A stretch of DNA of 64,000 nt from Halovivax limisalsi (lineage in GTDB: Archaea > Halobacteriota > Halobacteria > Halobacteriales > Natrialbaceae): NCBI RefSeq assembly GCF_023093535.1, contig NZ_CP095757.1:806001-870000 (forward strand). The letters run 5' to 3'. This document shows positions 1 to 64,000 of the stretch, piece after piece. The notes below the pieces were generated by a model. The model made no database searches and was not told the origin of the DNA. It saw only the letters and a list, made by a program, of their open reading frames with translations. A program made the position numbers and the translations under genes. Numbering within the stretch: the first letter of the stretch is position 1; each line of letters begins with the position of its first letter.

Positions 1-534
1 ACCCGCCGCGGACTCGAGTACGCTCTCGACGCGGCGGGTACGGCGGGCGCGAGTACCGACCTGCTCGACCTGCGAACATTCGACCTGCCGCTGTTCGACG
101 CCGACGACGATTCGGCGGGCGACGCGCCGGAACTCACCCGTCGCATCGGGGCGGCCGACGCCATCCTGCTCGGGACGCCCATGTACCACGGCTCGTACTC
201 GTCGGTCCTGAAGACCGCGATCGACTACTGCGGGTTCGACGAGTTCGAGAACAAGACCGTCGGGCTACTCGCCGTCTCGGGCGGCAGCTTCCCCATCGGC
301 GCGCTCGATCACCTGCGGGTCGTCTGTCGGGCGCTCGACGCCTGGACGCTGCCCCACCAGGCCGCGATCCCGAACGCCTCGAGCCGGTTCGAGGGTCGCG
401 ACCTCGTCGACGCGGACATTCGCCGCCGCGTCGAGACGCTCGGCGTCCGCGCGGTCCAGTTCGCCACGATCGAACCCGATCCCGCGTCCTTCGAGAGCCG
501 GGAGAACGTCGGCGCCGGCGCGCACTCGGAGTGA
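1..534 (+). CDS. NADPH-dependent FMN reductase-like flavoprotein (5' end cut off)
   Basis: The frame is open from the first base, so the N-terminus with the usual flavin phosphate loop lies outside the window. The visible 177 residues fit the flavodoxin-like FMN reductase family: an acidic helix segment, then the strand and turn AILLGTPMYHGSYSSVLKTAIDY, which corresponds to the family's flavin-binding 'P-Y-G-S-x-P-LK-AID' loop, followed by a second loop with SGGSFPIGALDHLR. Such enzymes reduce FMN or quinones with NAD(P)H in the cytoplasm. It ends 70 bp before the convergent DUF4129 gene. Family assignment is good; the substrate is unknown. Confidence 0.75.
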   Translation, partial: TRRGLEYALDAAGTAGASTDLLDLRTFDLPLFDADDDSAGDAPELTRRIGAADAILLGTPMYHGSYSSVLKTAIDYCGFDEFENKTVGLLAVSGGSFPIGALDHLRVVCRALDAWTLPHQAAIPNASSRFEGRDLVDADIRRRVETLGVRAVQFATIEPDPASFESRENVGAGAHSE

Positions 535-604
535 CAGGGCGTGACCTGGTGCCGACGGGCGGCCGCGGTCTCGCCCACCTTCGGTGCGTCGACGACCTCG
601 TCGA

Positions 605-2728
605 TCAGTCGTCCGCTGGCGCTCCGTCCCGGGTGTCCGACCCTGCACAGAGCCGTCGAGCCCGCTCGAGCACGGCTTCGGCGGTCGCCTCGTCCGTCGG
701 TACGGGAGCGAACGTCGCGCGTTCGTAGCCCTCGGTGACGGTCCGCAGGTCGTCGACCCCCTCGCCGCGCTCGCGATAGTGCTCGAAGAACTCCCAGTGC
801 GTCAGCCCCGACGGGTCGTCGATCCGCGCGCCGAGCGCGCTTCGAGCGGCCGCGTAGGCACGTTCGACGGCCGTCGCCGCGCGACCAGCTGACAGCGCCG
901 ATTCGGCGTCGGCGAGTAACGCGTCCCCCGCGGGTGCGCCCGGCGTCGCCGCGGGGATCGAGTCGGTCGTCTGTTCGTCGGTCGACCCGCTCTCGGTACC
1001 GGTCTCGTCGGTCGCCGTCCGGCGAGCCCGCCAGTACCAGACGCCGGCGCCCGCGAGGAGGAGCAGGAGGAGCGCGATGCCGGCGAGGACGACCGGCGAA
1101 TCGAGGAGCCCGCCATCGGACGCCCCGGCGGCGACCGCGACGGTCGCCCCCTCGCTGGTGCCGGCGAGGTTGCTCCCGGCTCCGTCGAACGCGGCCTCGA
1201 CGGTCACAGTGCCGTCCCCGTTCGCCCGGTGTTCGACGGTTCCGGCGAACGTGCCGTTCTCGTCGGTCTCGACGGTCGCGGCGGTCGTCCCGTCGACGCG
1301 GACGTCGATCGTCCGGCCCTCGACGGCGGTTCCGTCCGCGGCGAGCGTCCCGGCCACCCGCAGCGTCCGCGGCCCCGCTCGCTCGGCCGCCAGCGATAGC
1401 GTCGTGGCGGTCTCCGTCACGGTGAGCGTCGATTCCGCGTCGACGCCGACGGCGCCGGCGGCCCCTGTCGGCTCGACCCGCAGGGTCCGGTCGCCGTCCT
1501 CGACGGCCGCGGACAGTTCGACCGAGCCGTTCAGGGTGCCGGTCTCGTCCGTTTCGACCGTGCCGAGACGCTCGCCGTCGGCGACGACGTCGAGCGCGAG
1601 CCCGGGCACGGCGACCCCGTCGACCGACACCAGGCCCCGCGGCTCGATCCGATCGCCGAACGCCGCTCGATCCGGGGTCGCGGAGAGATCGAGATCCGCG
1701 TCGACGGGGTCGATCGACACGTTCGCAGTCGCCTCGCTTTCGAGGTACGGTGCGGTTCGTTCGGGGACGTACGCGACCCGGATCGCGTCCGCGTCGGCCG
1801 GGACGGAGACGGGCCGATAGGTGAGCGAGAACGCGCCCGTCTCGTCCGTCGTCACGTTCTGCGTCCGCTCGCCGACCGCAAGGCGGATCCGTTCGTTCGC
1901 GACCGGCGCTCCCTCGATCGTTTCGAGCGATCCGGTCATCGAGAGCGGATCGCGGAACGACGCCGTATCGTCGGCTGCCCGGACCGAGAGGATCGTCCCG
2001 ACGAACACCCGATCGCGAACCGCCGCCTGCGTCTCCTGGACGTCCGCGTTGGCCGTCCGTATCGATTCGATCGTCGCGGTGAGGTTGACCTCGCTCTCGT
2101 TCCGGATCGACTCGTAGGTTGCGACGAGTTCGGCGGTCGACTGGTTGATCTCGACGGCGAGCCCCTCCAGTTCGCGGGCGATGCCACGGGCGCGTGTCTC
2201 GTTGCCGTCCAGCGTCTCGCGGTAGGTGTCGTGGGTCGCGTTGTAGCGCTCGAGTGCGTCGATGAGCGCCCGGTGCTCCTCGCTCGCACGCTCGACGTCG
2301 TCGGCGCGCTCGTCCCGTGCTTCCTCGTCAGCGACCTCGACGTAATCGGAGAGCAACTGCTCGTACTCCTCGTCGACGAACTCCCTGGCGAGGTCGTAGT
2401 CGCCCTCGGAGAGGTGGACCGAACTCCGCCCCAGTCGCGAGGCCAGTTCGCCCTCGAGCCACGACGAGAACGCCCCGCCGTCGGCTTCGCGCGCGTACTC
2501 GTCGGGATGTCGGTGCCTGACTGTCTCGTTGTCCGTCTGTGCCGACCCGGCGTCGGCGATGGAAGCGACCGCCGGACCGGTCGCGCTGGCTTCGAGTGCG
2601 CCGCCGCCTCCCGCAGCGGCCGCTGGCGCGGCCCCCGCGATCACCAGCAGGCAGACGACCAGCACGGCCCGGAGTCTGCGACGAGACGGCGACGCGTTCA
2701 CTACCGGTCCCTTCGGCTTCCGGGCCAT
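605..2728 (-). CDS. Membrane-anchored multidomain protein with C-terminal DUF4129
   Basis: About 707 residues. A basic start followed by a hydrophobic stretch ending in Ala-rich sequence (residues about 17-40) looks like a signal peptide. Next come a long charged helical region (about 80-230), three beta-rich repeats of the kind used as extracellular modules (each with a 'V.TDE.G.F/L' turn, about 250-530), one membrane helix (about 545-565), and a cytoplasmic DUF4129 domain with the HWEFFEHY motif. DUF4129 is known beside DUF58, MoxR ATPases and transglutaminases in envelope loci, and here a DUF58 gene is divergent. I chose the ATG at 2728; upstream in-frame starts would run through the divergent promoter, and a GTG at 2701 is an alternative. 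Function unknown; an outward-facing sensor or envelope protein is inferred. Confidence 0.75.
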   Translation of the reverse strand: MARKPKGPVVNASPSRRRLRAVLVVCLLVIAGAAPAAAAGGGGALEASATGPAVASIADAGSAQTDNETVRHRHPDEYAREADGGAFSSWLEGELASRLGRSSVHLSEGDYDLAREFVDEEYEQLLSDYVEVADEEARDERADDVERASEEHRALIDALERYNATHDTYRETLDGNETRARGIARELEGLAVEINQSTAELVATYESIRNESEVNLTATIESIRTANADVQETQAAVRDRVFVGTILSVRAADDTASFRDPLSMTGSLETIEGAPVANERIRLAVGERTQNVTTDETGAFSLTYRPVSVPADADAIRVAYVPERTAPYLESEATANVSIDPVDADLDLSATPDRAAFGDRIEPRGLVSVDGVAVPGLALDVVADGERLGTVETDETGTLNGSVELSAAVEDGDRTLRVEPTGAAGAVGVDAESTLTVTETATTLSLAAERAGPRTLRVAGTLAADGTAVEGRTIDVRVDGTTAATVETDENGTFAGTVEHRANGDGTVTVEAAFDGAGSNLAGTSEGATVAVAAGASDGGLLDSPVVLAGIALLLLLLAGAGVWYWRARRTATDETGTESGSTDEQTTDSIPAATPGAPAGDALLADAESALSAGRAATAVERAYAAARSALGARIDDPSGLTHWEFFEHYRERGEGVDDLRTVTEGYERATFAPVPTDEATAEAVLERARRLCAGSDTRDGAPADD

Positions 2729-2900
2729 AAACCTGTTCGCTCGCGGGTCTGTCGGTCCGCCGCCGTACCCACCACCGAGCTGTCGACCGTCGCGTCGTTG
2801 CCGAGGCCGTTGCCGCCGCACCGTGAACGGCGAACCCGGCTTCGACGCGCCCGCGGGCCGAACCAGTAGGTTCAACAGTGTACCGACTGACACCGAAACC
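2729..2900. promoter_or_regulatory. Divergent intergenic region between DUF4129 and DUF58 genes
   Basis: The 172 bp between the two divergent start codons must hold both promoters. I see no convincing TATA box; the sequence is GC-rich throughout except for short stretches such as the one around 2868-2880. The divergent placement suggests the two arms of the locus are co-regulated. Confidence 0.35.
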
Positions 2901-4400
2901 ATGCGACCCACGCGCCGAGGGGCAAGCGCCTACGCACTCGCCGCCGTGCTGGTCGGCTACGCCGTCGTGGTGGCCGACCCGCTGGCACTCGCGGGTGCGA
3001 CCCTCGTCGGCGCGTGGCTGCTCGCCGCGCAGTATCGCTTCCTGCGGGCGGCCCGCTCGACCGCCGACGGGCTGTCGGTTCGCGTCGAACCCGGCCGTCG
3101 GGCCGTTCGCACCGGGGCGACGACGCCGGTCGCGCTCTCGGTTTCGGCCGAAGCTCCGCTCGCGACGCCCGACGTGGCCGTCGAGGTGACGCCGCCGACC
3201 GCCGCCGTCGCGGACGAACCGCTTTCCCTCGCCGTCGATCCGGCCGAGCCGTCGGCCCGGACGACCGTCGACGTCGAGTGGCCGATCGCCGGGCGACACC
3301 GGTTATCCCGGCCGACGCTCACCCTTTCGGACGGGCTGTTCACCCAGCGGGTTCCGGTCGGCGAGCCCGCGACGGTGACGGTCGAGCCCCGCGGGCCGCG
3401 GTCGATCCACGTGGGCGCCGGCGGCGACCAGCTCGCCAGCACGTTCGGCGAGCACGCCGCGGGCCGGCGGGGCTCGGGGATCGAGGCGGCGGAGCTTCGC
3501 GAGTACCAGCCTGGCGACCTGCTGCGCCAGATCGACTGGAAGGCGACGGCCCGGCTCGCGACGCCGCACGTCAGGGAGTACGAGGCCGAGACCGATCGAC
3601 GGACGATCCTCGTCGTCGACGAGCGCCCCCCGCTCGCGACCGGCCCGCCCGCCGAGTCCAAGCTCGCGTACCTCCGCGAGGTGGCTCTGGCCGTCGCGGC
3701 CAGCGCCCGCCGACTGGGCGATCCGACCGGTCTCGTGACGGTGAGCGAGGACGGCGTTCGCCGCGTCGACAGCGCCTCGACCCCGGACACGTACGGCCGC
3801 ATCCGTCGAACCCTCCTCGACCTCGAACCGTCGGATCCGGCTCGCTCGACAGGAGCGTCGATCGCCGGGCGATCGGACCGATCCGCACCGGTCGCTCGCC
3901 GCCGAGCGCTCGCCGACCTCGGCGACGGCTCCGCATTTTCCCGCACGTTACGCCCGTTCTACGCCGATCGACCGCCGATGACGGCCCACGCCGAGGGTCG
4001 CCCGCTCTTCGAAGGCGTCACGCGGGCCCTCGCCAGCGAACCCGGCGACGCCTGGCTCGTCTGTTTCACCGACGACGCGACCCGCGACGAACTGCGAGAG
4101 ACGATCACCTACGCTCGGCGCCGCGGCGCGACGGTGCTGGTCGTCCTCGCCCCGACCGTCCTCTACGAACCGGGCGGCCTCGCGTCGCTGGATCGCGCGC
4201 GGTCGCGCTACGCCGACTTCGAGGAATTCAGGAGCGAACTCGACCGCATCGACGGCGTCACGGCGCTCGAAGCCGGCCCCGCCGATCGCCTCTCGGCCGT
4301 CCTCTCGCGGACGACCGGCGGCTCGTCCGTCGGCCAGCGCGGGGACGCTCGACCCGGTGCCCCGGCCGGCGCCAACCGCTCGGGTGGTGGTCGACCGTGA
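2901..4400 (+). CDS. DUF58 domain protein
   Basis: 499 residues. Two N-terminal membrane helices (about 8-48) are followed by a beta-rich region and the diagnostic DUF58 block at about 198-218 (EYQPGDLL, then IDWKATAR). The C-terminal half has a von Willebrand A-like alternation of strands and helices. DUF58 proteins usually partner with a MoxR AAA ATPase and a transglutaminase, but neither is visible here. The ATG at 2901 precedes the first membrane helix. Its stop overlaps the GTG of the next gene by four bases (GTGA), which indicates translational coupling. Cellular role not established; an envelope assembly or chaperone-like role is inferred from the family. Confidence 0.85.
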   Translation: MRPTRRGASAYALAAVLVGYAVVVADPLALAGATLVGAWLLAAQYRFLRAARSTADGLSVRVEPGRRAVRTGATTPVALSVSAEAPLATPDVAVEVTPPTAAVADEPLSLAVDPAEPSARTTVDVEWPIAGRHRLSRPTLTLSDGLFTQRVPVGEPATVTVEPRGPRSIHVGAGGDQLASTFGEHAAGRRGSGIEAAELREYQPGDLLRQIDWKATARLATPHVREYEAETDRRTILVVDERPPLATGPPAESKLAYLREVALAVAASARRLGDPTGLVTVSEDGVRRVDSASTPDTYGRIRRTLLDLEPSDPARSTGASIAGRSDRSAPVARRRALADLGDGSAFSRTLRPFYADRPPMTAHAEGRPLFEGVTRALASEPGDAWLVCFTDDATRDELRETITYARRRGATVLVVLAPTVLYEPGGLASLDRARSRYADFEEFRSELDRIDGVTALEAGPADRLSAVLSRTTGGSSVGQRGDARPGAPAGANRSGGGRP

Positions 4401-5101
4401 TCGATCGCATGCGTGCCCTGGTCGGTGTGGGCGCCGCCCGTGCTGGAGCTGGCGTCGACCCGCGGAACTCGGCGTGGCCGGTCGTCGGTGCACTCGTGGC
4501 CACGGCCGCCCTGCTTGCAATCGCGCTCGGCCCCGCCGGCCTCCTCGTCGCGCTGGTGACGATCGCCTGCTGGATCGCGCTCGCCCATGGCGGTCGGGCC
4601 GGCGTCTCCGCTCTCGCGGTCCCGTTCGCCGTCGCGGGCGGCCACGTCGCCCTCGCGGTGCTGGCCCCCGCGGACCTCGCCCCGCTCGCGATCGTCGCGA
4701 TCGAGGCCGGATTCGCCGGCATCGTCGTCGCGTCGAGTCGCCCGCGGGGTCGGCCGACGGTCGCGGCGGTCGTCGCCATCGCCGGGCTCGGCGGCGCGAC
4801 CTGGCTGCCCCTGCGAGCCGGGTCGCCCTGGCTGGCCGGCCTGGTGCTCCTGCTCGCGCTCTCGCTCGCGAGTTACGCCGTCCACCGGGTCACCCTCGTC
4901 CGGTTCGACCTCGTTTCCGACGCGGCCGACGAGACGGGAGCGTTATCGGCGACGACGCCGCCCGGGCCGGGTCCGGACGCGGCGACCGGCGAGACGAGTA
5001 CTGCAGACGGCGGAGTCGATGCGGGCCCGCGCAGCGCTACCGACGGCGGAACCGGCTCCGACCCGACTCGACGCCCAGACACGACACACTCCGACGCATG
5101 A
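4397..5101 (+). CDS. Polytopic membrane protein of the DUF58 locus
   Basis: 234 residues starting at a GTG that overlaps the DUF58 stop codon; an ATG at 4409 is an alternative start. Residues about 15-160 are almost continuously hydrophobic and can form about six membrane helices. The last 65 residues are an acidic, Gly/Thr/Asp-rich tail. I recognise no named domain. Its stop overlaps the next start (ATGA), so the three plus-strand genes look like one translationally coupled operon. A scaffold or membrane partner for the DUF58 protein is inferred from position only. Confidence 0.65.
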   Translation: MIDRMRALVGVGAARAGAGVDPRNSAWPVVGALVATAALLAIALGPAGLLVALVTIACWIALAHGGRAGVSALAVPFAVAGGHVALAVLAPADLAPLAIVAIEAGFAGIVVASSRPRGRPTVAAVVAIAGLGGATWLPLRAGSPWLAGLVLLLALSLASYAVHRVTLVRFDLVSDAADETGALSATTPPGPGPDAATGETSTADGGVDAGPRSATDGGTGSDPTRRPDTTHSDA

Positions 5102-6033
5102 GCCAGACCGACACATCGCGAGACGACGCGGCCGACGCCGATCGCCACGCCGAAGGTTCGACCGCTTCAGCGGACGGCCCTGCCGAGGGCGAACCCGTCC
5201 GTGCGGAAGCCGGGTCGGCTCCGGGCGATGAGGCCGCCGGGGACGAGCCCGACCCCGAGCAACTCGCCGTCGAGCGCGACCTGTTGGCCGCGGAGAACCG
5301 CCGGCTGCGCGAGGAGTACGCCCGGGCCCGTCAGGTACGGTACCGACGGACGGCTCTCGGTCTCGTCGCGGTCGGGCTGCTCGCCCTCCTCGGCGGATTG
5401 CTCTTTCCCCAGGGCCGGGACGTCCTGCTCGCCCTCGCGGGCGTCGGCGTGATCGGCGGCCTGCTCACCTACACCCTCTCGCCCGGCCAGTACGTCGCCG
5501 CCGACGTCGGCGAGCGCGTCTACGGGGCCCAGGCCCGGAACGCGAGCGCGCTCGCCGCGGCGCTCGACCTGCGGGACGCGGCCTACTACCTCCCCGACGA
5601 ACCAGGCGCCAGCCTCTTCGTTCCCCAGCGGGCCGAGCCGACGTTTCCCGACCCGGACGACGGCCCGATCGTCACCGACTCCGACGAACGCGGACTCGTC
5701 CTCGAACCCACGGGCGAGGGGCTCTACGAGGCCTTCGAGCGCGCGGTCACGGCCGACCCGGCCGACGACCCCGCGGTCCTCGCGACGCAGCTCGCGGACG
5801 CGATCGTCGAGCAGTTCGAGCTCGCGCGCTCGGCGACGCCGGACGTCGAACCCGGCCGCCTGACGCTCGCGGTCGAGGGCAGCGCGTTCGGCGACCTCGA
5901 CCGGTTCGACCACCCGATCCCGTCCCTCGTCGCCGTCGGCCTCGCGCAGGCGGTCGAGGCACCCGTCTCCGTCTCCGTCGACCCCGGCGAGGACGGCGAA
6001 TGGCTCGTCACCTGCCGGTGGGAGATGGACTGA
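5098..6033 (+). CDS. Coiled-coil membrane protein, third gene of the DUF58 operon
   Basis: 311 residues. An acidic, disordered N-terminus (1-55) leads into a short coiled coil (about 58-80, 'LAVERDLLAAENRRLREEYAR'-like heptads), then two closely spaced membrane helices (about 83-125), and a soluble C-terminal domain of about 180 residues ending in a beta-strand pair. I know this architecture only as a conserved haloarchaeal protein of unknown function. It starts inside the stop codon of the preceding gene. The soluble domain probably faces the cytoplasm. Confidence 0.65.
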   Translation: MSQTDTSRDDAADADRHAEGSTASADGPAEGEPVRAEAGSAPGDEAAGDEPDPEQLAVERDLLAAENRRLREEYARARQVRYRRTALGLVAVGLLALLGGLLFPQGRDVLLALAGVGVIGGLLTYTLSPGQYVAADVGERVYGAQARNASALAAALDLRDAAYYLPDEPGASLFVPQRAEPTFPDPDDGPIVTDSDERGLVLEPTGEGLYEAFERAVTADPADDPAVLATQLADAIVEQFELARSATPDVEPGRLTLAVEGSAFGDLDRFDHPIPSLVAVGLAQAVEAPVSVSVDPGEDGEWLVTCRWEMD

Positions 6034-6103
6034 GTCGGCTGGCCACAGATCGCTCGCCATCTCGGGTCGGCGACCGATCAGCACCGACAGACAGCACGTT
6101 ACG

Positions 6104-6421
6104 TCAGACGCCCTGATCCCGAAACCGGCGGCAGTCGACTTCGACCGGCAATTCGTCGAAATCGTCGTCCGCGCCGACGACGAGCGTGGCTTCGATGTCG
6201 TGTGCGAGTGCGACGGCGTACGCGTCGGCGAGTGAGAGCTGCCCGTCGGCTTTTATCCGGCCGGCGAGGCGCCAGTCGGCTGCCTCGATTTGCACTCCCT
6301 GCCGATGGAGTGCTCGCACGTCCCTGTCGGCGACTCGCATCGAATCGTCGGTCGGTTCGTCGTCGGTCCCCTGGAACCGTGCGACGAGGTAGTACACCTC
6401 ACTTGCGTTGGTTTCGGACAG
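6104..6421 (-). pseudogene. vapC: vapC PIN toxin, 3' fragment cut off by a tnpB element
   Basis: Open frame from the edge of the mobile element to a stop, 105 codons. It begins LSETNASEVYYLVARF and continues to LADAYAVALAHDIEATLVVGADDDFDEL, which is the central and C-terminal part of a PIN-domain ribonuclease: the central acidic residue, the LADA.AVALA helix and the final acidic ADDDF motif are present. The start of the domain with the first catalytic Asp is on the other side of the element at 7871-7921. A GTG at 6397 could in principle start translation but would make only a partial, presumably inactive domain. Confidence 0.85.
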
Positions 6422-6560
6422 GTGACATCCTCCTCGCCGTAAATGGCGAGGCTTCCCGTACTGCAGTTGGGATATTTGCCGGTCTACGACACGACCTGTT
6501 CTCTCGTGCGGAACATACCGCTCTCGCGGTCGAACAGGTAGGTCGATGGCTGTGCCACAC
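6422..6560 (-). ncRNA. Predicted reRNA (omega RNA) 3' region of the tnpB element
   Basis: TnpB nucleases use an RNA made from the 3' end of tnpB and the element's right end, with the guide read from flanking DNA. Here the terminal hairpin (CCTCGCC paired with GGCGAGG, 6432-6451) and the conserved GGATGTCAC end fit that scaffold. The 5' limit is arbitrary because the RNA overlaps the tnpB coding end. The guide would be the minus-strand sequence starting at 6421 and running towards 6402, which is vapC coding sequence. Existence is inferred from the family, not seen as a promoter. Confidence 0.5.
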
Positions 6561-7734
6561 AGCCGTTACTCCTATCCTCGCCATGAGGACTCGGAGTTAT
6601 CTTCTGTCGCATGTTCTCCGCCCCGTTACAATCTGCGTTGGCTACCAATTCACATGACGAGCAGACGTACAAGCCACGATACTTCCGATTCGACTTCGTG
6701 TCGTCACCACATGCCGAACACGTTTTCGAGGTGTTCCACTCGTTCTCTTTCAGCACCTCGACGCCACGAATCTCGCCTTTGTATTCGAGGTACTGGGAGA
6801 TGCGGTCGAACGCCCACGTATGGAGTTTCTTGTTACCAGTCTTGCCCCAGTCCGACTCGCGCACGTCTTCGGGCCAACTCACCGCGAGCGTGCCAACACC
6901 ACGTTCAACACACTCCGTGATGATGGTATCCGTGAGAACGTGGTAGAAGTGGGTTTCACGGTCAGTGAGTTTCCGACGCGCCCACATCGACTTCTCAGAC
7001 GGGCCATTCTCACCCTCAGTATCGTATTCGGATCGCTTGAAGTAGTGTTTGTCTTCTTTGAGGGAGTTACCAGGGTACAGGACGTACTCATCGGGGAAGG
7101 CGACGGTTGCGATATTCATGATGCCAAGGTCGATACCTGCAACACCGTCGCCTGCTGAGTCATTCGGATTGAGTTCGACTTTGCAGACGAAGTGCAGTTC
7201 CCACTCGTTGCCGTTCCAGACAGCACGAACGTTTTGCACTCGGGTGACTTCCGAGAGGTCGACGTCTGGTCGGGTCTGGTACTCACAAAGCAGGAAGTCC
7301 GACCAATTCCCCTTGAGGTTCGACCCTTTGCTGAGTCGGACACGGTTGTTTCCGGGGTCGTGTCTGAAGCCGTCTGCTTTGAACGTGATCGTGGAACGCG
7401 GTCGGGTATCGCCCTGTTTTCGGTAGCCGGGCGGATTCGTCTCTGGGTCTTTGTGTCGCAAGTCGAACCACGACTGGAAAGCGTCAGAAAGTTCTTCGAT
7501 GACTTTCTGACTTGATTGTGCGTTCAAGTCTTTCCAGCATGACTGGTTCTTCATATACGATTTCAGCGTTCCCTCATCGGGGATTTCGCCGGTTGCATCC
7601 CAGATACGGTCTGCTGTCCATCGTGCGACGTTCCAGATTTTCGAGGCGGAATCTCCGAGTGAGTCGAGGCCATCGCAGACCTGATGCTGGTTCTGGATGG
7701 AACCAACGTAGGTGCGTGTGACCTCAATCGCCAT
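6484..7734 (-). CDS. tnpB: TnpB RNA-guided nuclease
   Basis: 416 residues, normal length for the family. The RuvC-like acidic residues are all visible: GIDLGIMNIA (first Asp, about 205), PEDVRESDWG with the second-site Glu (about 300), and ANADCNGAENMRQ (last Asp, about 375). The zinc finger is intact (CSACG then CSSC). The protein therefore looks catalytically competent. TnpB cuts DNA matching its guide next to a short adjacent motif and helps the element persist. The AT content is visibly higher than in neighbouring genes, consistent with transfer. The ATG at 7734 begins the usual MAIEVTRTY-type N-terminus. Confidence 0.93.
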   Translation of the reverse strand: MAIEVTRTYVGSIQNQHQVCDGLDSLGDSASKIWNVARWTADRIWDATGEIPDEGTLKSYMKNQSCWKDLNAQSSQKVIEELSDAFQSWFDLRHKDPETNPPGYRKQGDTRPRSTITFKADGFRHDPGNNRVRLSKGSNLKGNWSDFLLCEYQTRPDVDLSEVTRVQNVRAVWNGNEWELHFVCKVELNPNDSAGDGVAGIDLGIMNIATVAFPDEYVLYPGNSLKEDKHYFKRSEYDTEGENGPSEKSMWARRKLTDRETHFYHVLTDTIITECVERGVGTLAVSWPEDVRESDWGKTGNKKLHTWAFDRISQYLEYKGEIRGVEVLKENEWNTSKTCSACGDDTKSNRKYRGLYVCSSCELVANADCNGAENMRQKITPSPHGEDRSNGCVAQPSTYLFDRESGMFRTREQVVS

Positions 7735-7832
7735 AGATAGCCTATGTAGACAAAACTAATTAATGGTGTGGATGAGCGTGGAATATCTGGCCTGCAATCG
7801 TCCGTAGATTGTCGAGGGAGTGTCGTATTCTC

Positions 7833-7852
7833 TCCCGCCGTAAACGGTGGGA
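7833..7852. repeat. Hairpin near the left end of the tnpB element
   Basis: TCCCGCCG and CGGTGGGA pair over 8 bp with one G-T wobble around a TAAA loop. Read on the minus strand it resembles the right-end hairpin and is followed by AGAGAATACGACAC, similar to the right-end GGAGGATGTCAC. It is either the left-end hairpin of this element or the worn right end of an older insertion. Confidence 0.55.
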
Positions 7853-7870
7853 ATCCCTCCTCGCAGAAAG

Positions 7871-7921
7871 ATAGAGGTACGCGATGATCGCTTCGGCATC
7901 GAATACGTACTCGTCAGTCAT
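7871..7921 (-). pseudogene. vapC: vapC PIN toxin, 5' fragment
   Basis: The ATG overlaps the antitoxin stop codon (ATGA) and encodes MTDEYVFDAEAIIAYLY before the frame runs into the element. The D in YVFDAEAI matches the first catalytic Asp of PIN domains. Joined to the 6104-6421 fragment this gives a PIN protein lacking roughly 25 internal residues, so about 70-80 bp of vapC appear to have been lost at the insertion site. Confidence 0.8.
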
Positions 7922-8214
7922 TTCTCGTCGTCCGGACGCAATCGATCGGCCTTCGCCTCCTCGCGGCGTTTTTCCGCCGCTTTGTGTGCCCGCGCGCGTT
8001 TCAGGATCTCGCCGTCCTCGTGCTCCCCGGCGTGAATGCCGTGCAGTTCCTCGGGTGAGGGCACCGGCTCGATAACGATCCGGTCGTCCGCTTCGTAGAC
8101 GAACACCGCTCCCGGCGTCTCGATCCCGAATTTCTCCCGTAACCGCTTCGGAATCGTCGCCTGCCCTTTCTGCGAGACGTTTACCACGGCGGGCTCGTTC
8201 GTACAACTGGACAT
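7918..8214 (-). CDS. vapB: AbrB/SpoVT-type antitoxin of a disrupted VapBC pair
   Basis: 98 residues. The N-terminal half is a swapped-hairpin AbrB fold: VVNVSQKGQATIPKRLREKFGIE, then VFVYEADDRIVIEPV. The charged C-terminal half (HEDGEILKRARAHKAAEKRREEA) is the usual toxin-binding tail. Such proteins bind their own promoter and neutralise the PIN ribonuclease. It overlaps the toxin start by ATGA, the classical TA arrangement, but the toxin is broken by the tnpB element. The antitoxin reading frame is intact, so it may survive as a regulator or as an antidote to related toxins. Confidence 0.85.
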   Translation of the reverse strand: MSSCTNEPAVVNVSQKGQATIPKRLREKFGIETPGAVFVYEADDRIVIEPVPSPEELHGIHAGEHEDGEILKRARAHKAAEKRREEAKADRLRPDDEK

Positions 8215-8438
8215 CCTTGGTAGTACCTAGCTATCTGTGTAGTACTAAAGCTACTGCTCCCAACTAGATGGTGAAGGTACGAGCTAGGTGCTATATTCAC
8301 ACTGGAGAATCCGCAGCGCATTCCGCTATCCGGCACGAAGCCGACGGCGGCGCCGCGGGTGACGAGGGACATCGCCAGGACGACTCCCCGAGCGAGCGAC
8401 CCACAGACAGACGGTCCCGGCCCACGAATCCGTCGCCC

Positions 8439-9611
8439 ATGGACGTCACGGCCCTCACTCGCGAACTGGTGTCGATCCCCAGCCACGACGACGAGACCGC
8501 CGCGGGCGACCGGCTCGAAGCGTGGCTGCGCGCCGAAACGGACGCGTCGGTCGAGCGCGACGACGCCGGCAACGTCGTCGCCCGTCGCGGCGACCCGGAC
8601 GGCCCGACGCTCGCCCTCGTCGGCCACCACGACGTCGTCCCGCCGGACGACTCGCAGGTGACGACTGGCGACTCGCAGGTGGCGGCGGGTGACGCACGTG
8701 GTACGGCGACCGGCGACGAGTACGTCGTCGAGGAGCGCGACGGGCGCCTCTACGGTCGCGGCACCGCGGACATGAAGGGCGCGGTGGCCGCGATGGCGCT
8801 CGCGTTTCGCGACGCCGAGGTGGCCGACGGCCGCGTGGCGGGCGGCGAGTCGAACGGCCCCGGAGAACTCGTCTTCGCGAGTTTCGTGGGCGAAGAGGTC
8901 GGCGGCGAGGGAGCCCGCCACGCCATCGAGCACGGCTTCGCGCCCGACGCCGCCGTCGTCGGTGAGGGCTCGACGAACTACTCGACCGACGGCGTGACGG
9001 ACGTCGTCGTCGCTCACCGCGGTCGCCGGGGGAGTACGATCACCGCCCGCGGGCGGGCCGCCCACGCCAGCGAACCGGAGGCGGGAACCAACGCCATCTA
9101 CCGGGCGAGCGACGCGGTCGACGTCGTGCGCGAACTCTCGGTCCCGACTGTTTCGGTCGCGGGTGAGTCGTTGTCGGGCAGCGTCGCCGTCACGGAGATC
9201 GACGGCGGGACGGCCTGGAACGTCGTTCCCGAGCGGTGTACGATCACCGTCGACGAGCGGACGGTGCCCGGCGAGCGCGCCACCCTCGAGCGCGTCGAGT
9301 CGATCGACGGCGTGACGTGGACCGTCGACCAGGACTTGCCGCCGATGGCCTGCAGCGACGACGACTTCGCGGAGTCGGTACTCGACGCCGCTCGCCGGGT
9401 CCACGACCGGCGCGGCGAGCCGGCACCGTCCCACGTCACGAAACCCCACGCGACGGACGCGGGCTGGCTCGCCGAGGCAGGGACGGCCTGCGTGATCTGC
9501 GGGCCCGCCGAACCCGGCGAGGCTCACACCGCCGACGAGAGTGTCTCGATCGACGTCCTCGAGCGGTGCCGGGCGGTCTACCGGGCGGTGGCGGAGGGCT
9601 GCGTCGGGTAG
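8439..9611 (+). CDS. M20 family metallopeptidase / deacylase (ArgE/DapE-like)
   Basis: 390 residues. Metal-site motifs are in order: GHHDVVP (about 64-70), GRGTADMKG (about 105-113, bridging Asp), FVGEEVGGEG (catalytic and metal Glu), and a final HATDAGWLAEAG His site. This is a cytosolic two-zinc hydrolase of the acetylornithine deacetylase / succinyl-diaminopimelate desuccinylase type; the exact amide substrate cannot be read from sequence. The ATG at 8439 gives the family's normal N-terminus (LTRELVSIPS). An inserted acidic segment after the first metal motif contains a 7-residue repeat. Confidence 0.88.
   Translation: MDVTALTRELVSIPSHDDETAAGDRLEAWLRAETDASVERDDAGNVVARRGDPDGPTLALVGHHDVVPPDDSQVTTGDSQVAAGDARGTATGDEYVVEERDGRLYGRGTADMKGAVAAMALAFRDAEVADGRVAGGESNGPGELVFASFVGEEVGGEGARHAIEHGFAPDAAVVGEGSTNYSTDGVTDVVVAHRGRRGSTITARGRAAHASEPEAGTNAIYRASDAVDVVRELSVPTVSVAGESLSGSVAVTEIDGGTAWNVVPERCTITVDERTVPGERATLERVESIDGVTWTVDQDLPPMACSDDDFAESVLDAARRVHDRRGEPAPSHVTKPHATDAGWLAEAGTACVICGPAEPGEAHTADESVSIDVLERCRAVYRAVAEGCVG
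8649..8690 (+). repeat. Two tandem 21-bp units inside the M20 gene
   Basis: Two in-frame units, 8649-8669 and 8670-8690, encode DSQVTTG and DSQVAAG; a third degenerate unit follows (DARGTATG). They sit in a surface loop between metal motifs and look like a recent local duplication. Confidence 0.7.
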
Positions 9612-9676
9612 CGGCTGGGTCGAATCGCCGACGCGAGGGAGGGGTCGCCGTCTCGGGAAACTATTCCTCGAAGAAA

Positions 9677-9684
9677 GAATTATG
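9677..9684 (+). promoter_or_regulatory. TATA-like box of the HTH/TumE-like operon
   Basis: GAATTATG lies in an AT-rich patch centred 28 bp before the ATG at 9708, the spacing expected for a leaderless haloarchaeal transcript starting at the initiation codon. Confidence 0.5.
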
Positions 9685-9707
9685 TCCGTAGTCACACAAG
9701 ACCGCGT

Positions 9708-10241
9708 ATGTCCGACGGCGAGTCGACGAACGGTCCGCCCACCTTCGAGGATCCGTTTCGCGGTGACGACGTCGAGCAGCGCGTGTACGGGACGATTCTT
9801 CAGACGCGCGAACCGACGACGGCGACCGTAATCGCCGAGCGGGCGGACTGCGATCCGAAAACCGCGCGAAAGTACCTGGGCTGGTTCGGCGAACTCGGTA
9901 TCGTCACCCGCTACGACGGGCAGCCGACCACGTACGAGCGCAACGATACCTACTTCGAGTGGCGACGGATCGACCGGCTCGCTGCCGACCACTCCGTCGA
10001 CGCCCTCCAGCAACGCGTCCGGGAATTGACCGCGCGTATCGAATCCTACGAGGACGCCTACGACGCGTCGACTCCAGCCGCCGTCGACGCCGTCGCCGCC
10101 GCGGAAGCGAGCGACGACCGGACCATCGACGACGTCTACGGTGACCTGCGCGACTGGGAGACCGCTCGGGAGGAGCGAACGCGGTACGAACGCGCTCGCC
10201 AGCAACGAAGCGGGGCCGGAACCGAACGGGTCTCCGGCTAG
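9708..10241 (+). CDS. Winged-helix regulator of the DUF7342-like haloarchaeal type
   Basis: 177 residues. Residues about 20-75 form a winged helix (REPTTATVIAERADCDPKTARKYLGWF as recognition region, then GIVTRYDG and YERNDTYFEW as wing). The rest is helical and highly charged, with a coiled coil at about 95-115 and an acidic tail. I know this family as conserved haloarchaeal DNA-binding proteins of unknown target. It is followed after 8 bp by a TumE-like gene in the same direction, so a toxin-antitoxin-like pair with this protein as the repressor and antidote is plausible but unproven. Confidence 0.75.
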   Translation: MSDGESTNGPPTFEDPFRGDDVEQRVYGTILQTREPTTATVIAERADCDPKTARKYLGWFGELGIVTRYDGQPTTYERNDTYFEWRRIDRLAADHSVDALQQRVRELTARIESYEDAYDASTPAAVDAVAAAEASDDRTIDDVYGDLRDWETAREERTRYERARQQRSGAGTERVSG

Positions 10242-10249
10242 AGACGTCG

Positions 10250-10684
10250 ATGACACCGCCAACGGGGGATGGCGGCGGTCCGGCACCCATCGATCGCCCC
10301 ATTCTCGAGTTTCTGGAGACGCGCCTCCGGGCGACTGACCAGGTCGCGGAGGCGGCCGTCACGGATGCGAGTGGCCATCTCGAACTTCGGGTTACGCTCG
10401 CCTCGTCGTACTATCCCGAATCCGTCGCGGCGGCGAACCTGAACGTCCGCTGGTACACGAACGACGATTTCTCCGTTCACTATCGGGAGTCTCACGCAGA
10501 TCATACCTGGGAGTGCCGGTGGGACCGCCACCCGAATTCCCACAACACCCGCGATCGCTTCCACCCGCCACCCGATGCCAGTACCCCCGGCGACGACGCC
10601 TCGTGGCCGATCGACCACCGCGACGTATTACGGCTCATCCTCGACGAGGTCGAAACGCGGCTCCCGGAGCTTCGGTCGGGGTGA
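10250..10684 (+). CDS. TumE-like small protein paired with the upstream winged helix
   Basis: 144 residues. A helical N-terminus is followed by a beta-meander (LELRVTLASSYYP, LNVRWYTNDDFSVHYRE) and the hallmark WECRWDRHPNSHNTRDRFHPPPDAS, whose R-x-D-x-H...H-N...H pattern resembles TumE-type toxins. The C-terminal helix is VLRLILDEVETRL. The gene starts 8 bp after the regulator stop. TumE family proteins are annotated as toxins in other archaea and bacteria; assignment here rests on motif similarity and pairing. It could also be a nucleic-acid-modifying partner rather than a toxin. Confidence 0.6.
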   Translation: MTPPTGDGGGPAPIDRPILEFLETRLRATDQVAEAAVTDASGHLELRVTLASSYYPESVAAANLNVRWYTNDDFSVHYRESHADHTWECRWDRHPNSHNTRDRFHPPPDASTPGDDASWPIDHRDVLRLILDEVETRLPELRSG

Positions 10685-10819
10685 CACCGATACGGTGGCG
10701 TTCGAGGGTGGATACGATCACGGGAGGATCGCCTGTTCCTGTGGTCGACTTCCCCGCCGCCCATCGGAATTTTGATCGAAATGAGAGACACTGTCCCGCT
10801 TTCGACGGGCCAAATACGG

Positions 10820-10863
10820 CGCACATTTTATACTACCCTATATGAAATATATTATAACAATAT
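10820..10863 (+). promoter_or_regulatory. AT-rich promoter region of the lipoprotein gene
   Basis: A nearly pure A/T stretch with several overlapping TATA-like elements (TTTATA, TATATG, ATATATTATA) lies directly before the ATG at 10864. It marks a sharp drop in GC content against the neighbouring genes. Confidence 0.5.
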
Positions 10864-11301
10864 ATGGTGGACGTTCCAGTATGCCGTCGTCGGGTGCTCG
10901 CAGCGGTCAGTGCGACTACCGTTTCCGGCTGCGCAAGTCGATTGCTGGCGGATTCTGGTACTGGAATCCGCATCGGGAATATCCAAATAGCGAACTGGGA
11001 AGATGAATTCGTGGAGTTTTCACTTCGAATTGAACGTAGTGGCGAGCAAATTTTCAGCGAGACAGTCGAACTGCCGGGAAATGAGGATACGATACTTGAG
11101 GAGGGGTGGGGAACTGAATTTGGCGAGTACGTACTCGTTTACTCCGATTCAAGAAATCCGAACGTGAATCGTCAATCGCTCGCTCCGTCGGACCATCCGC
11201 ACGCGAATAACGGGGATTGTATAGATATTCGCTTCCATTGCCAACGGCGGATAACTGATTTCTTATTGGTCGATGAGGAAACGTGGTGGGGAACTTGTTA
11301 A
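10864..11301 (+). CDS. Putative Tat lipoprotein, low GC, unknown function
   Basis: 145 residues. The N-terminus has CRRRVLAAVSATTVSGC, a short twin-arginine-like leader ending in a lipobox (V-S-G-C at about 20-23), so the mature protein is probably lipid-anchored on the outer membrane face. The mature part is beta-rich (EFSLRIERSGEQIFSETVEL, EYVLVYSD) and ends with several Cys and Trp residues (DCIDIRFHC, WWGTC). Codon use is AT-rich compared with flanking genes, suggesting recent acquisition. No partner gene is evident and no named domain is recognised. Confidence 0.6.
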   Translation: MVDVPVCRRRVLAAVSATTVSGCASRLLADSGTGIRIGNIQIANWEDEFVEFSLRIERSGEQIFSETVELPGNEDTILEEGWGTEFGEYVLVYSDSRNPNVNRQSLAPSDHPHANNGDCIDIRFHCQRRITDFLLVDEETWWGTC

Positions 11302-11325
11302 TTTGACACCGCTTGCTATACGCTC

Positions 11326-11667
11326 TTACACCCCGAGCACCGCGAGAACCGGCGCGACCACGAGGCCGACGAGCAGTGCCACAAGCAGCAAGAGCGGATA
11401 GACCACCACGAGCGCCACCCAGCCCAGATCGAGCGCGTGGACGAGGACGAGTTCGCCCGTCTCGAAAGCTCGAACGGCGACGTACCCGAAGTAGAGCAGG
11501 GATAGCGAAAGGCCGCTGCCGAGGAGGCTCCAGGTGGTCTTCTCGAACTCGCTCAACTCGCGCTCGCGATCCGTCAGGGCGCGGACGACCTGCAGACTCA
11601 GGAATCCCGGGACGAGACAGAGCACGCTGTAGATCAGGTTGACCGCGAGATCCGGGAATTCAACCAT
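11326..11667 (-). CDS. Small polytopic membrane protein (DUF6338-like N-terminal region)
   Basis: 113 residues beginning MVEFPDLAVNLIYSVL. Three or four hydrophobic helices are visible, with a conserved-looking cytoplasmic loop RALTDRERELSEFEKTTWSLL between the first two, which resembles the start of DUF6338 membrane proteins. Those are usually longer, so this may be a short variant or a truncated copy. I preferred the internal ATG at 11667 because upstream in-frame sequence is Arg/Ser/Pro-rich and atypical. Function unknown. Confidence 0.55.
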   Translation of the reverse strand: MVEFPDLAVNLIYSVLCLVPGFLSLQVVRALTDRERELSEFEKTTWSLLGSGLSLSLLYFGYVAVRAFETGELVLVHALDLGWVALVVVYPLLLLVALLVGLVVAPVLAVLGV

Positions 11668-11937
11668 CGGCCCGACCGAGCCAGCCGACCTCGACGATGG
11701 GGGCGTTCTCGGCGATGCGAGCGGGCGTACTATCGCAGCCAAAGCCGGCCCGAGCAGCGTCGCCCGGGGCGAGGCGACGACGGCTGCTATCAGGAGAACC
11801 GGCGCGTACCAGGGTCGTGAGCGGTGCGGTCATACAGCGACCTACGATCCGTGATGTGTTAGTTGTTACCACAGAAAACTACCGGTCGTCGTGCCGATAC
11901 CACGACGTTCATACCGGTGGACTCGCAAATACTGCCA

Positions 11938-13458
11938 ATGGCGACGAAACAGGAGTCCGCGTCGGTTCCCGACGCGTACGCGGAACTCGAATCGCGCGTC
12001 GAACGAATCGCGAACATCACCGCCGGTGCCGGTGTCCTTCGCTGGGACCAAGAAGTGATGATGCCGGAGGGTGGCACGCCCGCGCGGGCGAAACAGCTCT
12101 CCACGCTCTCCTCGCTCTCCCACGAGGAACTCACCGATCCCGAGATCGGCGAGTTGCTCGACGAACTCGAGGACGCCGAGCTCGACGACGATCGCGCGGC
12201 CGTCGTTCGCGAGATCCGCCGGAAGCACGACCGGGCGACCAGCGTCCCCACGGAGCTCGTCGAGGAGATCTCCGAGGCGACGACCAACGCACATCCCGTC
12301 TGGACGGAGGCCAAGGAGGCGGCCGACTTCGAGACGTTCGCCCCGACGCTCGAGAACCTCGTCGAGCTCAAGCGCGAGTACGCCGCACACATCGATCCCG
12401 ACGCGGATCCCTACGCGGTCCTCTTCGCCGAGTACGAACCCTACCTCGACCTGGAGACGGCCGAGCGAGTCCTCGAACGACTGCGCGACGAACTCGTCCC
12501 GCTGATCGACGCGATCGCCGACAGCGACGTCGAGCTGGGCGGCGCCTTCGACGGCGAGTTCGACGCCGACCGGCAGGAGGAACTCTCCCGGGACGTCCTC
12601 GACGCGCTGGGCTACGACTGGGACCGCGGCCGCCTCGACACCGCGCCGCACCCGTTCTCGACCGGGACGCAGTTCGACGCCCGGGTGACCACCCGCTTCG
12701 ACGAGGAAGACCTGCTCGGCTCGATCACCTCGACGGTCCACGAGTTCGGTCACGCCAACTACACGCTCGGGCTGCCCGACGAGGGGTACGGCACGCCGCT
12801 GGGCGAGTCTCGCGATCTGACCGTCCACGAGTCCCAGTCCCGGCTCTGGGAGAACCACGTCGGCCGCTCGGAAGCCTTCTGGGAGTTCTTCCTGCCGACC
12901 GCCGCCGAGCGCTTCCCCGCGCTCGCGGACGTCTCGCCGCGCGCGGCCTACGAGGCGGCCAACCAGGTCTACGACGACAACGTCATCCGGACCGAGGCGG
13001 ACGAGCTGACCTACCACATGCACATCATCGTCCGCTTCGAGATCGAGCGCGAGCTCATCTCGGGCGACCTGGACGTCGAGGACGTCCCCCAGGTCTGGAA
13101 CGACAAGTACGAGGAGTACCTGGGCGTTCGCCCCGAGACCGACGCCGAGGGCGCCCTGCAGGACATCCACTGGAGCCACGGCTCGTTCGGCTACTTCCCG
13201 ACGTACTCGCTGGGTTCGGTCCTCGCCGCCCAGCTGTACGCGGCTGCGGAGGACGAAGTAGGCGACGTCGACGCACAGGTTCGGCAGGGCGAGTTCGACG
13301 ACCTCAACGGCTGGCTCCGCGAGAACGTTCACCGCCACGGCGCGAAGTACACCACGCCGGACCTGGTCGAGCGGGCCACCGGCGAGCCCTACAGCGCCGA
13401 CGCGTTCATCGACTACGCGACCGAGAAGTACGGTCGCCTCTACGACCTGGACGGCTGA
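11938..13458 (+). CDS. M32 carboxypeptidase (carboxypeptidase Taq family), copy 1
   Basis: 506 residues, full length for M32. The zinc motif HEFGH is at 268-272 and the third ligand Glu is at 298 in HESQSRLWENHVG. The N-terminal ring motif RWDQEVMMPEGGTPARAKQL and the late RPETDAEGALQDIHWS are typical. M32 enzymes are cytosolic zinc carboxypeptidases that remove C-terminal residues from peptides. The ATG at 11938 gives a normal N-terminus. A second full-length M32 gene lies at 18349-19872, with very similar motifs, so this is one of two paralogues in the window. Confidence 0.95.
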   Translation: MATKQESASVPDAYAELESRVERIANITAGAGVLRWDQEVMMPEGGTPARAKQLSTLSSLSHEELTDPEIGELLDELEDAELDDDRAAVVREIRRKHDRATSVPTELVEEISEATTNAHPVWTEAKEAADFETFAPTLENLVELKREYAAHIDPDADPYAVLFAEYEPYLDLETAERVLERLRDELVPLIDAIADSDVELGGAFDGEFDADRQEELSRDVLDALGYDWDRGRLDTAPHPFSTGTQFDARVTTRFDEEDLLGSITSTVHEFGHANYTLGLPDEGYGTPLGESRDLTVHESQSRLWENHVGRSEAFWEFFLPTAAERFPALADVSPRAAYEAANQVYDDNVIRTEADELTYHMHIIVRFEIERELISGDLDVEDVPQVWNDKYEEYLGVRPETDAEGALQDIHWSHGSFGYFPTYSLGSVLAAQLYAAAEDEVGDVDAQVRQGEFDDLNGWLRENVHRHGAKYTTPDLVERATGEPYSADAFIDYATEKYGRLYDLDG

Positions 13459-13567
13459 GGCGGTCGGCGATTCCCGGACGGCCGATTTCGACGGGCGAGC
13501 GTCGCCGGCCGAACTGGCGTTTCTGCGGTCTCGGCGTATCGAATGCTGCCGCCCGAGACGCTGGTTC

Positions 13568-16500
13568 TCAGGCCGACTCGTGACGGTGTTCCAGCGATGC
13601 GCGCTCGTCGGTCAGGTCCGTCACGTAGCGCGTCGCCCCGGCCGACTCGGCCCGGTCGATCGCGCTGGCGTAGTGCTCGCGGGCGCGGTCGGCGGCGCCG
13701 GTGTCGCGGGCGAGCCGGGCCAGTTCCCGGCGGACGCGGATCGCCGACGCGACCGATCGCTCGACGGCGTCCTCGCGAACGGCTTCGAGGCGGTCGCGAG
13801 CGGCGTCGTACTCGCCGGCGGCCCGGAGCGCGCCCCCGATCGTGATGCCGACGCGGACCGCCGCCGGCGCGTCCTCGTCGGGGACGGCCGCCTCCGCCCG
13901 CCTGGCGAGCTTGAGCGCCGCCGTCGCCTCGCCCGTGGCGAGACGCGACCGCGCAAGCTGATCGAGGACGTGACTCGTCGTCCGCGCGTCGTCGAGATCC
14001 GCGACGATGGAGCGCGCCCGCTCGCCGTGGGCGATCGCGCGATCGAGGTCGCCCGACGCTCGCGCGACGCTGCCCGCGTTCGCCGCCGCGAGGGCCGCGA
14101 GCCGATCGAGCTCGTCGTCGGCGGCGATTCGCTGGGCCGTCGCGACGTGGCGTCGCGCCGCCTCGAACCGTTCGCACACCGCGTAGGTTCGCCCGAGGTG
14201 GGCGTGACACTGGGCCCGTTTCTGGCGGTCTTCCGACTCGTCGATCCGTTCGAGGGCGCGTTCGAAGCCGTCGATGCCCGCGGGCACGTCGCCGGTCGCG
14301 ACGTCGAGCAGGCTTCGATTCCACAGCGCGACCGCGGCCGTGTCGTCGTCGCCGGCCCGGTCGGCCAGCTCGCCCGCCTCGTCGTAGAGCGATCGAGCGC
14401 GCTCGCGATCGCCGTCGCGCTTGACGGCGTCGGCGAGGTTGTGCGTCGCGAGGATCCGGGCGCGGACGTTGCCCGTCCGCTCGGCCAGCTCGTGGGCCCG
14501 CTCGATGGTCTCGCGGAACGCCCCGGCGCGGCCGGCACGGCGGTAGCTGAGCGCCAGGTCGTTCAGACAGGTGGCGAGTTCGCGGTCCGCGCCGGCCCGT
14601 TCGAGGACGTCGACCGCTCGTTCGCCGCGTTCGATCGCGGCCTCGGTAGACCCCTGCCGACGCAGGGTGGATCCCAGACTCTGGAACGCGCGCCCGACCG
14701 AGCGGTCGAAGCCGATCGACGCGGCGTACTCGCGCTGGGTTTCGAAGCACTCGATCGCCGTCTCGTACTCGCCCCGCTTCATCGCGGCGCTTCCCAGGGC
14801 GTCGTAGAGCCAGCAGACTTCCTCCGTCACCTCGTCGCCGCCGACCTCGAGGCCGCGGCGGGCCAGCGCTTTCGCCCGCTCGTACTCGTTGCGCTCGTGA
14901 TGCACGCGCGCCTGGTAGACGTAGCTTCGCCTGACACGGTCCGGTTCGTCGGTGGCCGATCGCACGTACCGAAAGTGCCGGTCCGCCTCGTCGTACGCGC
15001 CGCGCGTGTAGTGACAGTCGCCGAGGGATTCGAGGAGTTCGAGGACGGCCGAATCGCGCTCCTGCTCGCGGGCGAGCGAGAGCGCCCGCTCGTAGTGTGC
15101 CACCGCCACGTCGTGGGCGTAGACGGCCTCGGCGTCGGCCCCTGCCAGTCGATAGTGGACGAGCGCCGCGCCGGGCTCGCCGGCCCGCTCGAAGTGATCC
15201 GCGATGGACGCGTGGTTGGGATCCGCCTCGTCGGCCAGGCGGATCGCGACCTCGCGGTGGAGGTCGCGGCGCCGATCCGCGTCGATCGCCGACCGCGCGC
15301 CGCGGCGCAGACTCTCGCTGCGGAAGCGATAGCCGCCGGGCACCTCGCGCCAGACGGCCGCGTCGACCAGAAGGTCGGCCCGCTCTCGCACGGTCGCCGG
15401 GTCGAGCGCGGTGTGGGCGACGAGCTCGGCCATCGAGAACGGCTCGTCGAGGACGGCGCCGGCGGCGACGACCGACAGCGTCTCCGGTTCGAGGCGTTCG
15501 AACCGACTCCGACTCGTCTCCTCGACGACGTCCGGGACGGAAAGCGCCGCCGCGTCGGCGGGATAGCGATCGACGCGCGGGTCGAGCGCCCCGGTTTCGA
15601 GCGCGCCGGTCACCGTCTCGACGACGAACAGCGGGTTGCCACCCGTCTCGGCGTAGACGGCGTCCGTGAACTCCTCCGGCAGCCCGCGGCTGCCCAGTTC
15701 GGCCTCGATAAGCCGGGCCGTCGTCGCCCGGTCGAACGGAGCGAGTTCGACGACGGTCGGTTCGGCGCCCGTCGAACACGCCGCCGCGAGCGGGTCCGGC
15801 TCGGCCACCCCGTCCCGGGCGTGGGTACACAGGAGGGCGACCGGCGCCTCCTCGAGTTCGGCAGTCAGGTACGCGAGCAGGTCGATCGTCGCGCTGTCGG
15901 CCCACTGGAGGTCCTCGACGACGAATGCGACCGGCCCCGCGGCGGCCCGATCGACGAGCGCGTCGGCGACGCCCGCGAAGATCGACGCTCGCCGCGCGCG
16001 GTAGGTCGTCTCGTCCGGCGTCTCGAGCCCCGCCTCGACGTCGAAGGGGTCGTCTGCCGGGCCGGTGCCCGCCGCGAACGCGTCCCGGACCGGGCCGAAC
16101 GGGACGTCACCACCCGGCGACGCCCTGCCGACGTACGTGGCGACACGGTCCTCGCGGACCCGATCGAGGACGGCTTCGACCACCGTCGTCTTGCCGACGC
16201 CGCGGTCGCCGGCGAGGACGATCGAGCGCGCCCCCGCGTCGGGGGTCGATTCGACGAGTTCGCGGAGGCGACCGACCTCGTCGGCACGGTCGACCACGTC
16301 GCTCGTCGGCGATTCGAGGACGAGTTCGCCCGACGGCGAACGCTCGACGAGGGCCGCGGCGACGGACCGGTCCGCGACCTCGGGCACGTCGAGCAGCGGA
16401 CACGCGCGCTCGGCATCCCCGTCGACGATCGTGACGCGTTCGTCCCGAAGCGACTCGCGGAGGGCGGCCGCTCGCTCGCGCCCGACGTCGGTCAACGCGT

Positions 16501-16729
16501 AGCGGGTCCGCTCGCCGGGGCGGTCGGGATCGCTTTCGACCGACGCCGCGAGGAGCCCGTCCTCGGCCAGCGTCGAGAGGACCGACAGGAGTTGCACGCG
16601 ATCGGCGAGCGACTCCCCGAACGCGATCGTCTCGGCCAGGTCGGCCGCCGAGGCGCTCGCCGCTCCGTCGACCCGTCCGCTCGGATCCAGCGCGAGAACG
16701 ACGAGGTCTGCGACGTCGAAGGAGGCCAT
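13568..16729 (-). CDS. Large ATPase with N-terminal winged helix and C-terminal TPR array
   Basis: 1053 residues. Residues 1-95 look like a winged-helix domain (TLAEDGLLAASVE, then RTRYALTDVGRERAAAL). An AAA_16/STAND-like NTPase follows: P-loop GDRGVGKTT at about 178, Walker B VAFVVEDLQWAD at about 273, and the downstream GGNPLFVVE helix. Residues about 480-1045 are a long chain of tetratricopeptide-like helix pairs (for example DELGDCHYTRGAYDEADRHF type repeats). The architecture resembles MalT/LuxR-type STAND regulators but with the DNA-binding domain at the front. A ligand- or partner-triggered transcription regulator is the likeliest role; a defence-type NLR function cannot be excluded. 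Confidence 0.8.
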   Translation of the reverse strand: MASFDVADLVVLALDPSGRVDGAASASAADLAETIAFGESLADRVQLLSVLSTLAEDGLLAASVESDPDRPGERTRYALTDVGRERAAALRESLRDERVTIVDGDAERACPLLDVPEVADRSVAAALVERSPSGELVLESPTSDVVDRADEVGRLRELVESTPDAGARSIVLAGDRGVGKTTVVEAVLDRVREDRVATYVGRASPGGDVPFGPVRDAFAAGTGPADDPFDVEAGLETPDETTYRARRASIFAGVADALVDRAAAGPVAFVVEDLQWADSATIDLLAYLTAELEEAPVALLCTHARDGVAEPDPLAAACSTGAEPTVVELAPFDRATTARLIEAELGSRGLPEEFTDAVYAETGGNPLFVVETVTGALETGALDPRVDRYPADAAALSVPDVVEETSRSRFERLEPETLSVVAAGAVLDEPFSMAELVAHTALDPATVRERADLLVDAAVWREVPGGYRFRSESLRRGARSAIDADRRRDLHREVAIRLADEADPNHASIADHFERAGEPGAALVHYRLAGADAEAVYAHDVAVAHYERALSLAREQERDSAVLELLESLGDCHYTRGAYDEADRHFRYVRSATDEPDRVRRSYVYQARVHHERNEYERAKALARRGLEVGGDEVTEEVCWLYDALGSAAMKRGEYETAIECFETQREYAASIGFDRSVGRAFQSLGSTLRRQGSTEAAIERGERAVDVLERAGADRELATCLNDLALSYRRAGRAGAFRETIERAHELAERTGNVRARILATHNLADAVKRDGDRERARSLYDEAGELADRAGDDDTAAVALWNRSLLDVATGDVPAGIDGFERALERIDESEDRQKRAQCHAHLGRTYAVCERFEAARRHVATAQRIAADDELDRLAALAAANAGSVARASGDLDRAIAHGERARSIVADLDDARTTSHVLDQLARSRLATGEATAALKLARRAEAAVPDEDAPAAVRVGITIGGALRAAGEYDAARDRLEAVREDAVERSVASAIRVRRELARLARDTGAADRAREHYASAIDRAESAGATRYVTDLTDERASLEHRHESA

Positions 16730-17125
16730 CGATCCGCGGGTTAGTCGCCGACCCGTAAAACAGTTCAGGCCCCTGATTCGTCGACTCGCTCTCCGACACA
16801 GCCCACCGGGACGCGGTCTCGCCCGCCGGCCCTCCTCACCGCCTGGTCGAGTCTATTTATCTGGAGTAGAATGGTCTCTAATATGAATAAAATAAATTTC
16901 CTCTGCCATATATTTGTGCTATTGCGCTTCACCGGACATTTGGCGTAGAGAAACGAGCCCTTGAAGCGACTGGCCCCGGCGACGGCGTGCGGTTTCGGGG
17001 CCCCGATCGGTCGGTCGCGGCATCGGAGCGGCCACGCCGTATCGGTCGGATTGAACGCCAAACCGCGGCTGGCGAACGGTGAACGGTGTGAACCCGTTTT
17101 AGTCCCGGGCGTCGCACGTTGAATC
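16730..17125. promoter_or_regulatory. Divergent AT-rich intergenic region
   Basis: 396 bp between the divergent ATPase-TPR gene and the gene at 17126. A marked AT-rich block at 16851-16920 (TCTATTTATC, AATAAAATAAATTT, ATATATTTG) probably holds the promoter or promoters for the ATPase side. Another TATA-like GTTTTAGTC (17096-17104) is centred 27 bp before the ATG at 17126. No coding potential is seen in between. Confidence 0.45.
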
Positions 17126-17734
17126 ATGGGTGGGTGGCGTCGGACTGGGGGGTCCGCATCGGTCGACCAGCTCGAGTCAGTTCTCGAGGCGTGGGAGTAC
17201 GGGTCGTCGCCGACGCCGGCGGCCGCCCTCGCGTCCTTCCTGCGCGAGCGGTATCCGGACGCCGCGGTCGAGCGACCGGGGCGGGCCGAAGCCGCGGACG
17301 TCGTCGTCGACGGCGTCGCCGTGCTGTTCGCCGCCGAGCTCGGCCAGCGATTCCGGACGCAGTTTCACGTCCTGGCCGATCGCTACGACGCCGTCGTCTG
17401 TTACTCGATCGGCGCCCACCGCGACGATCCGACGGAGTGGCGGGCGTTCACCCGTCGCTTTCGGGGCGAGACGATCCGGTTCGTTCGACGACCCGAGCCG
17501 GAACCGAACTCGCCGGGGCTGGCGGGTCCGATCACCGTCGCCGCCGTCCCGCTCGTGATGGCCGCGATCACCATCGTGCTGGCCGCTTCGACCGGCCTCT
17601 TCGCCACCTCGACCGGGCCGCTGACCGCCGACGCCGGGCTCGTCCTCGGCGCCGTCGCCCTCGGCGCCATCGCGACGGCGATCAGCCTGTTCGAACTCGC
17701 CAGACAGCGCCAACTCGGACTCGACACGCGGTAA
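17126..17734 (+). CDS. Membrane-anchored protein with N-terminal soluble domain
   Basis: 202 residues. Residues 10-125 form an alpha/beta domain (FLRERYPDAAVERPG, VVVDGVAVLFAAELG, YDAVVCYSIG) with spacing that loosely recalls a nuclease-like or restriction-endonuclease fold, but I see no firm catalytic set. Two membrane helices follow (about 130-160 and 165-190), leaving a short basic cytoplasmic tail. A TATA-like box 27 bp upstream suggests leaderless expression. Conserved haloarchaeal protein of unknown function is the safest description. Confidence 0.6.
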   Translation: MGGWRRTGGSASVDQLESVLEAWEYGSSPTPAAALASFLRERYPDAAVERPGRAEAADVVVDGVAVLFAAELGQRFRTQFHVLADRYDAVVCYSIGAHRDDPTEWRAFTRRFRGETIRFVRRPEPEPNSPGLAGPITVAAVPLVMAAITIVLAASTGLFATSTGPLTADAGLVLGAVALGAIATAISLFELARQRQLGLDTR

Positions 17735-17859
17735 ACGCTGTGAGCGCCGGCGCGGGCTCGAACCCGCGTCGCGACCGGCCGCAACCTTCATTCCGAACCC
17801 GTTCGAACCGGCTCTACGACGACCCCCGAGACCCGCTCGGCGGACTCGCGAGGACCCCC

Positions 17860-18243
17860 ATGACCGACCGGATCGACGCCCGAGAGCGAGACGACGAGTA
17901 CTGGGACTGGGCAGCCGTCGCCCTCTTTCTCTTCCTGACGGTCGACCTGCTGACGTCGCTGGCCGCGCGCTCGGCCGTCGGCGTCGACGGCGAGGTGAAT
18001 CCGCTGATGGCGCTGGTGCTCGACGAATCGCTCGCGGTGATCGTCGTCGCACACGTCCTCGTGCTGGTGGTCCTGGCGGGGCTCTTTCATGCCCTCTTCG
18101 AACTCGTCCGCGAACTGCCGGCTGCCTATCGTCGGCCGACGGCGGTCTCCGTCGAGTGCTTTCTCGGCCTGCTCGTGGCCGCCGGCTTCGCCGTCTTTGC
18201 GAACAACCTCGCCGTGATCGCCTTCGGTCGGGGCCTGTTCTAG
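17860..18243 (+). CDS. Small integral membrane protein, DUF5658-like
   Basis: 127 residues with three or four membrane helices. The first helix carries FLTVDLLTSLAARSA followed by GVDGEVNPLMALVL, which matches the 'D.LTT...G..EANPLMA' signature of DUF5658 membrane proteins. The ATG at 17860 precedes an acidic cytoplasmic stretch. It lies between a membrane protein and the second M32 carboxypeptidase in the same direction, but 105-125 bp gaps argue against tight coupling. Function unknown. Confidence 0.65.
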   Translation: MTDRIDARERDDEYWDWAAVALFLFLTVDLLTSLAARSAVGVDGEVNPLMALVLDESLAVIVVAHVLVLVVLAGLFHALFELVRELPAAYRRPTAVSVECFLGLLVAAGFAVFANNLAVIAFGRGLF

Positions 18244-18348
18244 GGGACACGGCGGTATCTGGCCGCGACGAGGCACGCACACCGCTCCGCCGAAAGGCCT
18301 CTTTCCGACACCCAAAGTGACTTATCGACGGCCGTACCGGTTCGTTGC

Positions 18349-19872
18349 ATGCCAACGCCTGACGAATACGAGTCGGTCGACGCGGCGATCGACGATCTCG
18401 CGGATCGATACGCACGATACGTCTACCTCCAGGACGTCGGCAACCTCGTGCGCTGGGACCAGCAGGTGACGATGCCCGAGGGCGGGACGCCCGCGCGGGC
18501 GAAGCAACTCGGCGCCCTGTCGACGGCGAGCCACGAGTCGCTGACCGACCCCGAAATCGGGTCGCTGCTCGACGCGGTCGAGGGGTCTCTCCAACGCAAT
18601 GATGGATCGCTGTCCGACGACGCGGCGATCGTCCGCGAGATCCGTCGCGAGTACGACCGGGCGGCGAGCGTTCCGGCCGAGCTGGTCGCCGAGCTCTCGG
18701 AACACCGGGCCGAGAGCCAGGCGGTCTGGCGGGACGCCAGGGCCGCGGCCGACTACGACGCGTTCGCGCCGCGACTCGAGAAGTTGATCGATCTCGAACG
18801 GCAGCGTTCGGCCGCCATCGACCCCGATCGCGACCCGTACGTCGTCCAGTACGAGGATCGCCAGCCGTTCCTCCCCCTGGAGCGCGTGGACGCCATCTTC
18901 GACGAGCTCCGCGAGCACCTCGTCCCGTTGCTCGACCGGATCCGATCCGCGGGCCGAACGCTCCCGGACCTGTTCGAGGGCACCTACGACACTGCGGCCC
19001 AGGAGGCGCTCTACCGCGACGCGCTCGACCTGCTGGGCTACGACTGGGATCGAGGTCGGCTCGACGTCTCCGCGCACCCGTTCACGTCGGGGACGCAGTT
19101 CGACAGTCGCGTGACGACCCGGTTCGACGAGTCGAGCCCGATTCCCGGCCTGCTGGCCACCGTCCACGAGTTCGGCCACGCCACCTACCAGCTGGGCCTC
19201 CGTGGGGACGCGTACGGCTCGCCGCTCGGACAGTCGCGCTCGGCCGGCGTCCACGAGTCCCAGTCTCGATTCTGGGAGAACCACGTCGGCCGCACGAAAC
19301 CCTTCTGGGAGCTATTTCTCCCCACGCTGCAGGAGCACTTTCCGTCGCTCGAGGACGCGACCGTCGACGAACTCTACGCCGCGGTCAACCGGATCTACCC
19401 CGAGAACCCGATCCGCGTCGAGGCGGACGAACTGACCTACCACCTGCACATCATCCTCCGCTGTGAGATCGACGGCGCGCTCGTCCGGGGCGACCTCGAC
19501 GTGGACGAGGTCCCCGGCGTCTGGAACCGGAAGATGGACGAGTACCTTGGCGTCGTCCCCGAGACCGACGCGGAGGGGTGTCTCCAGGACATCCACTGGT
19601 CCTCGGGCCTCGCGGTGTTTCACGGCTACACCGTCGGGAGCGTCCTCGCTGCCCAACTCGACGCCGCGATGCGCGAGGACCTCGACGTCGACGGCCTGAT
19701 CCGCGAGGGCGAGTTCGACCGGCTTCGCGAGTGGCACGAAGAACACGTTCACCGTCACGGCCGGCGCTACCCGACCGACGAACTGATCGAGGAAGCGACG
19801 GGCGAGCCCCTGACAGCCGAGCACTTCATCGAGTACGTCGACGAGAAGTTCGCCGAGTTATACGGACTGTGA
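18349..19872 (+). CDS. M32 carboxypeptidase (carboxypeptidase Taq family), copy 2
   Basis: 507 residues. The zinc motif HEFGH begins at residue 273 and the third ligand lies in HESQSRFWENHVG. RWDQQVTMPEGGTPARAKQL and VPETDAEGCLQDIHWS show clear paralogy with the gene at 11938. Both copies keep every family motif, so both should be active zinc carboxypeptidases of the cytoplasm; they may differ in peptide preference or expression. The start at 18349 gives MPTPDEYESVDAAIDDLADRY, a usual haloarchaeal N-terminus. Confidence 0.95.
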   Translation: MPTPDEYESVDAAIDDLADRYARYVYLQDVGNLVRWDQQVTMPEGGTPARAKQLGALSTASHESLTDPEIGSLLDAVEGSLQRNDGSLSDDAAIVREIRREYDRAASVPAELVAELSEHRAESQAVWRDARAAADYDAFAPRLEKLIDLERQRSAAIDPDRDPYVVQYEDRQPFLPLERVDAIFDELREHLVPLLDRIRSAGRTLPDLFEGTYDTAAQEALYRDALDLLGYDWDRGRLDVSAHPFTSGTQFDSRVTTRFDESSPIPGLLATVHEFGHATYQLGLRGDAYGSPLGQSRSAGVHESQSRFWENHVGRTKPFWELFLPTLQEHFPSLEDATVDELYAAVNRIYPENPIRVEADELTYHLHIILRCEIDGALVRGDLDVDEVPGVWNRKMDEYLGVVPETDAEGCLQDIHWSSGLAVFHGYTVGSVLAAQLDAAMREDLDVDGLIREGEFDRLREWHEEHVHRHGRRYPTDELIEEATGEPLTAEHFIEYVDEKFAELYGL

Positions 19873-20468
19873 CATCATCCGCGCCCTAAACGGAGAGGGA
19901 TCGACGATGCCTCCGGCTGGCGGGCGGATCCCGACGACGGCGCGGCTTCCCGGCATGGGAATACCAGCTAAGGTTCGCCGTTGCTGGCAGCGGGTTCCGA
20001 CCCGTGGAAAGTCGATAGGGGGTTCGACGGCGGACCGGACGGCGCCTCAGCCCCGTCCATCGCCACCGAGCCGGATCGCCCCGCACCTCCTGGGCCGAAC
20101 TGGTTTCGCCGACCGTGCCGAGCGACCCGCCCGGGCCGCGAGGACTCGGTTCGCCGCAATAGCCCGTTCCAGCGCCGCAATAAGGCGGTTGCAATCGCTT
20201 CTTTCGAAAGATTGTAACCCCTACTGTCGAAAGTACGTATCGCTCTCTTGGCGGCGAGGTAGCGCGCCATCGTCGGGTTCGTCGCCAGGACCGATCGATC
20301 GCAGACCCGCGCGGACCGAACGATGAGGGGACGAGCCACGAAGGCGCGTTGCCGGTACTGGACCGACTCGGCCGCCGATCCGCTTCGTTCGACCGATCCC
20401 GCGTGCTCGAGCCGACGATCGCACGCCGCCGCGTACCGAACCGCCGAACCCGCGTTCCCAGCTCACCA
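19873..20468. other. 596-bp gene-free stretch upstream of the ABC exporter
   Basis: No open frame here has haloarchaeal protein character; those present are Arg/Pro/Ser-rich in every frame. The only clear structure is the inverted repeat at 20187-20219. The stretch probably holds the terminator of the M32 gene and the promoter and control region of the fetAB-like pair, although I see no clean TATA box just before 20469. Confidence 0.4.
20187..20219. repeat. Inverted repeat with central palindrome
   Basis: GGTTGCAATC (20187-20196) and GATTGTAACC (20210-20219) are inverted with one mismatch, and the spacer contains the perfect 12-bp palindrome TCTTTCGAAAGA (20200-20211). It may be a regulator site or a structured leader element. 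Confidence 0.5.
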
Positions 20469-21146
20469 ATGACGCCGACCCCTCTACTCGAGACGCGAAC
20501 CCTCGGCCGCGTCGTCGACGGCGACCGGATCCTCGAAGACGTCTCCGTCTCGGTCTCCGAATCGACGGTCCTGGCCGTCGTCGGGCCGTCGGGCGCGGGA
20601 AAGTCGTCGTTTCTCCGACTCCTCAACCGGCTCGACGAACCCACGGAAGGGACGGTGCTCGTCGACGGCGAGGACTACCGAGCGATCCCGCCGCGAACGC
20701 TCCGTCGGCGCGTCGGACTCGTTCCGCAGGATCCCGCGCTCGTCCCCGGAACCGTCTTCGAGAACGCGGCCCGCGGCCCGCTCCTGCGGGACGAGCCGGT
20801 CGACGAGGCGCGTCTCGAGGCGATACTCGACCGCCTCGGCCTCGACGGCTACGCGGATCGTGACGTCGAGACGCTCTCCGGCGGCGAGCGACAGCGCGTC
20901 GCGATCGCTCGCACGCTGCTGAACGAGCCCGACGTCCTCTTGCTCGACGAGCCGACCTCGCACCTCGACTCCGCCGCCGAAGAACGCGTCGAGGCCCTCC
21001 TCACCGGTCTCGTCAGCGATCTCGATCTCGCCGTCGTGCTGGTCACCCACGACGAGGCGCAGGCGCGACGACTCGCCGACCGCGTCCTGGTGCTCCGCGA
21101 CGGGGAAGTCGACGGCGTCGGCCCGGTCGAGGAGGTGCTGGCCTGA
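20469..21146 (+). CDS. fetA: ABC transporter ATP-binding subunit, FetA/YbbL-like
   Basis: 225 residues. Walker A GPSGAGKSS (about 41-49), Q-loop VPQDP, signature LSGGERQRVAIAR, Walker B VLLLDEPTS and the switch His in VLVTHDEAQ are all present, so the ATPase should be active. The partner encoded next is an UPF0014 permease, which identifies the FetAB pair, linked in bacteria to export of iron and resistance to oxidative stress. The stop and the permease start share one base (TGATG). The ATG at 20469 is the first with a proper ABC N-terminus. Confidence 0.85.
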   Translation: MTPTPLLETRTLGRVVDGDRILEDVSVSVSESTVLAVVGPSGAGKSSFLRLLNRLDEPTEGTVLVDGEDYRAIPPRTLRRRVGLVPQDPALVPGTVFENAARGPLLRDEPVDEARLEAILDRLGLDGYADRDVETLSGGERQRVAIARTLLNEPDVLLLDEPTSHLDSAAEERVEALLTGLVSDLDLAVVLVTHDEAQARRLADRVLVLRDGEVDGVGPVEEVLA

Positions 21147-21961
21147 TGGCGCCGGTCGAGGAGTTCCTCGAGCAGTTCGTCGATCCCGTCCTCCTCAGGG
21201 GACTCTCGCAGGTCGCCGCCGCGTCCGTCCTCGCCGCGATCGTGATCGGGATCTCGCATTTCCGCGGGCTCACCCTCGAGCGCGAATTCGTCGTCGCCCT
21301 CGTCCGGGGGCTGATCCAGATCGTCGCGATGGGATCGATCGTCGGCGTGTTGCTGACGGTGGAGTTCGTCTGGAGCGGCGTCATCCTGCTGGGGATGATG
21401 CTCGGGGCGACGTGGATCACCAAAAATCGCGGCGCGGGACTGCCCGGCGTCGTCCGGGTCTCGTTCGTCGCGATCGTCTTCGGCTCGGGGCTCGTGATCG
21501 CCGTGATGACGCTCGCGGGAGCGATCGAGCCGACCGTTCGGAACCTCGTCCCGGTCGGGAGCATGATCATCGCCAACGCGATGCAGACGAACTCGCTCGC
21601 ACTCGATCGGTTCCGGAGCGAGATCGCGTCGAACCGGGCCGAGATCGAAGCGGGACTGGCGCTCGGAGCGCCGCCGACGGCCGTGATCGCCCGACACGTC
21701 GAGACGGGCGTTCGGGCGTCGCTCATCCCGGTCATCGACTCGCTGAAGAGCCTGGGGTGGGTCTGGATCCCCGGCATCATGGCCGGGATGATCCTCGCCG
21801 GCGAGAACCCGGTCTACGCGGCGCTCTACCAGTTCGTCATCATGGCGATGATCTTCGCCGCCGGCGGGCTGACGAGCATGACCAGCAGCCTGCTGATCGG
21901 CCAGTACGTCTTCACCGACGCCGAGCAGTTGCGCCCCGTCGAGACGGAATCGAGTGGGTGA
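21146..21961 (+). CDS. fetB: UPF0014 permease, FetB/YbbM-like
   Basis: 271 residues with about seven membrane helices. UPF0014 hallmarks are visible: VRGLIQIVAMGSIVG, TWITKNRGAGLPG, MIIANAMQTNSLALDRF, and the late IPGIMAGMILAGENPVYAALYQ segment. It forms the membrane half of a FetAB-type ABC exporter with the ATPase immediately upstream, with which it is translationally coupled. The transported substrate, iron in E. coli, is inferred from the family and not read from the sequence. Confidence 0.88.
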   Translation: MAPVEEFLEQFVDPVLLRGLSQVAAASVLAAIVIGISHFRGLTLEREFVVALVRGLIQIVAMGSIVGVLLTVEFVWSGVILLGMMLGATWITKNRGAGLPGVVRVSFVAIVFGSGLVIAVMTLAGAIEPTVRNLVPVGSMIIANAMQTNSLALDRFRSEIASNRAEIEAGLALGAPPTAVIARHVETGVRASLIPVIDSLKSLGWVWIPGIMAGMILAGENPVYAALYQFVIMAMIFAAGGLTSMTSSLLIGQYVFTDAEQLRPVETESSG

Positions 21962-22044
21962 CTCGCCGACCGGTCGGCGGCGTCGCGATCCCACTCGCTT
22001 TCGGCGGGCCGGGGGCCCAGTTCGCTCGGAGGCCGGCAGTTCGC

Positions 22045-23115
22045 TCAGACGCCGTCGACGCCGAGGATCTCGTCGACGACCGCCTGCACGCGCGTCGCCT
22101 CGCCGAACGAGACGAGGTCGCCGTCGCCCCCGTCCAGCGCGGTCACGAACGCGTCGATCAGCGCGAGTTCCGTCTCGCCGGCGTCCTCTGTGAGCACGCG
22201 CTCGCCGTCCTCGCCGGGATCGGCGACGAGTCGGTGCCACGCCCGCAGCGCCAGCGCCCCGTCGGTCCCCTCGACGGTGAGGCTGTTCTCCTCGCTGCCC
22301 GCACAGTCACAGAGCAGGTCGATCGTCCCGGGGACGGGTTCGTCCACGTCGACGGCGCCGCCCGCGCCGATTGGGCCAGCGGCTGTCGCGTCGACGGCGC
22401 CGCCAGCGTCGACGGTGCCGGTCGTGGTCGCGTCGTCACCGGCGACCCGCGCGCCGTCGCCGCCGGCGCGGAACGTGCCGACGATGGATTCCTCGTACGC
22501 TTCCGGGCCAGTGAACCGGACGTCCGCCGTCACGTCGCCGACGCCGCCGAACAGCTCCTGGGTCCCGAAGACGAGGTGACTCCCGACCTCCCGGAGCGGG
22601 CCGCCCTGGTCCCGGCCGGCGAGCCAGTCGACGTCCTGCCACTCCCGAGGCCACCGCGGAAAGCGAAACCGGAGGCTGACGCGTTTGGGCGCGCCGATAT
22701 CACCGGCCGCGATCCGCTCGCGCAGCTCGAGGAACCCCGGCGCGTAGCGAAACGGGAAGTTGATCGCGGTCGTCCGATCGCTCTCGCGAGCGAGTGCAGT
22801 CAGCTCTCGGCCGACCGCGGCGGTCTCGGCGATGGGCTTCTCGCAGATGACGTGCTTGTCCGCGCCCAGCGCGGCCCGGACGACGGGCGCGTGGTGCTTC
22901 GGCGGGACGCCGACGTAGACGATATCGACCGCGTCGATCGCGACGAGGTCGTCGACGTCGGTTACCCCCTCGCAGTCGTACTCTGCCGCCATCGAGTCGG
23001 CCTTCGACCCGACGCGATCACAGACGACCCGGATCTCGGTCCGCTCGTGCTCGTCGAACGCGGCCGCGAGGCGCGACCCGATGACGCCGCAGCCGACGAT
23101 CCCGACCTGATGCAT
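22045..23115 (-). CDS. Gfo/Idh/MocA family oxidoreductase
   Basis: 356 residues. The N-terminal Rossmann motif is VGIVGCGVIGSRLAAAF. It is followed by VDIVYVGVPPKHHAPVV and the catalytic-domain motif ICEKPIAET (Lys of the EKP motif). The C-terminal half has the usual open beta sheet with GGPLREVGSHLVF. It should be a cytosolic NAD(P)-dependent sugar, inositol or biliverdin-type dehydrogenase; the substrate is undetermined. An unusual low-complexity insertion with repeated DAGGAVD and GAGGAVD units (about residues 225-260) interrupts the C-terminal domain. The ATG at 23115 starts MHQVGIVG, a standard beginning. Confidence 0.88.
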   Translation of the reverse strand: MHQVGIVGCGVIGSRLAAAFDEHERTEIRVVCDRVGSKADSMAAEYDCEGVTDVDDLVAIDAVDIVYVGVPPKHHAPVVRAALGADKHVICEKPIAETAAVGRELTALARESDRTTAINFPFRYAPGFLELRERIAAGDIGAPKRVSLRFRFPRWPREWQDVDWLAGRDQGGPLREVGSHLVFGTQELFGGVGDVTADVRFTGPEAYEESIVGTFRAGGDGARVAGDDATTTGTVDAGGAVDATAAGPIGAGGAVDVDEPVPGTIDLLCDCAGSEENSLTVEGTDGALALRAWHRLVADPGEDGERVLTEDAGETELALIDAFVTALDGGDGDLVSFGEATRVQAVVDEILGVDGV

Positions 23116-23287
23116 GCACGGGTCGTGGTGCGCCCGAGGCAAGAAGGTGCGGATAGCGGCCACGCTGTGTTCGCTGCGGTGCCCAGTGCGGCCTCGCCAC
23201 CCACCGAGAGTCGCAGAATCGTCCCGGCGCGGGACGTCGACTGCCCGTAGCCACACGACTTTGTGACTGGTGGTGCAACGAACCCGC

Positions 23288-24196
23288 ATGGCGTCCGGAC
23301 CGACCAACGAGAGCGACACGTTCGACATCGGCGGCGAGCTGACGGTCAGGCGACTCGGATTCGGCGCGATGCGGATCACCGGCGAGGACATCATCGGCCC
23401 ACCGGACGACGAGGCCGAGGCGAAAGCCGTCGTCCGCCGCGCCGTCGAACTCGGCGTCGACATGATCGATACGGCGGACTCCTACGGCCCCGGTACGAGC
23501 GAGCGCCTGCTCGGCGAGGTGCTGGGCGAGGACGCGGCGGCTGACGACCGAGCCGCGGACGACGACCCCGTCGGCGCCGAGGACGCGGTCGTCGCCTCGA
23601 AGGCCGGGTTGCTCCGCAACCGCGAGGGCGACTGGATCGCCCACGGGGATCCGGAGTACCTCAAAAATCAGGCCCTGTGTAGCCTCGACCGGCTCCGGAC
23701 CGACCGAATCGACCTCTACCAGCACCACCGACCGGATCCCGACGTCGACTTCGAGGACTCGATCCACGCCTTCGCGGAGCTGAAAGACGAAGGCGAGATC
23801 GGCCACGTCGGCCTCTCGAACGTCACCGTCGAGCAGCTCGAAACGGCGAGGGAGATCGTCGATATCGCGACCGTCCAGAATCGCTACAACGTCGGCTACC
23901 GCGAGGACGAAGCCGTCCTGCAGGCCTGCGAGGAGTACGGGATCGGCTTCATCCCCTGGGGACCGATGTACACCGTCGAGGACGAGGGCGTCGCCGACGT
24001 GCTGGCGGACGTGGCCGGCGGCCGCGACGCGACGCCCCGGCAGGTCGCGCTGGCCTGGTTGCTGGCACACTCGGACGTCACGCTCCCGATCCCGGGGACC
24101 TCGAGCGTCGACCACCTCGAGTCGAACGTCGCCGCGTCGCACCTGGCGTTGACCGACGAGGAGATGGCCGAACTGGACGCCGTCGCGGGCGAGTAG
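23288..24196 (+). CDS. Aldo/keto reductase
   Basis: 302 residues of a TIM-barrel aldo/keto reductase. The catalytic tetrad is recognisable: Asp in MIDTADSYG, Tyr in the same motif, Lys in VVASKAG and His in YQHHRPDP. The NADP-binding end IPGTSSVDHLESNV is present. It reduces carbonyl compounds or oxidises alcohols in the cytoplasm with NADPH. Starts at GTG 23270 or ATG 23288 are both possible; I prefer the ATG because the protein then begins just ahead of the first strand. It is divergent from the Gfo/Idh gene, which may share control. Confidence 0.9.
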   Translation: MASGPTNESDTFDIGGELTVRRLGFGAMRITGEDIIGPPDDEAEAKAVVRRAVELGVDMIDTADSYGPGTSERLLGEVLGEDAAADDRAADDDPVGAEDAVVASKAGLLRNREGDWIAHGDPEYLKNQALCSLDRLRTDRIDLYQHHRPDPDVDFEDSIHAFAELKDEGEIGHVGLSNVTVEQLETAREIVDIATVQNRYNVGYREDEAVLQACEEYGIGFIPWGPMYTVEDEGVADVLADVAGGRDATPRQVALAWLLAHSDVTLPIPGTSSVDHLESNVAASHLALTDEEMAELDAVAGE

Positions 24197-24340
24197 GCGT
24201 CCCGATCGCGTCGAACGATCGGGGCAGGGAAACGATATCGCACGCCCGTCGGCGATCTTCCCAGCCATTGATGCGTTCGCAGGGAGATGGTCGGTCCGTA
24301 TTGCCTAACCATTAGAAGGCTCGTCGGTATTTGGAGTTGT

Positions 24341-25426
24341 ATGTCTGACGAGGGTGCGTCGAAACCTATTCGGAAGATTGACGATGCCACCTACGACACC
24401 CCGCCGCGCGATCCCGCCAGACGCCGACTTCTCGAAGTGAAGCGGTGGGTGCTGTTGGACGCAAATCGAAACACGGTCGCTGGACTCCTGCTCGGTGCGA
24501 GTTTCACGGTGATCGTCCTGGTAGGGTCGTTCGGACCAGTCCCCGTTCAGACCTTCTTGACGGACGGAGTCTCGCCAGGAACGGCTCTCGTCGAGCTCTT
24601 GAAGGCGATCGTCTCGGTCGTCGTTATCGTTCTCTCGATCAACCAGCTCGTCCTCTCACCCGGATTAGGATCTGTTGGTGATCAACGGGAGCGCTTCGAC
24701 GAGTCGATAAAGTTGCGGCAGCAAGTGGAAGCCCACACCGGAACGAAAGTCAGTCCCGTCTCCCCTGCAACGTTTCTAGCGGCTCTCTTGGAGGCGATTA
24801 TCGACCAGGCGAACCACATCGATGAGGTGTCCTCTCGTACCGGTGACCCGGTATTACAGGACAGAACCGACGAGTTTACGAATGCGGTTACCCGTGAAGC
24901 GCGAATCGTTAGTGAGCTACTCTCGTCCAGCCATTTCGGACGGTTCGAAGTGGTTTCTGCGGTGTTACGGTTCGCGACCTCCGAGAAGGTTCGGTCCCTC
25001 CGAGGGATACAGCGGACCCGCGACGAACCGCTTTCGGAATCGCTATCGGAGGCGGTTGACGAGATGAACGAACTCCTCGAACTGTTCACCGTTTCTCGGG
25101 AGTACCTGAAAACGATCTACATCCGCCAGGAGTACATCAGTCTCTCCGAGGCGCTCTTGTACACCGGCTTGCCGGCCATCCTCATCACGTATTGTACGGC
25201 CCAAATTTATGCTCCGTCCGTCTTTCCCGGACAGATATTCGGCCTCGAAAAGCAACTCCTGTTCGTCAGCGGAGCGATTTCGATCGCACTCACTCCGTTC
25301 GTACTGCTCATCTCGTACGTATTTCGACTGGCTGCACTGTCGCGCTCGACGCTCTTCATCGGTCCATTTGATGCTCGACGGCCCGACGACGATCGGGAGG
25401 TGGTCGATCACGATCGGCAAATTTAG
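24341..25426 (+). CDS. Membrane protein with central cytoplasmic helical domain, unknown
   Basis: 361 residues. Two hydrophobic helices (about 45-70 and 90-115) are followed by a long charged helical region (about 125-265) and a second pair of helices (about 275-300 and 310-335). The topology places both the helical core and the termini in the cytoplasm. It is a conserved-looking haloarchaeal protein without a domain I can name. GC content is lower than in flanking genes. The ATG at 24341 follows an AT-rich stretch and is preferred to an upstream in-frame ATG at 24287. Confidence 0.6.
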   Translation: MSDEGASKPIRKIDDATYDTPPRDPARRRLLEVKRWVLLDANRNTVAGLLLGASFTVIVLVGSFGPVPVQTFLTDGVSPGTALVELLKAIVSVVVIVLSINQLVLSPGLGSVGDQRERFDESIKLRQQVEAHTGTKVSPVSPATFLAALLEAIIDQANHIDEVSSRTGDPVLQDRTDEFTNAVTREARIVSELLSSSHFGRFEVVSAVLRFATSEKVRSLRGIQRTRDEPLSESLSEAVDEMNELLELFTVSREYLKTIYIRQEYISLSEALLYTGLPAILITYCTAQIYAPSVFPGQIFGLEKQLLFVSGAISIALTPFVLLISYVFRLAALSRSTLFIGPFDARRPDDDREVVDHDRQI

Positions 25427-25752
25427 CCTCCGAACCGGAAACTGAATTTCCAGGCACCCGCGAGAGACTCTCACACGGTTGTCGATGAAAGACGATCCCC
25501 ATTGCGGATCTGAACGCTTCGCGCGATGGTCACAACCTTCGGCGAACGACTGGTCTCGATAGGTTTCGACGAGCGTCCTTCGGAAGCCCAGAACGGAGTC
25601 GATTCGGCCGCGACAGCACCGCGGGGCGTGCCCCCGTGGAAGCGGCGTCAACTCACATCGCCTACCCCGCCGCAGCCACCCTACCCCGGCAGAAACGGGC
25701 GCAACGGAGCCCGGAACCACGGAGCGGCCCGTCACCGCACGATCGACGCCGC
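25427..25752. other. Intergenic region between convergent genes
   Basis: 326 bp separating two genes that end towards each other. Only Arg/Pro-rich chance frames are open and I see no hairpin or promoter-like element. Confidence 0.4.
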
Positions 25753-26850
25753 TCACCCGAGCCGCTCGCGGAGGAGGCGCCGGTATGCCGCCGCGGCTTC
25801 GTCGACCTGGGCGGCCGTCGCGCCCGGCATCGCCATGTCGGTCACCAGATCGAGGTGGTTCATCGCCCTGACCAGGGCGAGCAGTTCGTAGGCCGATCGG
25901 TGCCGGTGGTACCGGTCGACATCGACAGTCCGGCCGCCCGCTCGATAGCCTTCGAGCAGCGCCTCCCTGATCGCCCGTCGGCGATCCGGCGCGGACGGAT
26001 GGATCGACCAGGGACCCAGCGAGAGGTTGGCCGCGACGCAGCCAAGATCGTAGATCGGGGGCACCGAGAGGGTGAACGCCCAGTCGATCACGCCGGTGAG
26101 CGCGCCCGTTTCGGGGTCCAGCAGGACGTTGTGGAGGCCGTGGTCGATCCGGCCGAGCACCGGGTCGAACGGTCCGTCAAGCGATTCGAGACGGTCGCGG
26201 ATCGTCGGACGAATCTCTCCGGTCAGGTCGCCGAACCGCGTCGATTCGTGCCGCTCGAGCGCGTCTTCGGTCCACCTTCGGACGACGGCGGGCCACTCCG
26301 CGCTCGCGACGTCCGACCGCCCCTGCAGGTCGGTGACGGTCAACTGGGTCGCGCCGACGGACGGGCGATCCCCGTCGAGGGACTGCGACTGCGCGATATC
26401 GACCTGGCCGTACCCCGCCGGCCCGTCCAGCTCGTGGAGTTCGGCGAGGTATCGTCCCGTCCCCCGTGCCAGCCGCTCGACCACCGGACCGGACAGCTCC
26501 CCGATCCGGCGCTTCGGGATCCGCTCGCCCGCGACGGTCTCCATCACGAAGAACGGAGCGGGGAGCGTCGGGTGGGAATCGACGGCGCCGACGACGGCGG
26601 GAACCGGGATCGACGTCCGGTCGTCGACGAGCGCCAGCAACCGCGCTTCCGTGTCGATGCCGTGCCGGTCGCCGTCGGGCGACGCTTTCAGCACCCAGTC
26701 GCGGGAGCCGCCCGGCGTTTCGACGACGAGCTGATAGACCGGGAGGTGGCCGCTCTCGGCCGGCGTCGCCTCGCGAACGGTCGCGTCCGGCTCGATGGCG
26801 GCGATCATCCGCGAGATGGTCTCCAAGGGAATCGTTCGGTCGTCGGTCAT
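25753..26850 (-). CDS. Aminoglycoside phosphotransferase (APH)-fold kinase
   Basis: 365 residues. The N-lobe has VYQLVVETPGGSRDWVLKASP with the nucleotide-binding Lys. The C-lobe has GRIDHGLHNVLLD, which fits the APH catalytic D-x4-N pattern, and VIDWAFT, the equivalent of the metal-binding Asp motif. Members phosphorylate small hydroxylated molecules or proteins with ATP; in haloarchaea they are rarely tied to drug resistance, so I do not infer it. The ATG at 26850 is chosen over one 30 bp upstream because the extra residues are atypical. Confidence 0.82.
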   Translation of the reverse strand: MTDDRTIPLETISRMIAAIEPDATVREATPAESGHLPVYQLVVETPGGSRDWVLKASPDGDRHGIDTEARLLALVDDRTSIPVPAVVGAVDSHPTLPAPFFVMETVAGERIPKRRIGELSGPVVERLARGTGRYLAELHELDGPAGYGQVDIAQSQSLDGDRPSVGATQLTVTDLQGRSDVASAEWPAVVRRWTEDALERHESTRFGDLTGEIRPTIRDRLESLDGPFDPVLGRIDHGLHNVLLDPETGALTGVIDWAFTLSVPPIYDLGCVAANLSLGPWSIHPSAPDRRRAIREALLEGYRAGGRTVDVDRYHRHRSAYELLALVRAMNHLDLVTDMAMPGATAAQVDEAAAAYRRLLRERLG

Positions 26851-26960
26851 CGTCACCGCGTTGGATACGGTGGGATACAAGCCCCGGGGAACGTGATCGT
26901 CCGAAGTCCATTTCCACTCAACGGTCGGACCGACTCCTCCGTCGGAAGCCGCACGGATCC

Positions 26961-27364
26961 CTACGCGAAGGCAACGTCGGAGTCGTCGCTCGGCGCCGGC
27001 GTCACCCGGATGTCGATATCCACGCGATCGTACCAGACTGTCGGCTTCTTCGACCGTCCGTCGCTTTCGAGTTCGACGAGGCCGATCGCTTCCAGCCGAT
27101 TCAGTGCCGTCGAGACGGGTTTGCCGTCACGGTCGACCAGCCGTGCGAACTCGCGAACGCTCTCGAGTTCCTCGGTGGCGATCGTCCGGACGAGTTCGAG
27201 ATGCTTCGCGCTCGGCACCCGTTCGAGGGTCTCTTCGTCCGGGAGACTGAGGACGTATCGTCTTCCACGTCCGCATCTCCCTCGGGTTCGCGGACGTCTT
27301 CGAGGGCTGCCTCGAAGAAGTCCGTGGTCGGTTCGACCGCGATATGTAGCGCGTTCGTGATCAT
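26961..27364 (-). pseudogene. HVO_A0114-like winged-helix (antitoxin-type) gene with a frameshift
   Basis: The frame from ATG 27364 encodes MITNALHIAVEPTTDFFEAALEDVREPEGDADVEDD, then loses sense. The frame shifted by one base continues YVLSLPDEETLERV, AKHLELVRTIATEELESVREFARLVDRDGKPVSTALNRLEAIGLVELESDGRSKKPTVWYD to the stop at 26961. Together they make one MarR-like DNA-binding protein of the HVO_A0114 family. One extra base near 27254-27258 would restore the frame, so a single-base loss or a sequencing error is likely. The second half alone retains the winged helix. Related genes often pair with TumE-type toxins, but I find no toxin next to it. Confidence 0.75.
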
Positions 27365-27466
27365 GGATCAGGTGAAGCGTGGTCGGGAAGTTCGTCCACG
27401 CGTTCACGACCGGCCGGTCAGACGGTACGCGATTGCCACCCGTTCCACGGCCGACTCAGCTCCGAA

Positions 27467-27667
27467 CTACCGCGTCGCTTCGAACTCCAGCATCCCGAGC
27501 GCGGCCAGACAGTCCGAACAGATCCGCTTCTCCGAATCCCGATACCGATCGACGAGGGTGCCCTGATGAAACGCACGAAGGCGCACCCAGTGATCGTCGG
27601 TCAACCCCGCTCCGCAGCGCTCGCAGTCGGGGTCCCGCGAGGGCGCGCCGGCGTCGTATCGCCCCAT
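27467..27667 (-). CDS. Small zinc-ribbon protein
   Basis: 66 residues with two Cys pairs: CERCGAGL near residue 15 and CSDCLAAL near residue 51, a typical treble-clef or ribbon spacing. The middle is VRLRAFHQGTLVDRYRDSEKR. Haloarchaea encode many such very small CxxC proteins, which may bind nucleic acid or partner proteins. The ATG at 27667 is preferred because upstream in-frame sequence is unlike protein. It lies close behind the frameshifted HTH gene region in the same direction but without overlap. Confidence 0.7.
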   Translation of the reverse strand: MGRYDAGAPSRDPDCERCGAGLTDDHWVRLRAFHQGTLVDRYRDSEKRICSDCLAALGMLEFEATR

Positions 27668-27772
27668 CACGCACCCTCCAGCGGACCGAATCGAAGATAT
27701 AGCTCCACGATCGGCGTAGAATCCAAGACGAATTCGGGACGGAGATTCGACTGACGATACCACAGGCGGGCG

Positions 27773-27783
27773 AGACCTTTTTG
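27773..27783 (+). promoter_or_regulatory. Possible TATA element of the structured RNA candidate
   Basis: The T-rich CCTTTTTG core at 27776-27783 is the only A/T-rich element upstream of the double hairpin. It lies about 27 bp before 27806, close to the base of the first stem. Confidence 0.3.
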
Positions 27784-27799
27784 CCTCAGTGGTCTGTTT

Positions 27800-27905
27800 G
27801 CAAGCATGGTGGACAAATCCCTCTCCGGGATTTGGAAGCCACGTCTCGGGTGGTCCAAGCACCCGGGACATTTCTAGTCGCGTGTCCCCGCGCGAGCGAT
27901 GGAGC
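27800..27905 (+). ncRNA. Candidate structured RNA with two strong hairpins
   Basis: Within a 498-bp gene-free gap (27668-28165), a perfect 8-bp stem CAAATCCC/GGGATTTG (27814-27821 with 27827-27834, loop TCTCC) is enclosed by a GTGG/CCAC closing stem (27809-27812 with 27839-27842). It is followed at once by a 10-bp stem GTCTCGGGTG/CACCCGGGAC (27843-27852 with 27860-27869, one G-T pair, loop GTCCAAG), then ACA. A weaker third GC-rich hairpin may follow near 27885-27915. Two adjacent long stems outside genes suggest a small RNA rather than a simple terminator. It does not match tRNA, and I do not recognise RNase P or SRP RNA motifs. The rest of the gap holds nothing I can identify. Confidence 0.4.
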
Positions 27906-28165
27906 GCGTGGCTTCCGTTCGGTCAGTCTACACGAATGGCTATTAAATTATCTGATCGGTGTCGGAATCAACCGGTCGTTGACTCGATCGCCCATCACCG
28001 TATCGGGCGCCCACGTGTCCGGGGAGGCGTCATCTCCGTGGTCGTCGGCCGACGCGCCGCCGGTAGCTCACCGCGACGCCACCGGTACCGAAGACGGATG
28101 ACCGGGCGGCGACCCGACACGCTCCGACCGCACGGCCCGAACGGGTGACCTCCCGTCGAACCAGC

Positions 28166-29194
28166 CTACCGACTGAACTCGACCCAGGGGGTGTCCGGAT
28201 CGTCGTCGCCCGCCTCGTTCGCGGGTACGTGGACGGTGTAGGAGTAGCTCGAGTCGATCATGCCGTCGACGGGGTTCCCGCAGGCGTCTTCCTCGTGGAA
28301 CCCGATCTGGTGCCAGACGTCCAGATCCAGGGATTCGCCGGCCGGGACCGTCACCTCGAAATCGTGGTAGTGACCGGCCAGGCCCCACCCGCCGACCTGC
28401 GATTCGGTCTCCATGTACGTCCGGAACCCGTCCCCGCCGTCGAGATCGCGCGCGACGTACTGGTCGGCTTCGTCCTGGAGCGTATCGAGGAACGTCGCCG
28501 CCGAGTATCCCACGCCGAGGATCGGCCAGGTCACCGACGACGAAACCAGGCCGACGGTCCCGATCCCCAGCGCGCCGAAGGCCGTCACGCTGTCCCAGTG
28601 ATCGAACTCGGAGCGTTCGATCTGGTCGTAGACGTCGGCCGCCGTATCGAGGCGATCCTTCGCCTCCGCGTACGTGTCGGGCGTCGGCTTGTTCTCGCCG
28701 TAGTGGTACTCCTCGATCAGCTCGTCCACGCGATAGGCCGGGAGGCCGAACCCGAACGACTGGGCGGTATCGACCGTGTCCTCCCCACACTCGGTATCGG
28801 CGCTACTCGCCTGGGCCTCGCACGTGTGATCGCGAATGTACGCTGCCGCACCCGGCCCGAACTGGTCCGAATCACGGGCACCGCTCCCGATGCCGTAGAG
28901 TACCATCCGGTGTTCGAACTGATCGGTCCCCGAACACCCCGTGCCGCCCGGTTGACTGTCGATCGCGACGAACCCGAGGTTGTACGCGACGCCGTTGTCA
29001 GCGGCCGTGCACGGACCGTTGCCGTCCCCGTGTCGCCAGGTGTGTTCGTCGGCCTTGTTTATCGTGTAGTCAGGGTCCGGCGCCGCGGCCGTCGACGCCG
29101 CCGACCGTCCGGCCCCCAGTCCGACGACGACGGTGCCGACGGCGGCGGCGCGCTTGAGCGCGGTGCGTCGTCCGAGTTTGGGATCGCGAAGCAT
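28166..29194 (-). CDS. Tat-secreted Cys-containing protein, unknown function
   Basis: 342 residues. The leader GRRTALKRAAAVGTVVVGLGAG followed by Ala-rich sequence is a Tat signal peptide without lipobox, so the protein is exported folded. The mature part has five Cys spread in GPCTAAD, GCSGTD, HTCEAQ, ECGED and ACGNPV contexts. In the middle is an unusual hydrophobic Gly/Ser-rich segment of about 30 residues (about 200-232), then a beta-rich C-terminus (HYHDFEVTVPAGESLDLDVW). I do not recognise a domain. The hydrophobic centre in a secreted protein could insert in membranes. The ATG at 29194 is the one that directly precedes the Tat motif. Confidence 0.7.
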   Translation of the reverse strand: MLRDPKLGRRTALKRAAAVGTVVVGLGAGRSAASTAAAPDPDYTINKADEHTWRHGDGNGPCTAADNGVAYNLGFVAIDSQPGGTGCSGTDQFEHRMVLYGIGSGARDSDQFGPGAAAYIRDHTCEAQASSADTECGEDTVDTAQSFGFGLPAYRVDELIEEYHYGENKPTPDTYAEAKDRLDTAADVYDQIERSEFDHWDSVTAFGALGIGTVGLVSSSVTWPILGVGYSAATFLDTLQDEADQYVARDLDGGDGFRTYMETESQVGGWGLAGHYHDFEVTVPAGESLDLDVWHQIGFHEEDACGNPVDGMIDSSYSYTVHVPANEAGDDDPDTPWVEFSR

Positions 29195-29493
29195 CAGTTC
29201 CGACGACAATGGCCGATACAAAATATGTGTGGATAGATGGACTTTCGTAACCGACGATTGGCCGGGGTAAGTCGAAAATTTACGCCGACGGCGCGGCGCC
29301 GATCGAGCGCGACGACTACCGGAACGGGAGCGTACGCCGCTCCGACGGCGCGTCGGCTCGAAGCGGAACGCGATTGCGCCGTTCTCCCTGGAACGGGCGA
29401 GTCGAACTCGCCGAGCGGTCGGGGAGCCGGTCGCTCGCCGACCCGGCACCTGCCGGGCAGGAACTCTTTCCGGACGGGCGACTCCCCCTCCCC

Positions 29494-30015
29494 ATGCGCA
29501 TTTCAGTTCCCGGCGCGCCGGGCGTCTACTACGACACCGACGCGAAATCGAGCATCGCGAGCACCGTCCTCACCGCGGCGGGGCGAAAGGCGCCGAAACC
29601 GCAGGGCTACGCGGTCCAGGTGTTGCCGCTGCTGTGGTCGATCGACGTCGACCTGCGGGAGGTGCCCACCGACCACCCGCTGCAGTATCTTCACCCCGAA
29701 GGGGCCCACAGCATCGAGGAGTTCACCACCGGACGCGTCACCGGCCGCGGGATCAGCGCCGAGTTCGAACGCCTGTGGCAGTTCGCCTGGCTGATCGAAC
29801 GCGAGACCGAGCGCGGTCTCGACGGTCTCGTCGGCCGCGAGTCGGACGACCCGGAGGGAACGAAGATCGAGATCCAGACCGGGTCCGATTCGGCGAACGG
29901 ATCCGAGTCGGACGGTCCCGCCGAGACCGGTGATGGCCCCGCACACGAGGATACCGAGTTCGGCGACGAACCCGAAATCGACGACGAACGGTTCGACGAT
30001 ACGAGCGCCGACTGA
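29494..30015 (+). CDS. Conserved haloarchaeal protein with acidic tail
   Basis: 173 residues starting MRISVPGAPGVYYDTDAKSS. The first 110 residues contain a compact hydrophobic core (AVQVLPLLWSIDVDLREVP, ERLWQFAWLIERE); the last 60 are a highly acidic, Gly/Ser/Asp/Glu-rich disordered tail. No named domain recognised. It ends 11 bp before the convergent histidine kinase gene stop. Two in-frame upstream starts exist but their sequence is atypical; the ATG at 29494 begins the folded part. Confidence 0.55.
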   Translation: MRISVPGAPGVYYDTDAKSSIASTVLTAAGRKAPKPQGYAVQVLPLLWSIDVDLREVPTDHPLQYLHPEGAHSIEEFTTGRVTGRGISAEFERLWQFAWLIERETERGLDGLVGRESDDPEGTKIEIQTGSDSANGSESDGPAETGDGPAHEDTEFGDEPEIDDERFDDTSAD

Positions 30016-30026
30016 TCGGTCGGCCC

Positions 30027-32195
30027 TCACGCGGTCGGCAGGCGGACCGCGACGACGCTGCCGTTCGACTCGTCGGTCGCGTACGAAAGGCGGCCGTCGA
30101 ACTCGTCGACGATCCACCTGGTGAGCAACAGTCCCATGCCGCTGCCGTGGCGCACTTGCGAGGGCTCCTTGCGCACCTCCTCGGTGACCATCTTCCACTC
30201 GTCGGGCGAGATGCCGACGCCGTTGTCCGCGACCTCGAGACGGGCGCGACCGTCGCGCTCGGAGACCCGGAGGTCGACGCGCGGCGTCGCCGCGGTGTTG
30301 TGCTCGAGCCCGTTCTCGACGAGTTGCGCGAGCGCGATCGAGAGGCGGTCGTCCGCCGCGACGACCACCGAGTCCTCGACCGCCGTCACGATCGACGCGT
30401 CCGGGTAGCGCTCCCTGAATCGCTCGGCGATGGCCTGGACGGCCCGACCCAGCGTGAGCGTGTCGTCGCCGGCCGTCGGGTGGAGGATCAGGTCGACCAT
30501 CTGCTTTGCCTTCTCGCTGGTCGAGAGCAGGTTCTCAGCGGCGGCGTCTATCTTCGCCGCGTACTCGACGGTATCCTCGTCGGTCAGTCCGTCCGAGAGC
30601 GTGTCGGCGTAGCCGCGGATCACGTTGAGGTCGTTGCGGATGTTGTGCCGGAGCAGTCGGTGGAGGACCCGGACCAGCCGCTCGCGCTCTTTGAACGCCG
30701 TAATGTCGCGCCCCTCGGGAACGAGGAAGGTGAGCTCGCCGTCGTCGTTCGTGATCGGCCGGATCGAGAAGTCGATCACGGACTGGCCGTCCGCGCCCTG
30801 GACGGCGAGTTCGTCACGATACGGCTGGCCGCCGAGGACGCGCTCGTAGCCCGCCAGCATCGATCGTCGATCCGCCTCGTCGGGGAAGTCGAGCGCGTCC
30901 CAGAGCGGCGTGCCGACGACGGCCGAGCGATCGGCGCCCATGAACTGCAAGCTCGCCTCGTTCAACTCGATGATCGTGCCGTCGGGATTCAGTAACCCCG
31001 TGAACTGGTAGGTGTTGTTGAACACCGCCTCGAACCGCCGCTGGCGCTCGAGGCGAGCCGAGACGTCGCGTCCGACGCCGACCAGTTCGCGGTGGGTGCC
31101 GTCGTCGTGGTGCATCAGCGCCCCCGTAAACTCGTAGGGGATCGTCTCGCCCTCGTTCGTCCGAAGCTGAGCCCTGATTTGGATCGACTCGCCGGTTTCG
31201 AACACGCGCCGAATGTGTTCGCGGACGGCGTCCCTGTCGGCCGGCGCCACGAATTCGACCGGGGCCATCGATTCGATATCCTCGCTCGTGTAGCCAGTGA
31301 CCGCCTCGAGTTTGGCGTTCCAGCGAGTCAGCGTTCCCTCCTCGTCGAAGGCGTAGAGCAGGTCGGGCAGTGCCTCGTAGAGCCCCTCCCTGAACGCCCG
31401 CTCGTCGCGAAGCGACCGTTCCCGTTCTCGTCGATCTGTAACGTCCTGGATCGCACCGCGGAGCGCGACCACCTCGCCGTCGATCACCTGCGGCACGCCC
31501 TTCGTGCGAACCCAGCGAACCTCGTCGTCGGCCGTAACGATCCGGCACTCGATATCGTACGGGTCGGCCTCGTCGATCGCCCGCTCGATCGCGGTCTCGA
31601 CGGTCTCTCGGTCGCTCGGGTGGAAGCGGTCGAGTGCCGCCTCCAGTGTCGGTTCGAACGCCGGCGAGACGCCGAAGATCCGCTTCACCTGCTCGGTCCA
31701 GCGGAGCGTCCCGGTCTCCGTGTCGAACGTCCAGCCGCCGACGTTCGCCACGTCCTGGGTGTAGGCGAAGAGGTCGTTCTGCCGCTCGAGCGTCTGCTCG
31801 TAGCGCTTTCGCTGCGTGATGTCGAGAACGAGCCCTTCGAGCGCGACGACGTCGCCGTCCGCGTCGGTGACCGGCTTCCCCCGCTCGAAGACGTGCTTGG
31901 ATTCGCCGCCGCGCGTCTCGATCCGATAGGTCGTGGTGAACTGACGGTCCGCCTCGATGCTCGCCGCCAGTTCGCGCTCGAGCGTTCCCCGGTCGGCCTC
32001 GACCACGAGGTCGCCGTAGTGCACCTCGCCGTCCTCGAACGCCGACGCCGGGTAGCCCGTGAGCCCGCGTACCTCGCCGCCGACGAACGCCATCTCCCAC
32101 GGCGGTTCCGGTGCACATCGATAGGCGAGCCCGGGGAGATTGTCGACGAACCGCTCGGTGAGAAATCCGGCGGCGTCGGGATCGGTCTCGGACAC
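30027..32195 (-). CDS. Multi-PAS sensor histidine kinase
   Basis: 722 residues, no membrane helices. Four PAS/PAC modules run in tandem (about 10-130, 135-255, 260-385 and 390-505; marker turns include YPASAFEDGE, SREERERSL-type linkers and TGYTSEDIES). Next come the phospho-acceptor helix LLRHNIRNDLNVIRGYAD and a HATPase domain with N-box QLVENGLEHN, G1 box VADNGVGIS and G2 box GSGMGLLL. It is a cytosolic kinase that probably senses redox, light or a small ligand through PAS cofactors. A receiver protein and a HalOD1 protein encoded just upstream on the same strand are likely partners. Confidence 0.9.
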   Translation of the reverse strand: MSETDPDAAGFLTERFVDNLPGLAYRCAPEPPWEMAFVGGEVRGLTGYPASAFEDGEVHYGDLVVEADRGTLERELAASIEADRQFTTTYRIETRGGESKHVFERGKPVTDADGDVVALEGLVLDITQRKRYEQTLERQNDLFAYTQDVANVGGWTFDTETGTLRWTEQVKRIFGVSPAFEPTLEAALDRFHPSDRETVETAIERAIDEADPYDIECRIVTADDEVRWVRTKGVPQVIDGEVVALRGAIQDVTDRRERERSLRDERAFREGLYEALPDLLYAFDEEGTLTRWNAKLEAVTGYTSEDIESMAPVEFVAPADRDAVREHIRRVFETGESIQIRAQLRTNEGETIPYEFTGALMHHDDGTHRELVGVGRDVSARLERQRRFEAVFNNTYQFTGLLNPDGTIIELNEASLQFMGADRSAVVGTPLWDALDFPDEADRRSMLAGYERVLGGQPYRDELAVQGADGQSVIDFSIRPITNDDGELTFLVPEGRDITAFKERERLVRVLHRLLRHNIRNDLNVIRGYADTLSDGLTDEDTVEYAAKIDAAAENLLSTSEKAKQMVDLILHPTAGDDTLTLGRAVQAIAERFRERYPDASIVTAVEDSVVVAADDRLSIALAQLVENGLEHNTAATPRVDLRVSERDGRARLEVADNGVGISPDEWKMVTEEVRKEPSQVRHGSGMGLLLTRWIVDEFDGRLSYATDESNGSVVAVRLPTA

Positions 32196-32370
32196 TGTAT
32201 GATTGCCTCTACCGGAGATTACCCTCCCTTCTCATAAGCGACACGGCCAACTGCTCAGATCGTGACGGACGCACCACCGTCGACCCGGCCCGCCTCGGCG
32301 GTGACGAACGCACCACCGTCGACCCACTCCGGCTCGGCGCCGACCCGCCGCGGTCGGACCGACCCCTCGC

Positions 32371-32826
32371 CTACCGCGGAACTGGCGGGAGGATGGCGGA
32401 GCCGAACCAGAACGCGACGATCGTCGCCATCAGGTCGACGAACGCCTCGTGGGTGCCCGGTTTCGTCACGAACGCGTTCGCGCAGGCCCCGTACGATCGG
32501 GTGACGTCGCGATCGCGGTCGGATCCGGTGAGGACGAGTACCGGCAACGTCCGGAGTTGCGGGTCGCGCCTGATCGCGTCGAGCACGGCCTCGCCGTCCT
32601 TCCCCGGGAGGTCGAGATCGAGGAGGACGAGATCGGGGCGCGACGGCGGATCGACCGCACTCTCCCGGGAGAGGTGCTGGATCGCGCCGTACCCGTCGTC
32701 GACGACGTGCAAGTTCACCTCGCGGTCGAGCGCGTCGAGCGCCGCGTCGACGAGGCGCGCGTCGGCGGGATTGTCCTCCACGAGGAGCATTTCCGGCCGG
32801 ACGGTCCCGTCCTCGAGTCGCCCCAT
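32371..32826 (-). CDS. Single-domain response regulator
   Basis: About 151 residues. A receiver domain with the acidic pair in LLVEDNPADARL, phospho-acceptor Asp in LVLLDLDLPGKDG, Thr in LTGSD and Lys in VTKPGT. There is no output domain; the end FWFGSAILPPVPR resembles the short C-terminus of haloarchaeal Rcp1-like receivers. A GTG at 32838 overlaps the stop of the upstream HalOD1 gene (GTGA) and is an equally good, translationally coupled start that adds four residues. It probably relays phosphate from the histidine kinase at 30027-32195. Confidence 0.88.
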   Translation of the reverse strand: MGRLEDGTVRPEMLLVEDNPADARLVDAALDALDREVNLHVVDDGYGAIQHLSRESAVDPPSRPDLVLLDLDLPGKDGEAVLDAIRRDPQLRTLPVLVLTGSDRDRDVTRSYGACANAFVTKPGTHEAFVDLMATIVAFWFGSAILPPVPR

Positions 32827-32834
32827 CCCCTCGG

Positions 32835-33095
32835 TCACCGCTGGGGGACGCGCTCGGTCGCCGGGGATAGCTCGACGTCGCCCGCCTCGTCGATGCGAAT
32901 CTCGTATCCCGCGAACTCGAACCGGACGGTGAGCGGTCCGGACGCCGATTCGGCGAGCCGGGAGAGCGCTTCGGGATCGATCGCGTCGTACAGGGGCGGC
33001 AGATCCGTCGGCTCGACGCCGGCCTCGTCGGCGACCCGAGAGACGATAGACAGGACACTCCCTTCGCTCGAATCGATTGTGCTTCGATGCGTCAT
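32835..33095 (-). CDS. HalOD1 output-domain protein
   Basis: 86 residues. The pattern SVLSIVSRVADEAGVEPTDLPPLYDAIDPEALSRL, followed by a beta strand pair LTVRFEFAGYEIRID, is that of HalOD1, a haloarchaeal output domain common beside two-component genes and phototransducers. Its biochemical role is unknown. The stop codon overlaps a possible GTG start of the receiver gene, so both are probably made together as a signalling pair. The ATG at 33095 starts MTHRSTIDSSEG. Confidence 0.85.
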   Translation of the reverse strand: MTHRSTIDSSEGSVLSIVSRVADEAGVEPTDLPPLYDAIDPEALSRLAESASGPLTVRFEFAGYEIRIDEAGDVELSPATERVPQR

Positions 33096-33223
33096 CCACC
33101 GGTGTAAACTTCTGCGTTCTACATAAGGGATTCCCTTACTCGGCCGATCAATACGCAATTATCGCGATCACATTGCGCGAATCCGCATTCCTATGGTTGA
33201 AGATTACCGCAACACGAGGAGAA

Positions 33224-33255
33224 GGCCCGCGGCTTCAGCCCCGGGAGGATGTCAA
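33224..33255 (+). repeat. Solo right-end-like remnant of a tnpB/IS200-type element
   Basis: A 7-bp stem with one mismatch (CCCGCGG, loop around CTTCAG, CCCCGGG) followed directly by AGGATGTCAAC closely resembles the hairpin plus GGAGGATGTCAC right end of the element at 6422-7870. No tnpB is present upstream, so it is a leftover end or a small non-autonomous element. Confidence 0.6.
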
Positions 33256-33359
33256 CGCAACGGAACGGGAATGTAACGACCGGTGATGCAGCCGGACTCG
33301 CCCCGATGCGGGGGCGCACACCGTTCGTCCGAATCATCTCACAACCCGCGGCCGAAGCA

Positions 33360-33818
33360 TCACTCCTCCCGACCGAAGTGATCGAACGGCCGGGTGCGCG
33401 TATTTCTGAGGAACCACTCGTCGCTGATGGTACAGCCGATCGATTCGAGATCGCTCGCGGCCGCGGTGATGGCCTCGCTGTCCTGCGCCACGATCTCGAC
33501 GGCCAGGTTCTCCAGGCCGGAGAGCCGCTCGTTGACGCCGACGACGCCGTCGAGTCCGAGCGCCTCGTCGGCGAGCGCCGCTCGATCCGAGACCGGGACG
33601 GTACAGACGAAGACCACGTGCAACTGGTAGTTCGCGTGCTCGTAGTTGATGTGCGGGTAGTAGCCGTCGATCACGCCGTTGGCCTCGAGACGCTCGATGC
33701 GATTGCGGACGGTGTTCGGGGCGACGCCGACCGTCTCGGAGATGTCGGCCGCGCTGTTGTTGCGAGCGTCTCGCTGGAGCGCGTGGAGGATCCCCTGATC
33801 GACCTCGTCGAGTTCCAT
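33360..33818 (-). CDS. Lrp/AsnC family transcription regulator
   Basis: 152 residues. N-terminal helix-turn-helix: LDEVDQGILHALQRDARNNSAADISETVGVAPNTVRNRIERLEANGVIDGY. The C-terminal part is a RAM/AsnC ligand and oligomerisation domain (LHVVFVCTVPVSDR, VGVNERLSGLENLAVEIVA). Lrp-type regulators bind amino acids or other small molecules and control nearby or distant genes. No obvious target lies next to it. The ATG at 33818 is the family-typical start; nine extra in-frame residues upstream are unlikely. Confidence 0.9.
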   Translation of the reverse strand: MELDEVDQGILHALQRDARNNSAADISETVGVAPNTVRNRIERLEANGVIDGYYPHINYEHANYQLHVVFVCTVPVSDRAALADEALGLDGVVGVNERLSGLENLAVEIVAQDSEAITAAASDLESIGCTISDEWFLRNTRTRPFDHFGREE

Positions 33819-34239
33819 ACCGTACCCGCCACGAGATCCGGGCAAAAGGGTTTGGTTCCGTTCGATCGGTCGACGGTCCGCGGCGCGTGACCGTCGCCGG
33901 TGCGATCACGCCCCACCGATCCGAGCGATCTCCCACCACCGTCGCGCCGGCGCGATCGTGCGTCCACCGACGCCACGCGACGACGCTACAGACGATCACG
34001 AGGGCTCGTCCCTGCTACGTCCGCGCGTTCGTTCAGTTCGTAGCTCAGCACTCGTTCCGCGAAGCCGCGAAGCCGTGATCCACACCGCCGTCTCGTTCGG
34101 GACGCCCGGTGGTTCCTCGTCGTGGGTGGCACCCGTCAGCGCCGGGCCCCGGTCGATCACGAGCAGCCGGCCGATTCGGAGGAACTGGTCGTCGCCGTGA
34201 TCGAACCGTCTCGGCCGGGCCGGAGGCGCCACGGAGCGC
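33819..34239. other. 421-bp stretch without a supported gene
   Basis: An open minus-strand frame at 33996-34283 contains a protein-like patch (FLRIGRLLVIDRGPALTG) but the rest is Arg/Ser/Pro-rich and it overlaps the end of the next gene, so I do not call it; it could be a decayed coding region. A short direct repeat, GCGAAGCC twice near 34060-34075, is the only other structure. Confidence 0.35.
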
Positions 34240-34824
34240 TTAGACGCCTGGAACCCGGCCGTCAATTCCGACCCGAACGACACCGTTGCGCTGGACGAGA
34301 ACGCCGAAGCCGAGCAGCGTCACCGCCAGAACGGTATCGTTCGTGCCCCCATTGCTTCTGGTCTCGTCGTCGAGAGTGAACGTGATCGATCGCAGCGTCG
34401 CATTCGAGCCGGCGAGTCGGTCGACCGTCTCCTCGGGCACCCCTTGAACGGCACCATCGACGGTGAACGAGAGCACGCCGTAGGTGGGGTCGGCCCCGTT
34501 CGGACCGTCGTCGGTCGTCGACTCGAGCGCGGTCGCCTCCGACGGGACCGCGTCGGTACCGGCCGGTTCGATACCGACGTCCGCGTCTTCGAGTCGGAGC
34601 GTCGCCGGTCCGGTGAGATCGATCGGAACCGGGCGTTCGTCCTCGACCGTGAGTGTTACCGTCGTCGGTCGCAGGGTCCGCCCTGCCACCGCCGCCATCT
34701 TCGATTCGGTTACCGTGAGGTTGCCCTCGGCGACGAACTCGATTCGATCCCGGGACACCGTCTCGATCCGTTCGTCAGTCAGGCGGGCGGTTTCGTGCTC
34801 GTCGAACCGAATTGTGAGGCTCAT
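34240..34824 (-). CDS. Hypothetical beta-rich haloarchaeal protein
   Basis: 194 residues. It begins MSLTIRFDEHETARLTDERIETVSRDRIEFVAEGNLTVTES, alternating strands that suggest a beta-sandwich or antiparallel barrel. An acidic linker (about 95-120) precedes more strands (YGVLSFTVDGAVQGV, LRSITFTLDDE) and a hydrophobic end (LAVTLLGFGVLV). No signal peptide, metal motif or named domain. The ATG at 34824 is chosen because sequence further upstream is Pro/Arg-rich. Function unknown. Confidence 0.5.
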   Translation of the reverse strand: MSLTIRFDEHETARLTDERIETVSRDRIEFVAEGNLTVTESKMAAVAGRTLRPTTVTLTVEDERPVPIDLTGPATLRLEDADVGIEPAGTDAVPSEATALESTTDDGPNGADPTYGVLSFTVDGAVQGVPEETVDRLAGSNATLRSITFTLDDETRSNGGTNDTVLAVTLLGFGVLVQRNGVVRVGIDGRVPGV

Positions 34825-35123
34825 CGACTTGCATTTGGTAGCACACCGCACAGCACCAAATAGCGCCGGGGAAAGCGGCCGGGTGTGACACGTCGACGGG
34901 AGGATCGAAGAATCTGATGGGTGCGTTGCAGGCGGCGATATCGGCCGCTTCGTTGGGTCGCGCCCGCTGCTAACCGTCGGCCGTTCTTCGCGGGGGAATG
35001 CACCCCGCCGCGCGTCGGCGGCCGCCCCCGGCGGAGGGAACCGAGGACCGGTCGGAGCAACCAACGATAGCGAGTGTCACGAGATGCGGAAGGACTATCA
35101 CCGCTGGCACCCTGGTTTCTCCA

Positions 35124-35465
35124 ATGCAACCTTCGCAAACAACCGAAGCGAGCGGCCTGTCTACCGTCGTCAACGTCGTGGCGATCACCCTCGGGGCGCT
35201 CGTGTCTCTCTTCGGCGTCCTGCTCCTTCCCGCCTCTCTCCTCGGCGGTATCCACGTCGCGGCCATCGGCCTTTCGCTGGCCGCGGCCGGCGTCTTCGGT
35301 ACCGACTGGGCCCGCGACCGGTGGGAACTATCCTCACCCACCCAGCGGCGACTGGTTGCGGGATTCCTCGCACTGGGTCTCGTCCTCCTGGTCCTCTTCG
35401 TCGTGATCAACGGGATGACCGTCGACGGGCCCATGCCGGTCACCGGTACCGAGAGCAGCTCCTGA
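35124..35465 (+). CDS. Small three-helix membrane protein
   Basis: 113 residues. Hydrophobic helices at about 13-35, 38-58 and 78-98, separated by a basic-acidic loop (DWARDRWELSSPTQRR). The GC-rich frame, acidic cytoplasmic loop and intact membrane helices argue for a real gene. No family recognised; haloarchaea carry many such unknown membrane proteins. Confidence 0.55.
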   Translation: MQPSQTTEASGLSTVVNVVAITLGALVSLFGVLLLPASLLGGIHVAAIGLSLAAAGVFGTDWARDRWELSSPTQRRLVAGFLALGLVLLVLFVVINGMTVDGPMPVTGTESSS

Positions 35466-35652
35466 GTGCGGACCGTTCGTATTCGTGTGGACGATCCGGA
35501 TCGACTCTCGCAGATTCCGTGCCGTCGGATGCGTTCACTCGCCGGTGGGCCCTGTGAGCCGTTGCCGGGCCAACTGGCGCTCGTACGGCGGCCGCCGGCG
35601 GCCTTGCGTGTCCCGGGTCAGGGGTTAGTCGGCGTCGGTGCCACTACCGAAT

Positions 35653-35871
35653 ATGGTTATCTCGAAACTCCTCGGCTCGAAGGCGACGCGATCGCTGACG
35701 GTCGTCTCGGCGCTCAACCAGGCCCGACGGGCGCTGCAGCGCGGTCGACGACTCCGGGCGGCGGCCTACCTGGGACTGGCAGTCCTCGCCTGGAAGTGGA
35801 CCGTCATCAGTCTGGCGACGCAGGGCATCCTTCGCGTCGCTCGCGGCGGGACGGAGACGCAGCCGAGTTGA
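35653..35871 (+). CDS. Very small basic membrane-associated protein
   Basis: 72 residues. It has an amphipathic basic region (KATRSLTVVSALNQARRALQRGRRLR) followed by one hydrophobic helix (AAAYLGLAVLAWKWTVISLAT). A GTG 15 bp upstream is an alternative start. Such short basic single-helix proteins occur in haloarchaea without known function. Confidence 0.45.
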   Translation: MVISKLLGSKATRSLTVVSALNQARRALQRGRRLRAAAYLGLAVLAWKWTVISLATQGILRVARGGTETQPS

Positions 35872-36094
35872 GGTGAGAGGGCCGGTTCAGCGGCGGTTGG
35901 ATCTGTCGTCGTCCCGTTTCGGATCATTCACGGCTGGTCCCATCGCGGCGGAACCCCGGCGTCAGGGCCCGCCGCCAGCGACCGATCGCTCCACTGTTTC
36001 CCGGCTCTGCAACTTTCGGTGTATCGCGTCTGCGGTCCGGCCATTCGATTATTGCACCAGAAACAATACGAAAGTTAGTGACCTGTGGCCGGTC

Positions 36095-37453
36095 ATGGCG
36101 AAAGAAAATCACCGCTCGAAACGAGACGAAGCCGACCGACACGAGTCGACCGCCGGAATCACGATCACGAACAACCGTGTGATCCGGTTACTCGTCACGA
36201 ACAAGGCCGTCCAGCACGCCGTCAACCTGTGTACGGTGGCGATCTTCTTCTATGCGATCTACCGGGCCGCGGTCGGACCCGCGGATGCGGGGGCGAATTT
36301 CGGCAGCGTGGTGTTTTTCGACCTCTGGTGGGCGCCCGTGATGGTGTTCAGCCTCCTCTTGCTCGGGCGGATCTGGTGCTACGCGTGCCCGCTCGGAGCG
36401 ATCGTGCGATTCACGCAGCGGTTCGGGCTGCGACGACACTTCCCGATGTACACCCGCAAACGGGTGGTACTCGGCCTGCCGCTCTCCGTGCTGTCGCTGA
36501 CCGCGCTGACGTTCGCGATCGCGCGGTGGCCCCTGTACAAGGTCGGGGTGGCGTATACGCCCCGACTCATTCCGGCGTACTGGCTGACGATCCTCGGCGT
36601 CGCGGTCGCGGTCAGCCTGGTGTACCGGCGCCAGGCCTTCTGCCGGTACGTCTGCCCCATAACGGGCGTGATGAGCGTCGCCTCGAAGTTCTCGCCGTTC
36701 GAGATCGCCCAGAACCGGGCGACCGGCGTCCAGTGTGCCACGCTCGAGTACGAAAGCGACTTCCTGAGCACCGACCGACGGTGTACCGCCTGCATGGCGT
36801 GTACGGCCGGCCAGCCCGAGGAGGACGTCGAACTCCGGTTTCGCTGGCCGGGCGCGGCGGTGCTCACGGAGCGAATCCCGCTCGTCGACGAGGCGATCGT
36901 CGCGCTCGTCATCTGGGCCGTCTTCCCGATCGACCACGTGCTGGGAGACGCCGTCGAGGAGACCGCGTTCGTCGATAGCCTCCCGGGCTTGCTCACCCCG
37001 ACCGCGGCGTACCTCGTCAGCATCGCGGCGACGATCCTTGTCTTTACGGCGGTCAACCGGCTGGCGAGCGAGTGGAGCGGGGTCGACTGGACGGCCTCAT
37101 ACACCAAGTTCGGACTGGCGTACGCGCCCCTCGGGCTCATGTTCACGCTCGGGAGTCACGCCATCGGCGGGCTGCTCGAAGACGGCGGGCGCGCGCTGAA
37201 CGTGTTCTTCGACGGTCTGGGCGTCCCGCTCTCGCTTCCCACGGGCGCGAGCCCGGCGGTCGTCGCCGCCTGGGACGAGTTCGTCCGCACCGGCTGGCTG
37301 TGGCTCGCCGTCCTCTGGAGTGCTCTGATCGCCTGGCAGGTGGCGCGGACGATGACCGACTCGACCACCCGGGCGTTGAAGGCGTTCCTGCCGCACCTCG
37401 CCCTGATGATCGGCAGCACCGCCGTCGTCGCCGTCGCCCTCGCGTCGCACTGA
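36095..37453 (+). CDS. Polytopic membrane iron-sulfur protein (NapH/NosR-like fold)
   Basis: 452 residues with about ten membrane helices. Cys motifs sit at cytoplasmic loops: LGRIWCYACPLGAIVRF (about 98-114), AFCRYVCPITGVMSV (about 186-200) and RRCTACMACTAGQPEEDV (about 226-243). These resemble the C-x3-CP clusters and ferredoxin motif of NapH and NosR membrane electron-transfer proteins, but the first is C-x2-CP and the ferredoxin-like motif has only three close Cys. The second half adds further helices not typical of NapH. A role in moving electrons at the membrane is inferred; the partner is not in the window. Confidence 0.7.
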   Translation: MAKENHRSKRDEADRHESTAGITITNNRVIRLLVTNKAVQHAVNLCTVAIFFYAIYRAAVGPADAGANFGSVVFFDLWWAPVMVFSLLLLGRIWCYACPLGAIVRFTQRFGLRRHFPMYTRKRVVLGLPLSVLSLTALTFAIARWPLYKVGVAYTPRLIPAYWLTILGVAVAVSLVYRRQAFCRYVCPITGVMSVASKFSPFEIAQNRATGVQCATLEYESDFLSTDRRCTACMACTAGQPEEDVELRFRWPGAAVLTERIPLVDEAIVALVIWAVFPIDHVLGDAVEETAFVDSLPGLLTPTAAYLVSIAATILVFTAVNRLASEWSGVDWTASYTKFGLAYAPLGLMFTLGSHAIGGLLEDGGRALNVFFDGLGVPLSLPTGASPAVVAAWDEFVRTGWLWLAVLWSALIAWQVARTMTDSTTRALKAFLPHLALMIGSTAVVAVALASH

Positions 37454-37565
37454 CGCCGTTCTACCGCGATCCGACGAACGGCTCCGTCGAGCGCGCGCCC
37501 ACGCGACGGTCCGCAATTCCGGTGCGCGCTCAGGGCGCCGACGGCCCCAGCCAGGAGAACACGCC

Positions 37566-38150
37566 TCATCCCGCGACGCGGTCGGCCACGGACGGTTCGT
37601 CCGGGGCGTCGCCGTACTCGTACTCCGCGTCCGGATCCTCGACGCCTTCGGTGCGCGAGCCGACCCAGGCGCCGAGCGAGAGCCCGTAGACGAGGTGGGC
37701 GGCGTGAAAGAGCGCCAGCTCGTCCGCGTCGAGCTCGAACCCGAGCAGTTCCTTCAGGAGAAACTGCGAGCCGACGGCCGAGAGGACCATCCCGAAGACC
37801 GACCCCCAGAGGAGTCCCCGCTGCTCGGCGCCGATCGCCTCTTCCGCGTCCTGCAGGGCGAAGAGCCCGCCGAAGACCGCGCCGGCGCTCGTCCCGTAGC
37901 CGAGGTGTAACAGCAGGCCGGCGAGTTCGTGATCGTCTGGTTCCCCGCCGCCGACGTACGCGGCGTAGAAGTGCGCCGACGGCGGCAACGACCGCAGGAT
38001 GGGCAATCGGAAGGCGGTCATGATGCACGTCGCGACGAAGCCGGCCTGCAGGCCGCGGACGCTCGCCGCCGCGGCGTGAGCGAGGCGGGAGGACTCCGCG
38101 GGCGACTCGCGGCGGGCGACCGTCCGAATGCGACCCGGTACCTTTGCCAT
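37566..38150 (-). CDS. Polytopic membrane protein, YagU/DUF1440-like
   Basis: 194 residues. After a basic N-terminus there are four hydrophobic helices (about 30-50, 80-105, 115-135 and 148-170). HLGYGTSAGAVFGGLFAL, with its small-residue helix packing, and HLVYGLSLGAWVG recall DUF1440/YagU membrane proteins, which are linked to acid stress in enteric bacteria; similarity is loose. The acidic tail is cytoplasmic. Function unknown. Confidence 0.55.
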   Translation of the reverse strand: MAKVPGRIRTVARRESPAESSRLAHAAAASVRGLQAGFVATCIMTAFRLPILRSLPPSAHFYAAYVGGGEPDDHELAGLLLHLGYGTSAGAVFGGLFALQDAEEAIGAEQRGLLWGSVFGMVLSAVGSQFLLKELLGFELDADELALFHAAHLVYGLSLGAWVGSRTEGVEDPDAEYEYGDAPDEPSVADRVAG

Positions 38151-38539
38151 ACCTCGTTCTCGACGGTCGGGCCCCTAAGGGCCCGGCCTGTCCGTGCCGG
38201 CGGCGCCCGACGTCCGGTCGGCGATCTGTCGGCGGATCGCGGGACGGCGACGTTCCCAGCGGGCGGGAATCTGGTGGCGGTTTTTCACGGCCTCGATTCC
38301 CCGGTGCTAGAGAGGACCACGCAATCAGGTGCGGGCATCCCACTACACGCGAATGATCGAACCACAACCTCCATCTAGCGGACGCGAATCGGGACGGAAA
38401 CCGACCCCCGCGGACGGTCGATCGATCCCGCAGACGGCGGTGGCGGATCGAGGCGGAACCGAATTCACCCGGACGACCGATCGACGGCGCTCGAGAGCCG
38501 ACGACACCGACGCCGGGCTCCGACGGCGCGCGAGGTTCG
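38151..38539. other. 389-bp stretch without a supported gene
   Basis: A short plus-strand frame at 38329-38547 runs into the next start codon, but its Arg/Ser/Pro composition is unlike the neighbours, so I do not call it. The region probably holds promoters for the divergent genes on each side. Confidence 0.35.
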
Positions 38540-38836
38540 ATGAGTGACCGCACGACGCGGGAGCGGCTCGAACTGCGCATCCTCGCGGCGGTCGCGGATC
38601 GACCGCCGGCCCACGCGGTGGACCTGTCCGAGTCGCTCGACGAACACCCGGTCACCGTCGACGAGGCGTGCGTCCGACTGCACCGGAACGGCGCGCTCAC
38701 GACCGCCGCCAGCGGGCTGTTCACGATCACGGAGCGCGGCGAACGACGGCTCGATCGGGCCGGACTGGCCGACGATCGACGCGTCGATGGCGGCACGGAG
38801 CGTGCGAGCGAGGGCGGATCGCGACGCATCGCCTGA
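38540..38836 (+). CDS. Small winged-helix DNA-binding protein
   Basis: 98 residues. RLELRILAAVADRPPAHAVDLSESLDEHPVTVDEACVRLHRNGALTTAASGLFTITERGERRL is a complete winged helix with the recognition helix (VDEACVRL) and wing (GLFTITERG). The remaining residues are a charged tail. Resembles PhoU- or ArsR-like small haloarchaeal regulators without a ligand domain. Target unknown. Confidence 0.7.
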   Translation: MSDRTTRERLELRILAAVADRPPAHAVDLSESLDEHPVTVDEACVRLHRNGALTTAASGLFTITERGERRLDRAGLADDRRVDGGTERASEGGSRRIA

Positions 38837-38928
38837 GGCCACCGCAGCGCAGTCTCGGCGAGTGGAACCGTGACGCGTCGCCGCGCAGCGAGCTACCCCT
38901 CCGCCGTCGGACCCCGCCGGGGACTCGC

Positions 38929-39603
38929 TCAATTATCGCTCGGCAGCCGGGGTGCTATCACGTCGACCAGCCCGTCCATATCGCGCGTCTGGTACCAGGC
39001 CGTTCCCGGGCCAGTGAACTCGAAGACGAGCCCCTCGCCGCTGAACAGCGTCGACTTGAGCCCGCCGACGCGGCGAGTGGAGAAGTCGACCTCGTCGTCC
39101 CAGGCGATCAGGTTCTCGTTGTCGAGGACGTAGGACTCCCCCGCATCCAGGTCGAGGCGTTCGAGCCCGCCGTAGGCGTCGATGACGGCCGTGCCCGATC
39201 CCCGCAGCGCCAGCGGCACGAGGCTTGCCTCGCCGAGCACCGACTTGAGACCGCCGAACTCGGAATCGATGTCGATCTCGGGCGTCGCCGCGAGAAACGC
39301 CCCGTCGGTCGTGTAGAGCGTCTCGTCGTCGAGTTCCTGCGCCATCACGTCGCCCGGCGTCGGCGGCGCGAACGTGACCTGTCCAGGGCCGCCCTCGGCG
39401 GTGAACGTGTTCGCGACGAGCGATTCGCCGCCCAGCATCGACTTCGCCGAACTGATGATGCCGTCGCGGCTCGTCCCCGTCTCGACGGAAATCGTCGGGG
39501 AGTGGCCGACCATCGCCCCCGGTTCGGCGACGATCGACTCTCCGGTCTCGAGCTGTACGACGAGGTGGGTGAACGACGGTCGATGGGTGAATTCGATTTC
39601 CAT
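38929..39603 (-). CDS. AIM24 / TIGR00266 family protein
   Basis: 224 residues. The beta-rich tryptophan-RNA-binding-attenuator-like fold is recognisable from GESIVAEPGAMVGHSPTISVETG, GGESLVANTFTAEGGPGQVTFAPPTPGDV and the closing GPGTAWYQTRD. AIM24 proteins are widespread in archaea and bacteria; the mitochondrial member affects inner-membrane organisation, but the prokaryotic role is not defined. The ATG at 39603 gives the normal MEIEFTHRPSF start. Confidence 0.88.
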   Translation of the reverse strand: MEIEFTHRPSFTHLVVQLETGESIVAEPGAMVGHSPTISVETGTSRDGIISSAKSMLGGESLVANTFTAEGGPGQVTFAPPTPGDVMAQELDDETLYTTDGAFLAATPEIDIDSEFGGLKSVLGEASLVPLALRGSGTAVIDAYGGLERLDLDAGESYVLDNENLIAWDDEVDFSTRRVGGLKSTLFSGEGLVFEFTGPGTAWYQTRDMDGLVDVIAPRLPSDN

Positions 39604-39868
39604 ACCGATATCACGTCCGTTAGGCCTGCGTTCGAGTCGAGCCAAATAAATCCCCGCTCGTTCGACCGGCGCATCGACCGGAGGCGATACCGCGGCTGTG
39701 GTTTTCCGCCATCCGGCGGATCCCATCGCACGCCCGGCCGATCCGCGCGGCGATGTGGCGCCGATCGACTATCGCGACATTCGCGCGTCTAGAGCAAGCC
39801 GGTTCTCGCCGTTCGACGGCCGGTAAGCGGTTCGGCGCCCGCAGCCGACCTCGACCGCTCGACGACGG

Positions 39869-40033
39869 CTAGAGCCGGTTGCGAAGCTCACCGATCCGCT
39901 CCTCGAGCGCGTCGATCGCATCAGTGACTTCCTGGCGAGCGCTCTCGCTCATCTCGTCGGCTTCGTCGGCCGCCGCGTCGAATCGGTCACGCACTCGCTG
40001 CAGCGCTTCCTCGGCGGTGTTGGAGTCACTCAT
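39869..40033 (-). CDS. 54-residue acidic coiled-coil protein
   Basis: The frame encodes MSDSNTAEEALQRVRDRF, then DAAADEADEMSESARQEVTDAI and DALEERIGELRNRL. The sequence has heptad-like spacing of hydrophobics over most of its length, a haloarchaeal acid-rich composition and no Pro, so it is probably a real small helical protein that dimerises. It lies 91 bp from the tatC gene stop on the same strand. No family is recognised. Confidence 0.6.
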   Translation of the reverse strand: MSDSNTAEEALQRVRDRFDAAADEADEMSESARQEVTDAIDALEERIGELRNRL

Positions 40034-40124
40034 ACGTCCGCCGGGAAGATCGGGGTTCGAGCCCCATTAATCCACTGCCTTTCGAGAACCCTCCCGACCG
40101 ATTTCGCGAGCAGGGCCCGCGGTG

Positions 40125-41336
40125 TCACTCTACGCCGACCCACTTCAGGATGGCGAGCGTCCCTTCGAAGAGCGCGATCATGGTGAGCGCGACGAAGCCG
40201 GCGGCCATCATCGTCGGGTCGATGGTGAACATGAACGCGAGGCCGACGAACGCCGCCCAGAAGTACAGCCGCATCTGGGCGAGCCAGCGCCGCGAGACGA
40301 CGCCCATCATGATCGCGAGCATGATAAAGAGCGGGATCTGGAAGACGATGGCGAGGAACGCGGTGAGGGTGATGACGAGGTTGAAGGTGTCGCCGAGGGC
40401 GTACTGGATCTCGGCGCTGCCCTCCGAGTAGTAGGTGAAGTACTCGAAGAGGACGGGGAGGACGAAGAAGTACGAGAAGAACATGCCGATCGCCGCGAGC
40501 ACGACGCTCGTCGGCACGGCCGCGAGGTAGTACTTGCGCTCGTTCGGGTACAGCCCGGGACGCATGAAGAGGTACGTCTGGTAGACGAACGCCGGGATCG
40601 CGATGATAATCCCGAGTAACCCGGCGACCTTGATCCGCGTCAGCCAGAGTTCGAGCGGGTGATACAGGTGCGGCGGCCACTCCTCGTGCTGAGGGATGGC
40701 GTTCGTCCAGATGATGGTGATCGCGTCCGTCGCGAAGAGGATCCCGATGGCCGTCCCCGTCGCGGCGAACAGCAGGACGACCGCCAGGCGCTGGACCATC
40801 TCCTCGACGTGGTCCGCGAGCGGCATCTCCTCGTCGTCCGGCGGCTTCGAGAACCCGCCGTCGTCGACGCCCGGTAACTCCTGCTCCGGGGACCGATCCG
40901 GCACCCGATCGGCGATGTTGTCCGGGCGGTCGACGTGACCGCCGTCCGCGTCGACGCGCTGGGTCTCGTCGTCGGAGTCGGCGCCGGGGTCCGCGGGAGT
41001 CGAATCGTCGGTCCCGTCGGCCGTGTCGGCGTCGTCGGCCCCGCTGGTCGAATTTGCGCCGTCATTCCCGTCGGAGTCGTCCGGCTCGTCTTCGACGGTC
41101 GTGGAGGCCGTGTCGTCAGGCTCGTCGGACCCGGCGCCAGAATCGTCGGACCCGGCGTCGGGCTTCGATCCGTCGTCGGCGGTTGCCGAGGTCGCCTCGT
41201 CCGGTTCCGACGCGGCCTCGGTCGGCTCCGACGCCGCGTCGTCCGGTGCGGCGGCTGACGAGTCCGTTCCCGACGCGCCCTCGCGCGGCTCGTCGGGGCC
41301 GTCATCGGCCGTCGGCTCGTCCCGCTCGCCCGGCAT
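40125..41336 (-). CDS. tatC: TatC, single-domain twin-arginine translocase subunit (TatCo type)
   Basis: 403 residues. Residues 1-160 are an extremely acidic Asp/Ser/Thr/Glu-rich extension. The TatC core follows: MPLADHVEEMVQRL, six membrane helices, LYPNERKYYLAAVP, FNLVITLTAFLAIVFQIPLF and FTIDPTMMAAGFVAL. TatC recognises twin-arginine signal peptides. Haloarchaea use Tat as a main export route, and several Tat substrates are encoded in this window (10864, 28166, 47872). It is divergent from the fused TatC gene at 41496, as in Haloferax. Confidence 0.95.
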   Translation of the reverse strand: MPGERDEPTADDGPDEPREGASGTDSSAAAPDDAASEPTEAASEPDEATSATADDGSKPDAGSDDSGAGSDEPDDTASTTVEDEPDDSDGNDGANSTSGADDADTADGTDDSTPADPGADSDDETQRVDADGGHVDRPDNIADRVPDRSPEQELPGVDDGGFSKPPDDEEMPLADHVEEMVQRLAVVLLFAATGTAIGILFATDAITIIWTNAIPQHEEWPPHLYHPLELWLTRIKVAGLLGIIIAIPAFVYQTYLFMRPGLYPNERKYYLAAVPTSVVLAAIGMFFSYFFVLPVLFEYFTYYSEGSAEIQYALGDTFNLVITLTAFLAIVFQIPLFIMLAIMMGVVSRRWLAQMRLYFWAAFVGLAFMFTIDPTMMAAGFVALTMIALFEGTLAILKWVGVE

Positions 41337-41495
41337 CTATCCTCACTTGTCTCGGGGCCAGTTATAGGCCTTTTTCTTACGGTGGAGGCGAGCCACTGAG
41401 AACGTCCGACCACCGGCGCCGTACGCGTTCGACCGACGCGGATCCCGTAGACTCGAAAGGTTGATAACTGGAAGAAAGGTAGGGCCTCACAGTCA

Positions 41496-43823
41496 ATGAG
41501 TTCCGTCGTCGACGAGGACACGGCCCGCGCGGTTCAGTCCGGCCGGGAAACCGTCGGTTCGATGATCTCCTCGGCCCAGGGCGACCTCCAGAAGATCTTC
41601 GTCGTCTTCCTCGTCGGCTTCCTGGGGACGTTCTACACCCTGCGGATCTGGATCTGGGACTTCCTGCGGGCGACCGCCAAGGCGGAGATGAACGACACGC
41701 TCGCGGGGGCGACCGACCTCATCACCCGGACGCCGTTCGAGGTCATCCTCCTGCAGGCGAAGATCGGCCTGCTCTTCGGCGTCATCGTCGCGATTCCGGC
41801 GTTCGTCTACTTCTCGCGGGACGCGATTCGCCGGCGGGGGTATCAGAGCGCCGTCCCGGTCTCGAAGTGGTTCGTCGCGGCGTTCGTCGCCGCCTCGCTC
41901 TCGCTGTTCTCGATCGGCGTCGTCTACGCGTACGGCGTCTTCTTTCCGTTCACCTTCCAGTTCCTGGGCTCGATCGCCTACAGCGCGGGCGTCAAGCCCA
42001 GCTGGGGGATCACCGAGTTCACCGAGTTCGTCGCCTTGCTGACGATCTCGTTCGGCCTTGCGGCGCAGTTGCCGCTGTTCATGGGCGTCTTCTCCTACAC
42101 GGAGATCGTCCCCTACGAGACCTTCCGCGACAAGTGGCGCCACGCGATCGTCGCGATCTCGGTCTTCGGCGCGCTGTTCTCGCCGCCGGATCCGTTCACG
42201 TTGATCATGTGGGCCGCGCCGCTCGTCCTGCTCTACGGCTTCAGCCTCGGCCTCGCGAAGCTGATCGCGAACACGCGCCGTCGCGGGGCGGCGGAGGTCG
42301 GCAGCGGCGTCGAACACGTCAAGCGCCGCCTGCTGCAGTTCGTCGCGGTCGTGATCGCGACCATGCTGGTCGTCGTGGGAGCGCTCTACGCCGGTATCCG
42401 CGAACTGATCGCGACCGAAGTCATTCCGCGACTACCGTCGGCGCTGACGCCCACGGAGCCGACGTACTTCGACCGGCTGGTGATCGAACACGGCGAACTC
42501 GGGATGATCGCCGTCGGCCTGCTGGTCGCGCTCGGGGTCGGCGTCCTCATCCTGGGCGTTTTGACGATTCAGGTGCTGCGCACGCCGATCTACCCGCGCG
42601 AGACTCAGCTGATGACCGCGGAGACGGCCGCCGACGTCGACTTCGACGTCCTCGACGTCGAGGACGTCGAACGCGTGCCGGCGCCGGTCTTCGCCAGCAT
42701 GTCCGAGGACGCCATGATGGACGTCGCCCGCGACGCGATGCTCGAAGACGACCGGGAGAAGGCCCAGGCCATCATCGACCGCTACGACGCCATCGATTCG
42801 GGCGAGGCGGGTGCCGAAGGGGCCGGGGCGGCTGCCGCCGGCGGCGCGGCCGATGCGGCGGGCGCCGACGAATCCGAGAGCGTCTTCGCGAGCACGGCGG
42901 CCGGCGTCCTCGATCCCTTCACCGAGGAGGAGACCACCGAGGAGGACATCGGCGGCTACGCCTACGACCTGGCGTTCATCGTGGACAGCCTGACCTCGCG
43001 GCTCATCTACATCGTCGGCCTCTTCATGGCCGTCCTCGTCGGCGTCTTCGGCTGGCTCTACGTCGGCGGGATCGGGGACGCGCTGGTGACGTTCGTCGAC
43101 CAGGTCCCGGAGTCGGTCATCACCGAGATGGCGTCCCAGCAGGGTGTCGACCCGAGTAATTTCGACACGACGACCGCCCTCCTGCAGGAGCTCGGCTTCG
43201 TCATCGCCCTCCACCCCGTCGAAGTGCTGATCTTCATCGTGAAGGTCTCGACGCTCGCGGCGATCGTCGCCGTCCTCCCGCTGGTCCTGTACTTCGCCTG
43301 GCCGGCGGCCAAAGAGCGCGGCCTCGCCCGCGGGGATCGCCGCCTCTTCCTCGTCTGGGGTGGCTCCCTGGCCCTCGGCTTCGCCGGCGGGCTCGCGGTC
43401 GGCTTCTACTACATCGCCCCGGCGGTCATCTCCTATCTCATCACCGACGCGGTCGCCAACGGGATGGTGATCTCCTACCGCATCAAGAGCCTCTTCTGGC
43501 TGGTCATCTACACCACCGTCGGCGTCGGCTTCCTCGTCAACCTCGTCGTCACGATGGCGCTCTTTCACGTCGGCAACATCGTCTCCTACCGGACGATGCT
43601 CCGGTTCTGGAAGCCGATCGTGGTCTCGATCTGGTTCCTCTCGGCGCTGTTCAGTCCGCGCGGCCTGATCACGATGCTCGCCTTCGCCATCCCGCTGTCG
43701 CTGACGTACGTCCTCGGACTGGCCCTGCTGTACGTCCTGACCGCCGGTGGCCGGCTCTTCGGCGGCGGTGGTGGTCCGACGGCCGACGAGCCCGCGGCGG
43801 AGCCGGCGGATGCGAGCGAGTGA
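41496..43823 (+). CDS. tatC: TatC fused double-domain subunit (TatCt type)
   Basis: 775 residues made of two TatC domains in tandem. The first (about 20-265) has MISSAQGDLQKIFVVF, TPFEVILLQAKIGLL, EFTEFVALLTISFGLAAQLPLF and LFSPPDPFTL; the second (about 500-765) has ALHPVEVLIFIVKV, YRIKSLFWLVIYTTVGVGF and LFSPRGLITML. A variable acidic/Gly/Ala linker with two extra helices separates them. This 14-helix fused form is known only from haloarchaea and works in the Tat pathway with the single TatC encoded divergently. A TATA-like TTGATAAC (41461-41468) lies about 31 bp upstream of the ATG. Confidence 0.95.
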   Translation: MSSVVDEDTARAVQSGRETVGSMISSAQGDLQKIFVVFLVGFLGTFYTLRIWIWDFLRATAKAEMNDTLAGATDLITRTPFEVILLQAKIGLLFGVIVAIPAFVYFSRDAIRRRGYQSAVPVSKWFVAAFVAASLSLFSIGVVYAYGVFFPFTFQFLGSIAYSAGVKPSWGITEFTEFVALLTISFGLAAQLPLFMGVFSYTEIVPYETFRDKWRHAIVAISVFGALFSPPDPFTLIMWAAPLVLLYGFSLGLAKLIANTRRRGAAEVGSGVEHVKRRLLQFVAVVIATMLVVVGALYAGIRELIATEVIPRLPSALTPTEPTYFDRLVIEHGELGMIAVGLLVALGVGVLILGVLTIQVLRTPIYPRETQLMTAETAADVDFDVLDVEDVERVPAPVFASMSEDAMMDVARDAMLEDDREKAQAIIDRYDAIDSGEAGAEGAGAAAAGGAADAAGADESESVFASTAAGVLDPFTEEETTEEDIGGYAYDLAFIVDSLTSRLIYIVGLFMAVLVGVFGWLYVGGIGDALVTFVDQVPESVITEMASQQGVDPSNFDTTTALLQELGFVIALHPVEVLIFIVKVSTLAAIVAVLPLVLYFAWPAAKERGLARGDRRLFLVWGGSLALGFAGGLAVGFYYIAPAVISYLITDAVANGMVISYRIKSLFWLVIYTTVGVGFLVNLVVTMALFHVGNIVSYRTMLRFWKPIVVSIWFLSALFSPRGLITMLAFAIPLSLTYVLGLALLYVLTAGGRLFGGGGGPTADEPAAEPADASE

Positions 43824-43927
43824 CGACGGTTTCGAACAGAGATGGTGGCCGGACGCTCCCATCAGTCTCTGCGCGCGACTGCCGGCTACGAAGTCACACT
43901 TATCCCCGGCCTCGATAATGCTCGCGT

Positions 43928-44104
43928 ATGCCGAAGATCAGCGTCGAGATCCCCGGCGAACTCCTCGCCGATCTGGACGAGCACGTCGGGGACGACGGGA
44001 AGTACGTCAACCGCAGCGACGCCATCCGGGCGTCGATCCGCAAGAACCTGGACATCCTGGACGAGATCGACCAGCGCCACGGCCGGCTCGAAAACGAGGA
44101 GTGA
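43928..44104 (+). CDS. Ribbon-helix-helix (CopG-type) DNA-binding protein
   Basis: 58 residues: MPKISVEIPGELLADLDEHV, then GKYVNRSDAIRASIRKNLDIL and a charged C-terminus. The N-terminal beta strand followed by two helices with the Sxxx-A-IR motif is the CopG/NikR ribbon-helix-helix fold, which dimerises to bind operator DNA. It is common in haloarchaea as a free-standing regulator. It lies between tatC and a SHOCT-domain gene; its target is unknown. Confidence 0.8.
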   Translation: MPKISVEIPGELLADLDEHVGDDGKYVNRSDAIRASIRKNLDILDEIDQRHGRLENEE

Positions 44105-44216
44105 GCCGGAGCCGAGCGTCAGATCGGTCGAGCTGACGGAACTGCGAGGCCGGAATCGTCGATCCGGAAGTTGTCTTACCGCAAACGTTTTCGACCGAAC
44201 CGCCGAACGGTGGCGT

Positions 44217-44627
44217 ATGGGGTTCGACACGGACGCGCTTCTGGGTCGCCTCGATCTGGATCTGATCGTCATCTTCGCGTTCGTTCTCGCGATCATCCTG
44301 ATCAATCGGTCGCCGTACCTCCTGGCCGTCCTCGGCGGCCTCGTCTTCCTCGGGTGGGTCCTCGTCCAGCTCGGCGTCTTCGAGGACGACGCGGCGGACG
44401 AAACGACCGAATCCGAGGGCCCGCTCGAAGCGCTGCAGACGCGCTACGCCCGCGGCGAGATCGACGAGGCGGAGTTCGAACGACGCCTCGACCGAATCAT
44501 GGAATCGACCGATGCCGTCGACCGACGGGGCGGGTCGGCGTCGGTCGATCCGGAATTGGATCGGCTCGAAACTGACAGCGGTGACGGAGACGCCGCGGTA
44601 CGGCGGCCGGAGACCGAGCGGTCCTGA
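44217..44627 (+). CDS. Membrane protein with SHOCT domain
   Basis: 136 residues. Two hydrophobic helices (about 13-28 and 32-52) precede a short linker and a SHOCT motif LEALQTRYARGEIDEAEFERRLDRIMES (about 75-103). The tail is acidic. SHOCT segments sit at the end of many membrane proteins and help oligomerisation; the role here is unknown. The ATG at 44217 begins MGFDTDALLGRLD. Confidence 0.72.
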   Translation: MGFDTDALLGRLDLDLIVIFAFVLAIILINRSPYLLAVLGGLVFLGWVLVQLGVFEDDAADETTESEGPLEALQTRYARGEIDEAEFERRLDRIMESTDAVDRRGGSASVDPELDRLETDSGDGDAAVRRPETERS

Positions 44628-44679
44628 TCAGGCTCGACGAGCGGCGGGCTGATCGGATTCCGTTCGGAAGTAGCCCGAT

Positions 44680-45507
44680 TCAGGCGTCCTCGACGCGTTC
44701 TGCGAACCCGAAGGTCGGTTTGACGTCGTCGACGCGGACGGAGACCGTCTCGCCGGGCTCGGCGCCGGGGACGAAGAGTTTGAAGCCCTCGACGGTGGCG
44801 ACGCCGTCGCCCTCGCTGCCCGAGTCGACGATATCGACCTCGTACGTCTCGCCGGGGCGAACCGGCGCCGTCAGGCGCCCGATTCCGAGCAGGTAGAGTT
44901 CCGACGACTCCGAGCGGGTCGCCTCGGGGACGGTCGCGCGGACGTACTGGAATTCGTTCTCCAGGTCGGTCCGGAAGTCGTCGACGTCAGGTCCCTCGAA
45001 GACCTTCGCCGCCAAGTTGCCGCCGGGGCCGAGCAGTTCGAGCGCGATCTCGGACGCGGTGCGCGCGAGGTGGAGCGAGCGAGCCTGGTCCAGCGAGTAC
45101 TCGCCGGTCATGTTCGGCGCCATGTCCGAGAGGACGACGTCGACCGGGCGGGCGTCGGCCGCCCCGTCGGAGTCGCCGGCGTCGCCGTCCCCGCCGGTCG
45201 CCACCCGTCGAATCCGGTCGAGCGTCTTCGCCTCGGTGACGTCGCCGCGGACGGTCTCGATGCGATCGTCGATCTCGTCGTCGAACGCCCGGATGCGCTG
45301 GAAGTCGGCGCCGATGACGGTTCCGTTCGGGCCGACCCGTTCGGCGGCGACCTGGAGCCAGCCGCCCGGCGCCGCCCCGAGGTCGACGACGGTATCGCCC
45401 CGCTCGATCAGGTCCTCGAGGTCGTCCAACTGCTGGAGCTTGTAGGCCGAGCGGGCGCGATAGCCCTCCTGCTTGGCCCGGTTGTAGTACTCGTCTTTGC
45501 CCGTCAT
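44680..45507 (-). CDS. rlmE: RlmE/FtsJ 23S rRNA ribose methyltransferase with TRAM domain
   Basis: 275 residues. The SAM-binding motif is VVDLGAAPGGWLQ (about 41-53), and the catalytic K-D-K-E set appears as RSAYKLQQ, VLSDMAPNMTG, NLAAKVFEG and SSELYLL. Residues about 210-272 form a TRAM RNA-binding domain (RPGETYEVDIVDSGSEGDGVATVEGFKLFVPGAEPGETVSVRV), an archaeal addition absent from the bacterial enzyme. It should 2'-O-methylate 23S rRNA at the U2552-equivalent position. An acidic insertion (about 107-122) sits in the methyltransferase domain. Confidence 0.93.
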   Translation of the reverse strand: MTGKDEYYNRAKQEGYRARSAYKLQQLDDLEDLIERGDTVVDLGAAPGGWLQVAAERVGPNGTVIGADFQRIRAFDDEIDDRIETVRGDVTEAKTLDRIRRVATGGDGDAGDSDGAADARPVDVVLSDMAPNMTGEYSLDQARSLHLARTASEIALELLGPGGNLAAKVFEGPDVDDFRTDLENEFQYVRATVPEATRSESSELYLLGIGRLTAPVRPGETYEVDIVDSGSEGDGVATVEGFKLFVPGAEPGETVSVRVDDVKPTFGFAERVEDA

Positions 45508-45783
45508 GGCTCGCTCACCGACGCTTGCGGCCGGTGTCGGTTCGGCGGTGCTGGCGTCGTGTTCATATCAATCGTGAGGCGGTCGACGTGGAAAGGCCCG
45601 TCGGAGTGGGTCGGCCGCTCGGTCCGCATTGCGGTGGAGCGACCACGAGGGACACTCGATGATCGTTCTGGTTCGCGTGCCGGTCGATCACGACGACCGT
45701 CTCCGACGGGGCAACTGGTGGCGGCGAAGGTGTGCCCGTTGCCGCCGGTCGTGCCACGCTGGTGGATGACCCCGTCCGTTACA

Positions 45784-45817
45784 TCTATACTGTATCGTAA
45801 CGTATTGGATCGTAACG
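45784..45817 (+). promoter_or_regulatory. Promoter with paired 9-bp direct repeats of the RHH/PIN operon
   Basis: TCTATAC (45784-45790) is centred about 31 bp before the ATG at 45818. Immediately downstream are two identical ATCGTAACG copies at 45794-45802 and 45809-45817, 15 bp apart, the second touching the start codon. Direct repeats over the promoter are typical operators of antitoxin autorepressors, so the pair probably binds the protein encoded next. Confidence 0.6.
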
Positions 45818-46111
45818 ATGAAGACGGTGACCACGCGTCTCCCGGAAGACGACGAGGAAGCCCTCGCCGAGCTCGAGGCGGAACTGAGTGCTGACCGGTC
45901 CGAGGTGTTGCGCCGCCTCATCAGGGACGGACTCGACGACTGGCGCAAGGAGCGAGCACTCGAGGGACTCCGAGACCATCGCCTCACGCTGCGGACGGCG
46001 GCCGAGCGTGCGGACGTCTCGTACGTCGAGATGCTGACGCTCGCTTCGGAGGCGGGAATCGACGCGGGCTACTCGACCGAGGACCTCGACCGCGACCTCG
46101 ATCGCATCTGA
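45818..46111 (+). CDS. Antitoxin of RHH/UPF0175 type
   Basis: 97 residues. The N-terminus MKTVTTRLPEDDEEALAELEAELSADRSEVLRRLIRDGL looks like a ribbon-helix-helix DNA-binding domain; the C-terminus (LTLRTAAERADVSYVEMLTLASEAGI) carries a helix-turn-helix-like motif typical of UPF0175 antitoxins. It is translated in overlap (TGATG) with a PIN-domain toxin gene. It should bind the toxin and repress the operon through the direct repeats just upstream of its ATG. Confidence 0.8.
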   Translation: MKTVTTRLPEDDEEALAELEAELSADRSEVLRRLIRDGLDDWRKERALEGLRDHRLTLRTAAERADVSYVEMLTLASEAGIDAGYSTEDLDRDLDRI

Positions 46112-46599
46112 TGGTCGTCGTCGATTCCTCCGCGTTGATTCCGCTCGCGTGGGTCGGTCGACTCGACCTCGTCTCGACGGCCTTCGACGAGGTTCGAACG
46201 ACGGACGCGATCCAGGCGGAAGTCCTCACCGAAGGGAAGCGAGGGACCGCGGTCCTCGACGAGTTTCTGGCCGACGTGTCCGTACACGAAACGCCGGATG
46301 CGGCCGGCAGCGTGGCGTCTATGGAGGGAACCGCGGTGGGCGACGCGTCCGTGATTCTGCTGGCGGAAGACCGCGAGGCGGTGCTCCTAGCCAACGACAA
46401 GGGACTGATCGAGGTCGCCCGAAGTCACGGCGTCGAGTGCTGGTGGGTGACGACGCTGTTGCTCAGTTGCACCAAAGACGGCATTTTGACCGCGGACGGG
46501 GCGACGGACGTCCTGTACGACCTCGTGAACGAGGGGATGAACCTCCATCCGAAAGTCTACACGCAGGTGCAGAAGAAACTCCGGGAACTGGGGGAGTGA
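46111..46599 (+). CDS. PIN-domain toxin (DUF3368-like)
   Basis: 162 residues. MVVVDSSALIPLAWVGRLDLV contains the first PIN Asp; TTDAIQAEVL, MEGTAVGDASVILLAE and LLANDKGLIEVARSHGVECWWVT supply the other acidic residues and the C-terminal strand. DUF3368-like PIN proteins are ribonuclease-type toxins partnered with UPF0175 antitoxins, exactly as here. The gene starts inside the antitoxin stop codon. The reading frame is complete, unlike the vapC at 6104-7921. Confidence 0.82.
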   Translation: MVVVDSSALIPLAWVGRLDLVSTAFDEVRTTDAIQAEVLTEGKRGTAVLDEFLADVSVHETPDAAGSVASMEGTAVGDASVILLAEDREAVLLANDKGLIEVARSHGVECWWVTTLLLSCTKDGILTADGATDVLYDLVNEGMNLHPKVYTQVQKKLRELGE

Positions 46600-46689
46600 C
46601 TCGCGTCCTCGGTTGGAGAACCGCGTTCAGGGAGAGGACGGGGCAGATACAGCGAAGCGCGTTTCCCATCCAGCCCCGAATAGCGCGAC

Positions 46690-47691
46690 ATGGAGACGAG
46701 GGCGTGGCTCCGACGCCACCAGGTCGCCGTCTACGCGGTCGCGGTTGCGCTCGCGATCGGCGTCGGGATCGGGCGTCCCGGGTCGGCTTCGTCCATCGAG
46801 CCCGTCATCGACCCCGTCCTGGCGGTGTTGCTCTACGTCACCTTCCTCGAGATTCCGTTCGTTCGACTCCGGCGGGCGGTGACGAACGGGCGGTTCCTGG
46901 CGGCGGCGCTGGGGATGAACTTCCTCGTCGCCCCCGTTGTCGTCTGGGTGCTCATCCGGTTCCTCCCGCAGGAACCGGCCATCCTCGTCGGCGCGTTCAT
47001 GGTGCTGTTGACGCCGTGTATCGATTACGTGATTACCTTCACCGATCTCGCCGGCGGCGACGCCGAGCAGCTCACCGCGACGACGCCGGCGCTGATGCTC
47101 GTCCAGCTCCTGTTGCTGCCGGCGTACCTCTGGCTCTTCATGGGTGCCGACGTCCCAGCGGTGATCGAGGCCGGGCCGTTCGTCGAGGCGTTCGTGCTCA
47201 TCATCGCGCTCCCGTTGACGCTCGCCTGGCTCACCGAAGCGTGGGCGGCGCGTTCGTCGACCGGCGAGTCCTGGCAGGAACGGCTGGGCTGGTTGCCGGT
47301 GCCGATGATGGGTGCGACGCTGTTCGTCGTCATCGCCTCGCAGCTTCCGCGTGTCCGGGACGCGATCGGTCAGATCGCCGCCGTCGTCCCGGTGTACGTC
47401 GCGTTCATCCTCGTCATGCCGGTGCTCGGGCGGCTGGCGGCCGGCCTGTTTCGGATGGACGTCGGCGAGAGCCGCGCGCTGGTGTTCACGTCCGTCACGC
47501 GCAACTCGCTGGTCGTCCTTCCGCTTGCGCTGGCCCTGCCCGCGGGCTACGAGCTGGCGCCCGCCGTCGTGGTGACGCAGACGCTCGTCGAACTGACGGG
47601 GATGGTCGCGCTCACGCGGGTCGTTCCCGCGTGGCTCCTCCCCGAGTCCCCGGACCCGATATCGCTTCCGGGGCTGACGCGGGGCGATTGA
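46690..47691 (+). CDS. ACR3-like arsenite/bile-acid family membrane transporter
   Basis: 333 residues, ten hydrophobic helices. LLTPCIDYVITFTDLAGGDAEQL matches the conserved helix and Cys-containing segment of ACR3 arsenite carriers, and SVTRNSLVVLPLALALP the second hallmark helix. ACR3 proteins extrude arsenite; others in this superfamily move bile acids or organic anions. No arsR, arsA or arsC lies beside it, so arsenite is likely but unproven. The neighbours downstream include a metal ATPase and Tat lipoprotein, so the area has a metal theme. Confidence 0.75.
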   Translation: METRAWLRRHQVAVYAVAVALAIGVGIGRPGSASSIEPVIDPVLAVLLYVTFLEIPFVRLRRAVTNGRFLAAALGMNFLVAPVVVWVLIRFLPQEPAILVGAFMVLLTPCIDYVITFTDLAGGDAEQLTATTPALMLVQLLLLPAYLWLFMGADVPAVIEAGPFVEAFVLIIALPLTLAWLTEAWAARSSTGESWQERLGWLPVPMMGATLFVVIASQLPRVRDAIGQIAAVVPVYVAFILVMPVLGRLAAGLFRMDVGESRALVFTSVTRNSLVVLPLALALPAGYELAPAVVVTQTLVELTGMVALTRVVPAWLLPESPDPISLPGLTRGD

Positions 47692-47871
47692 CGCGAGCGC
47701 ACCCGCCGGCGGACGCGCCTGGCGCGGCCTGCTCGATCACCCGGTCACTTCGTCGCCGACGCCGAACGGTGCGCTATTCTTCCGGAGACGGCACTGCGAC
47801 CCAGCGTACTAGCTGAAAGGGGCGTTTGAGCGTAGACAAGGTGTTTATCAGGCCCGCTCTATCGTTGCGGT

Positions 47872-49014
47872 ATGTCAAGGAACGTCTCTCGACGCGAGTC
47901 CCTGTTGGCGACGGGGGCGACCCTCGGTCTCGCCGGCTGTATCGACAATCCGCTCAGTAATACCGCCGAAGACGACGGTCGCGGCGACGACCCCGACGAC
48001 GTGGGCCACGACGTGTTTCAGCTCGGCTCGTCCCAGACCCAGCCGCTGTGGGCGACGGCCGAGGAGGCGACCGGGTTCGTCACCCTCCTGACGGACGAAG
48101 ACGACGATCCCTGGATGGTCGAGCACCCCGACGAGGTGGACGGCCTCCTGTCCTGGCTCGACGAGACGGATTTCGAGACGTCCGCGATCGTCTACGTCGA
48201 GACGGCCGCGCCGAACACCTGCTACGACGAGGTCGGGGTGAGCCACGTCGGCATCGAGGACGGGCGAATCGTCGCCACTGCGGAGGCGGTCGACGGCGGC
48301 GGTGAGAACCAGGGCTGCGGCGAGGCCGTGACGTACCCGTCGGCGTTCGTCCGCGTCAGCGGCGACGATCTCCCAGCCGAGGCCGCGTTCACCGTCGTCG
48401 ACGGCTGGGGCGAATCGGCCGAGGTCGCCGCCGACGGTCGCTACGCCGACCCGGCGACGCTGCCCGGTCACGTCCGCCCGGACGGCGATCCGGCGAAGCT
48501 CGAGGAGCTGACCTGCGACGACGAGGAGTTCCAGCGACTGCCGGGGCCAGCCGGTGACGAGGCCGCGCTGGGCGAGGCGTACGACGACGAGGACCTGACG
48601 TTCGCGATGCGGGTCCACGCGACGCAGGCGCTGAGTGCCGGCGACGACGCGTCGCCGCGGGTCGGACGCGGCGACGAGGTCCGGATCACGCTGTGGAACG
48701 TCTCCACTGACGTGCAACACACCGGGACTCGCCACCAGTGGAACCTGCAGGTGCTGACGACCGAGGGCTGGCAGGACGTCCGCGGAACGACCGACGGCGA
48801 CCCCGTCGGGTACGACGACCTGGCGATCGAACACCGCCCCGGCGAGGGATTCGAGTGGTCGTTCGAGCTGACCGAGGCGGGCGTCGTGGCCGGCCACGAG
48901 CACGAGGACCGCCTCGAGGTCTGTCCGGACCTGCAGCCCGGCCGGTACCGCTTCGGCTACCGCGGCATCGTCAGCGGCGAGCCGCTCGCCGTCGAGTTCG
49001 ACTACCGGGGGTAG
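47872..49014 (+). CDS. Tat lipoprotein with C-terminal Ig-like domain
   Basis: 380 residues. VSRRESLLATGATLGLAGC is a Tat signal ending in a lipobox (Cys about residue 23), so the protein is lipid-anchored outside the cell. The first half (about 50-190) has a beta-rich domain with Cys pairs (NTCYDEVG, NQGCGEAV). The C-terminal part (about 230-378), with VRITLWNVSTDVQHTG, HQWNLQVLTTEGWQDV and CPDLQPGRYRFGYRG, matches a bacterial Ig-like (Big_14-type) domain. It lies between ACR3 and the P1B ATPase genes but is not obviously co-transcribed with the ATPase. Function unknown. Confidence 0.8.
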   Translation: MSRNVSRRESLLATGATLGLAGCIDNPLSNTAEDDGRGDDPDDVGHDVFQLGSSQTQPLWATAEEATGFVTLLTDEDDDPWMVEHPDEVDGLLSWLDETDFETSAIVYVETAAPNTCYDEVGVSHVGIEDGRIVATAEAVDGGGENQGCGEAVTYPSAFVRVSGDDLPAEAAFTVVDGWGESAEVAADGRYADPATLPGHVRPDGDPAKLEELTCDDEEFQRLPGPAGDEAALGEAYDDEDLTFAMRVHATQALSAGDDASPRVGRGDEVRITLWNVSTDVQHTGTRHQWNLQVLTTEGWQDVRGTTDGDPVGYDDLAIEHRPGEGFEWSFELTEAGVVAGHEHEDRLEVCPDLQPGRYRFGYRGIVSGEPLAVEFDYRG

Positions 49015-49081
49015 GACGAGTCGGTCGAGTACAGAGGCGCAGCGTCGGCGTCGTTTCGTCCCGCCGCGGCCGTCACGCGGT

Positions 49082-51448
49082 TCAGTCGGGCGAGATCCGC
49101 GACAGCCGCATGGCGTTGCCCGTCACGCCGAGGCTCATCCCCATGTCGCCGACGACGACCGCCATCGCGACGCTCACCAGGCCGAGCGGCACGCCGAGCG
49201 CGAGGAGCGCCTTCACGCCGAGGCTCGCCCAGACGTTCTGCCGGATGACGCCGTTGGCCGTGTGCGAGAGGTCGTAGAGGTACGGCAGCTTCCCGACGTC
49301 GTCGCCCATCAGCGCCACGTCGGCGGTCTCGAGTGCGGTGTCGGTCCCCGCCGCGCCCATCGCGATGCCGACGTCGGCGGTCGCGAGCGCGGGTGCATCG
49401 TTGATGCCGTCGCCGACCATCGCGACCTCGCCGTAGGTATCCTGCAACGCCGCGACGGCGTCGACCTTCTCGTCGGGCAGGAGGTCGGCGCGGTAGTCGT
49501 CGACGCCGACCTGCTCGGCGATCGCGCGGGCGGTCCCCTCGTTGTCGCCGGTGAGCATGACGACGCGCTCGACGCCGAGGGCCTGCAGGCGCGCGACGGC
49601 GCGTTCCGCGGCCGGCCGGACCTCGTCGGCGATCGCGACAGCGCCCAGCAGGGACGACTCCGTCCCCACGAGGACGACCGTCTTGCCCGCCGCTTCCAGG
49701 TCGGCGATCGTCTCGCCGTCGATCGCGCCCGCTGTTCGCCCCTCGTCGGCCCCGCGTTCGCCGTCGGTGACGGCCGTCGCGCCGCCGTCGGTCTCCGCGC
49801 GGGCCCGCGCCAGGTCGAAGCCGAGGTCCTCGAAGAGCGCCGGCTTGCCCGCGTAGTAGGTCTCGCCGTCGATCTCGGCGCGGACGCCCTTGCCGGGCAG
49901 GCTCTCGAAGGCCGTCGGCTCCCCCGCGTCGGTCACGCCGGCCGCCTCGGCCCGGTCGAGGATGGCCGCGGCGATCGGGTGCTCGCTGCGACGCTCCAGC
50001 GCGGCGGCGAACCGGAGGAGCGTCTCCTCGTCCGCGTCGGCCGGGACGACGTCGGTGACGCCGAGTTCGCCCTTCGTGAGCGTGCCCGTCTTGTCGAACG
50101 CGACGGCGTCGACGTCGCCCATCGCCTCCAGGTAAGTTCCGCCCTTGATGAGGACGCCGTTCTTCGCCGCGCTCGTGACGCCGGAGACGACGGAGACGGG
50201 CGTCGAGATGACGAACGCGCAGGGACACGCGATGACCAGCAGCGTGAGCCCGCGGACGAACCACGTCCCCCAGTCGCCCGCGAACGTGAGGCCGTAGCCC
50301 GCGACCTCGGTCGTCACTGGCTCGGAGATGGCCAGCGGCGGGACGACGGCCGTCAGGATCGCGAGCATCACGACGACCGGCGTATAGTAGCCCGCGAACC
50401 GGTCGACGAACTGCTCGGTTTCGGTCTGTTCGGCCTGGGCGCCCTGGACCAGCTCGATGATCCGCGAGAGCGTCGAATCGCCGGCCGTCGAGCTGACCTC
50501 GATTTCGAGGTATCCCTCCTCGGTGATCGCACCGGCGTAGACCTCGTCACCGGCCGTCTTGTCCACGGGGACGCTCTCGCCGGTGATGGGCGACTCGTCG
50601 ACCGCGCTCTCGCCCTCCACGACCGTCCCGTCGAGCGGGATCTTCTCGCCCGGCCTGACCACGACGGTCTCGCCGACCGCCACGTCCTCGGCCGGGACGG
50701 TCACCGTTTCGCCGTCGCGTTCCACGACTGCCTCGTCCGGTGCCAACTCCATCAGTTCGCGCAGCGAGTTCCGGGCCCGGTCCATCGCGTACTCCTCGAG
50801 CAACTCCGCGACGCTGAACAGCACGGCGAGCGTCGCCGCCTCGACGAAGTAGCCGATCCCGGTCGCGGCGACGATGGCCGTTCCCATCAGGAGGTCGATG
50901 TCGAGGCTCCGGTTGCGCGCGGAGTAGTACCCGCCGCGGACGACGGGGACGCCGGCCGCGAGCGTGGCCCCGAGCAGCAGGACGTCGGCGACCGTCAGCG
51001 GGTACTCCAGCACGCTCGCGATCTCGGCGTTGGCTCCCGGAACGAGGAATTCGACGGCGAGCCCGAGGACGAGCAAGACCGCGCCGAGCCACGTCTTCTT
51101 CGCGCGCGTACCCGTCCAGACTTCGGTCGGCGGCGCGACGTCGACGGCGCCGCTCGATTCGGTTTCGCCGTCTTCGTCCGCCCCCTCGCCGTTTCCGTCC
51201 ACGACCTCGTAGCCCGCGCCCTCGATCGCCGTCACGACGTCGGCCTCGCTGGCGCGATCGGGGTCGTAGGTCACGCTGGCCGTCCCGGTCGTCGGCTGCA
51301 GCGTGGCGTCGACGACTCCCTCGACCCGTGCGAGGCTCGAATCGACCTTCTTCGCACAGGACGGACAGTCCATCTCGGGGACCGCCAGGCGAGCGGTCAG
51401 CTCTCGACCGCCCGCGGCCCGATCGGTTTCGCCGACATCGTCGGTCAT
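49082..51448 (-). CDS. P1B-type heavy-metal ATPase, Zn/Cd/Pb class
   Basis: 788 residues. An N-terminal heavy-metal domain has MDCPSCAKKVDSSL. Membrane helices frame the metal site ACPCAFVISTPVSVV (CPC). P-loop catalytic motifs are DKTGTLTKG (phosphorylated Asp), the SEHPIA nucleotide site and GDGINDAPAL. The last helices carry AKNGVLIKGG and VVVGDMGMSLGV, the K and D-x-G pattern of P1B-2 pumps that export Zn2+, Cd2+ and Pb2+. A Gly/Ala-rich acidic insertion sits in the nucleotide domain. A perfect inverted repeat and TATA-like box lie upstream, and an HTH_10 regulator gene is adjacent. Confidence 0.93.
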   Translation of the reverse strand: MTDDVGETDRAAGGRELTARLAVPEMDCPSCAKKVDSSLARVEGVVDATLQPTTGTASVTYDPDRASEADVVTAIEGAGYEVVDGNGEGADEDGETESSGAVDVAPPTEVWTGTRAKKTWLGAVLLVLGLAVEFLVPGANAEIASVLEYPLTVADVLLLGATLAAGVPVVRGGYYSARNRSLDIDLLMGTAIVAATGIGYFVEAATLAVLFSVAELLEEYAMDRARNSLRELMELAPDEAVVERDGETVTVPAEDVAVGETVVVRPGEKIPLDGTVVEGESAVDESPITGESVPVDKTAGDEVYAGAITEEGYLEIEVSSTAGDSTLSRIIELVQGAQAEQTETEQFVDRFAGYYTPVVVMLAILTAVVPPLAISEPVTTEVAGYGLTFAGDWGTWFVRGLTLLVIACPCAFVISTPVSVVSGVTSAAKNGVLIKGGTYLEAMGDVDAVAFDKTGTLTKGELGVTDVVPADADEETLLRFAAALERRSEHPIAAAILDRAEAAGVTDAGEPTAFESLPGKGVRAEIDGETYYAGKPALFEDLGFDLARARAETDGGATAVTDGERGADEGRTAGAIDGETIADLEAAGKTVVLVGTESSLLGAVAIADEVRPAAERAVARLQALGVERVVMLTGDNEGTARAIAEQVGVDDYRADLLPDEKVDAVAALQDTYGEVAMVGDGINDAPALATADVGIAMGAAGTDTALETADVALMGDDVGKLPYLYDLSHTANGVIRQNVWASLGVKALLALGVPLGLVSVAMAVVVGDMGMSLGVTGNAMRLSRISPD

Positions 51449-51474
51449 TGAGCGAAGCGAGGGGCCGTAGCTCG

Positions 51475-51484
51475 ATAAGAATTA
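51475..51484 (-). promoter_or_regulatory. TATA-like box of the metal ATPase gene
   Basis: On the minus strand ACTAATTCTTATC gives a TATA-like element around 51475-51484, about 30 bp before the ATG at 51448. The inverted repeat at 51504-51524 lies just upstream of it. Confidence 0.5.
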
Positions 51485-51503
51485 GTTGGAGTATTCCAAA
51501 TAC

Positions 51504-51524
51504 CGTGCCACTATTTGGCACGGA
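51504..51524. promoter_or_regulatory. Perfect 8-bp inverted repeat upstream of the metal ATPase
   Basis: CCGTGCCA (51504-51511) and TGGCACGG (51517-51524) are exact inverted copies around CTATT. The site lies about 20 bp beyond the ATPase TATA-like box, where archaeal activators bind, and about 100 bp after the stop of the HTH_10 gene. It could alternatively be a terminator stem for that gene. Confidence 0.6.
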
Positions 51525-51620
51525 ATCGCCCGTCCGGGCGCGTGAACGCACGGATCGGACGCCGAATCGCCGGGGGTCCCGCGGCTCCTGTCGGTGGCGA
51601 ACGCCAGCGTCGATACGGAC

Positions 51621-52382
51621 TCACAGCGTCGGTGACGGGTCCTGCGTCGGCCGCTCGGCCGCGACGTGGCGCTTGGCAAGGACCTCCTCGGCGCGTCGCA
51701 GCCGGTAGGTGAGCGTCGATCGCGGGACGTCCAGGTGGTCGGCGAGGTCGCCGACGTCGACCTCGCGCGGGGACTCGTAGTAGCCGTGCTCGACGGCGGC
51801 TCGGAGCGCCGCCTCCTGCTCGGCGGAGAGGTCGCCGGGCGCCCTCGCGTTCGCGCCGCCCGACGCACCCACAGGGCCGGCGGTGTCGGCCGTCCGCAGC
51901 ATCTCCATCCGGGCGCAGTCGCCCACCGCGTCGTCGACCGCGTCGAAGAACGGCGCCGCGTCGCCCTCGCCCGAGTGGATGATCCGCCAGGTGTAGTGGC
52001 GACCCTCGTGGCGGGTGTCGAACAGCAGGCCGTCGCCGAGGTGGTCGCGAGCGAGGTGGGGGACGGACGCGCAGGTCGGCGTCCGCGTCCAGTCGGAGTA
52101 CAGCACGAGGGTGTCGTCGGTCCGATCGAGCACGCGCGTGGTCTGGGTCGCGTTACACGATTCGTCGGCCAGGCAGTCCGCGTAGTAGTCCGCGTCGCGA
52201 AACGTCGCCGCGATGGCGTCGAGGGCGGCCGACGACCCCGTCGCGTGGTCGACCCGCCACAGGCGCTCGTCGGTGACGTGCAACGACAGCGACCGGATCC
52301 GCGCCGCCGGGTGGGCGGCGAGCGTGTCGGCCACCTCGTTACACCCCGGCTCGTACTCCAGGGCGAAGGCCAGTTCGCGCAT
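51621..52382 (-). CDS. HTH_10 (bat-like) regulator, Cys-rich, probably metal-sensing
   Basis: 253 residues. The C-terminal HTH_10 region is LSAEQEAALRAAVEHGYYESPREVDVGDLADHLDVPRSTLTYRLRRAEEVL (about 188-240). The N-terminal sensory part carries at least five Cys (EPGCNEV, ADCLADESC, PTCASV, GDCARM), unusual for this family. It is upstream of and codirectional with the Zn/Cd ATPase, with a palindrome between them, which makes it the likely metal-responsive regulator of the pump. The metal and the mode, activator or repressor, are inferred. Confidence 0.8.
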   Translation of the reverse strand: MRELAFALEYEPGCNEVADTLAAHPAARIRSLSLHVTDERLWRVDHATGSSAALDAIAATFRDADYYADCLADESCNATQTTRVLDRTDDTLVLYSDWTRTPTCASVPHLARDHLGDGLLFDTRHEGRHYTWRIIHSGEGDAAPFFDAVDDAVGDCARMEMLRTADTAGPVGASGGANARAPGDLSAEQEAALRAAVEHGYYESPREVDVGDLADHLDVPRSTLTYRLRRAEEVLAKRHVAAERPTQDPSPTL

Positions 52383-52440
52383 GCGTCTACGTTGGGGGCG
52401 AGACGTGAAAACTCACCGGTCGCCCGGGTCAGCGTCCGCC

Positions 52441-53772
52441 TTACCGCTCCCGGAGCCGGATCCGCACCGGACCGTCGGGCTGGGTGGTCATCTGGGGGTC
52501 GAACGCCAGGTCGCCGACCGCGTCGAACGCGAAGCGCCGACCGAGCGTCGCGAGGGTCGCTTTCATCTCGAGCCTGGCGAAGTGGCGCCCGATGCAGATG
52601 CGCGGGCCGGCGCCGAACGGGACGTAGGCGTAGCCCCGCTCGCGCGGCGTCGTGTCGGCCCACCGATCGGGGTCGAAGCGCTCGGGCTCGTCGTAGAAGC
52701 GCGAATCGCGGTGGACGTTCCAGACCGAACAGAGCACTTCCGCGTCGGCGGGGATCTCGTACCCGCCCACCTCGACGGGTTCGGTGGTCACCCGCGGGAT
52801 CGTGTGGACGGGCGGCACCCAGCGAAGCGTCTCGTCGACGATCCGTTCGAGATACGGGAGTTCGTCGAGGTCCGAGGGCGTCGGCGTCCCGTCGAGCCTT
52901 TCACCGAGGGTTTCGTCGAGTTCGTCGTAAAACCGGTCGGCGACGGCCGGGTTCGAGCCGATCGCGTGCAGCGCGTAGGTCATCGACAGCGCCGTGGTCT
53001 CGTGACCGGCGAAGAGCATCCCGACGACCTGGTCGAGCACCTCGGACGCGTCGAAGGCCGAGTCGGGGTCGTCGCGCAGGGTCGAGAGTCGCGCGAGGAG
53101 ACTGTCCGGGTCGGGATCCGGTCCCTCATCGGCGAGCAAGCGCCGGGCCGCGTCGCGAAGGTCACCGGAGCGGCGGTCAAATCGCCGTCGCGCGGGCGTC
53201 GGGACCCACTCGGGCAGCGCCCACGAGGTGGGTTTGAAGTAGAGGTTGAGCGCGCTCGCGGCGGCGGCCAGGTCGTCGATCTCGGCGGGCGTGAGCGACT
53301 GGCCGAGGATCACCTCGAACAGGTTCTCGAGCGCGACCCCGCGCATCGCCTCGTCCGCGTCGATCGTCGTCCCGGCCGCCCAGCGGTCGGCGCGCTCGGT
53401 GGCGACGCGCGTCATCGTCTCGGCGTGCTCGCCGATTCGCCGCGGGGTGAAGAAGTCCTCCATCGCGTGGCGCTGGCGGTGCCACTGCTCGCCCTCCGTC
53501 GCGAGGACCGACTCCCCGAAGGCGACCTCGAAGCCCTCGAGCTTGGCGAACGTCTCGCGATCGAGTAATGCCGTCTCGACGTGGTCGGGGTGGGCCAGGC
53601 CGTAGACGTCCCGGCCCAGGAGTCGGATGCGGACCACGTCGCCCGTCGTCGCCACGGCTTCCTCGATGAACCCGAACGAATCGGTGGCGAACCCGACCGT
53701 GTTCCCGATGACGGGCAGTCCCGGCGGCGTCGGCGGGCGCTCCGGTCCGCGCGCTGGCGTTCCGCGTGCCAT
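52441..53772 (-). CDS. Cytochrome P450
   Basis: 443 residues. Hallmarks in order: I-helix AGHETTALS (about 243), ExxR as ETLRW (about 304), the PERF-like ERFDPDRW, and the haem-binding FGAGPRICIG (about 383, Cys ligand). The substrate is unknown; haloarchaeal P450s of this kind (CYP174-like) may act on carotenoids or other lipids. No ferredoxin reductase partner is adjacent. The start at 53772 follows an in-frame extension that is Pro/Gly-rich and not P450-like. Confidence 0.93.
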   Translation of the reverse strand: MARGTPARGPERPPTPPGLPVIGNTVGFATDSFGFIEEAVATTGDVVRIRLLGRDVYGLAHPDHVETALLDRETFAKLEGFEVAFGESVLATEGEQWHRQRHAMEDFFTPRRIGEHAETMTRVATERADRWAAGTTIDADEAMRGVALENLFEVILGQSLTPAEIDDLAAAASALNLYFKPTSWALPEWVPTPARRRFDRRSGDLRDAARRLLADEGPDPDPDSLLARLSTLRDDPDSAFDASEVLDQVVGMLFAGHETTALSMTYALHAIGSNPAVADRFYDELDETLGERLDGTPTPSDLDELPYLERIVDETLRWVPPVHTIPRVTTEPVEVGGYEIPADAEVLCSVWNVHRDSRFYDEPERFDPDRWADTTPRERGYAYVPFGAGPRICIGRHFARLEMKATLATLGRRFAFDAVGDLAFDPQMTTQPDGPVRIRLRER

Positions 53773-53921
53773 ATACGGACGCCCTGGCCCGCCAGGGGCA
53801 TAGGTGTTGGTTTCTTCCGGGTCGCTATCGATCGCCCCGCTCGTCGGAACCGGGGAGTTCGCGGCCGGTCGAATCGGCCCGAACCGAAAGTGACACAACC
53901 GGAACGGTCACCTCTTCAGAC

Positions 53922-54545
53922 ATGATCACCAACGTGGCACAGCACTATTCCGATCTCTTCGCCCCCGAGTTCTTCGTCCTCGTCTGCCTCATCGCCCTCG
54001 TCGGGCACGAGTGGCGAGCGGGCTCGACGGAGGCGCGAGCGGGCCCCGCACGCCTCGGTGCCCAACTCGGCGTGATCGCCCTGGCGTGGGCGCTCGGCCT
54101 CGCCATCTATCTGGGCGTCCCAGCGCTGTTCGAGACCACCCCGGAGTGGGCCCCGGACGCGACGGGGAGTGCGGGTCTGGGGCTCGGGATGGGTCTCGTC
54201 TGGGGCGTCTGGCGCCGGCGGGCCTGGGGCGGTCACGTGCCGACGTTCGCGCTCGCGCTGATCGTCGTGACCGTTCCGCACCTCCTGATAACGCCGTTCT
54301 GGGACGTCTCCAGTCACGTCACCTACGCGCTCGTCCCGGCCGGCGTGGTGGTCCTCGTCGCGATGCGCTTTCTCCCGCTGGGTCTGATCGCGATCGGCAT
54401 GGTCCCCGCGCGTCCGCTGGCCGGCGCGCACACCTGGCCGGAAGCGATCGGCGGCGTCGTGCTGTCGGTCGCCGTGCTGGCCGCGATCGCGCGGCTTCGA
54501 TTCGGCGCTCGCGACGGGTCGGCGGTCGGCGGAACCGGCGCCTGA
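53922..54545 (+). CDS. Polytopic membrane protein, unknown
   Basis: 207 residues. Hydrophobic helices at about 17-33, 43-60, 78-100, 104-122, 130-150 and 165-185 (six). A conserved-looking WDVSSHVTYALVPAG segment lies between helices. No domain recognised. It is divergent from the P450 gene (149 bp between starts) and convergent with panB. The ATG at 53922 precedes the first helix; an in-frame start at 53766 would add a non-protein-like stretch. Confidence 0.55.
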   Translation: MITNVAQHYSDLFAPEFFVLVCLIALVGHEWRAGSTEARAGPARLGAQLGVIALAWALGLAIYLGVPALFETTPEWAPDATGSAGLGLGMGLVWGVWRRRAWGGHVPTFALALIVVTVPHLLITPFWDVSSHVTYALVPAGVVVLVAMRFLPLGLIAIGMVPARPLAGAHTWPEAIGGVVLSVAVLAAIARLRFGARDGSAVGGTGA

Positions 54546-54570
54546 CCGCGGATCGCGATCCTTGCCGCAG

Positions 54571-55395
54571 TCACTCGATCGGATCGTAGACGTTTGCCTC
54601 GGCGGGGAACTGCCCGTCACGGACCTCCTCGACGTAGGATTCGACGGCGCCGCGTATCGTCTTGTCGAGGTCGGCGTACTGCTTCGAGAGTTTGTAGGAT
54701 TCCCCGCCCAGGCCGAGCAGGTCGGTCACGACCAGCACCTGGCCGTCGACGTATCGACCGGCGCCGATGCCGATCGTCGGCACGTCGACGGCGTCCGTGA
54801 CCCGTCTGGCCGCGTCCTCGCTGACGGCTTCGAGGACGATGGAGAACGCGCCGGCGTCCGCGAGTGCCCGGGCCGTCTCCACGAGGGCGTCGGCGGCCGC
54901 TGACTGCTCGTCGCCCCGGCCCTGGACGAATCCGCCGCCGATCTGGTTCATCCGCTGGGGCGTGAGCCCGACGTGGCCCTGGACCGGCACGCCCAGCTCC
55001 GTCAGCCGATCGACGAGTTCGATCGTCGTCTCGCCGCCCGGCGCGGTCTCGAGCTTCACCGCGTCGGCGCCCGCCTCTTTGAGAAATCGACCGGCGTTCT
55101 CTATCGAGCGCTCCACCGAGAGTCCGTACGCGAGGAAGGGGAGGTCGCCGATGACCATCGCGTCCTCGACCGCCCGGTCGACGGCCGCCGTGTTCGAGAG
55201 CGCCTCCTCGAGCGTGACCGGGAGCGTGTCGTCGTACCCGAGGTGGTTGTGCCCCGCCGAGTCGCCGACGAGGATCATATCGACGCCGCCGCGGTCCACT
55301 TGCCGGGCGATCGGCGCGTCGTAGGCCGTCAGCATCGTCAGCGGTTCGCCGTCCTCGTACGCCGCCAGCAGGTCCGGGATCGACGTTCGCGACAT
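54571..55395 (-). CDS. panB: 3-methyl-2-oxobutanoate hydroxymethyltransferase (ketopantoate)
   Basis: 274 residues. PanB signatures: MLTAYDAPIARQVD (about 21-34), ILVGDSAGHNHLGYDDTLPVTLEE (metal Asp; about 41-64), AVKLETAPGG, VPVQGHVGLTPQ and IGIGAGRYVDGQVLVVTDLLGL. The enzyme adds a hydroxymethyl group from methylenetetrahydrofolate-type or tetrahydromethanopterin-type C1 carriers to 2-oxoisovalerate to make ketopantoate for coenzyme A. Start at 55395 gives the normal N-terminus. It is cytosolic and probably monocistronic, with the SRPBCC gene 50 bp upstream on the same strand. Confidence 0.95.
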   Translation of the reverse strand: MSRTSIPDLLAAYEDGEPLTMLTAYDAPIARQVDRGGVDMILVGDSAGHNHLGYDDTLPVTLEEALSNTAAVDRAVEDAMVIGDLPFLAYGLSVERSIENAGRFLKEAGADAVKLETAPGGETTIELVDRLTELGVPVQGHVGLTPQRMNQIGGGFVQGRGDEQSAAADALVETARALADAGAFSIVLEAVSEDAARRVTDAVDVPTIGIGAGRYVDGQVLVVTDLLGLGGESYKLSKQYADLDKTIRGAVESYVEEVRDGQFPAEANVYDPIE

Positions 55396-55445
55396 CCCCG
55401 GAGGGTACGGATGGCTGTCACTTACCGGTTTGCGTTCCCTCGCAC

Positions 55446-55928
55446 TCACTCCAGTAGACGCCGCGTCAACCGGTGACGGTACCACAGCATCGCCGCGAGC
55501 GCGGGCGTCGCGAGCGGGCGGTCGCCGACGAACGGGAGCCGGTACTCGATATCGTCGACGAGCAGGGTTTCTCCCCCACCGAGGTCGACGAACCGGTGGG
55601 TGTGGCGCCAGCGCTCGAACGGGCCGCGATCGCCGACCTGTTCGTCCACGAAGTGGGCCCGATCCGCTCTAACCTCGCGCTCGACGATCTCGACCGTCCA
55701 CTCGGTTCCCGGCAGGCCCTCGATCCCGAACGGCGCGAGCTCGAGGGTGATCTCCGTCCCGACGTGGTAGGTCTCAGGGTCGCCGTCGCCGTCGGGTCCC
55801 GCGATCGCCCGGATCGAGAGCCCCAGCCAGTCGGGCGTCAGTGCGCGCAACTCCTCGGCGTCGCCGTAGAAGTCCCAGACGGTCTCGACGTCGGCCTCGA
55901 TCACCGACGCGGTCCGGTACCTCGCCAT
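55446..55928 (-). CDS. SRPBCC-fold small-molecule binding protein
   Basis: 160 residues. MARYRTASVIEADVETVWDFYGDAEELRALTPDWLGL is the usual start of a SRPBCC/START-like helix-grip fold with the strand, helix and 'W.F' turn; the middle has TEITLELAPFGIEGLPGTEWTVEIV and the C-terminal helix LATPALAAMLWYRHRLTRRLL lines the cavity. Such proteins bind lipids or ring compounds, or act as cyclases or ligand shuttles. The ligand is unknown. Confidence 0.82.
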   Translation of the reverse strand: MARYRTASVIEADVETVWDFYGDAEELRALTPDWLGLSIRAIAGPDGDGDPETYHVGTEITLELAPFGIEGLPGTEWTVEIVEREVRADRAHFVDEQVGDRGPFERWRHTHRFVDLGGGETLLVDDIEYRLPFVGDRPLATPALAAMLWYRHRLTRRLLE

Positions 55929-56165
55929 GCTGCCCGGTACGGCCCGCGACCACTTGTGCTTCGGTGATCGATACGCCCGACGACCCTCGGGCGGCCCGCC
56001 GGGTTGCAGCGGAGCCTGCCGACGACCGTTTGCATAGCCCCGTCGACGGGACCGCGGGTCTCGACGGTCGCGAGCGGCCGTTCCGATCGCGAGAAGTAGT
56101 TATAACAAATTACCCGATATCGGGCGGGAGAGCGACCGCGGGCCCGTGGTCGCCACGTTGGCCGA

Positions 56166-56672
56166 TCACTCGGGGATCCAGTGCCCTCCACGTCGGTCGG
56201 CGTTCGTTCGACCGGCCTCCTCCGCTTCGCCCGGCGCGTAAGTGCGCCGAAAGGTGAGCCCCGCCTCGTTCATCAGTCGTCGACAGCTCGGCAGGGAGTA
56301 GTCGACGTCGAACCGGTCGGCGAGGAGCGTCTGGACGAGTTCCGGCGTCCACGTATCGCCGTCGTACCCGGCCTCGGTCGGCGGCGATCGAACCGTCTCC
56401 ACGAACGCCTCGTGCTCGTCGGCGTCGAGCTTCCGCGGGCGACCCGGTCGTTCGCGATCCTCGACGGCCCGGACGAGTTCGTCCTCTTCGAGGCGAGAGA
56501 GCCAGTTGTAGATCGTCTTTCGCTCGACGTCGAACCACGTCGAAAGCTCCGTCTGGGTGATGCCGTGTTTGTACGCGATGGCGGCGACGAGTCGCTGTGC
56601 GGGTTTCGCCCCGTCGGCCTCGTCGAGGGCGGACTGCAGATCGGCGACCGAGAGATCCTCGAGGTGTTCCAT
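56166..56672 (-). CDS. Stand-alone N-terminal HTH of an IS630-type transposase
   Basis: 168 residues. VADLQSALDEADGAKPAQRLVAAIAYKHGITQTELSTWFDVERKTIYNWLSRLEEDE is the first helix-turn-helix, followed by RERPGRPRKLDADEHEAF and WTPELVQTLLADRFDVDYSLPSCRRLMNEAGLTFRR, the second. This is the DNA-binding half of haloarchaeal IS630 transposases, but the DDE catalytic half is missing: the frame ends in RTNADRRGGHWIPE. It could be a remnant or a domesticated regulator. A perfect palindrome lies about 85 bp upstream. Confidence 0.7.
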   Translation of the reverse strand: MEHLEDLSVADLQSALDEADGAKPAQRLVAAIAYKHGITQTELSTWFDVERKTIYNWLSRLEEDELVRAVEDRERPGRPRKLDADEHEAFVETVRSPPTEAGYDGDTWTPELVQTLLADRFDVDYSLPSCRRLMNEAGLTFRRTYAPGEAEEAGRTNADRRGGHWIPE

Positions 56673-56755
56673 ATACCCTCCTTCTATCTTCGAGTAGTTA
56701 ATTTTGACGGTTTTCCACCCACGGCCCGATCGACGGTGCTCCGGGCTCGCGCTAT

Positions 56756-56779
56756 CTTTACAGATATATGTCTGTAAAG
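56756..56779. repeat. Perfect 9-bp inverted repeat with AT spacer
   Basis: CTTTACAGA (56756-56764) and TCTGTAAAG (56771-56779) are exact inverted copies around TATATG. It stands out in a GC-rich region and lies upstream of the transposase-like HTH gene. It may be an operator or the worn end of an insertion. Confidence 0.6.
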
Positions 56780-56941
56780 GGAACGGGGAGCGATACGGCC
56801 GCCCGACGTCGTTCCTCCGTCCGGAACGACCGACCGGCAGGCCGGGTCGACGTTGCGCGAGTCGAGCGATCAGATCGGGACCGATCTCGCCGACGGCGCG
56901 CCGGAGCAGCGACGGAACCGGCCGCGAGCGGCACGGACGGG

Positions 56942-57706
56942 TCAGGCGTAGGTGACGTTGATCTCGATCACGTTGGCCGCCTGGGAGACGAGTTCCGGGA
57001 TCTCGGTGCGGAAGCGCTCGCCCTTGATGCGGGTGGTCGGTCCGGCGACGCTGATCGCGCCGAGGACGCGGTCGTCCGTGCTGAGGATGGGTGCGGCGAC
57101 GCACTGGAGTCCCTCGACGCGCTCCTGACCGCAGTAGGCGATGCCGCGCTCGCGGATCTCCTCGAGTTTCTCGAAGAGGACCTCGCGGTCGGTGATGGTG
57201 TGCGGGGTCGACTGGGGCATGCCGTGGGTGTCGAGGATGTCGTGGACGCGCTCCTCGGGGAGGTGCGCGAGGATCGACTTTCCCAGCGCCGTGTTGTGGA
57301 GGTAGCGACGCGTGCCCGTGTGGGTGTCGAGCGTGACGGCGTTCTCGCCGCGGGCGCGATAGAGGTAGACGCCGCGGCCGTGCTCTTCGACCAGCAAGTT
57401 GGCGACTTCGCCGGTCTCCTCGGCCAGGTTCGTCACCTCAGGGCGGGCGATATCGTAGATCTTGCGGCGCTTGCGGGCGTACTCGCCGATCTCGAAGAAG
57501 CCGAGGCCGAGGTCGTACTCGTCGCCGTTCTTGACCACGTAGTCGTGCGAGCGAAGCGTCGAGAGGTGGTCGTGGACGGTGCTCTTCGACATCGAGAGCT
57601 CGTCCGCTAACTCGGTGACGCGTGCCCCTTCGAGCCGGCGCAGCGCGTCGATGACGTCGAACGCGTTTTCGACCGTTTGCAGCGTCGTGGTGGGGGTGCT
57701 GGCCAT
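56942..57706 (-). CDS. IclR family transcription regulator
   Basis: 254 residues. N-terminal winged helix: TLQTVENAFDVIDALRRLEGARVTELADELSMSKSTVHDHLSTLRSHDYVVKNGDEYDLGL. The C-terminal IclR effector domain (about 80-252) has LLVEEHGRGVYLYRARGENAVTL, GKSILAHLPEERV and CVAAPILSTDDRVLGAISVAGP. IclR proteins bind carboxylates or related catabolites. It is divergent from a flavoenzyme gene that heads a catabolic cluster. A TATA-like TAAAATT (57731-57737) sits 28 bp upstream of the ATG, so the mRNA is probably leaderless. Confidence 0.93.
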   Translation of the reverse strand: MASTPTTTLQTVENAFDVIDALRRLEGARVTELADELSMSKSTVHDHLSTLRSHDYVVKNGDEYDLGLGFFEIGEYARKRRKIYDIARPEVTNLAEETGEVANLLVEEHGRGVYLYRARGENAVTLDTHTGTRRYLHNTALGKSILAHLPEERVHDILDTHGMPQSTPHTITDREVLFEKLEEIRERGIAYCGQERVEGLQCVAAPILSTDDRVLGAISVAGPTTRIKGERFRTEIPELVSQAANVIEINVTYA

Positions 57707-57730
57707 GCGCACACCTCGGTGCTGCCGGGG

Positions 57731-57737
57731 TAAAATT
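57731..57737 (-). promoter_or_regulatory. TATA-like box of the IclR gene
   Basis: TAAAATT on the plus strand (AATTTTA on the minus strand) is centred 28 bp before the ATG at 57706. The GTTCC-N7-GGAAC site begins at the next base, where the BRE and upstream contact region lie. Confidence 0.55.
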
Positions 57738-57754
57738 GTTCCGTTCTTGGGAAC
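57738..57754. promoter_or_regulatory. GTTCC-N7-GGAAC site 1 (putative IclR operator)
   Basis: A 17-bp hyphenated palindrome abutting the IclR gene TATA-like box. Binding here would block or alter transcription of the regulator itself. The same pattern recurs at 57900-57916. Confidence 0.5.
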
Positions 57755-57899
57755 CGCCGTTCGGCAGTGGACGAGCATCGGCGGCGTTTCGTACCGAACC
57801 GATCGCCGGCACAGTCGACGGAGACCTGGCGATACCGGATACCTTCGCGAGGATCGTCGATCCGTCGCGAGTTCCTATCTGATGCGTGACTATTTTCCG

Positions 57900-57916
57900 T
57901 TCCGGGGGAGGGAACA
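57900..57916. promoter_or_regulatory. GTTCC-N7-GGAAC site 2 (putative IclR operator)
   Basis: Second exact copy of the half-sites with the same 7-bp spacer, 162 bp from the first and about 137 bp before the flavoenzyme start. Together the two sites could let IclR control both divergent promoters. Confidence 0.45.
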
Positions 57917-58020
57917 CCGCCGGGCGGCCGTGCCGTCGTCGGGGAACGGGGCGACCGGATTCGGTACGGTGACCGTCGCCGCGTTCGTCGGTCTCCGGCC
58001 AGTCGTGCCCCGGGCACCAG

Positions 58021-58028
58021 TTATTATG
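58021..58028 (+). promoter_or_regulatory. TATA-like box of the first catabolic flavoenzyme gene
   Basis: TTATTATG is centred 28 bp before the ATG at 58053, fitting a leaderless transcript. Confidence 0.55.
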
Positions 58029-58052
58029 TAGTCCGGGTCGCTATCGCTTCCC

Positions 58053-59207
58053 ATGGAGGCAGCCATCGTCGGTGGCGGAATCGTCGGACTCGCGAGTGCG
58101 TACTACCTCAGCCAGCGGGGCGTGGACGTGACCGTCCTCGAGAAGCACTCGCTCGGGTCGGGGAGTACGGATCGGGCCAACGGCGGCATCCGCGCGCACT
58201 TCTCCTCGCCGGTGAGCTCGAAGCTCTCCCAGCGCAGCATCGAGGTCTGGGAGTCCTTCGAGACCGAGTTCGACACCGACCTCGAGTACCGGCGACCGGG
58301 CTACCTCTTCATGGCGCGCACGGAGGAGACGGCCGAGCGCTTCCACGATAACGTCCGCAAACAGGACGAACTCGGCGTCGAAAGCGAGTTCGTCTCGCCC
58401 GAACGCGCCGGCGAACTCGTCCCGGAACTCCACGCCGACCGATTCCTCGGCGGCGCCTACTCGCCCGACGACGGCATCGCCGACCCGCACCTGGGCCTGC
58501 AGGGTTTTTCCATCGCCGCGAACGAGGCCGGCGCCGACATCCGCACCGGCGTCACGGTGACCGACGTCGCGCGCGACGGCAACGGCGCCGTCACCGGCGT
58601 CGAGACGTCCGACGGCGCCGTCGAGGCCGATTTCGTCGTCAACGCCGCCGGGCCGTGGGCGGCCCAGATCGCCGCGATGGCCGGCCTCGACGTGCCGGTT
58701 ACGCCGAAACGGCGCAAGCTCGTCATCGTCGATCCCGAGACGCCGGTGCCAGAGGACACGCCCTTCACCATCGACGCGGACCGGGGCGTTCACTTCCGGC
58801 CGGAGCGCGGGGGCAACGTCGTCGCCGGCGGCCACTTCGCCGAGACCGACCCGGCGCAGGATCCGGACGACTTCGAGGAGCGTGTCCCGCTCGAGTGGTC
58901 AGCGCAGGTGGTCGAGGCCGCGTCCGAGACCGCGGGCTACTTCGGCCCGCGCTCGGAGATCCGCCGCGCCTGGGCGGGGCTGTACGCCGTCACGCCGGAC
59001 CACCACCCCATCATCGAGGAGGCGATCCCCGGCTTCGTCAACGCCATCGGCTTCTCGGGCCACGGCTTCATGCAGTCGCCGGCGACGGGCCAGCTCGTCG
59101 CCGAACTGGTCGTCGACGGCGAGGCCACCTCGATCGACATCTCCTCGCTGACGGCCGCGCGCTTCGAGGGCGGGAGCCCGCTGTCGGAAGGCACGGTCAT
59201 CGACTGA
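58053..59207 (+). CDS. FAD-dependent oxidoreductase, DAO family (copy 1)
   Basis: 384 residues. The dinucleotide motif AAIVGGGIVGLASAYYLSQRGVDVTVLEK (2-31) is followed by the DAO-family RANGGIRAHFSSPVSSKLSQRSIEVWESF, VETSDGAVEADFVVNAAGPWA and the C-terminal GFSGHGFMQSPATGQLVAELV. DAO enzymes oxidise amines such as sarcosine, glycine, D-amino acids or proline. A length of about 380 residues fits the beta subunit of archaeal dye-linked proline dehydrogenase, and a P5C-dehydrogenase-like gene is downstream, so proline or a relative is a plausible substrate. No covalent-flavin motif was identified with certainty. Confidence 0.88.
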   Translation: MEAAIVGGGIVGLASAYYLSQRGVDVTVLEKHSLGSGSTDRANGGIRAHFSSPVSSKLSQRSIEVWESFETEFDTDLEYRRPGYLFMARTEETAERFHDNVRKQDELGVESEFVSPERAGELVPELHADRFLGGAYSPDDGIADPHLGLQGFSIAANEAGADIRTGVTVTDVARDGNGAVTGVETSDGAVEADFVVNAAGPWAAQIAAMAGLDVPVTPKRRKLVIVDPETPVPEDTPFTIDADRGVHFRPERGGNVVAGGHFAETDPAQDPDDFEERVPLEWSAQVVEAASETAGYFGPRSEIRRAWAGLYAVTPDHHPIIEEAIPGFVNAIGFSGHGFMQSPATGQLVAELVVDGEATSIDISSLTAARFEGGSPLSEGTVID

Positions 59208-59297
59208 GCGCGCTGCGGTTACTGCAGTCTGCCGCCTGCGAGTGCGTCCCGTCCACGGAGCGGGGGCTTTTTGACGGTTCCCTTCGACGGGGCGTGC

Positions 59298-60458
59298 ATG
59301 GACCCGGTTACCCCTGCTGCGCGCATGGCGTCGGTGCCGTTCTCGGGCATTCGAGAGATCTTCGAGGAGTGCGACCGCCTCGAGGCCGAGGGCGAGGACG
59401 TCGTCCACCTCGAGATCGGCCGGCCGGACTTCGATACGCCCCGGTCGATCAAGGACGCGACGGCGTCGGCCCTCGAGAACGGCGAGGTGCACTACACGTC
59501 GAACTACGGGATCGCCCCGCTTCGCGAGACCATCGCCGAGAAGTTCGAGTCGGAGAACGACGTCGCGTACGACCCCGACGGCGAGATCGTCGTCACCGCG
59601 GGCGCGACGGAGTCGATCTTCGTCTCCATCCTCGGCCTGATCGACGAGGGTGACGAGGTGCTCCTGCCCGATCCCCGCTGGACCTACGGCGCGCACGTCG
59701 AACTGGCGGGCGGAACGCCCGTCTCCTACGCGCTCGACCCCGACGACGGCTTCCAGCCCGACCTCGACTCGCTGGCGGCCGGCGTCTCGGAGCGGACGAA
59801 GCTGCTCGTCGTCAACAGCCCGCAGAACCCGACGGGATCGGTACTCACGCGCGAACGCGCCGCCGAGATCCGCGACTTCGCCGTCGAGCACGATCTCGTC
59901 GTCATCTCCGACGAGATCTACGAGAAGATCCTGTACGACGACGCGACCCACCACAGCCTGGCCGCGCTCGACGGGATGCGCGAGCGGACGATCACGGTCA
60001 ACGGCGTCTCGAAGGCCTACTCGATGACCGGCTTCCGGCTGGGCTACCTCGGCGCGCCGCCGGAGCTGATCGACCCGATCGTCCGCACGCGCCAGTACAC
60101 CACGACCTGCGCGCCGTCGCTCTCGCAGTGGGCGGCCGTCGAGGCGATCGACCGCGACCCGCACGGCCCGCTCGTCGAGGCCTTCGCCGAGCGTCGCGAG
60201 CGCGTCCTCGACCGCCTCGAGGCGATTCCGGGAATGACCTGTCCGGAGCCGACCGGCGCGTTCTACGCCTTCCCGACGATCCCCGACGGCTTCGACGACG
60301 AGGAGGACTTCGTCTGGTCGCTCCTGCAGGAGGCCGGCGTGGCGCTGGTGCCCGGGACCGTCTTCGGCGAGACCGGCGAGGGACGGGTCCGCATCGCCTA
60401 CTCGAACTCCCTCGAGCGGATCGACGAGGCCTTCGACCGGCTCGAAGCCTGGCTGTAG
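59298..60458 (+). CDS. Class I/II aminotransferase (AspC-like)
   Basis: 386 residues. The PLP enzyme motifs are present: TSNYGIAPLRETIAEKF, GATESIFVSILGLIDEGDEVLLPDPRW, VVNSPQNPTGSV, VISDEIYEKILYD and the Schiff-base Lys in NGVSKAYSMTGFRLGYL (about 236). The C-terminal GRVRIAYSNS holds the substrate-carboxylate Arg. It transfers amino groups between amino acids and 2-oxo acids. In this cluster it may process glutamate or the cluster's amino acid. I use the ATG at 59298 rather than a TTG at 59271. Confidence 0.92.
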   Translation: MDPVTPAARMASVPFSGIREIFEECDRLEAEGEDVVHLEIGRPDFDTPRSIKDATASALENGEVHYTSNYGIAPLRETIAEKFESENDVAYDPDGEIVVTAGATESIFVSILGLIDEGDEVLLPDPRWTYGAHVELAGGTPVSYALDPDDGFQPDLDSLAAGVSERTKLLVVNSPQNPTGSVLTRERAAEIRDFAVEHDLVVISDEIYEKILYDDATHHSLAALDGMRERTITVNGVSKAYSMTGFRLGYLGAPPELIDPIVRTRQYTTTCAPSLSQWAAVEAIDRDPHGPLVEAFAERRERVLDRLEAIPGMTCPEPTGAFYAFPTIPDGFDDEEDFVWSLLQEAGVALVPGTVFGETGEGRVRIAYSNSLERIDEAFDRLEAWL

Positions 60459-60556
60459 CGGACGGGTCGACCCGTCGCCGGGAACGGCCTCGGGCGGTGC
60501 GGGAGTATTCGGTGGCGGATACCTGATACAGCGGCCGTACTCCCGGCGAATCCCAA

Positions 60557-60565
60557 TCTATAATA
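60557..60565 (+). promoter_or_regulatory. TATA box of the aldehyde dehydrogenase gene
   Basis: TCTATAATA is centred 28 bp before GTG 60589 and decides that start: transcription would begin at the GTG itself, with no leader. Confidence 0.65.
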
Positions 60566-60588
60566 CCGTTCCGGCCCTCGCCGCGAGT

Positions 60589-62172
60589 GTGCAACCCAGA
60601 GCGTACGATAACGAACTGACGTACCTCACACATAAACAAGATGACTCGGCGGAGGCGTTCCACCAGGCCTACGAGGACGCTGTCGAGTCGGTACGGGCCG
60701 ACCTGGGGCAGTCACACGCGCTGAAGATCGACGGCGAGGCCGTCGAGACCGGCGACACCTTCACCGTGACCAGTCCCGGCAACCTGGACCTCGAAATCGG
60801 CGAGTTCGCCGCGGGAAGCGAGGAAGACGTCGAGGCCGCGGTCAGCGCCGCCGCGGCGGCGGCGCCGGACTGGGAGGCGCTCGACGTCGAGTCGCGCGTC
60901 GAGATCTTCCAGGACGCGGCGGACCTCATGCGCGACCGGAAGTTCGAACTCGCGGCCGCGCTCTCGCTGGAGAACGGGAAGAACCGGACCGAGGCGATGG
61001 CGGACGTCGACGAGGCGATCGACTTCCTCGACTTCTACTCGAGCGAGTTCGAGCGCGCCGGCGGCTACGAGTTCGACACCGGCGAGCCGACGCCCGGCCA
61101 GCACACGACGAACGTCCTGCGTCCCTACGGCGTCTTCGGCGTCATCTCCCCCTTCAACTTCCCGATGGCGCTGTTCGTCGGCATGAGCAGCGGCGCGATG
61201 GTGGCCGGTAACACCGTCGTCGCGAAACCCGCGAGCACGACGCCGCTGACCGCCCACCTGTTCGTCGACATCCTCCACGAGGCCGGCCTCCCGGAGGGCG
61301 TCATCAACGTCGTCACGGGCGGCGGCAGCGACGTCGGACAGCCCCTCGTCGAACACGAGGACGTCAGCGGCGTCGCCTTCACCGGTTCCCGGACGGTCGG
61401 CCTGAACATTCAGGAGACCTTCATGGAACTGGGCAAGCGCGGCCCCGTCATCGCCGAACTCGGCGGCAAGAACCCGGTCATCGTCAGCGACACGGCGGAC
61501 GTCGACGACGCCGTCGAGGGCGTCATGAACGGCGCCTTCTCCTTCAGCGGGCAGAAGTGCTCCGCAACCTCGCGCGTCTACGTCCACGAGGACGTCATCG
61601 ACGAGTTCACCGACAAACTCGTGGCCGAGACCGAGGACCTCACCATCGGCCGGGCGACCGAGCGCGACACCTTCGTCTCGCCGCTGATCGACGACAGCGC
61701 GCTCGAGTACTACCAGGAGATCACCGAGCAGGCCGAAGCCGACGGGACCGTCCGCACCGGCGGGACCGTCGTCACGGACGGCGACCTCGCCGACGGACGG
61801 TTCGTCGAACCGACGGTCGTCACCGACATCCCGCACGAACACGACCTCGCGCGGGAGGAACACTTCCTGCCCTTCGTGACGATCCACCCGATCTCGGATC
61901 TGGACGAGGGGATCGAGAAGTCCAACGACAGCGAGTACGGCCTCTGTGCGGGGCTGTTCTCGCAGGACGACGCGGAGATCGATCGCTGGTTCGACGAGAT
62001 CGAGTCCGGCATGACCTACGTCAACCGGACCCAGAGCGCGACCACCGGCGCGCTCGTCCAGGCCCAGCCCTTCGGCGGCTGGAAGTTCTCCGGGACCACC
62101 GGCAAGTTCGCCGGCGGCTACTGGTACCTCCAGCAGTTCATGCGCGAGCAGAGCCGCACGCGCGTCGAATAA
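60589..62172 (+). CDS. Aldehyde dehydrogenase, 1-pyrroline-5-carboxylate dehydrogenase-like
   Basis: 527 residues from a GTG supported by a TATA box 28 bp upstream. ALDH motifs: SPFNFPMALFVGMSSGAMVAGNTVVAKPAS (NAD site), FTGSRTVGLNI, catalytic Glu in IAELGGKNPVIV and catalytic Cys in FSGQKCSATSRVYV. The overall length and the QKCSA.SR motif are those of P5C dehydrogenases, which oxidise glutamate semialdehyde to glutamate with NAD in proline breakdown. Closely related enzymes use other semialdehydes, so the substrate is inferred. It follows DAO and aminotransferase genes in the same direction. Confidence 0.9.
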   Translation: MQPRAYDNELTYLTHKQDDSAEAFHQAYEDAVESVRADLGQSHALKIDGEAVETGDTFTVTSPGNLDLEIGEFAAGSEEDVEAAVSAAAAAAPDWEALDVESRVEIFQDAADLMRDRKFELAAALSLENGKNRTEAMADVDEAIDFLDFYSSEFERAGGYEFDTGEPTPGQHTTNVLRPYGVFGVISPFNFPMALFVGMSSGAMVAGNTVVAKPASTTPLTAHLFVDILHEAGLPEGVINVVTGGGSDVGQPLVEHEDVSGVAFTGSRTVGLNIQETFMELGKRGPVIAELGGKNPVIVSDTADVDDAVEGVMNGAFSFSGQKCSATSRVYVHEDVIDEFTDKLVAETEDLTIGRATERDTFVSPLIDDSALEYYQEITEQAEADGTVRTGGTVVTDGDLADGRFVEPTVVTDIPHEHDLAREEHFLPFVTIHPISDLDEGIEKSNDSEYGLCAGLFSQDDAEIDRWFDEIESGMTYVNRTQSATTGALVQAQPFGGWKFSGTTGKFAGGYWYLQQFMREQSRTRVE

Positions 62173-62469
62173 GCGGCCACACCGGCGCACCCGGTCCCGC
62201 CTGGGTAACCGCTCGGCGCTCCTGGTCAATCACACCCGGCTCGCCACGAACGACGCTGGCACCGTCGTGCCCGTTCGTTCCGACGACGCGGCCCGCGTTC
62301 CGGTCCGCACCACACCGGCACCCCACTACCCGTTTCGGTCGCGCAGCACCCGTGTTGCTGGCGCGGTATCCGTTCGAGTCGCACTGCACCCGTTTCGACG
62401 GCCCGGATGCGACGGGAGCTACCCACAACCGAAGCATTATGGGGGAGCGCCCGCCTCAGTCTGAGGTAC

Positions 62470-63261
62470 ATGAGTCTCCAACTGGACGGAAACGTCGCAC
62501 TGGTAACCGCCTCGAGCGGCGGGCTCGGGAAGGCCTCCGCCGAAGTCTTCGCGCGCGAAGACGCGAACGTCGTCGTCAACGGGCGCGATCGGGATGCACT
62601 CGACGCGACGGTCGCCGAACTCGACGACCTCGGCGACGGACGCGTCGTCGGCGTGCAGGGCGACCTGACCGAGGCCGACGACATCGAAAACCTGGTCGAG
62701 ACGACCCTCGACGAGTTCGGCGGGCTGGACCACCTGGTGACGAGCGCGGGCGGGCCGCCGAGCGGGCCGTTCCTCGAGATGGAGGACGAGGACTGGTACC
62801 ACGCGTTCGACCTGCTCGTGATGAGCGTCGTCCGCCTCGTCCGCGAGGCCGCCGACCCGCTCCAGGCCGACGGCGGCGGCACCATCGTCAACATCACCTC
62901 CCGGAGCGTCAAGGAGGCGATCGACTCGCTCGTCCTCTCGAACAGCGTGCGGATGAGCGTCATCGGGCTGGAGAAGACCCTCTCCAGCGAACTGGCGCCC
63001 GAGGTGCGCGCGAACGCGGTGCTGCCGGGGCCCCACGAGACGACGCGCATCCAGGACCTCGTCGAGCAGGCCGTCGACCGCGGCGAGTACGACAGCTACG
63101 AGGAGGGCCTCGAGGCCCGCGGCGAGGGCATCCCGCTCGAGCGCATCGGCGAACCCACCGAACTCGGCGAGGTCGTCGCCTTCCTGAGTTCGCCGCGCGC
63201 GAGCTACCTCAACGGCGTGGCCGTCCCGATCGACGGCGGCGCGGGCGCCTCGAACCTGTAA
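62470..63261 (+). CDS. Atypical SDR lacking the YxxxK catalytic motif
   Basis: 263 residues with an SDR Rossmann fold: VALVTASSGGLGKASAEVF (cofactor loop), DHLVTSAGGPPSG and a C-terminal VAFLSSPRASYLNGVAVPIDGG. The usual Tyr-x3-Lys is replaced by IDSLVLSNSVRMSV, with Leu/Ser and Arg at the catalytic positions. This fits a known SDR subgroup (BKR-like, SNSVR type) that departs from the catalytic tetrad. It may bind NAD(P) without classical reductase chemistry or use other residues. A TATA-like CATTATG (62435-62441) lies about 32 bp upstream, and a CCTCAG-T-CTGAGG palindrome (62453-62465) precedes the start. Confidence 0.85.
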   Translation: MSLQLDGNVALVTASSGGLGKASAEVFAREDANVVVNGRDRDALDATVAELDDLGDGRVVGVQGDLTEADDIENLVETTLDEFGGLDHLVTSAGGPPSGPFLEMEDEDWYHAFDLLVMSVVRLVREAADPLQADGGGTIVNITSRSVKEAIDSLVLSNSVRMSVIGLEKTLSSELAPEVRANAVLPGPHETTRIQDLVEQAVDRGEYDSYEEGLEARGEGIPLERIGEPTELGEVVAFLSSPRASYLNGVAVPIDGGAGASNL

Positions 63262-63265
63262 AGCC

Positions 63266-64000
63266 GTGCCCTCCGCCCTGATCGTCGGCGGCGGCATCGT
63301 CGGCCTCGCCAGCGCGTTCGAACTCGCCGACCGCGGGGCCGACGTGACGCTCCTCGAACGCGGGAGCGTCGGCGCCGAGAACTCGGTCCGGACCGGCGGC
63401 GGGGTCAGGGCACAGTTCGGAACGGCGGTCAACGTTCGCCTCTCGCAGGCGAGTCTCCCGGTCTGGGAGTCCGTCGCCGAGCGCTTCGGCGTCGACCCGG
63501 ACTTCCGCCGGCCGGGGTACCTCTTCCTCGCGCGAGCCGAGGCGACCGCCGGGGCCTTGCGCGAGAACGTCGCGCTCCAGACCGATCTCGGCGTCGAGAG
63601 CGAGTACCTCGAACCGGAAGCCGCCCGCGAGCACTGTCCCGAACTCCGCGCCGAGGACTTCGTCGGCGCCGCGTACTGCCCGACGGACGGCTACCTCGAC
63701 CACCACCGCGCGGTCCAGGGCTACCACGAGGCCGCCCTCGACGCGGGGGTCGAGATCCGCACGGGAACCCCGGTTACAGGCGTCCGCGTGGAGGGCGGCC
63801 GGGTCGACGACGATGACCGACCTGTCGACGGCCGCGTCGTTGGCGTCGACACCCCGACGGCGTCGCTCGACGCCGACGTCGTCGTCAACGCCGCCGGGGC
63901 CTGGGGCGGTCGCGTCGCCGCGATGGCCGGCCTCGACCTCCCGATCGCTCCGAAGCGCCGGCAACTGTTGATCGTCGAGCCCGAGCGGCCGGTCCCCGAC
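63266..64000 (+). CDS. FAD-dependent oxidoreductase, DAO family (copy 2, 3' end cut off)
   Basis: 245 codons visible; the window ends within the gene. The GTG start, 4 bp after the SDR stop, gives VPSALIVGGGIVGLASAFELADRGADVTLLERGS. NSVRTGGGVRAQFGTAVNVRLSQASLPVWESV and VVVNAAGAWGGRVAAMAGLDLP align closely with copy 1 at 58053. The two are paralogues and probably oxidise related amines. Spacing to the SDR gene indicates one transcript. Confidence 0.88.
   Translation, partial: MPSALIVGGGIVGLASAFELADRGADVTLLERGSVGAENSVRTGGGVRAQFGTAVNVRLSQASLPVWESVAERFGVDPDFRRPGYLFLARAEATAGALRENVALQTDLGVESEYLEPEAAREHCPELRAEDFVGAAYCPTDGYLDHHRAVQGYHEAALDAGVEIRTGTPVTGVRVEGGRVDDDDRPVDGRVVGVDTPTASLDADVVVNAAGAWGGRVAAMAGLDLPIAPKRRQLLIVEPERPVPD

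What the first reader, a model, noticed from the sequence alone, without database searches (positions are those of the whole stretch)
6402..6470. tnpB guide RNA predicted to target the uninterrupted vapC allele
The element's right end (hairpin plus GGATGTCAC) touches vapC sequence at 6421. TnpB systems read their guide from the flanking DNA just past the right end, so the guide here should match vapC codons beginning LSETNAS. The nuclease keeps all three RuvC acidic residues. It could therefore cut empty vapC alleles in other chromosome copies, relevant in polyploid haloarchaea, and promote gene conversion of the toxin knockout.
Basis: partly seen in the sequence, partly recalled or inferred. 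Interest (0 to 1): 0.6.

Follow-up and report, generated by a model that had tools for sequence, protein, structure and literature searches.

The report
tnpB jumping gene inside haloarchaeal vapC
A small tnpB-carrying jumping gene sits in a toxin gene of a salt-loving archaeon and its predicted guide RNA does read into that gene, but 69 bases of the gene are missing at the junction, so the claim that it would cut the intact gene is possible yet unproven; the machinery itself is of a known kind.

Summary
The anatomy is real. A 1449-bp IS200/IS605-group, tnpB-only element (window 7870-6422, minus strand) interrupts vapC. Thirty copies across the family fix its ends: it starts with C just after CTAT and ends ...GGATGTCAC at 6422, so the guide starts at 6421 (CTGTCCGAAACCAACG...) in codons L-S-E-T-N-A-S. 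Empty sites in other genomes show CTAT joined directly to the right flank, making CTAT the predicted TAM and insertion normally loss-free. The right-end hairpin covaries.

Three corrections. (1) This insertion is not clean: codons 18-40 (69 nt) of vapC, present in nearly all 51 compared homologs, are absent. The predicted target is CTAT+guide, and an intact allele has it only if its codons 39-40 end in CTAT (1 of 51 homologs). (2) The canonical RuvC-II glutamate is not kept: it is Ser286 (Gly in relatives). Asp202 and Asp368 are kept, and invariant Glu332 is the likely relocated residue. (3) No Y1 TnpA is found in the genome, and no CTAT+guide target within two mismatches remains in the assembly.

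TnpB is under strong purifying selection (dN/dS ~0.1), so an active nuclease is likely. Gene-drive and donor-joint models are published. A new member of a known kind.

The parts
7918..8214 (-). AbrB/MazE-fold antitoxin gene of the interrupted module, intact
   Evidence: Pfam MazE_antitoxin E=7e-9, NCBIfam AbrB-family domain
7871..7921 (-). vapC 5' fragment, codons 1-17 (MTDEYVFDAEAIIAYLY)
   Evidence: aligned to codons 1-17 of intact homologs
7871..7874 (-). predicted transposon-adjacent motif CTAT
   Evidence: CTAT precedes the element in 22 of 30 copies; empty sites L093-L095 and L168 show CTAT joined directly to the right flank
6422..7870 (-). IS200/IS605-group (IS1341-type, tnpB-only) element, 1449 bp
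   Evidence: ends from the copy alignment and empty sites; copy L040 has the same 1449-bp spacing between its flanks
7834..7851 (-). left-end hairpin CCCACC-GTTTAC-GGCGGG with one A.C mismatch
   Evidence: sequence; other copies have CCCGCC...GGCGGG or other complementary versions
6484..7734 (-). tnpB, 416 aa; RuvC-I Asp202, RuvC-III Asp368, Ser286 at the canonical RuvC-II Glu position, invariant Glu332
   Evidence: NCBIfam guided_TnpB 173.5 bits against cut-off 100
6422..6576 (-). predicted omegaRNA/reRNA scaffold (3' end of tnpB plus right end; 5' limit approximate)
   Evidence: alignment A2, covariation; fold z-score -2.34 with the guide included
6432..6451 (-). right-end hairpin of the guide RNA
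   Evidence: 3 of 8 pairs changed on both sides with pairing kept; the innermost pair is A.C in this copy only
6402..6421 (-). predicted guide, CTGTCCGAAACCAACGCAAG (16-20 nt from 6421 downwards)
   Evidence: first bases past the right end; guide rule from PMC8612924
6104..6421 (-). vapC 3' fragment (PIN domain, 105 aa), codon 41 onwards; codons 18-40 (69 nt) absent from the locus
   Evidence: Pfam PIN E=6e-7; comparison with homologs

Best explanation
This is an IS1341-type member of the IS200/IS605 group that inserted 3' of a CTAT motif in vapC on the same strand as the gene, inactivating the toxin. The tnpB transcript runs through the right end into vapC, and a 3' piece with ~16-20 nt of vapC (6421-6402) is kept by TnpB as guide RNA. 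TnpB, probably with a rearranged RuvC site (Asp202, Glu332, Asp368), would cut DNA that carries CTAT followed by that guide, and repair from an element-bearing chromosome would copy the element in. The occupied locus is spared because it has TCAC, not CTAT, before the guide. This makes TnpB a retention or homing device for the site; the knockout of vapC is a by-product. Whether the full-length vapC allele is such a target depends on whether it had CTAT at codons 39-40. I think this somewhat likely, because a CTAT repeat at codons 16-17 and 39-40 (as in homolog L089) would also explain why the 69-nt deletion ends exactly at the element. Shown: ends, TAM-like motif, clean empty sites of other copies, hairpin covariation, purifying selection, missing 69 nt. 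Inferred: guide RNA production, cleavage, homing, relocated glutamate.
For: Ends and CTAT from 30 copies. Precise empty sites: GGCTAT|CACGTGG in L093-L095 for copy L039, and GATACTGCTAT|AAAGAGAA in L168 for copy L040, which has the same left-end type as the window. Covarying right-end hairpin. dN/dS 0.07-0.14 against 28 copies and only 2 private amino-acid changes. guided_TnpB family hit well over its cut-off. Own genome has no CTAT+12-nt match with 2 or fewer mismatches; the occupied locus matches only with TCAC in place of CTAT. Homolog L089 has CTCTAT at codons 16-17 and GGCTAT at codons 39-40. Rearranged RuvC-II TnpBs can cleave: one RII-r5 ortholog was active (PMC10278001). Haloarchaea express omegaRNAs from such elements (PMC12558985).
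Against: No expression or cleavage data. The canonical RuvC-II Glu is absent. 50 of 51 vapC homologs lack CTAT at the guide-adjacent position. No Y1 TnpA found in the genome, so excision that would recreate a target is not expected from its own genes. Small departures in both hairpins (an A.C pair in each) may mean slow decay. The TAM is inferred from insertion sites, not from cleavage.
Confidence: 0.7

Rival explanations
1. A variant within the best explanation: the vapC allele was already 69 nt shorter (or was shortened together with the insertion), and the intact allele has no CTAT before the guide. The guide then targets only the shortened empty site, so intact vapC copies are never cut and the first reader's gene-conversion scenario does not occur.
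For: 69 nt missing exactly at the element boundary; 50 of 51 homologs lack CTAT at codons 39-40; a TAM is required by TnpB (PMC8612924).
Against: The normal insertion rule needs CTAT next to the guide at the time of insertion; a deletion endpoint falling exactly at that place by chance is improbable unless a CTAT repeat was there, as in L089.
Confidence: 0.4
2. TnpB here is not a cutting enzyme. Lacking the RuvC-II Glu, it acts as an RNA-guided DNA binder (TldR-like) or is inert.
For: Ser286 at the canonical Glu position.
Against: Asp202, Asp368 and an alternative Glu332 are invariant in 22 aligned family members; multi-copy, still bounded by IS ends and under purifying selection; a rearranged RuvC-II clade member was shown to cut (PMC10278001).
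Confidence: 0.15
3. In this strain the element is an inert relic: fixed, without TnpA, not expressed; the guide match is only an automatic result of where it landed.
For: No Y1 TnpA found; single copy of this tnpB in the genome; mismatched hairpins; no target left in the genome.
Against: Intact 416-aa frame with no sign of relaxed selection; conserved scaffold.
Confidence: 0.25

Closest known systems
ISDra2 TnpB of Deinococcus radiodurans (Karvelis 2021, PMC8612924)
   Same: tnpB on the element, guide read from the right flank, motif 5' of the insertion (TTGAT there, CTAT here), no target duplication, donor-joint retention model
   Different: ISDra2 has tnpA and a working RuvC site with D191; here no Y1 TnpA in the genome and Ser at the canonical RuvC-II Glu position
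Haloarchaeal IS200/IS605-associated omegaRNAs / sotRNAs of Halobacterium salinarum (PMC12558985)
   Same: haloarchaeal IS200/IS605-group tnpB with a 3'-overlapping guide RNA and right-end hairpin
   Different: different element; no RNA data for this one
TnpB gene drive in multi-copy plasmids (Mears 2025, PMC11870625)
   Same: the proposed spread through copies of a multi-copy replicon
   Different: tested on plasmids in bacteria, not on archaeal chromosomes or a toxin gene
TnpB clades with rearranged RuvC-II (RII-r3, RII-r5; PMC10278001)
   Same: non-canonical residue at the RuvC-II position
   Different: which of these clades, if either, this protein belongs to was not tested

Membership tests
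IS200/IS605 group, IS1341-type (tnpB only) | tnpB with OrfB_IS605 and TNB domains | tested here: met
   Cas12f1-like_TNB 65.9 bits, OrfB_IS605 47.7 bits, both over cut-off
IS200/IS605 group, IS1341-type (tnpB only) | insertion 3' of a short fixed motif, no target duplication | tested here: met
   empty sites of copies L039 and L040; at the window locus itself the empty site could not be seen
IS200/IS605 group, IS1341-type (tnpB only) | subterminal imperfect hairpins instead of terminal inverted repeats | tested here: met
IS200/IS605 group, IS1341-type (tnpB only) | no tnpA on the element | tested here: met
   no Y1_Tnp match in the whole genome, though controls ring
RNA-guided TnpB nuclease (OMEGA) | membership of the guided_TnpB family | tested here: met
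   NF040570 173.5 bits, cut-off 100
RNA-guided TnpB nuclease (OMEGA) | canonical RuvC D-E-D triad | tested here: not met
   D202 and D368 kept, canonical E is S286; E332 invariant. Rearranged clades are counted in the family by the literature
RNA-guided TnpB nuclease (OMEGA) | structured scaffold ending at the right end | tested here: met
   covariation in the right-end hairpin
RNA-guided TnpB nuclease (OMEGA) | guide RNA made and guided cleavage at the TAM | not testable with these tools
   needs RNA sequencing and a cleavage assay
TldR (nuclease-dead guided repressor) | lost RuvC catalytic residues and loss of transposon ends | tested here: not met
   ends kept, many copies, purifying selection; two of three RuvC residues canonical

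The most novel reading that the evidence does not exclude
TnpB cut full-length vapC copies in a polyploid archaeon at a CTAT at codons 39-40 and drove conversion of all chromosome copies to a toxin knockout, carrying the adjacent 69-nt deletion along: a natural RNA-guided gene drive on an archaeal chromosome, run by a TnpB with a relocated RuvC-II glutamate.
Probability: 0.12. Interest if true: 0.6.

Novelty: new member of a known kind. Interest (0 to 1): 0.3.

Why it matters
It gives a haloarchaeal TnpB subfamily with a defined element, a predicted TAM (CTAT), a covarying scaffold and a RuvC-II site without the canonical Glu: a ready test case for TnpB function in polyploid archaea. If active, it would extend TnpB homing to archaeal chromosomes and help explain how such elements persist in genomes without a detectable TnpA.

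Tried and rejected
Glu289 as the RuvC-II residue: rejected, Lys in L034 and not conserved in relatives. CTATC as the motif: rejected, because in-gene copies L039 and L058 and the empty sites give CTAT plus flank. Empty orthologous site in the genus: the vapBC module is not found next to the peptidase in four same-genus genomes. Relatives of vapC or tnpB in viral contigs: none. Rfam over the whole window at gathering thresholds: no match. Site of copy L047: the related site in L105 has CCGT where CTAT is expected, so it neither helps nor contradicts strongly. Flanks inside vapC were not joined for searching; the pieces were searched apart. Structure prediction was not run: the loci that would form the alignment came from tools outside its stated list, and no coordinates are returned to measure the active site.

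Full report
Setting. The window lies in a single-contig 3.89-Mb haloarchaeal genome. Relatives in the same family include Natrialba magadii (G045 and NC_013924.1 give the same vapC coordinates), so the host is placed in the Natrialbaceae. On the minus strand the order is: AbrB/MazE-fold antitoxin (8214-7918), vapC codons 1-17 (7921-7871), a tnpB element (7870-6422), then vapC from the codon equivalent to 41 onwards (6421-6104).

Ends of the element. TnpB copies 87-92% identical to this one occur in many genomes of the family. On the left, 22 of 30 copies have CTAT directly before a C that begins the conserved left end; the others have a changed left end or a variant motif. Empty sites settle the boundary: genomes G045, G043 and G046 carry the gene hit by copy L039 without the element as GGCTAT|CACGTGG, and G041 carries the site of copy L040, which has the same left-end type as the window, as GATACTGCTAT|AAAGAGAA. 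So the element starts at 7870, is 1449 bp, follows CTAT, and normally inserts without loss or duplication.

The guide. By the published rule (PMC8612924) the guide is the first ~16-20 nt past the right end: CTGTCCGAAACCAACGCAAG, 6421-6402, in codons LSETNAS of vapC. The scaffold upstream (6576-6422) folds somewhat better than shuffles (z -2.34), and the right-end hairpin shows real covariation across 22 copies. Production of the RNA is inferred; related omegaRNAs are expressed in Halobacterium salinarum (PMC12558985).

The missing 69 nt. Of 51 compared vapC homologs, 49 have 23 codons between the AYLY and LSETN equivalents, one (L092) has 22, and one row (L071) has an unrelated 5' part; here there are none. 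Both junctions fall on codon boundaries. Because insertion is normally clean, the pre-insertion sequence beside the guide should have been CTAT. Either a full-length allele had CTAT at codons 39-40, or the allele was already shortened. One homolog, L089, has exactly the layout that would explain everything: CTCTAT at codons 16-17 and GGCTAT at codons 39-40, so that a deletion between the two CTAT repeats, before or after insertion, would leave CTAT next to the element with 69 nt lost. Four of 51 homologs have Tyr at codon 40, one of them with CTAT. Whether the intact allele of this species was a target therefore cannot be told from the sequences at hand. The guide differs from all homologs by 3 to 10 of 20 positions, so other species' vapC genes are not good targets.

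The nuclease. TnpB is a clear guided_TnpB member. Asp202 (GIDLG) and Asp368 (NADCN) are kept. The RuvC-II glutamate of Cas12f (E334 in chain 8j3r_A) aligns with Ser286, both with the single sequence and with a 22-member profile; the ~55% relatives have Gly there. Glu289 is not conserved. Glu332 is invariant in all 22 aligned members and is my candidate for a relocated catalytic residue; this is inference. Rearranged RuvC-II clades are described and one member was active (PMC10278001). dN/dS of the window copy against 28 others is 0.07-0.14, like the others among themselves (median 0.095), with two private changes: no sign of decay in the protein.

Mobility and targets in the genome. No Y1 TnpA is found in this genome, although the search rings in control genomes and in 14 of 17 relatives tested. 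The element is single-copy. A search for CTAT plus the first 12 guide bases finds no match with two or fewer mismatches; the occupied locus itself matches only with TCAC in place of CTAT. So the element is safe from its own guide and has nothing left to cut in the assembled genome. Same-genus genomes lack the vapBC module next to the neighbouring peptidase gene, so no empty site is available there.

Verdict. The observed junction is right; the RuvC statement is not, in canonical terms; and the target claim is conditional. The mechanism, including spread through multi-copy replicons, is established or proposed elsewhere (PMC8612924, PMC11870625). The finding is a well-defined new member of a known kind, with a useful correction about the TAM and the deletion.

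Noticed in passing
L033, L035, L036, L038, L043, L045, L056 right ends; L132: About 47 extra nt forming two small hairpins (GTCGTCGGGC..GCCCGACTGCYTGAGGGA..TCCCTCTCCG) sit inside the right-end hairpin of some copies, and a like insert occurs in a ~55% identical TnpB lineage. It may be an optional module of the guide scaffold shared between lineages.
   Followed up: no
L034, L044, L051, L045, L053 left ends: These copies have a different left end with CAGACGTAGTCTG- or CAGAACGC..GCGTTCTG-type palindromes in place of the usual hairpin, while the right end keeps its usual form.
   Followed up: no
L123-L142 right ends: Nearly all of the ~55% identical relatives end in GGATGTCA followed by A or T instead of C, and have Gly at the canonical RuvC-II Glu position.
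   Followed up: partly
G000:C1:3357834-3358202 and 3309984-3310175: Two further TNB-domain matches (divergent TnpB-like frames of 433 and 182 aa) elsewhere in the same genome.
   Followed up: no
window 7834-7851 and 6432-6451: Each end hairpin of this copy carries an A.C mismatch where most other copies pair, a possible sign of slow decay without TnpA.
   Followed up: partly
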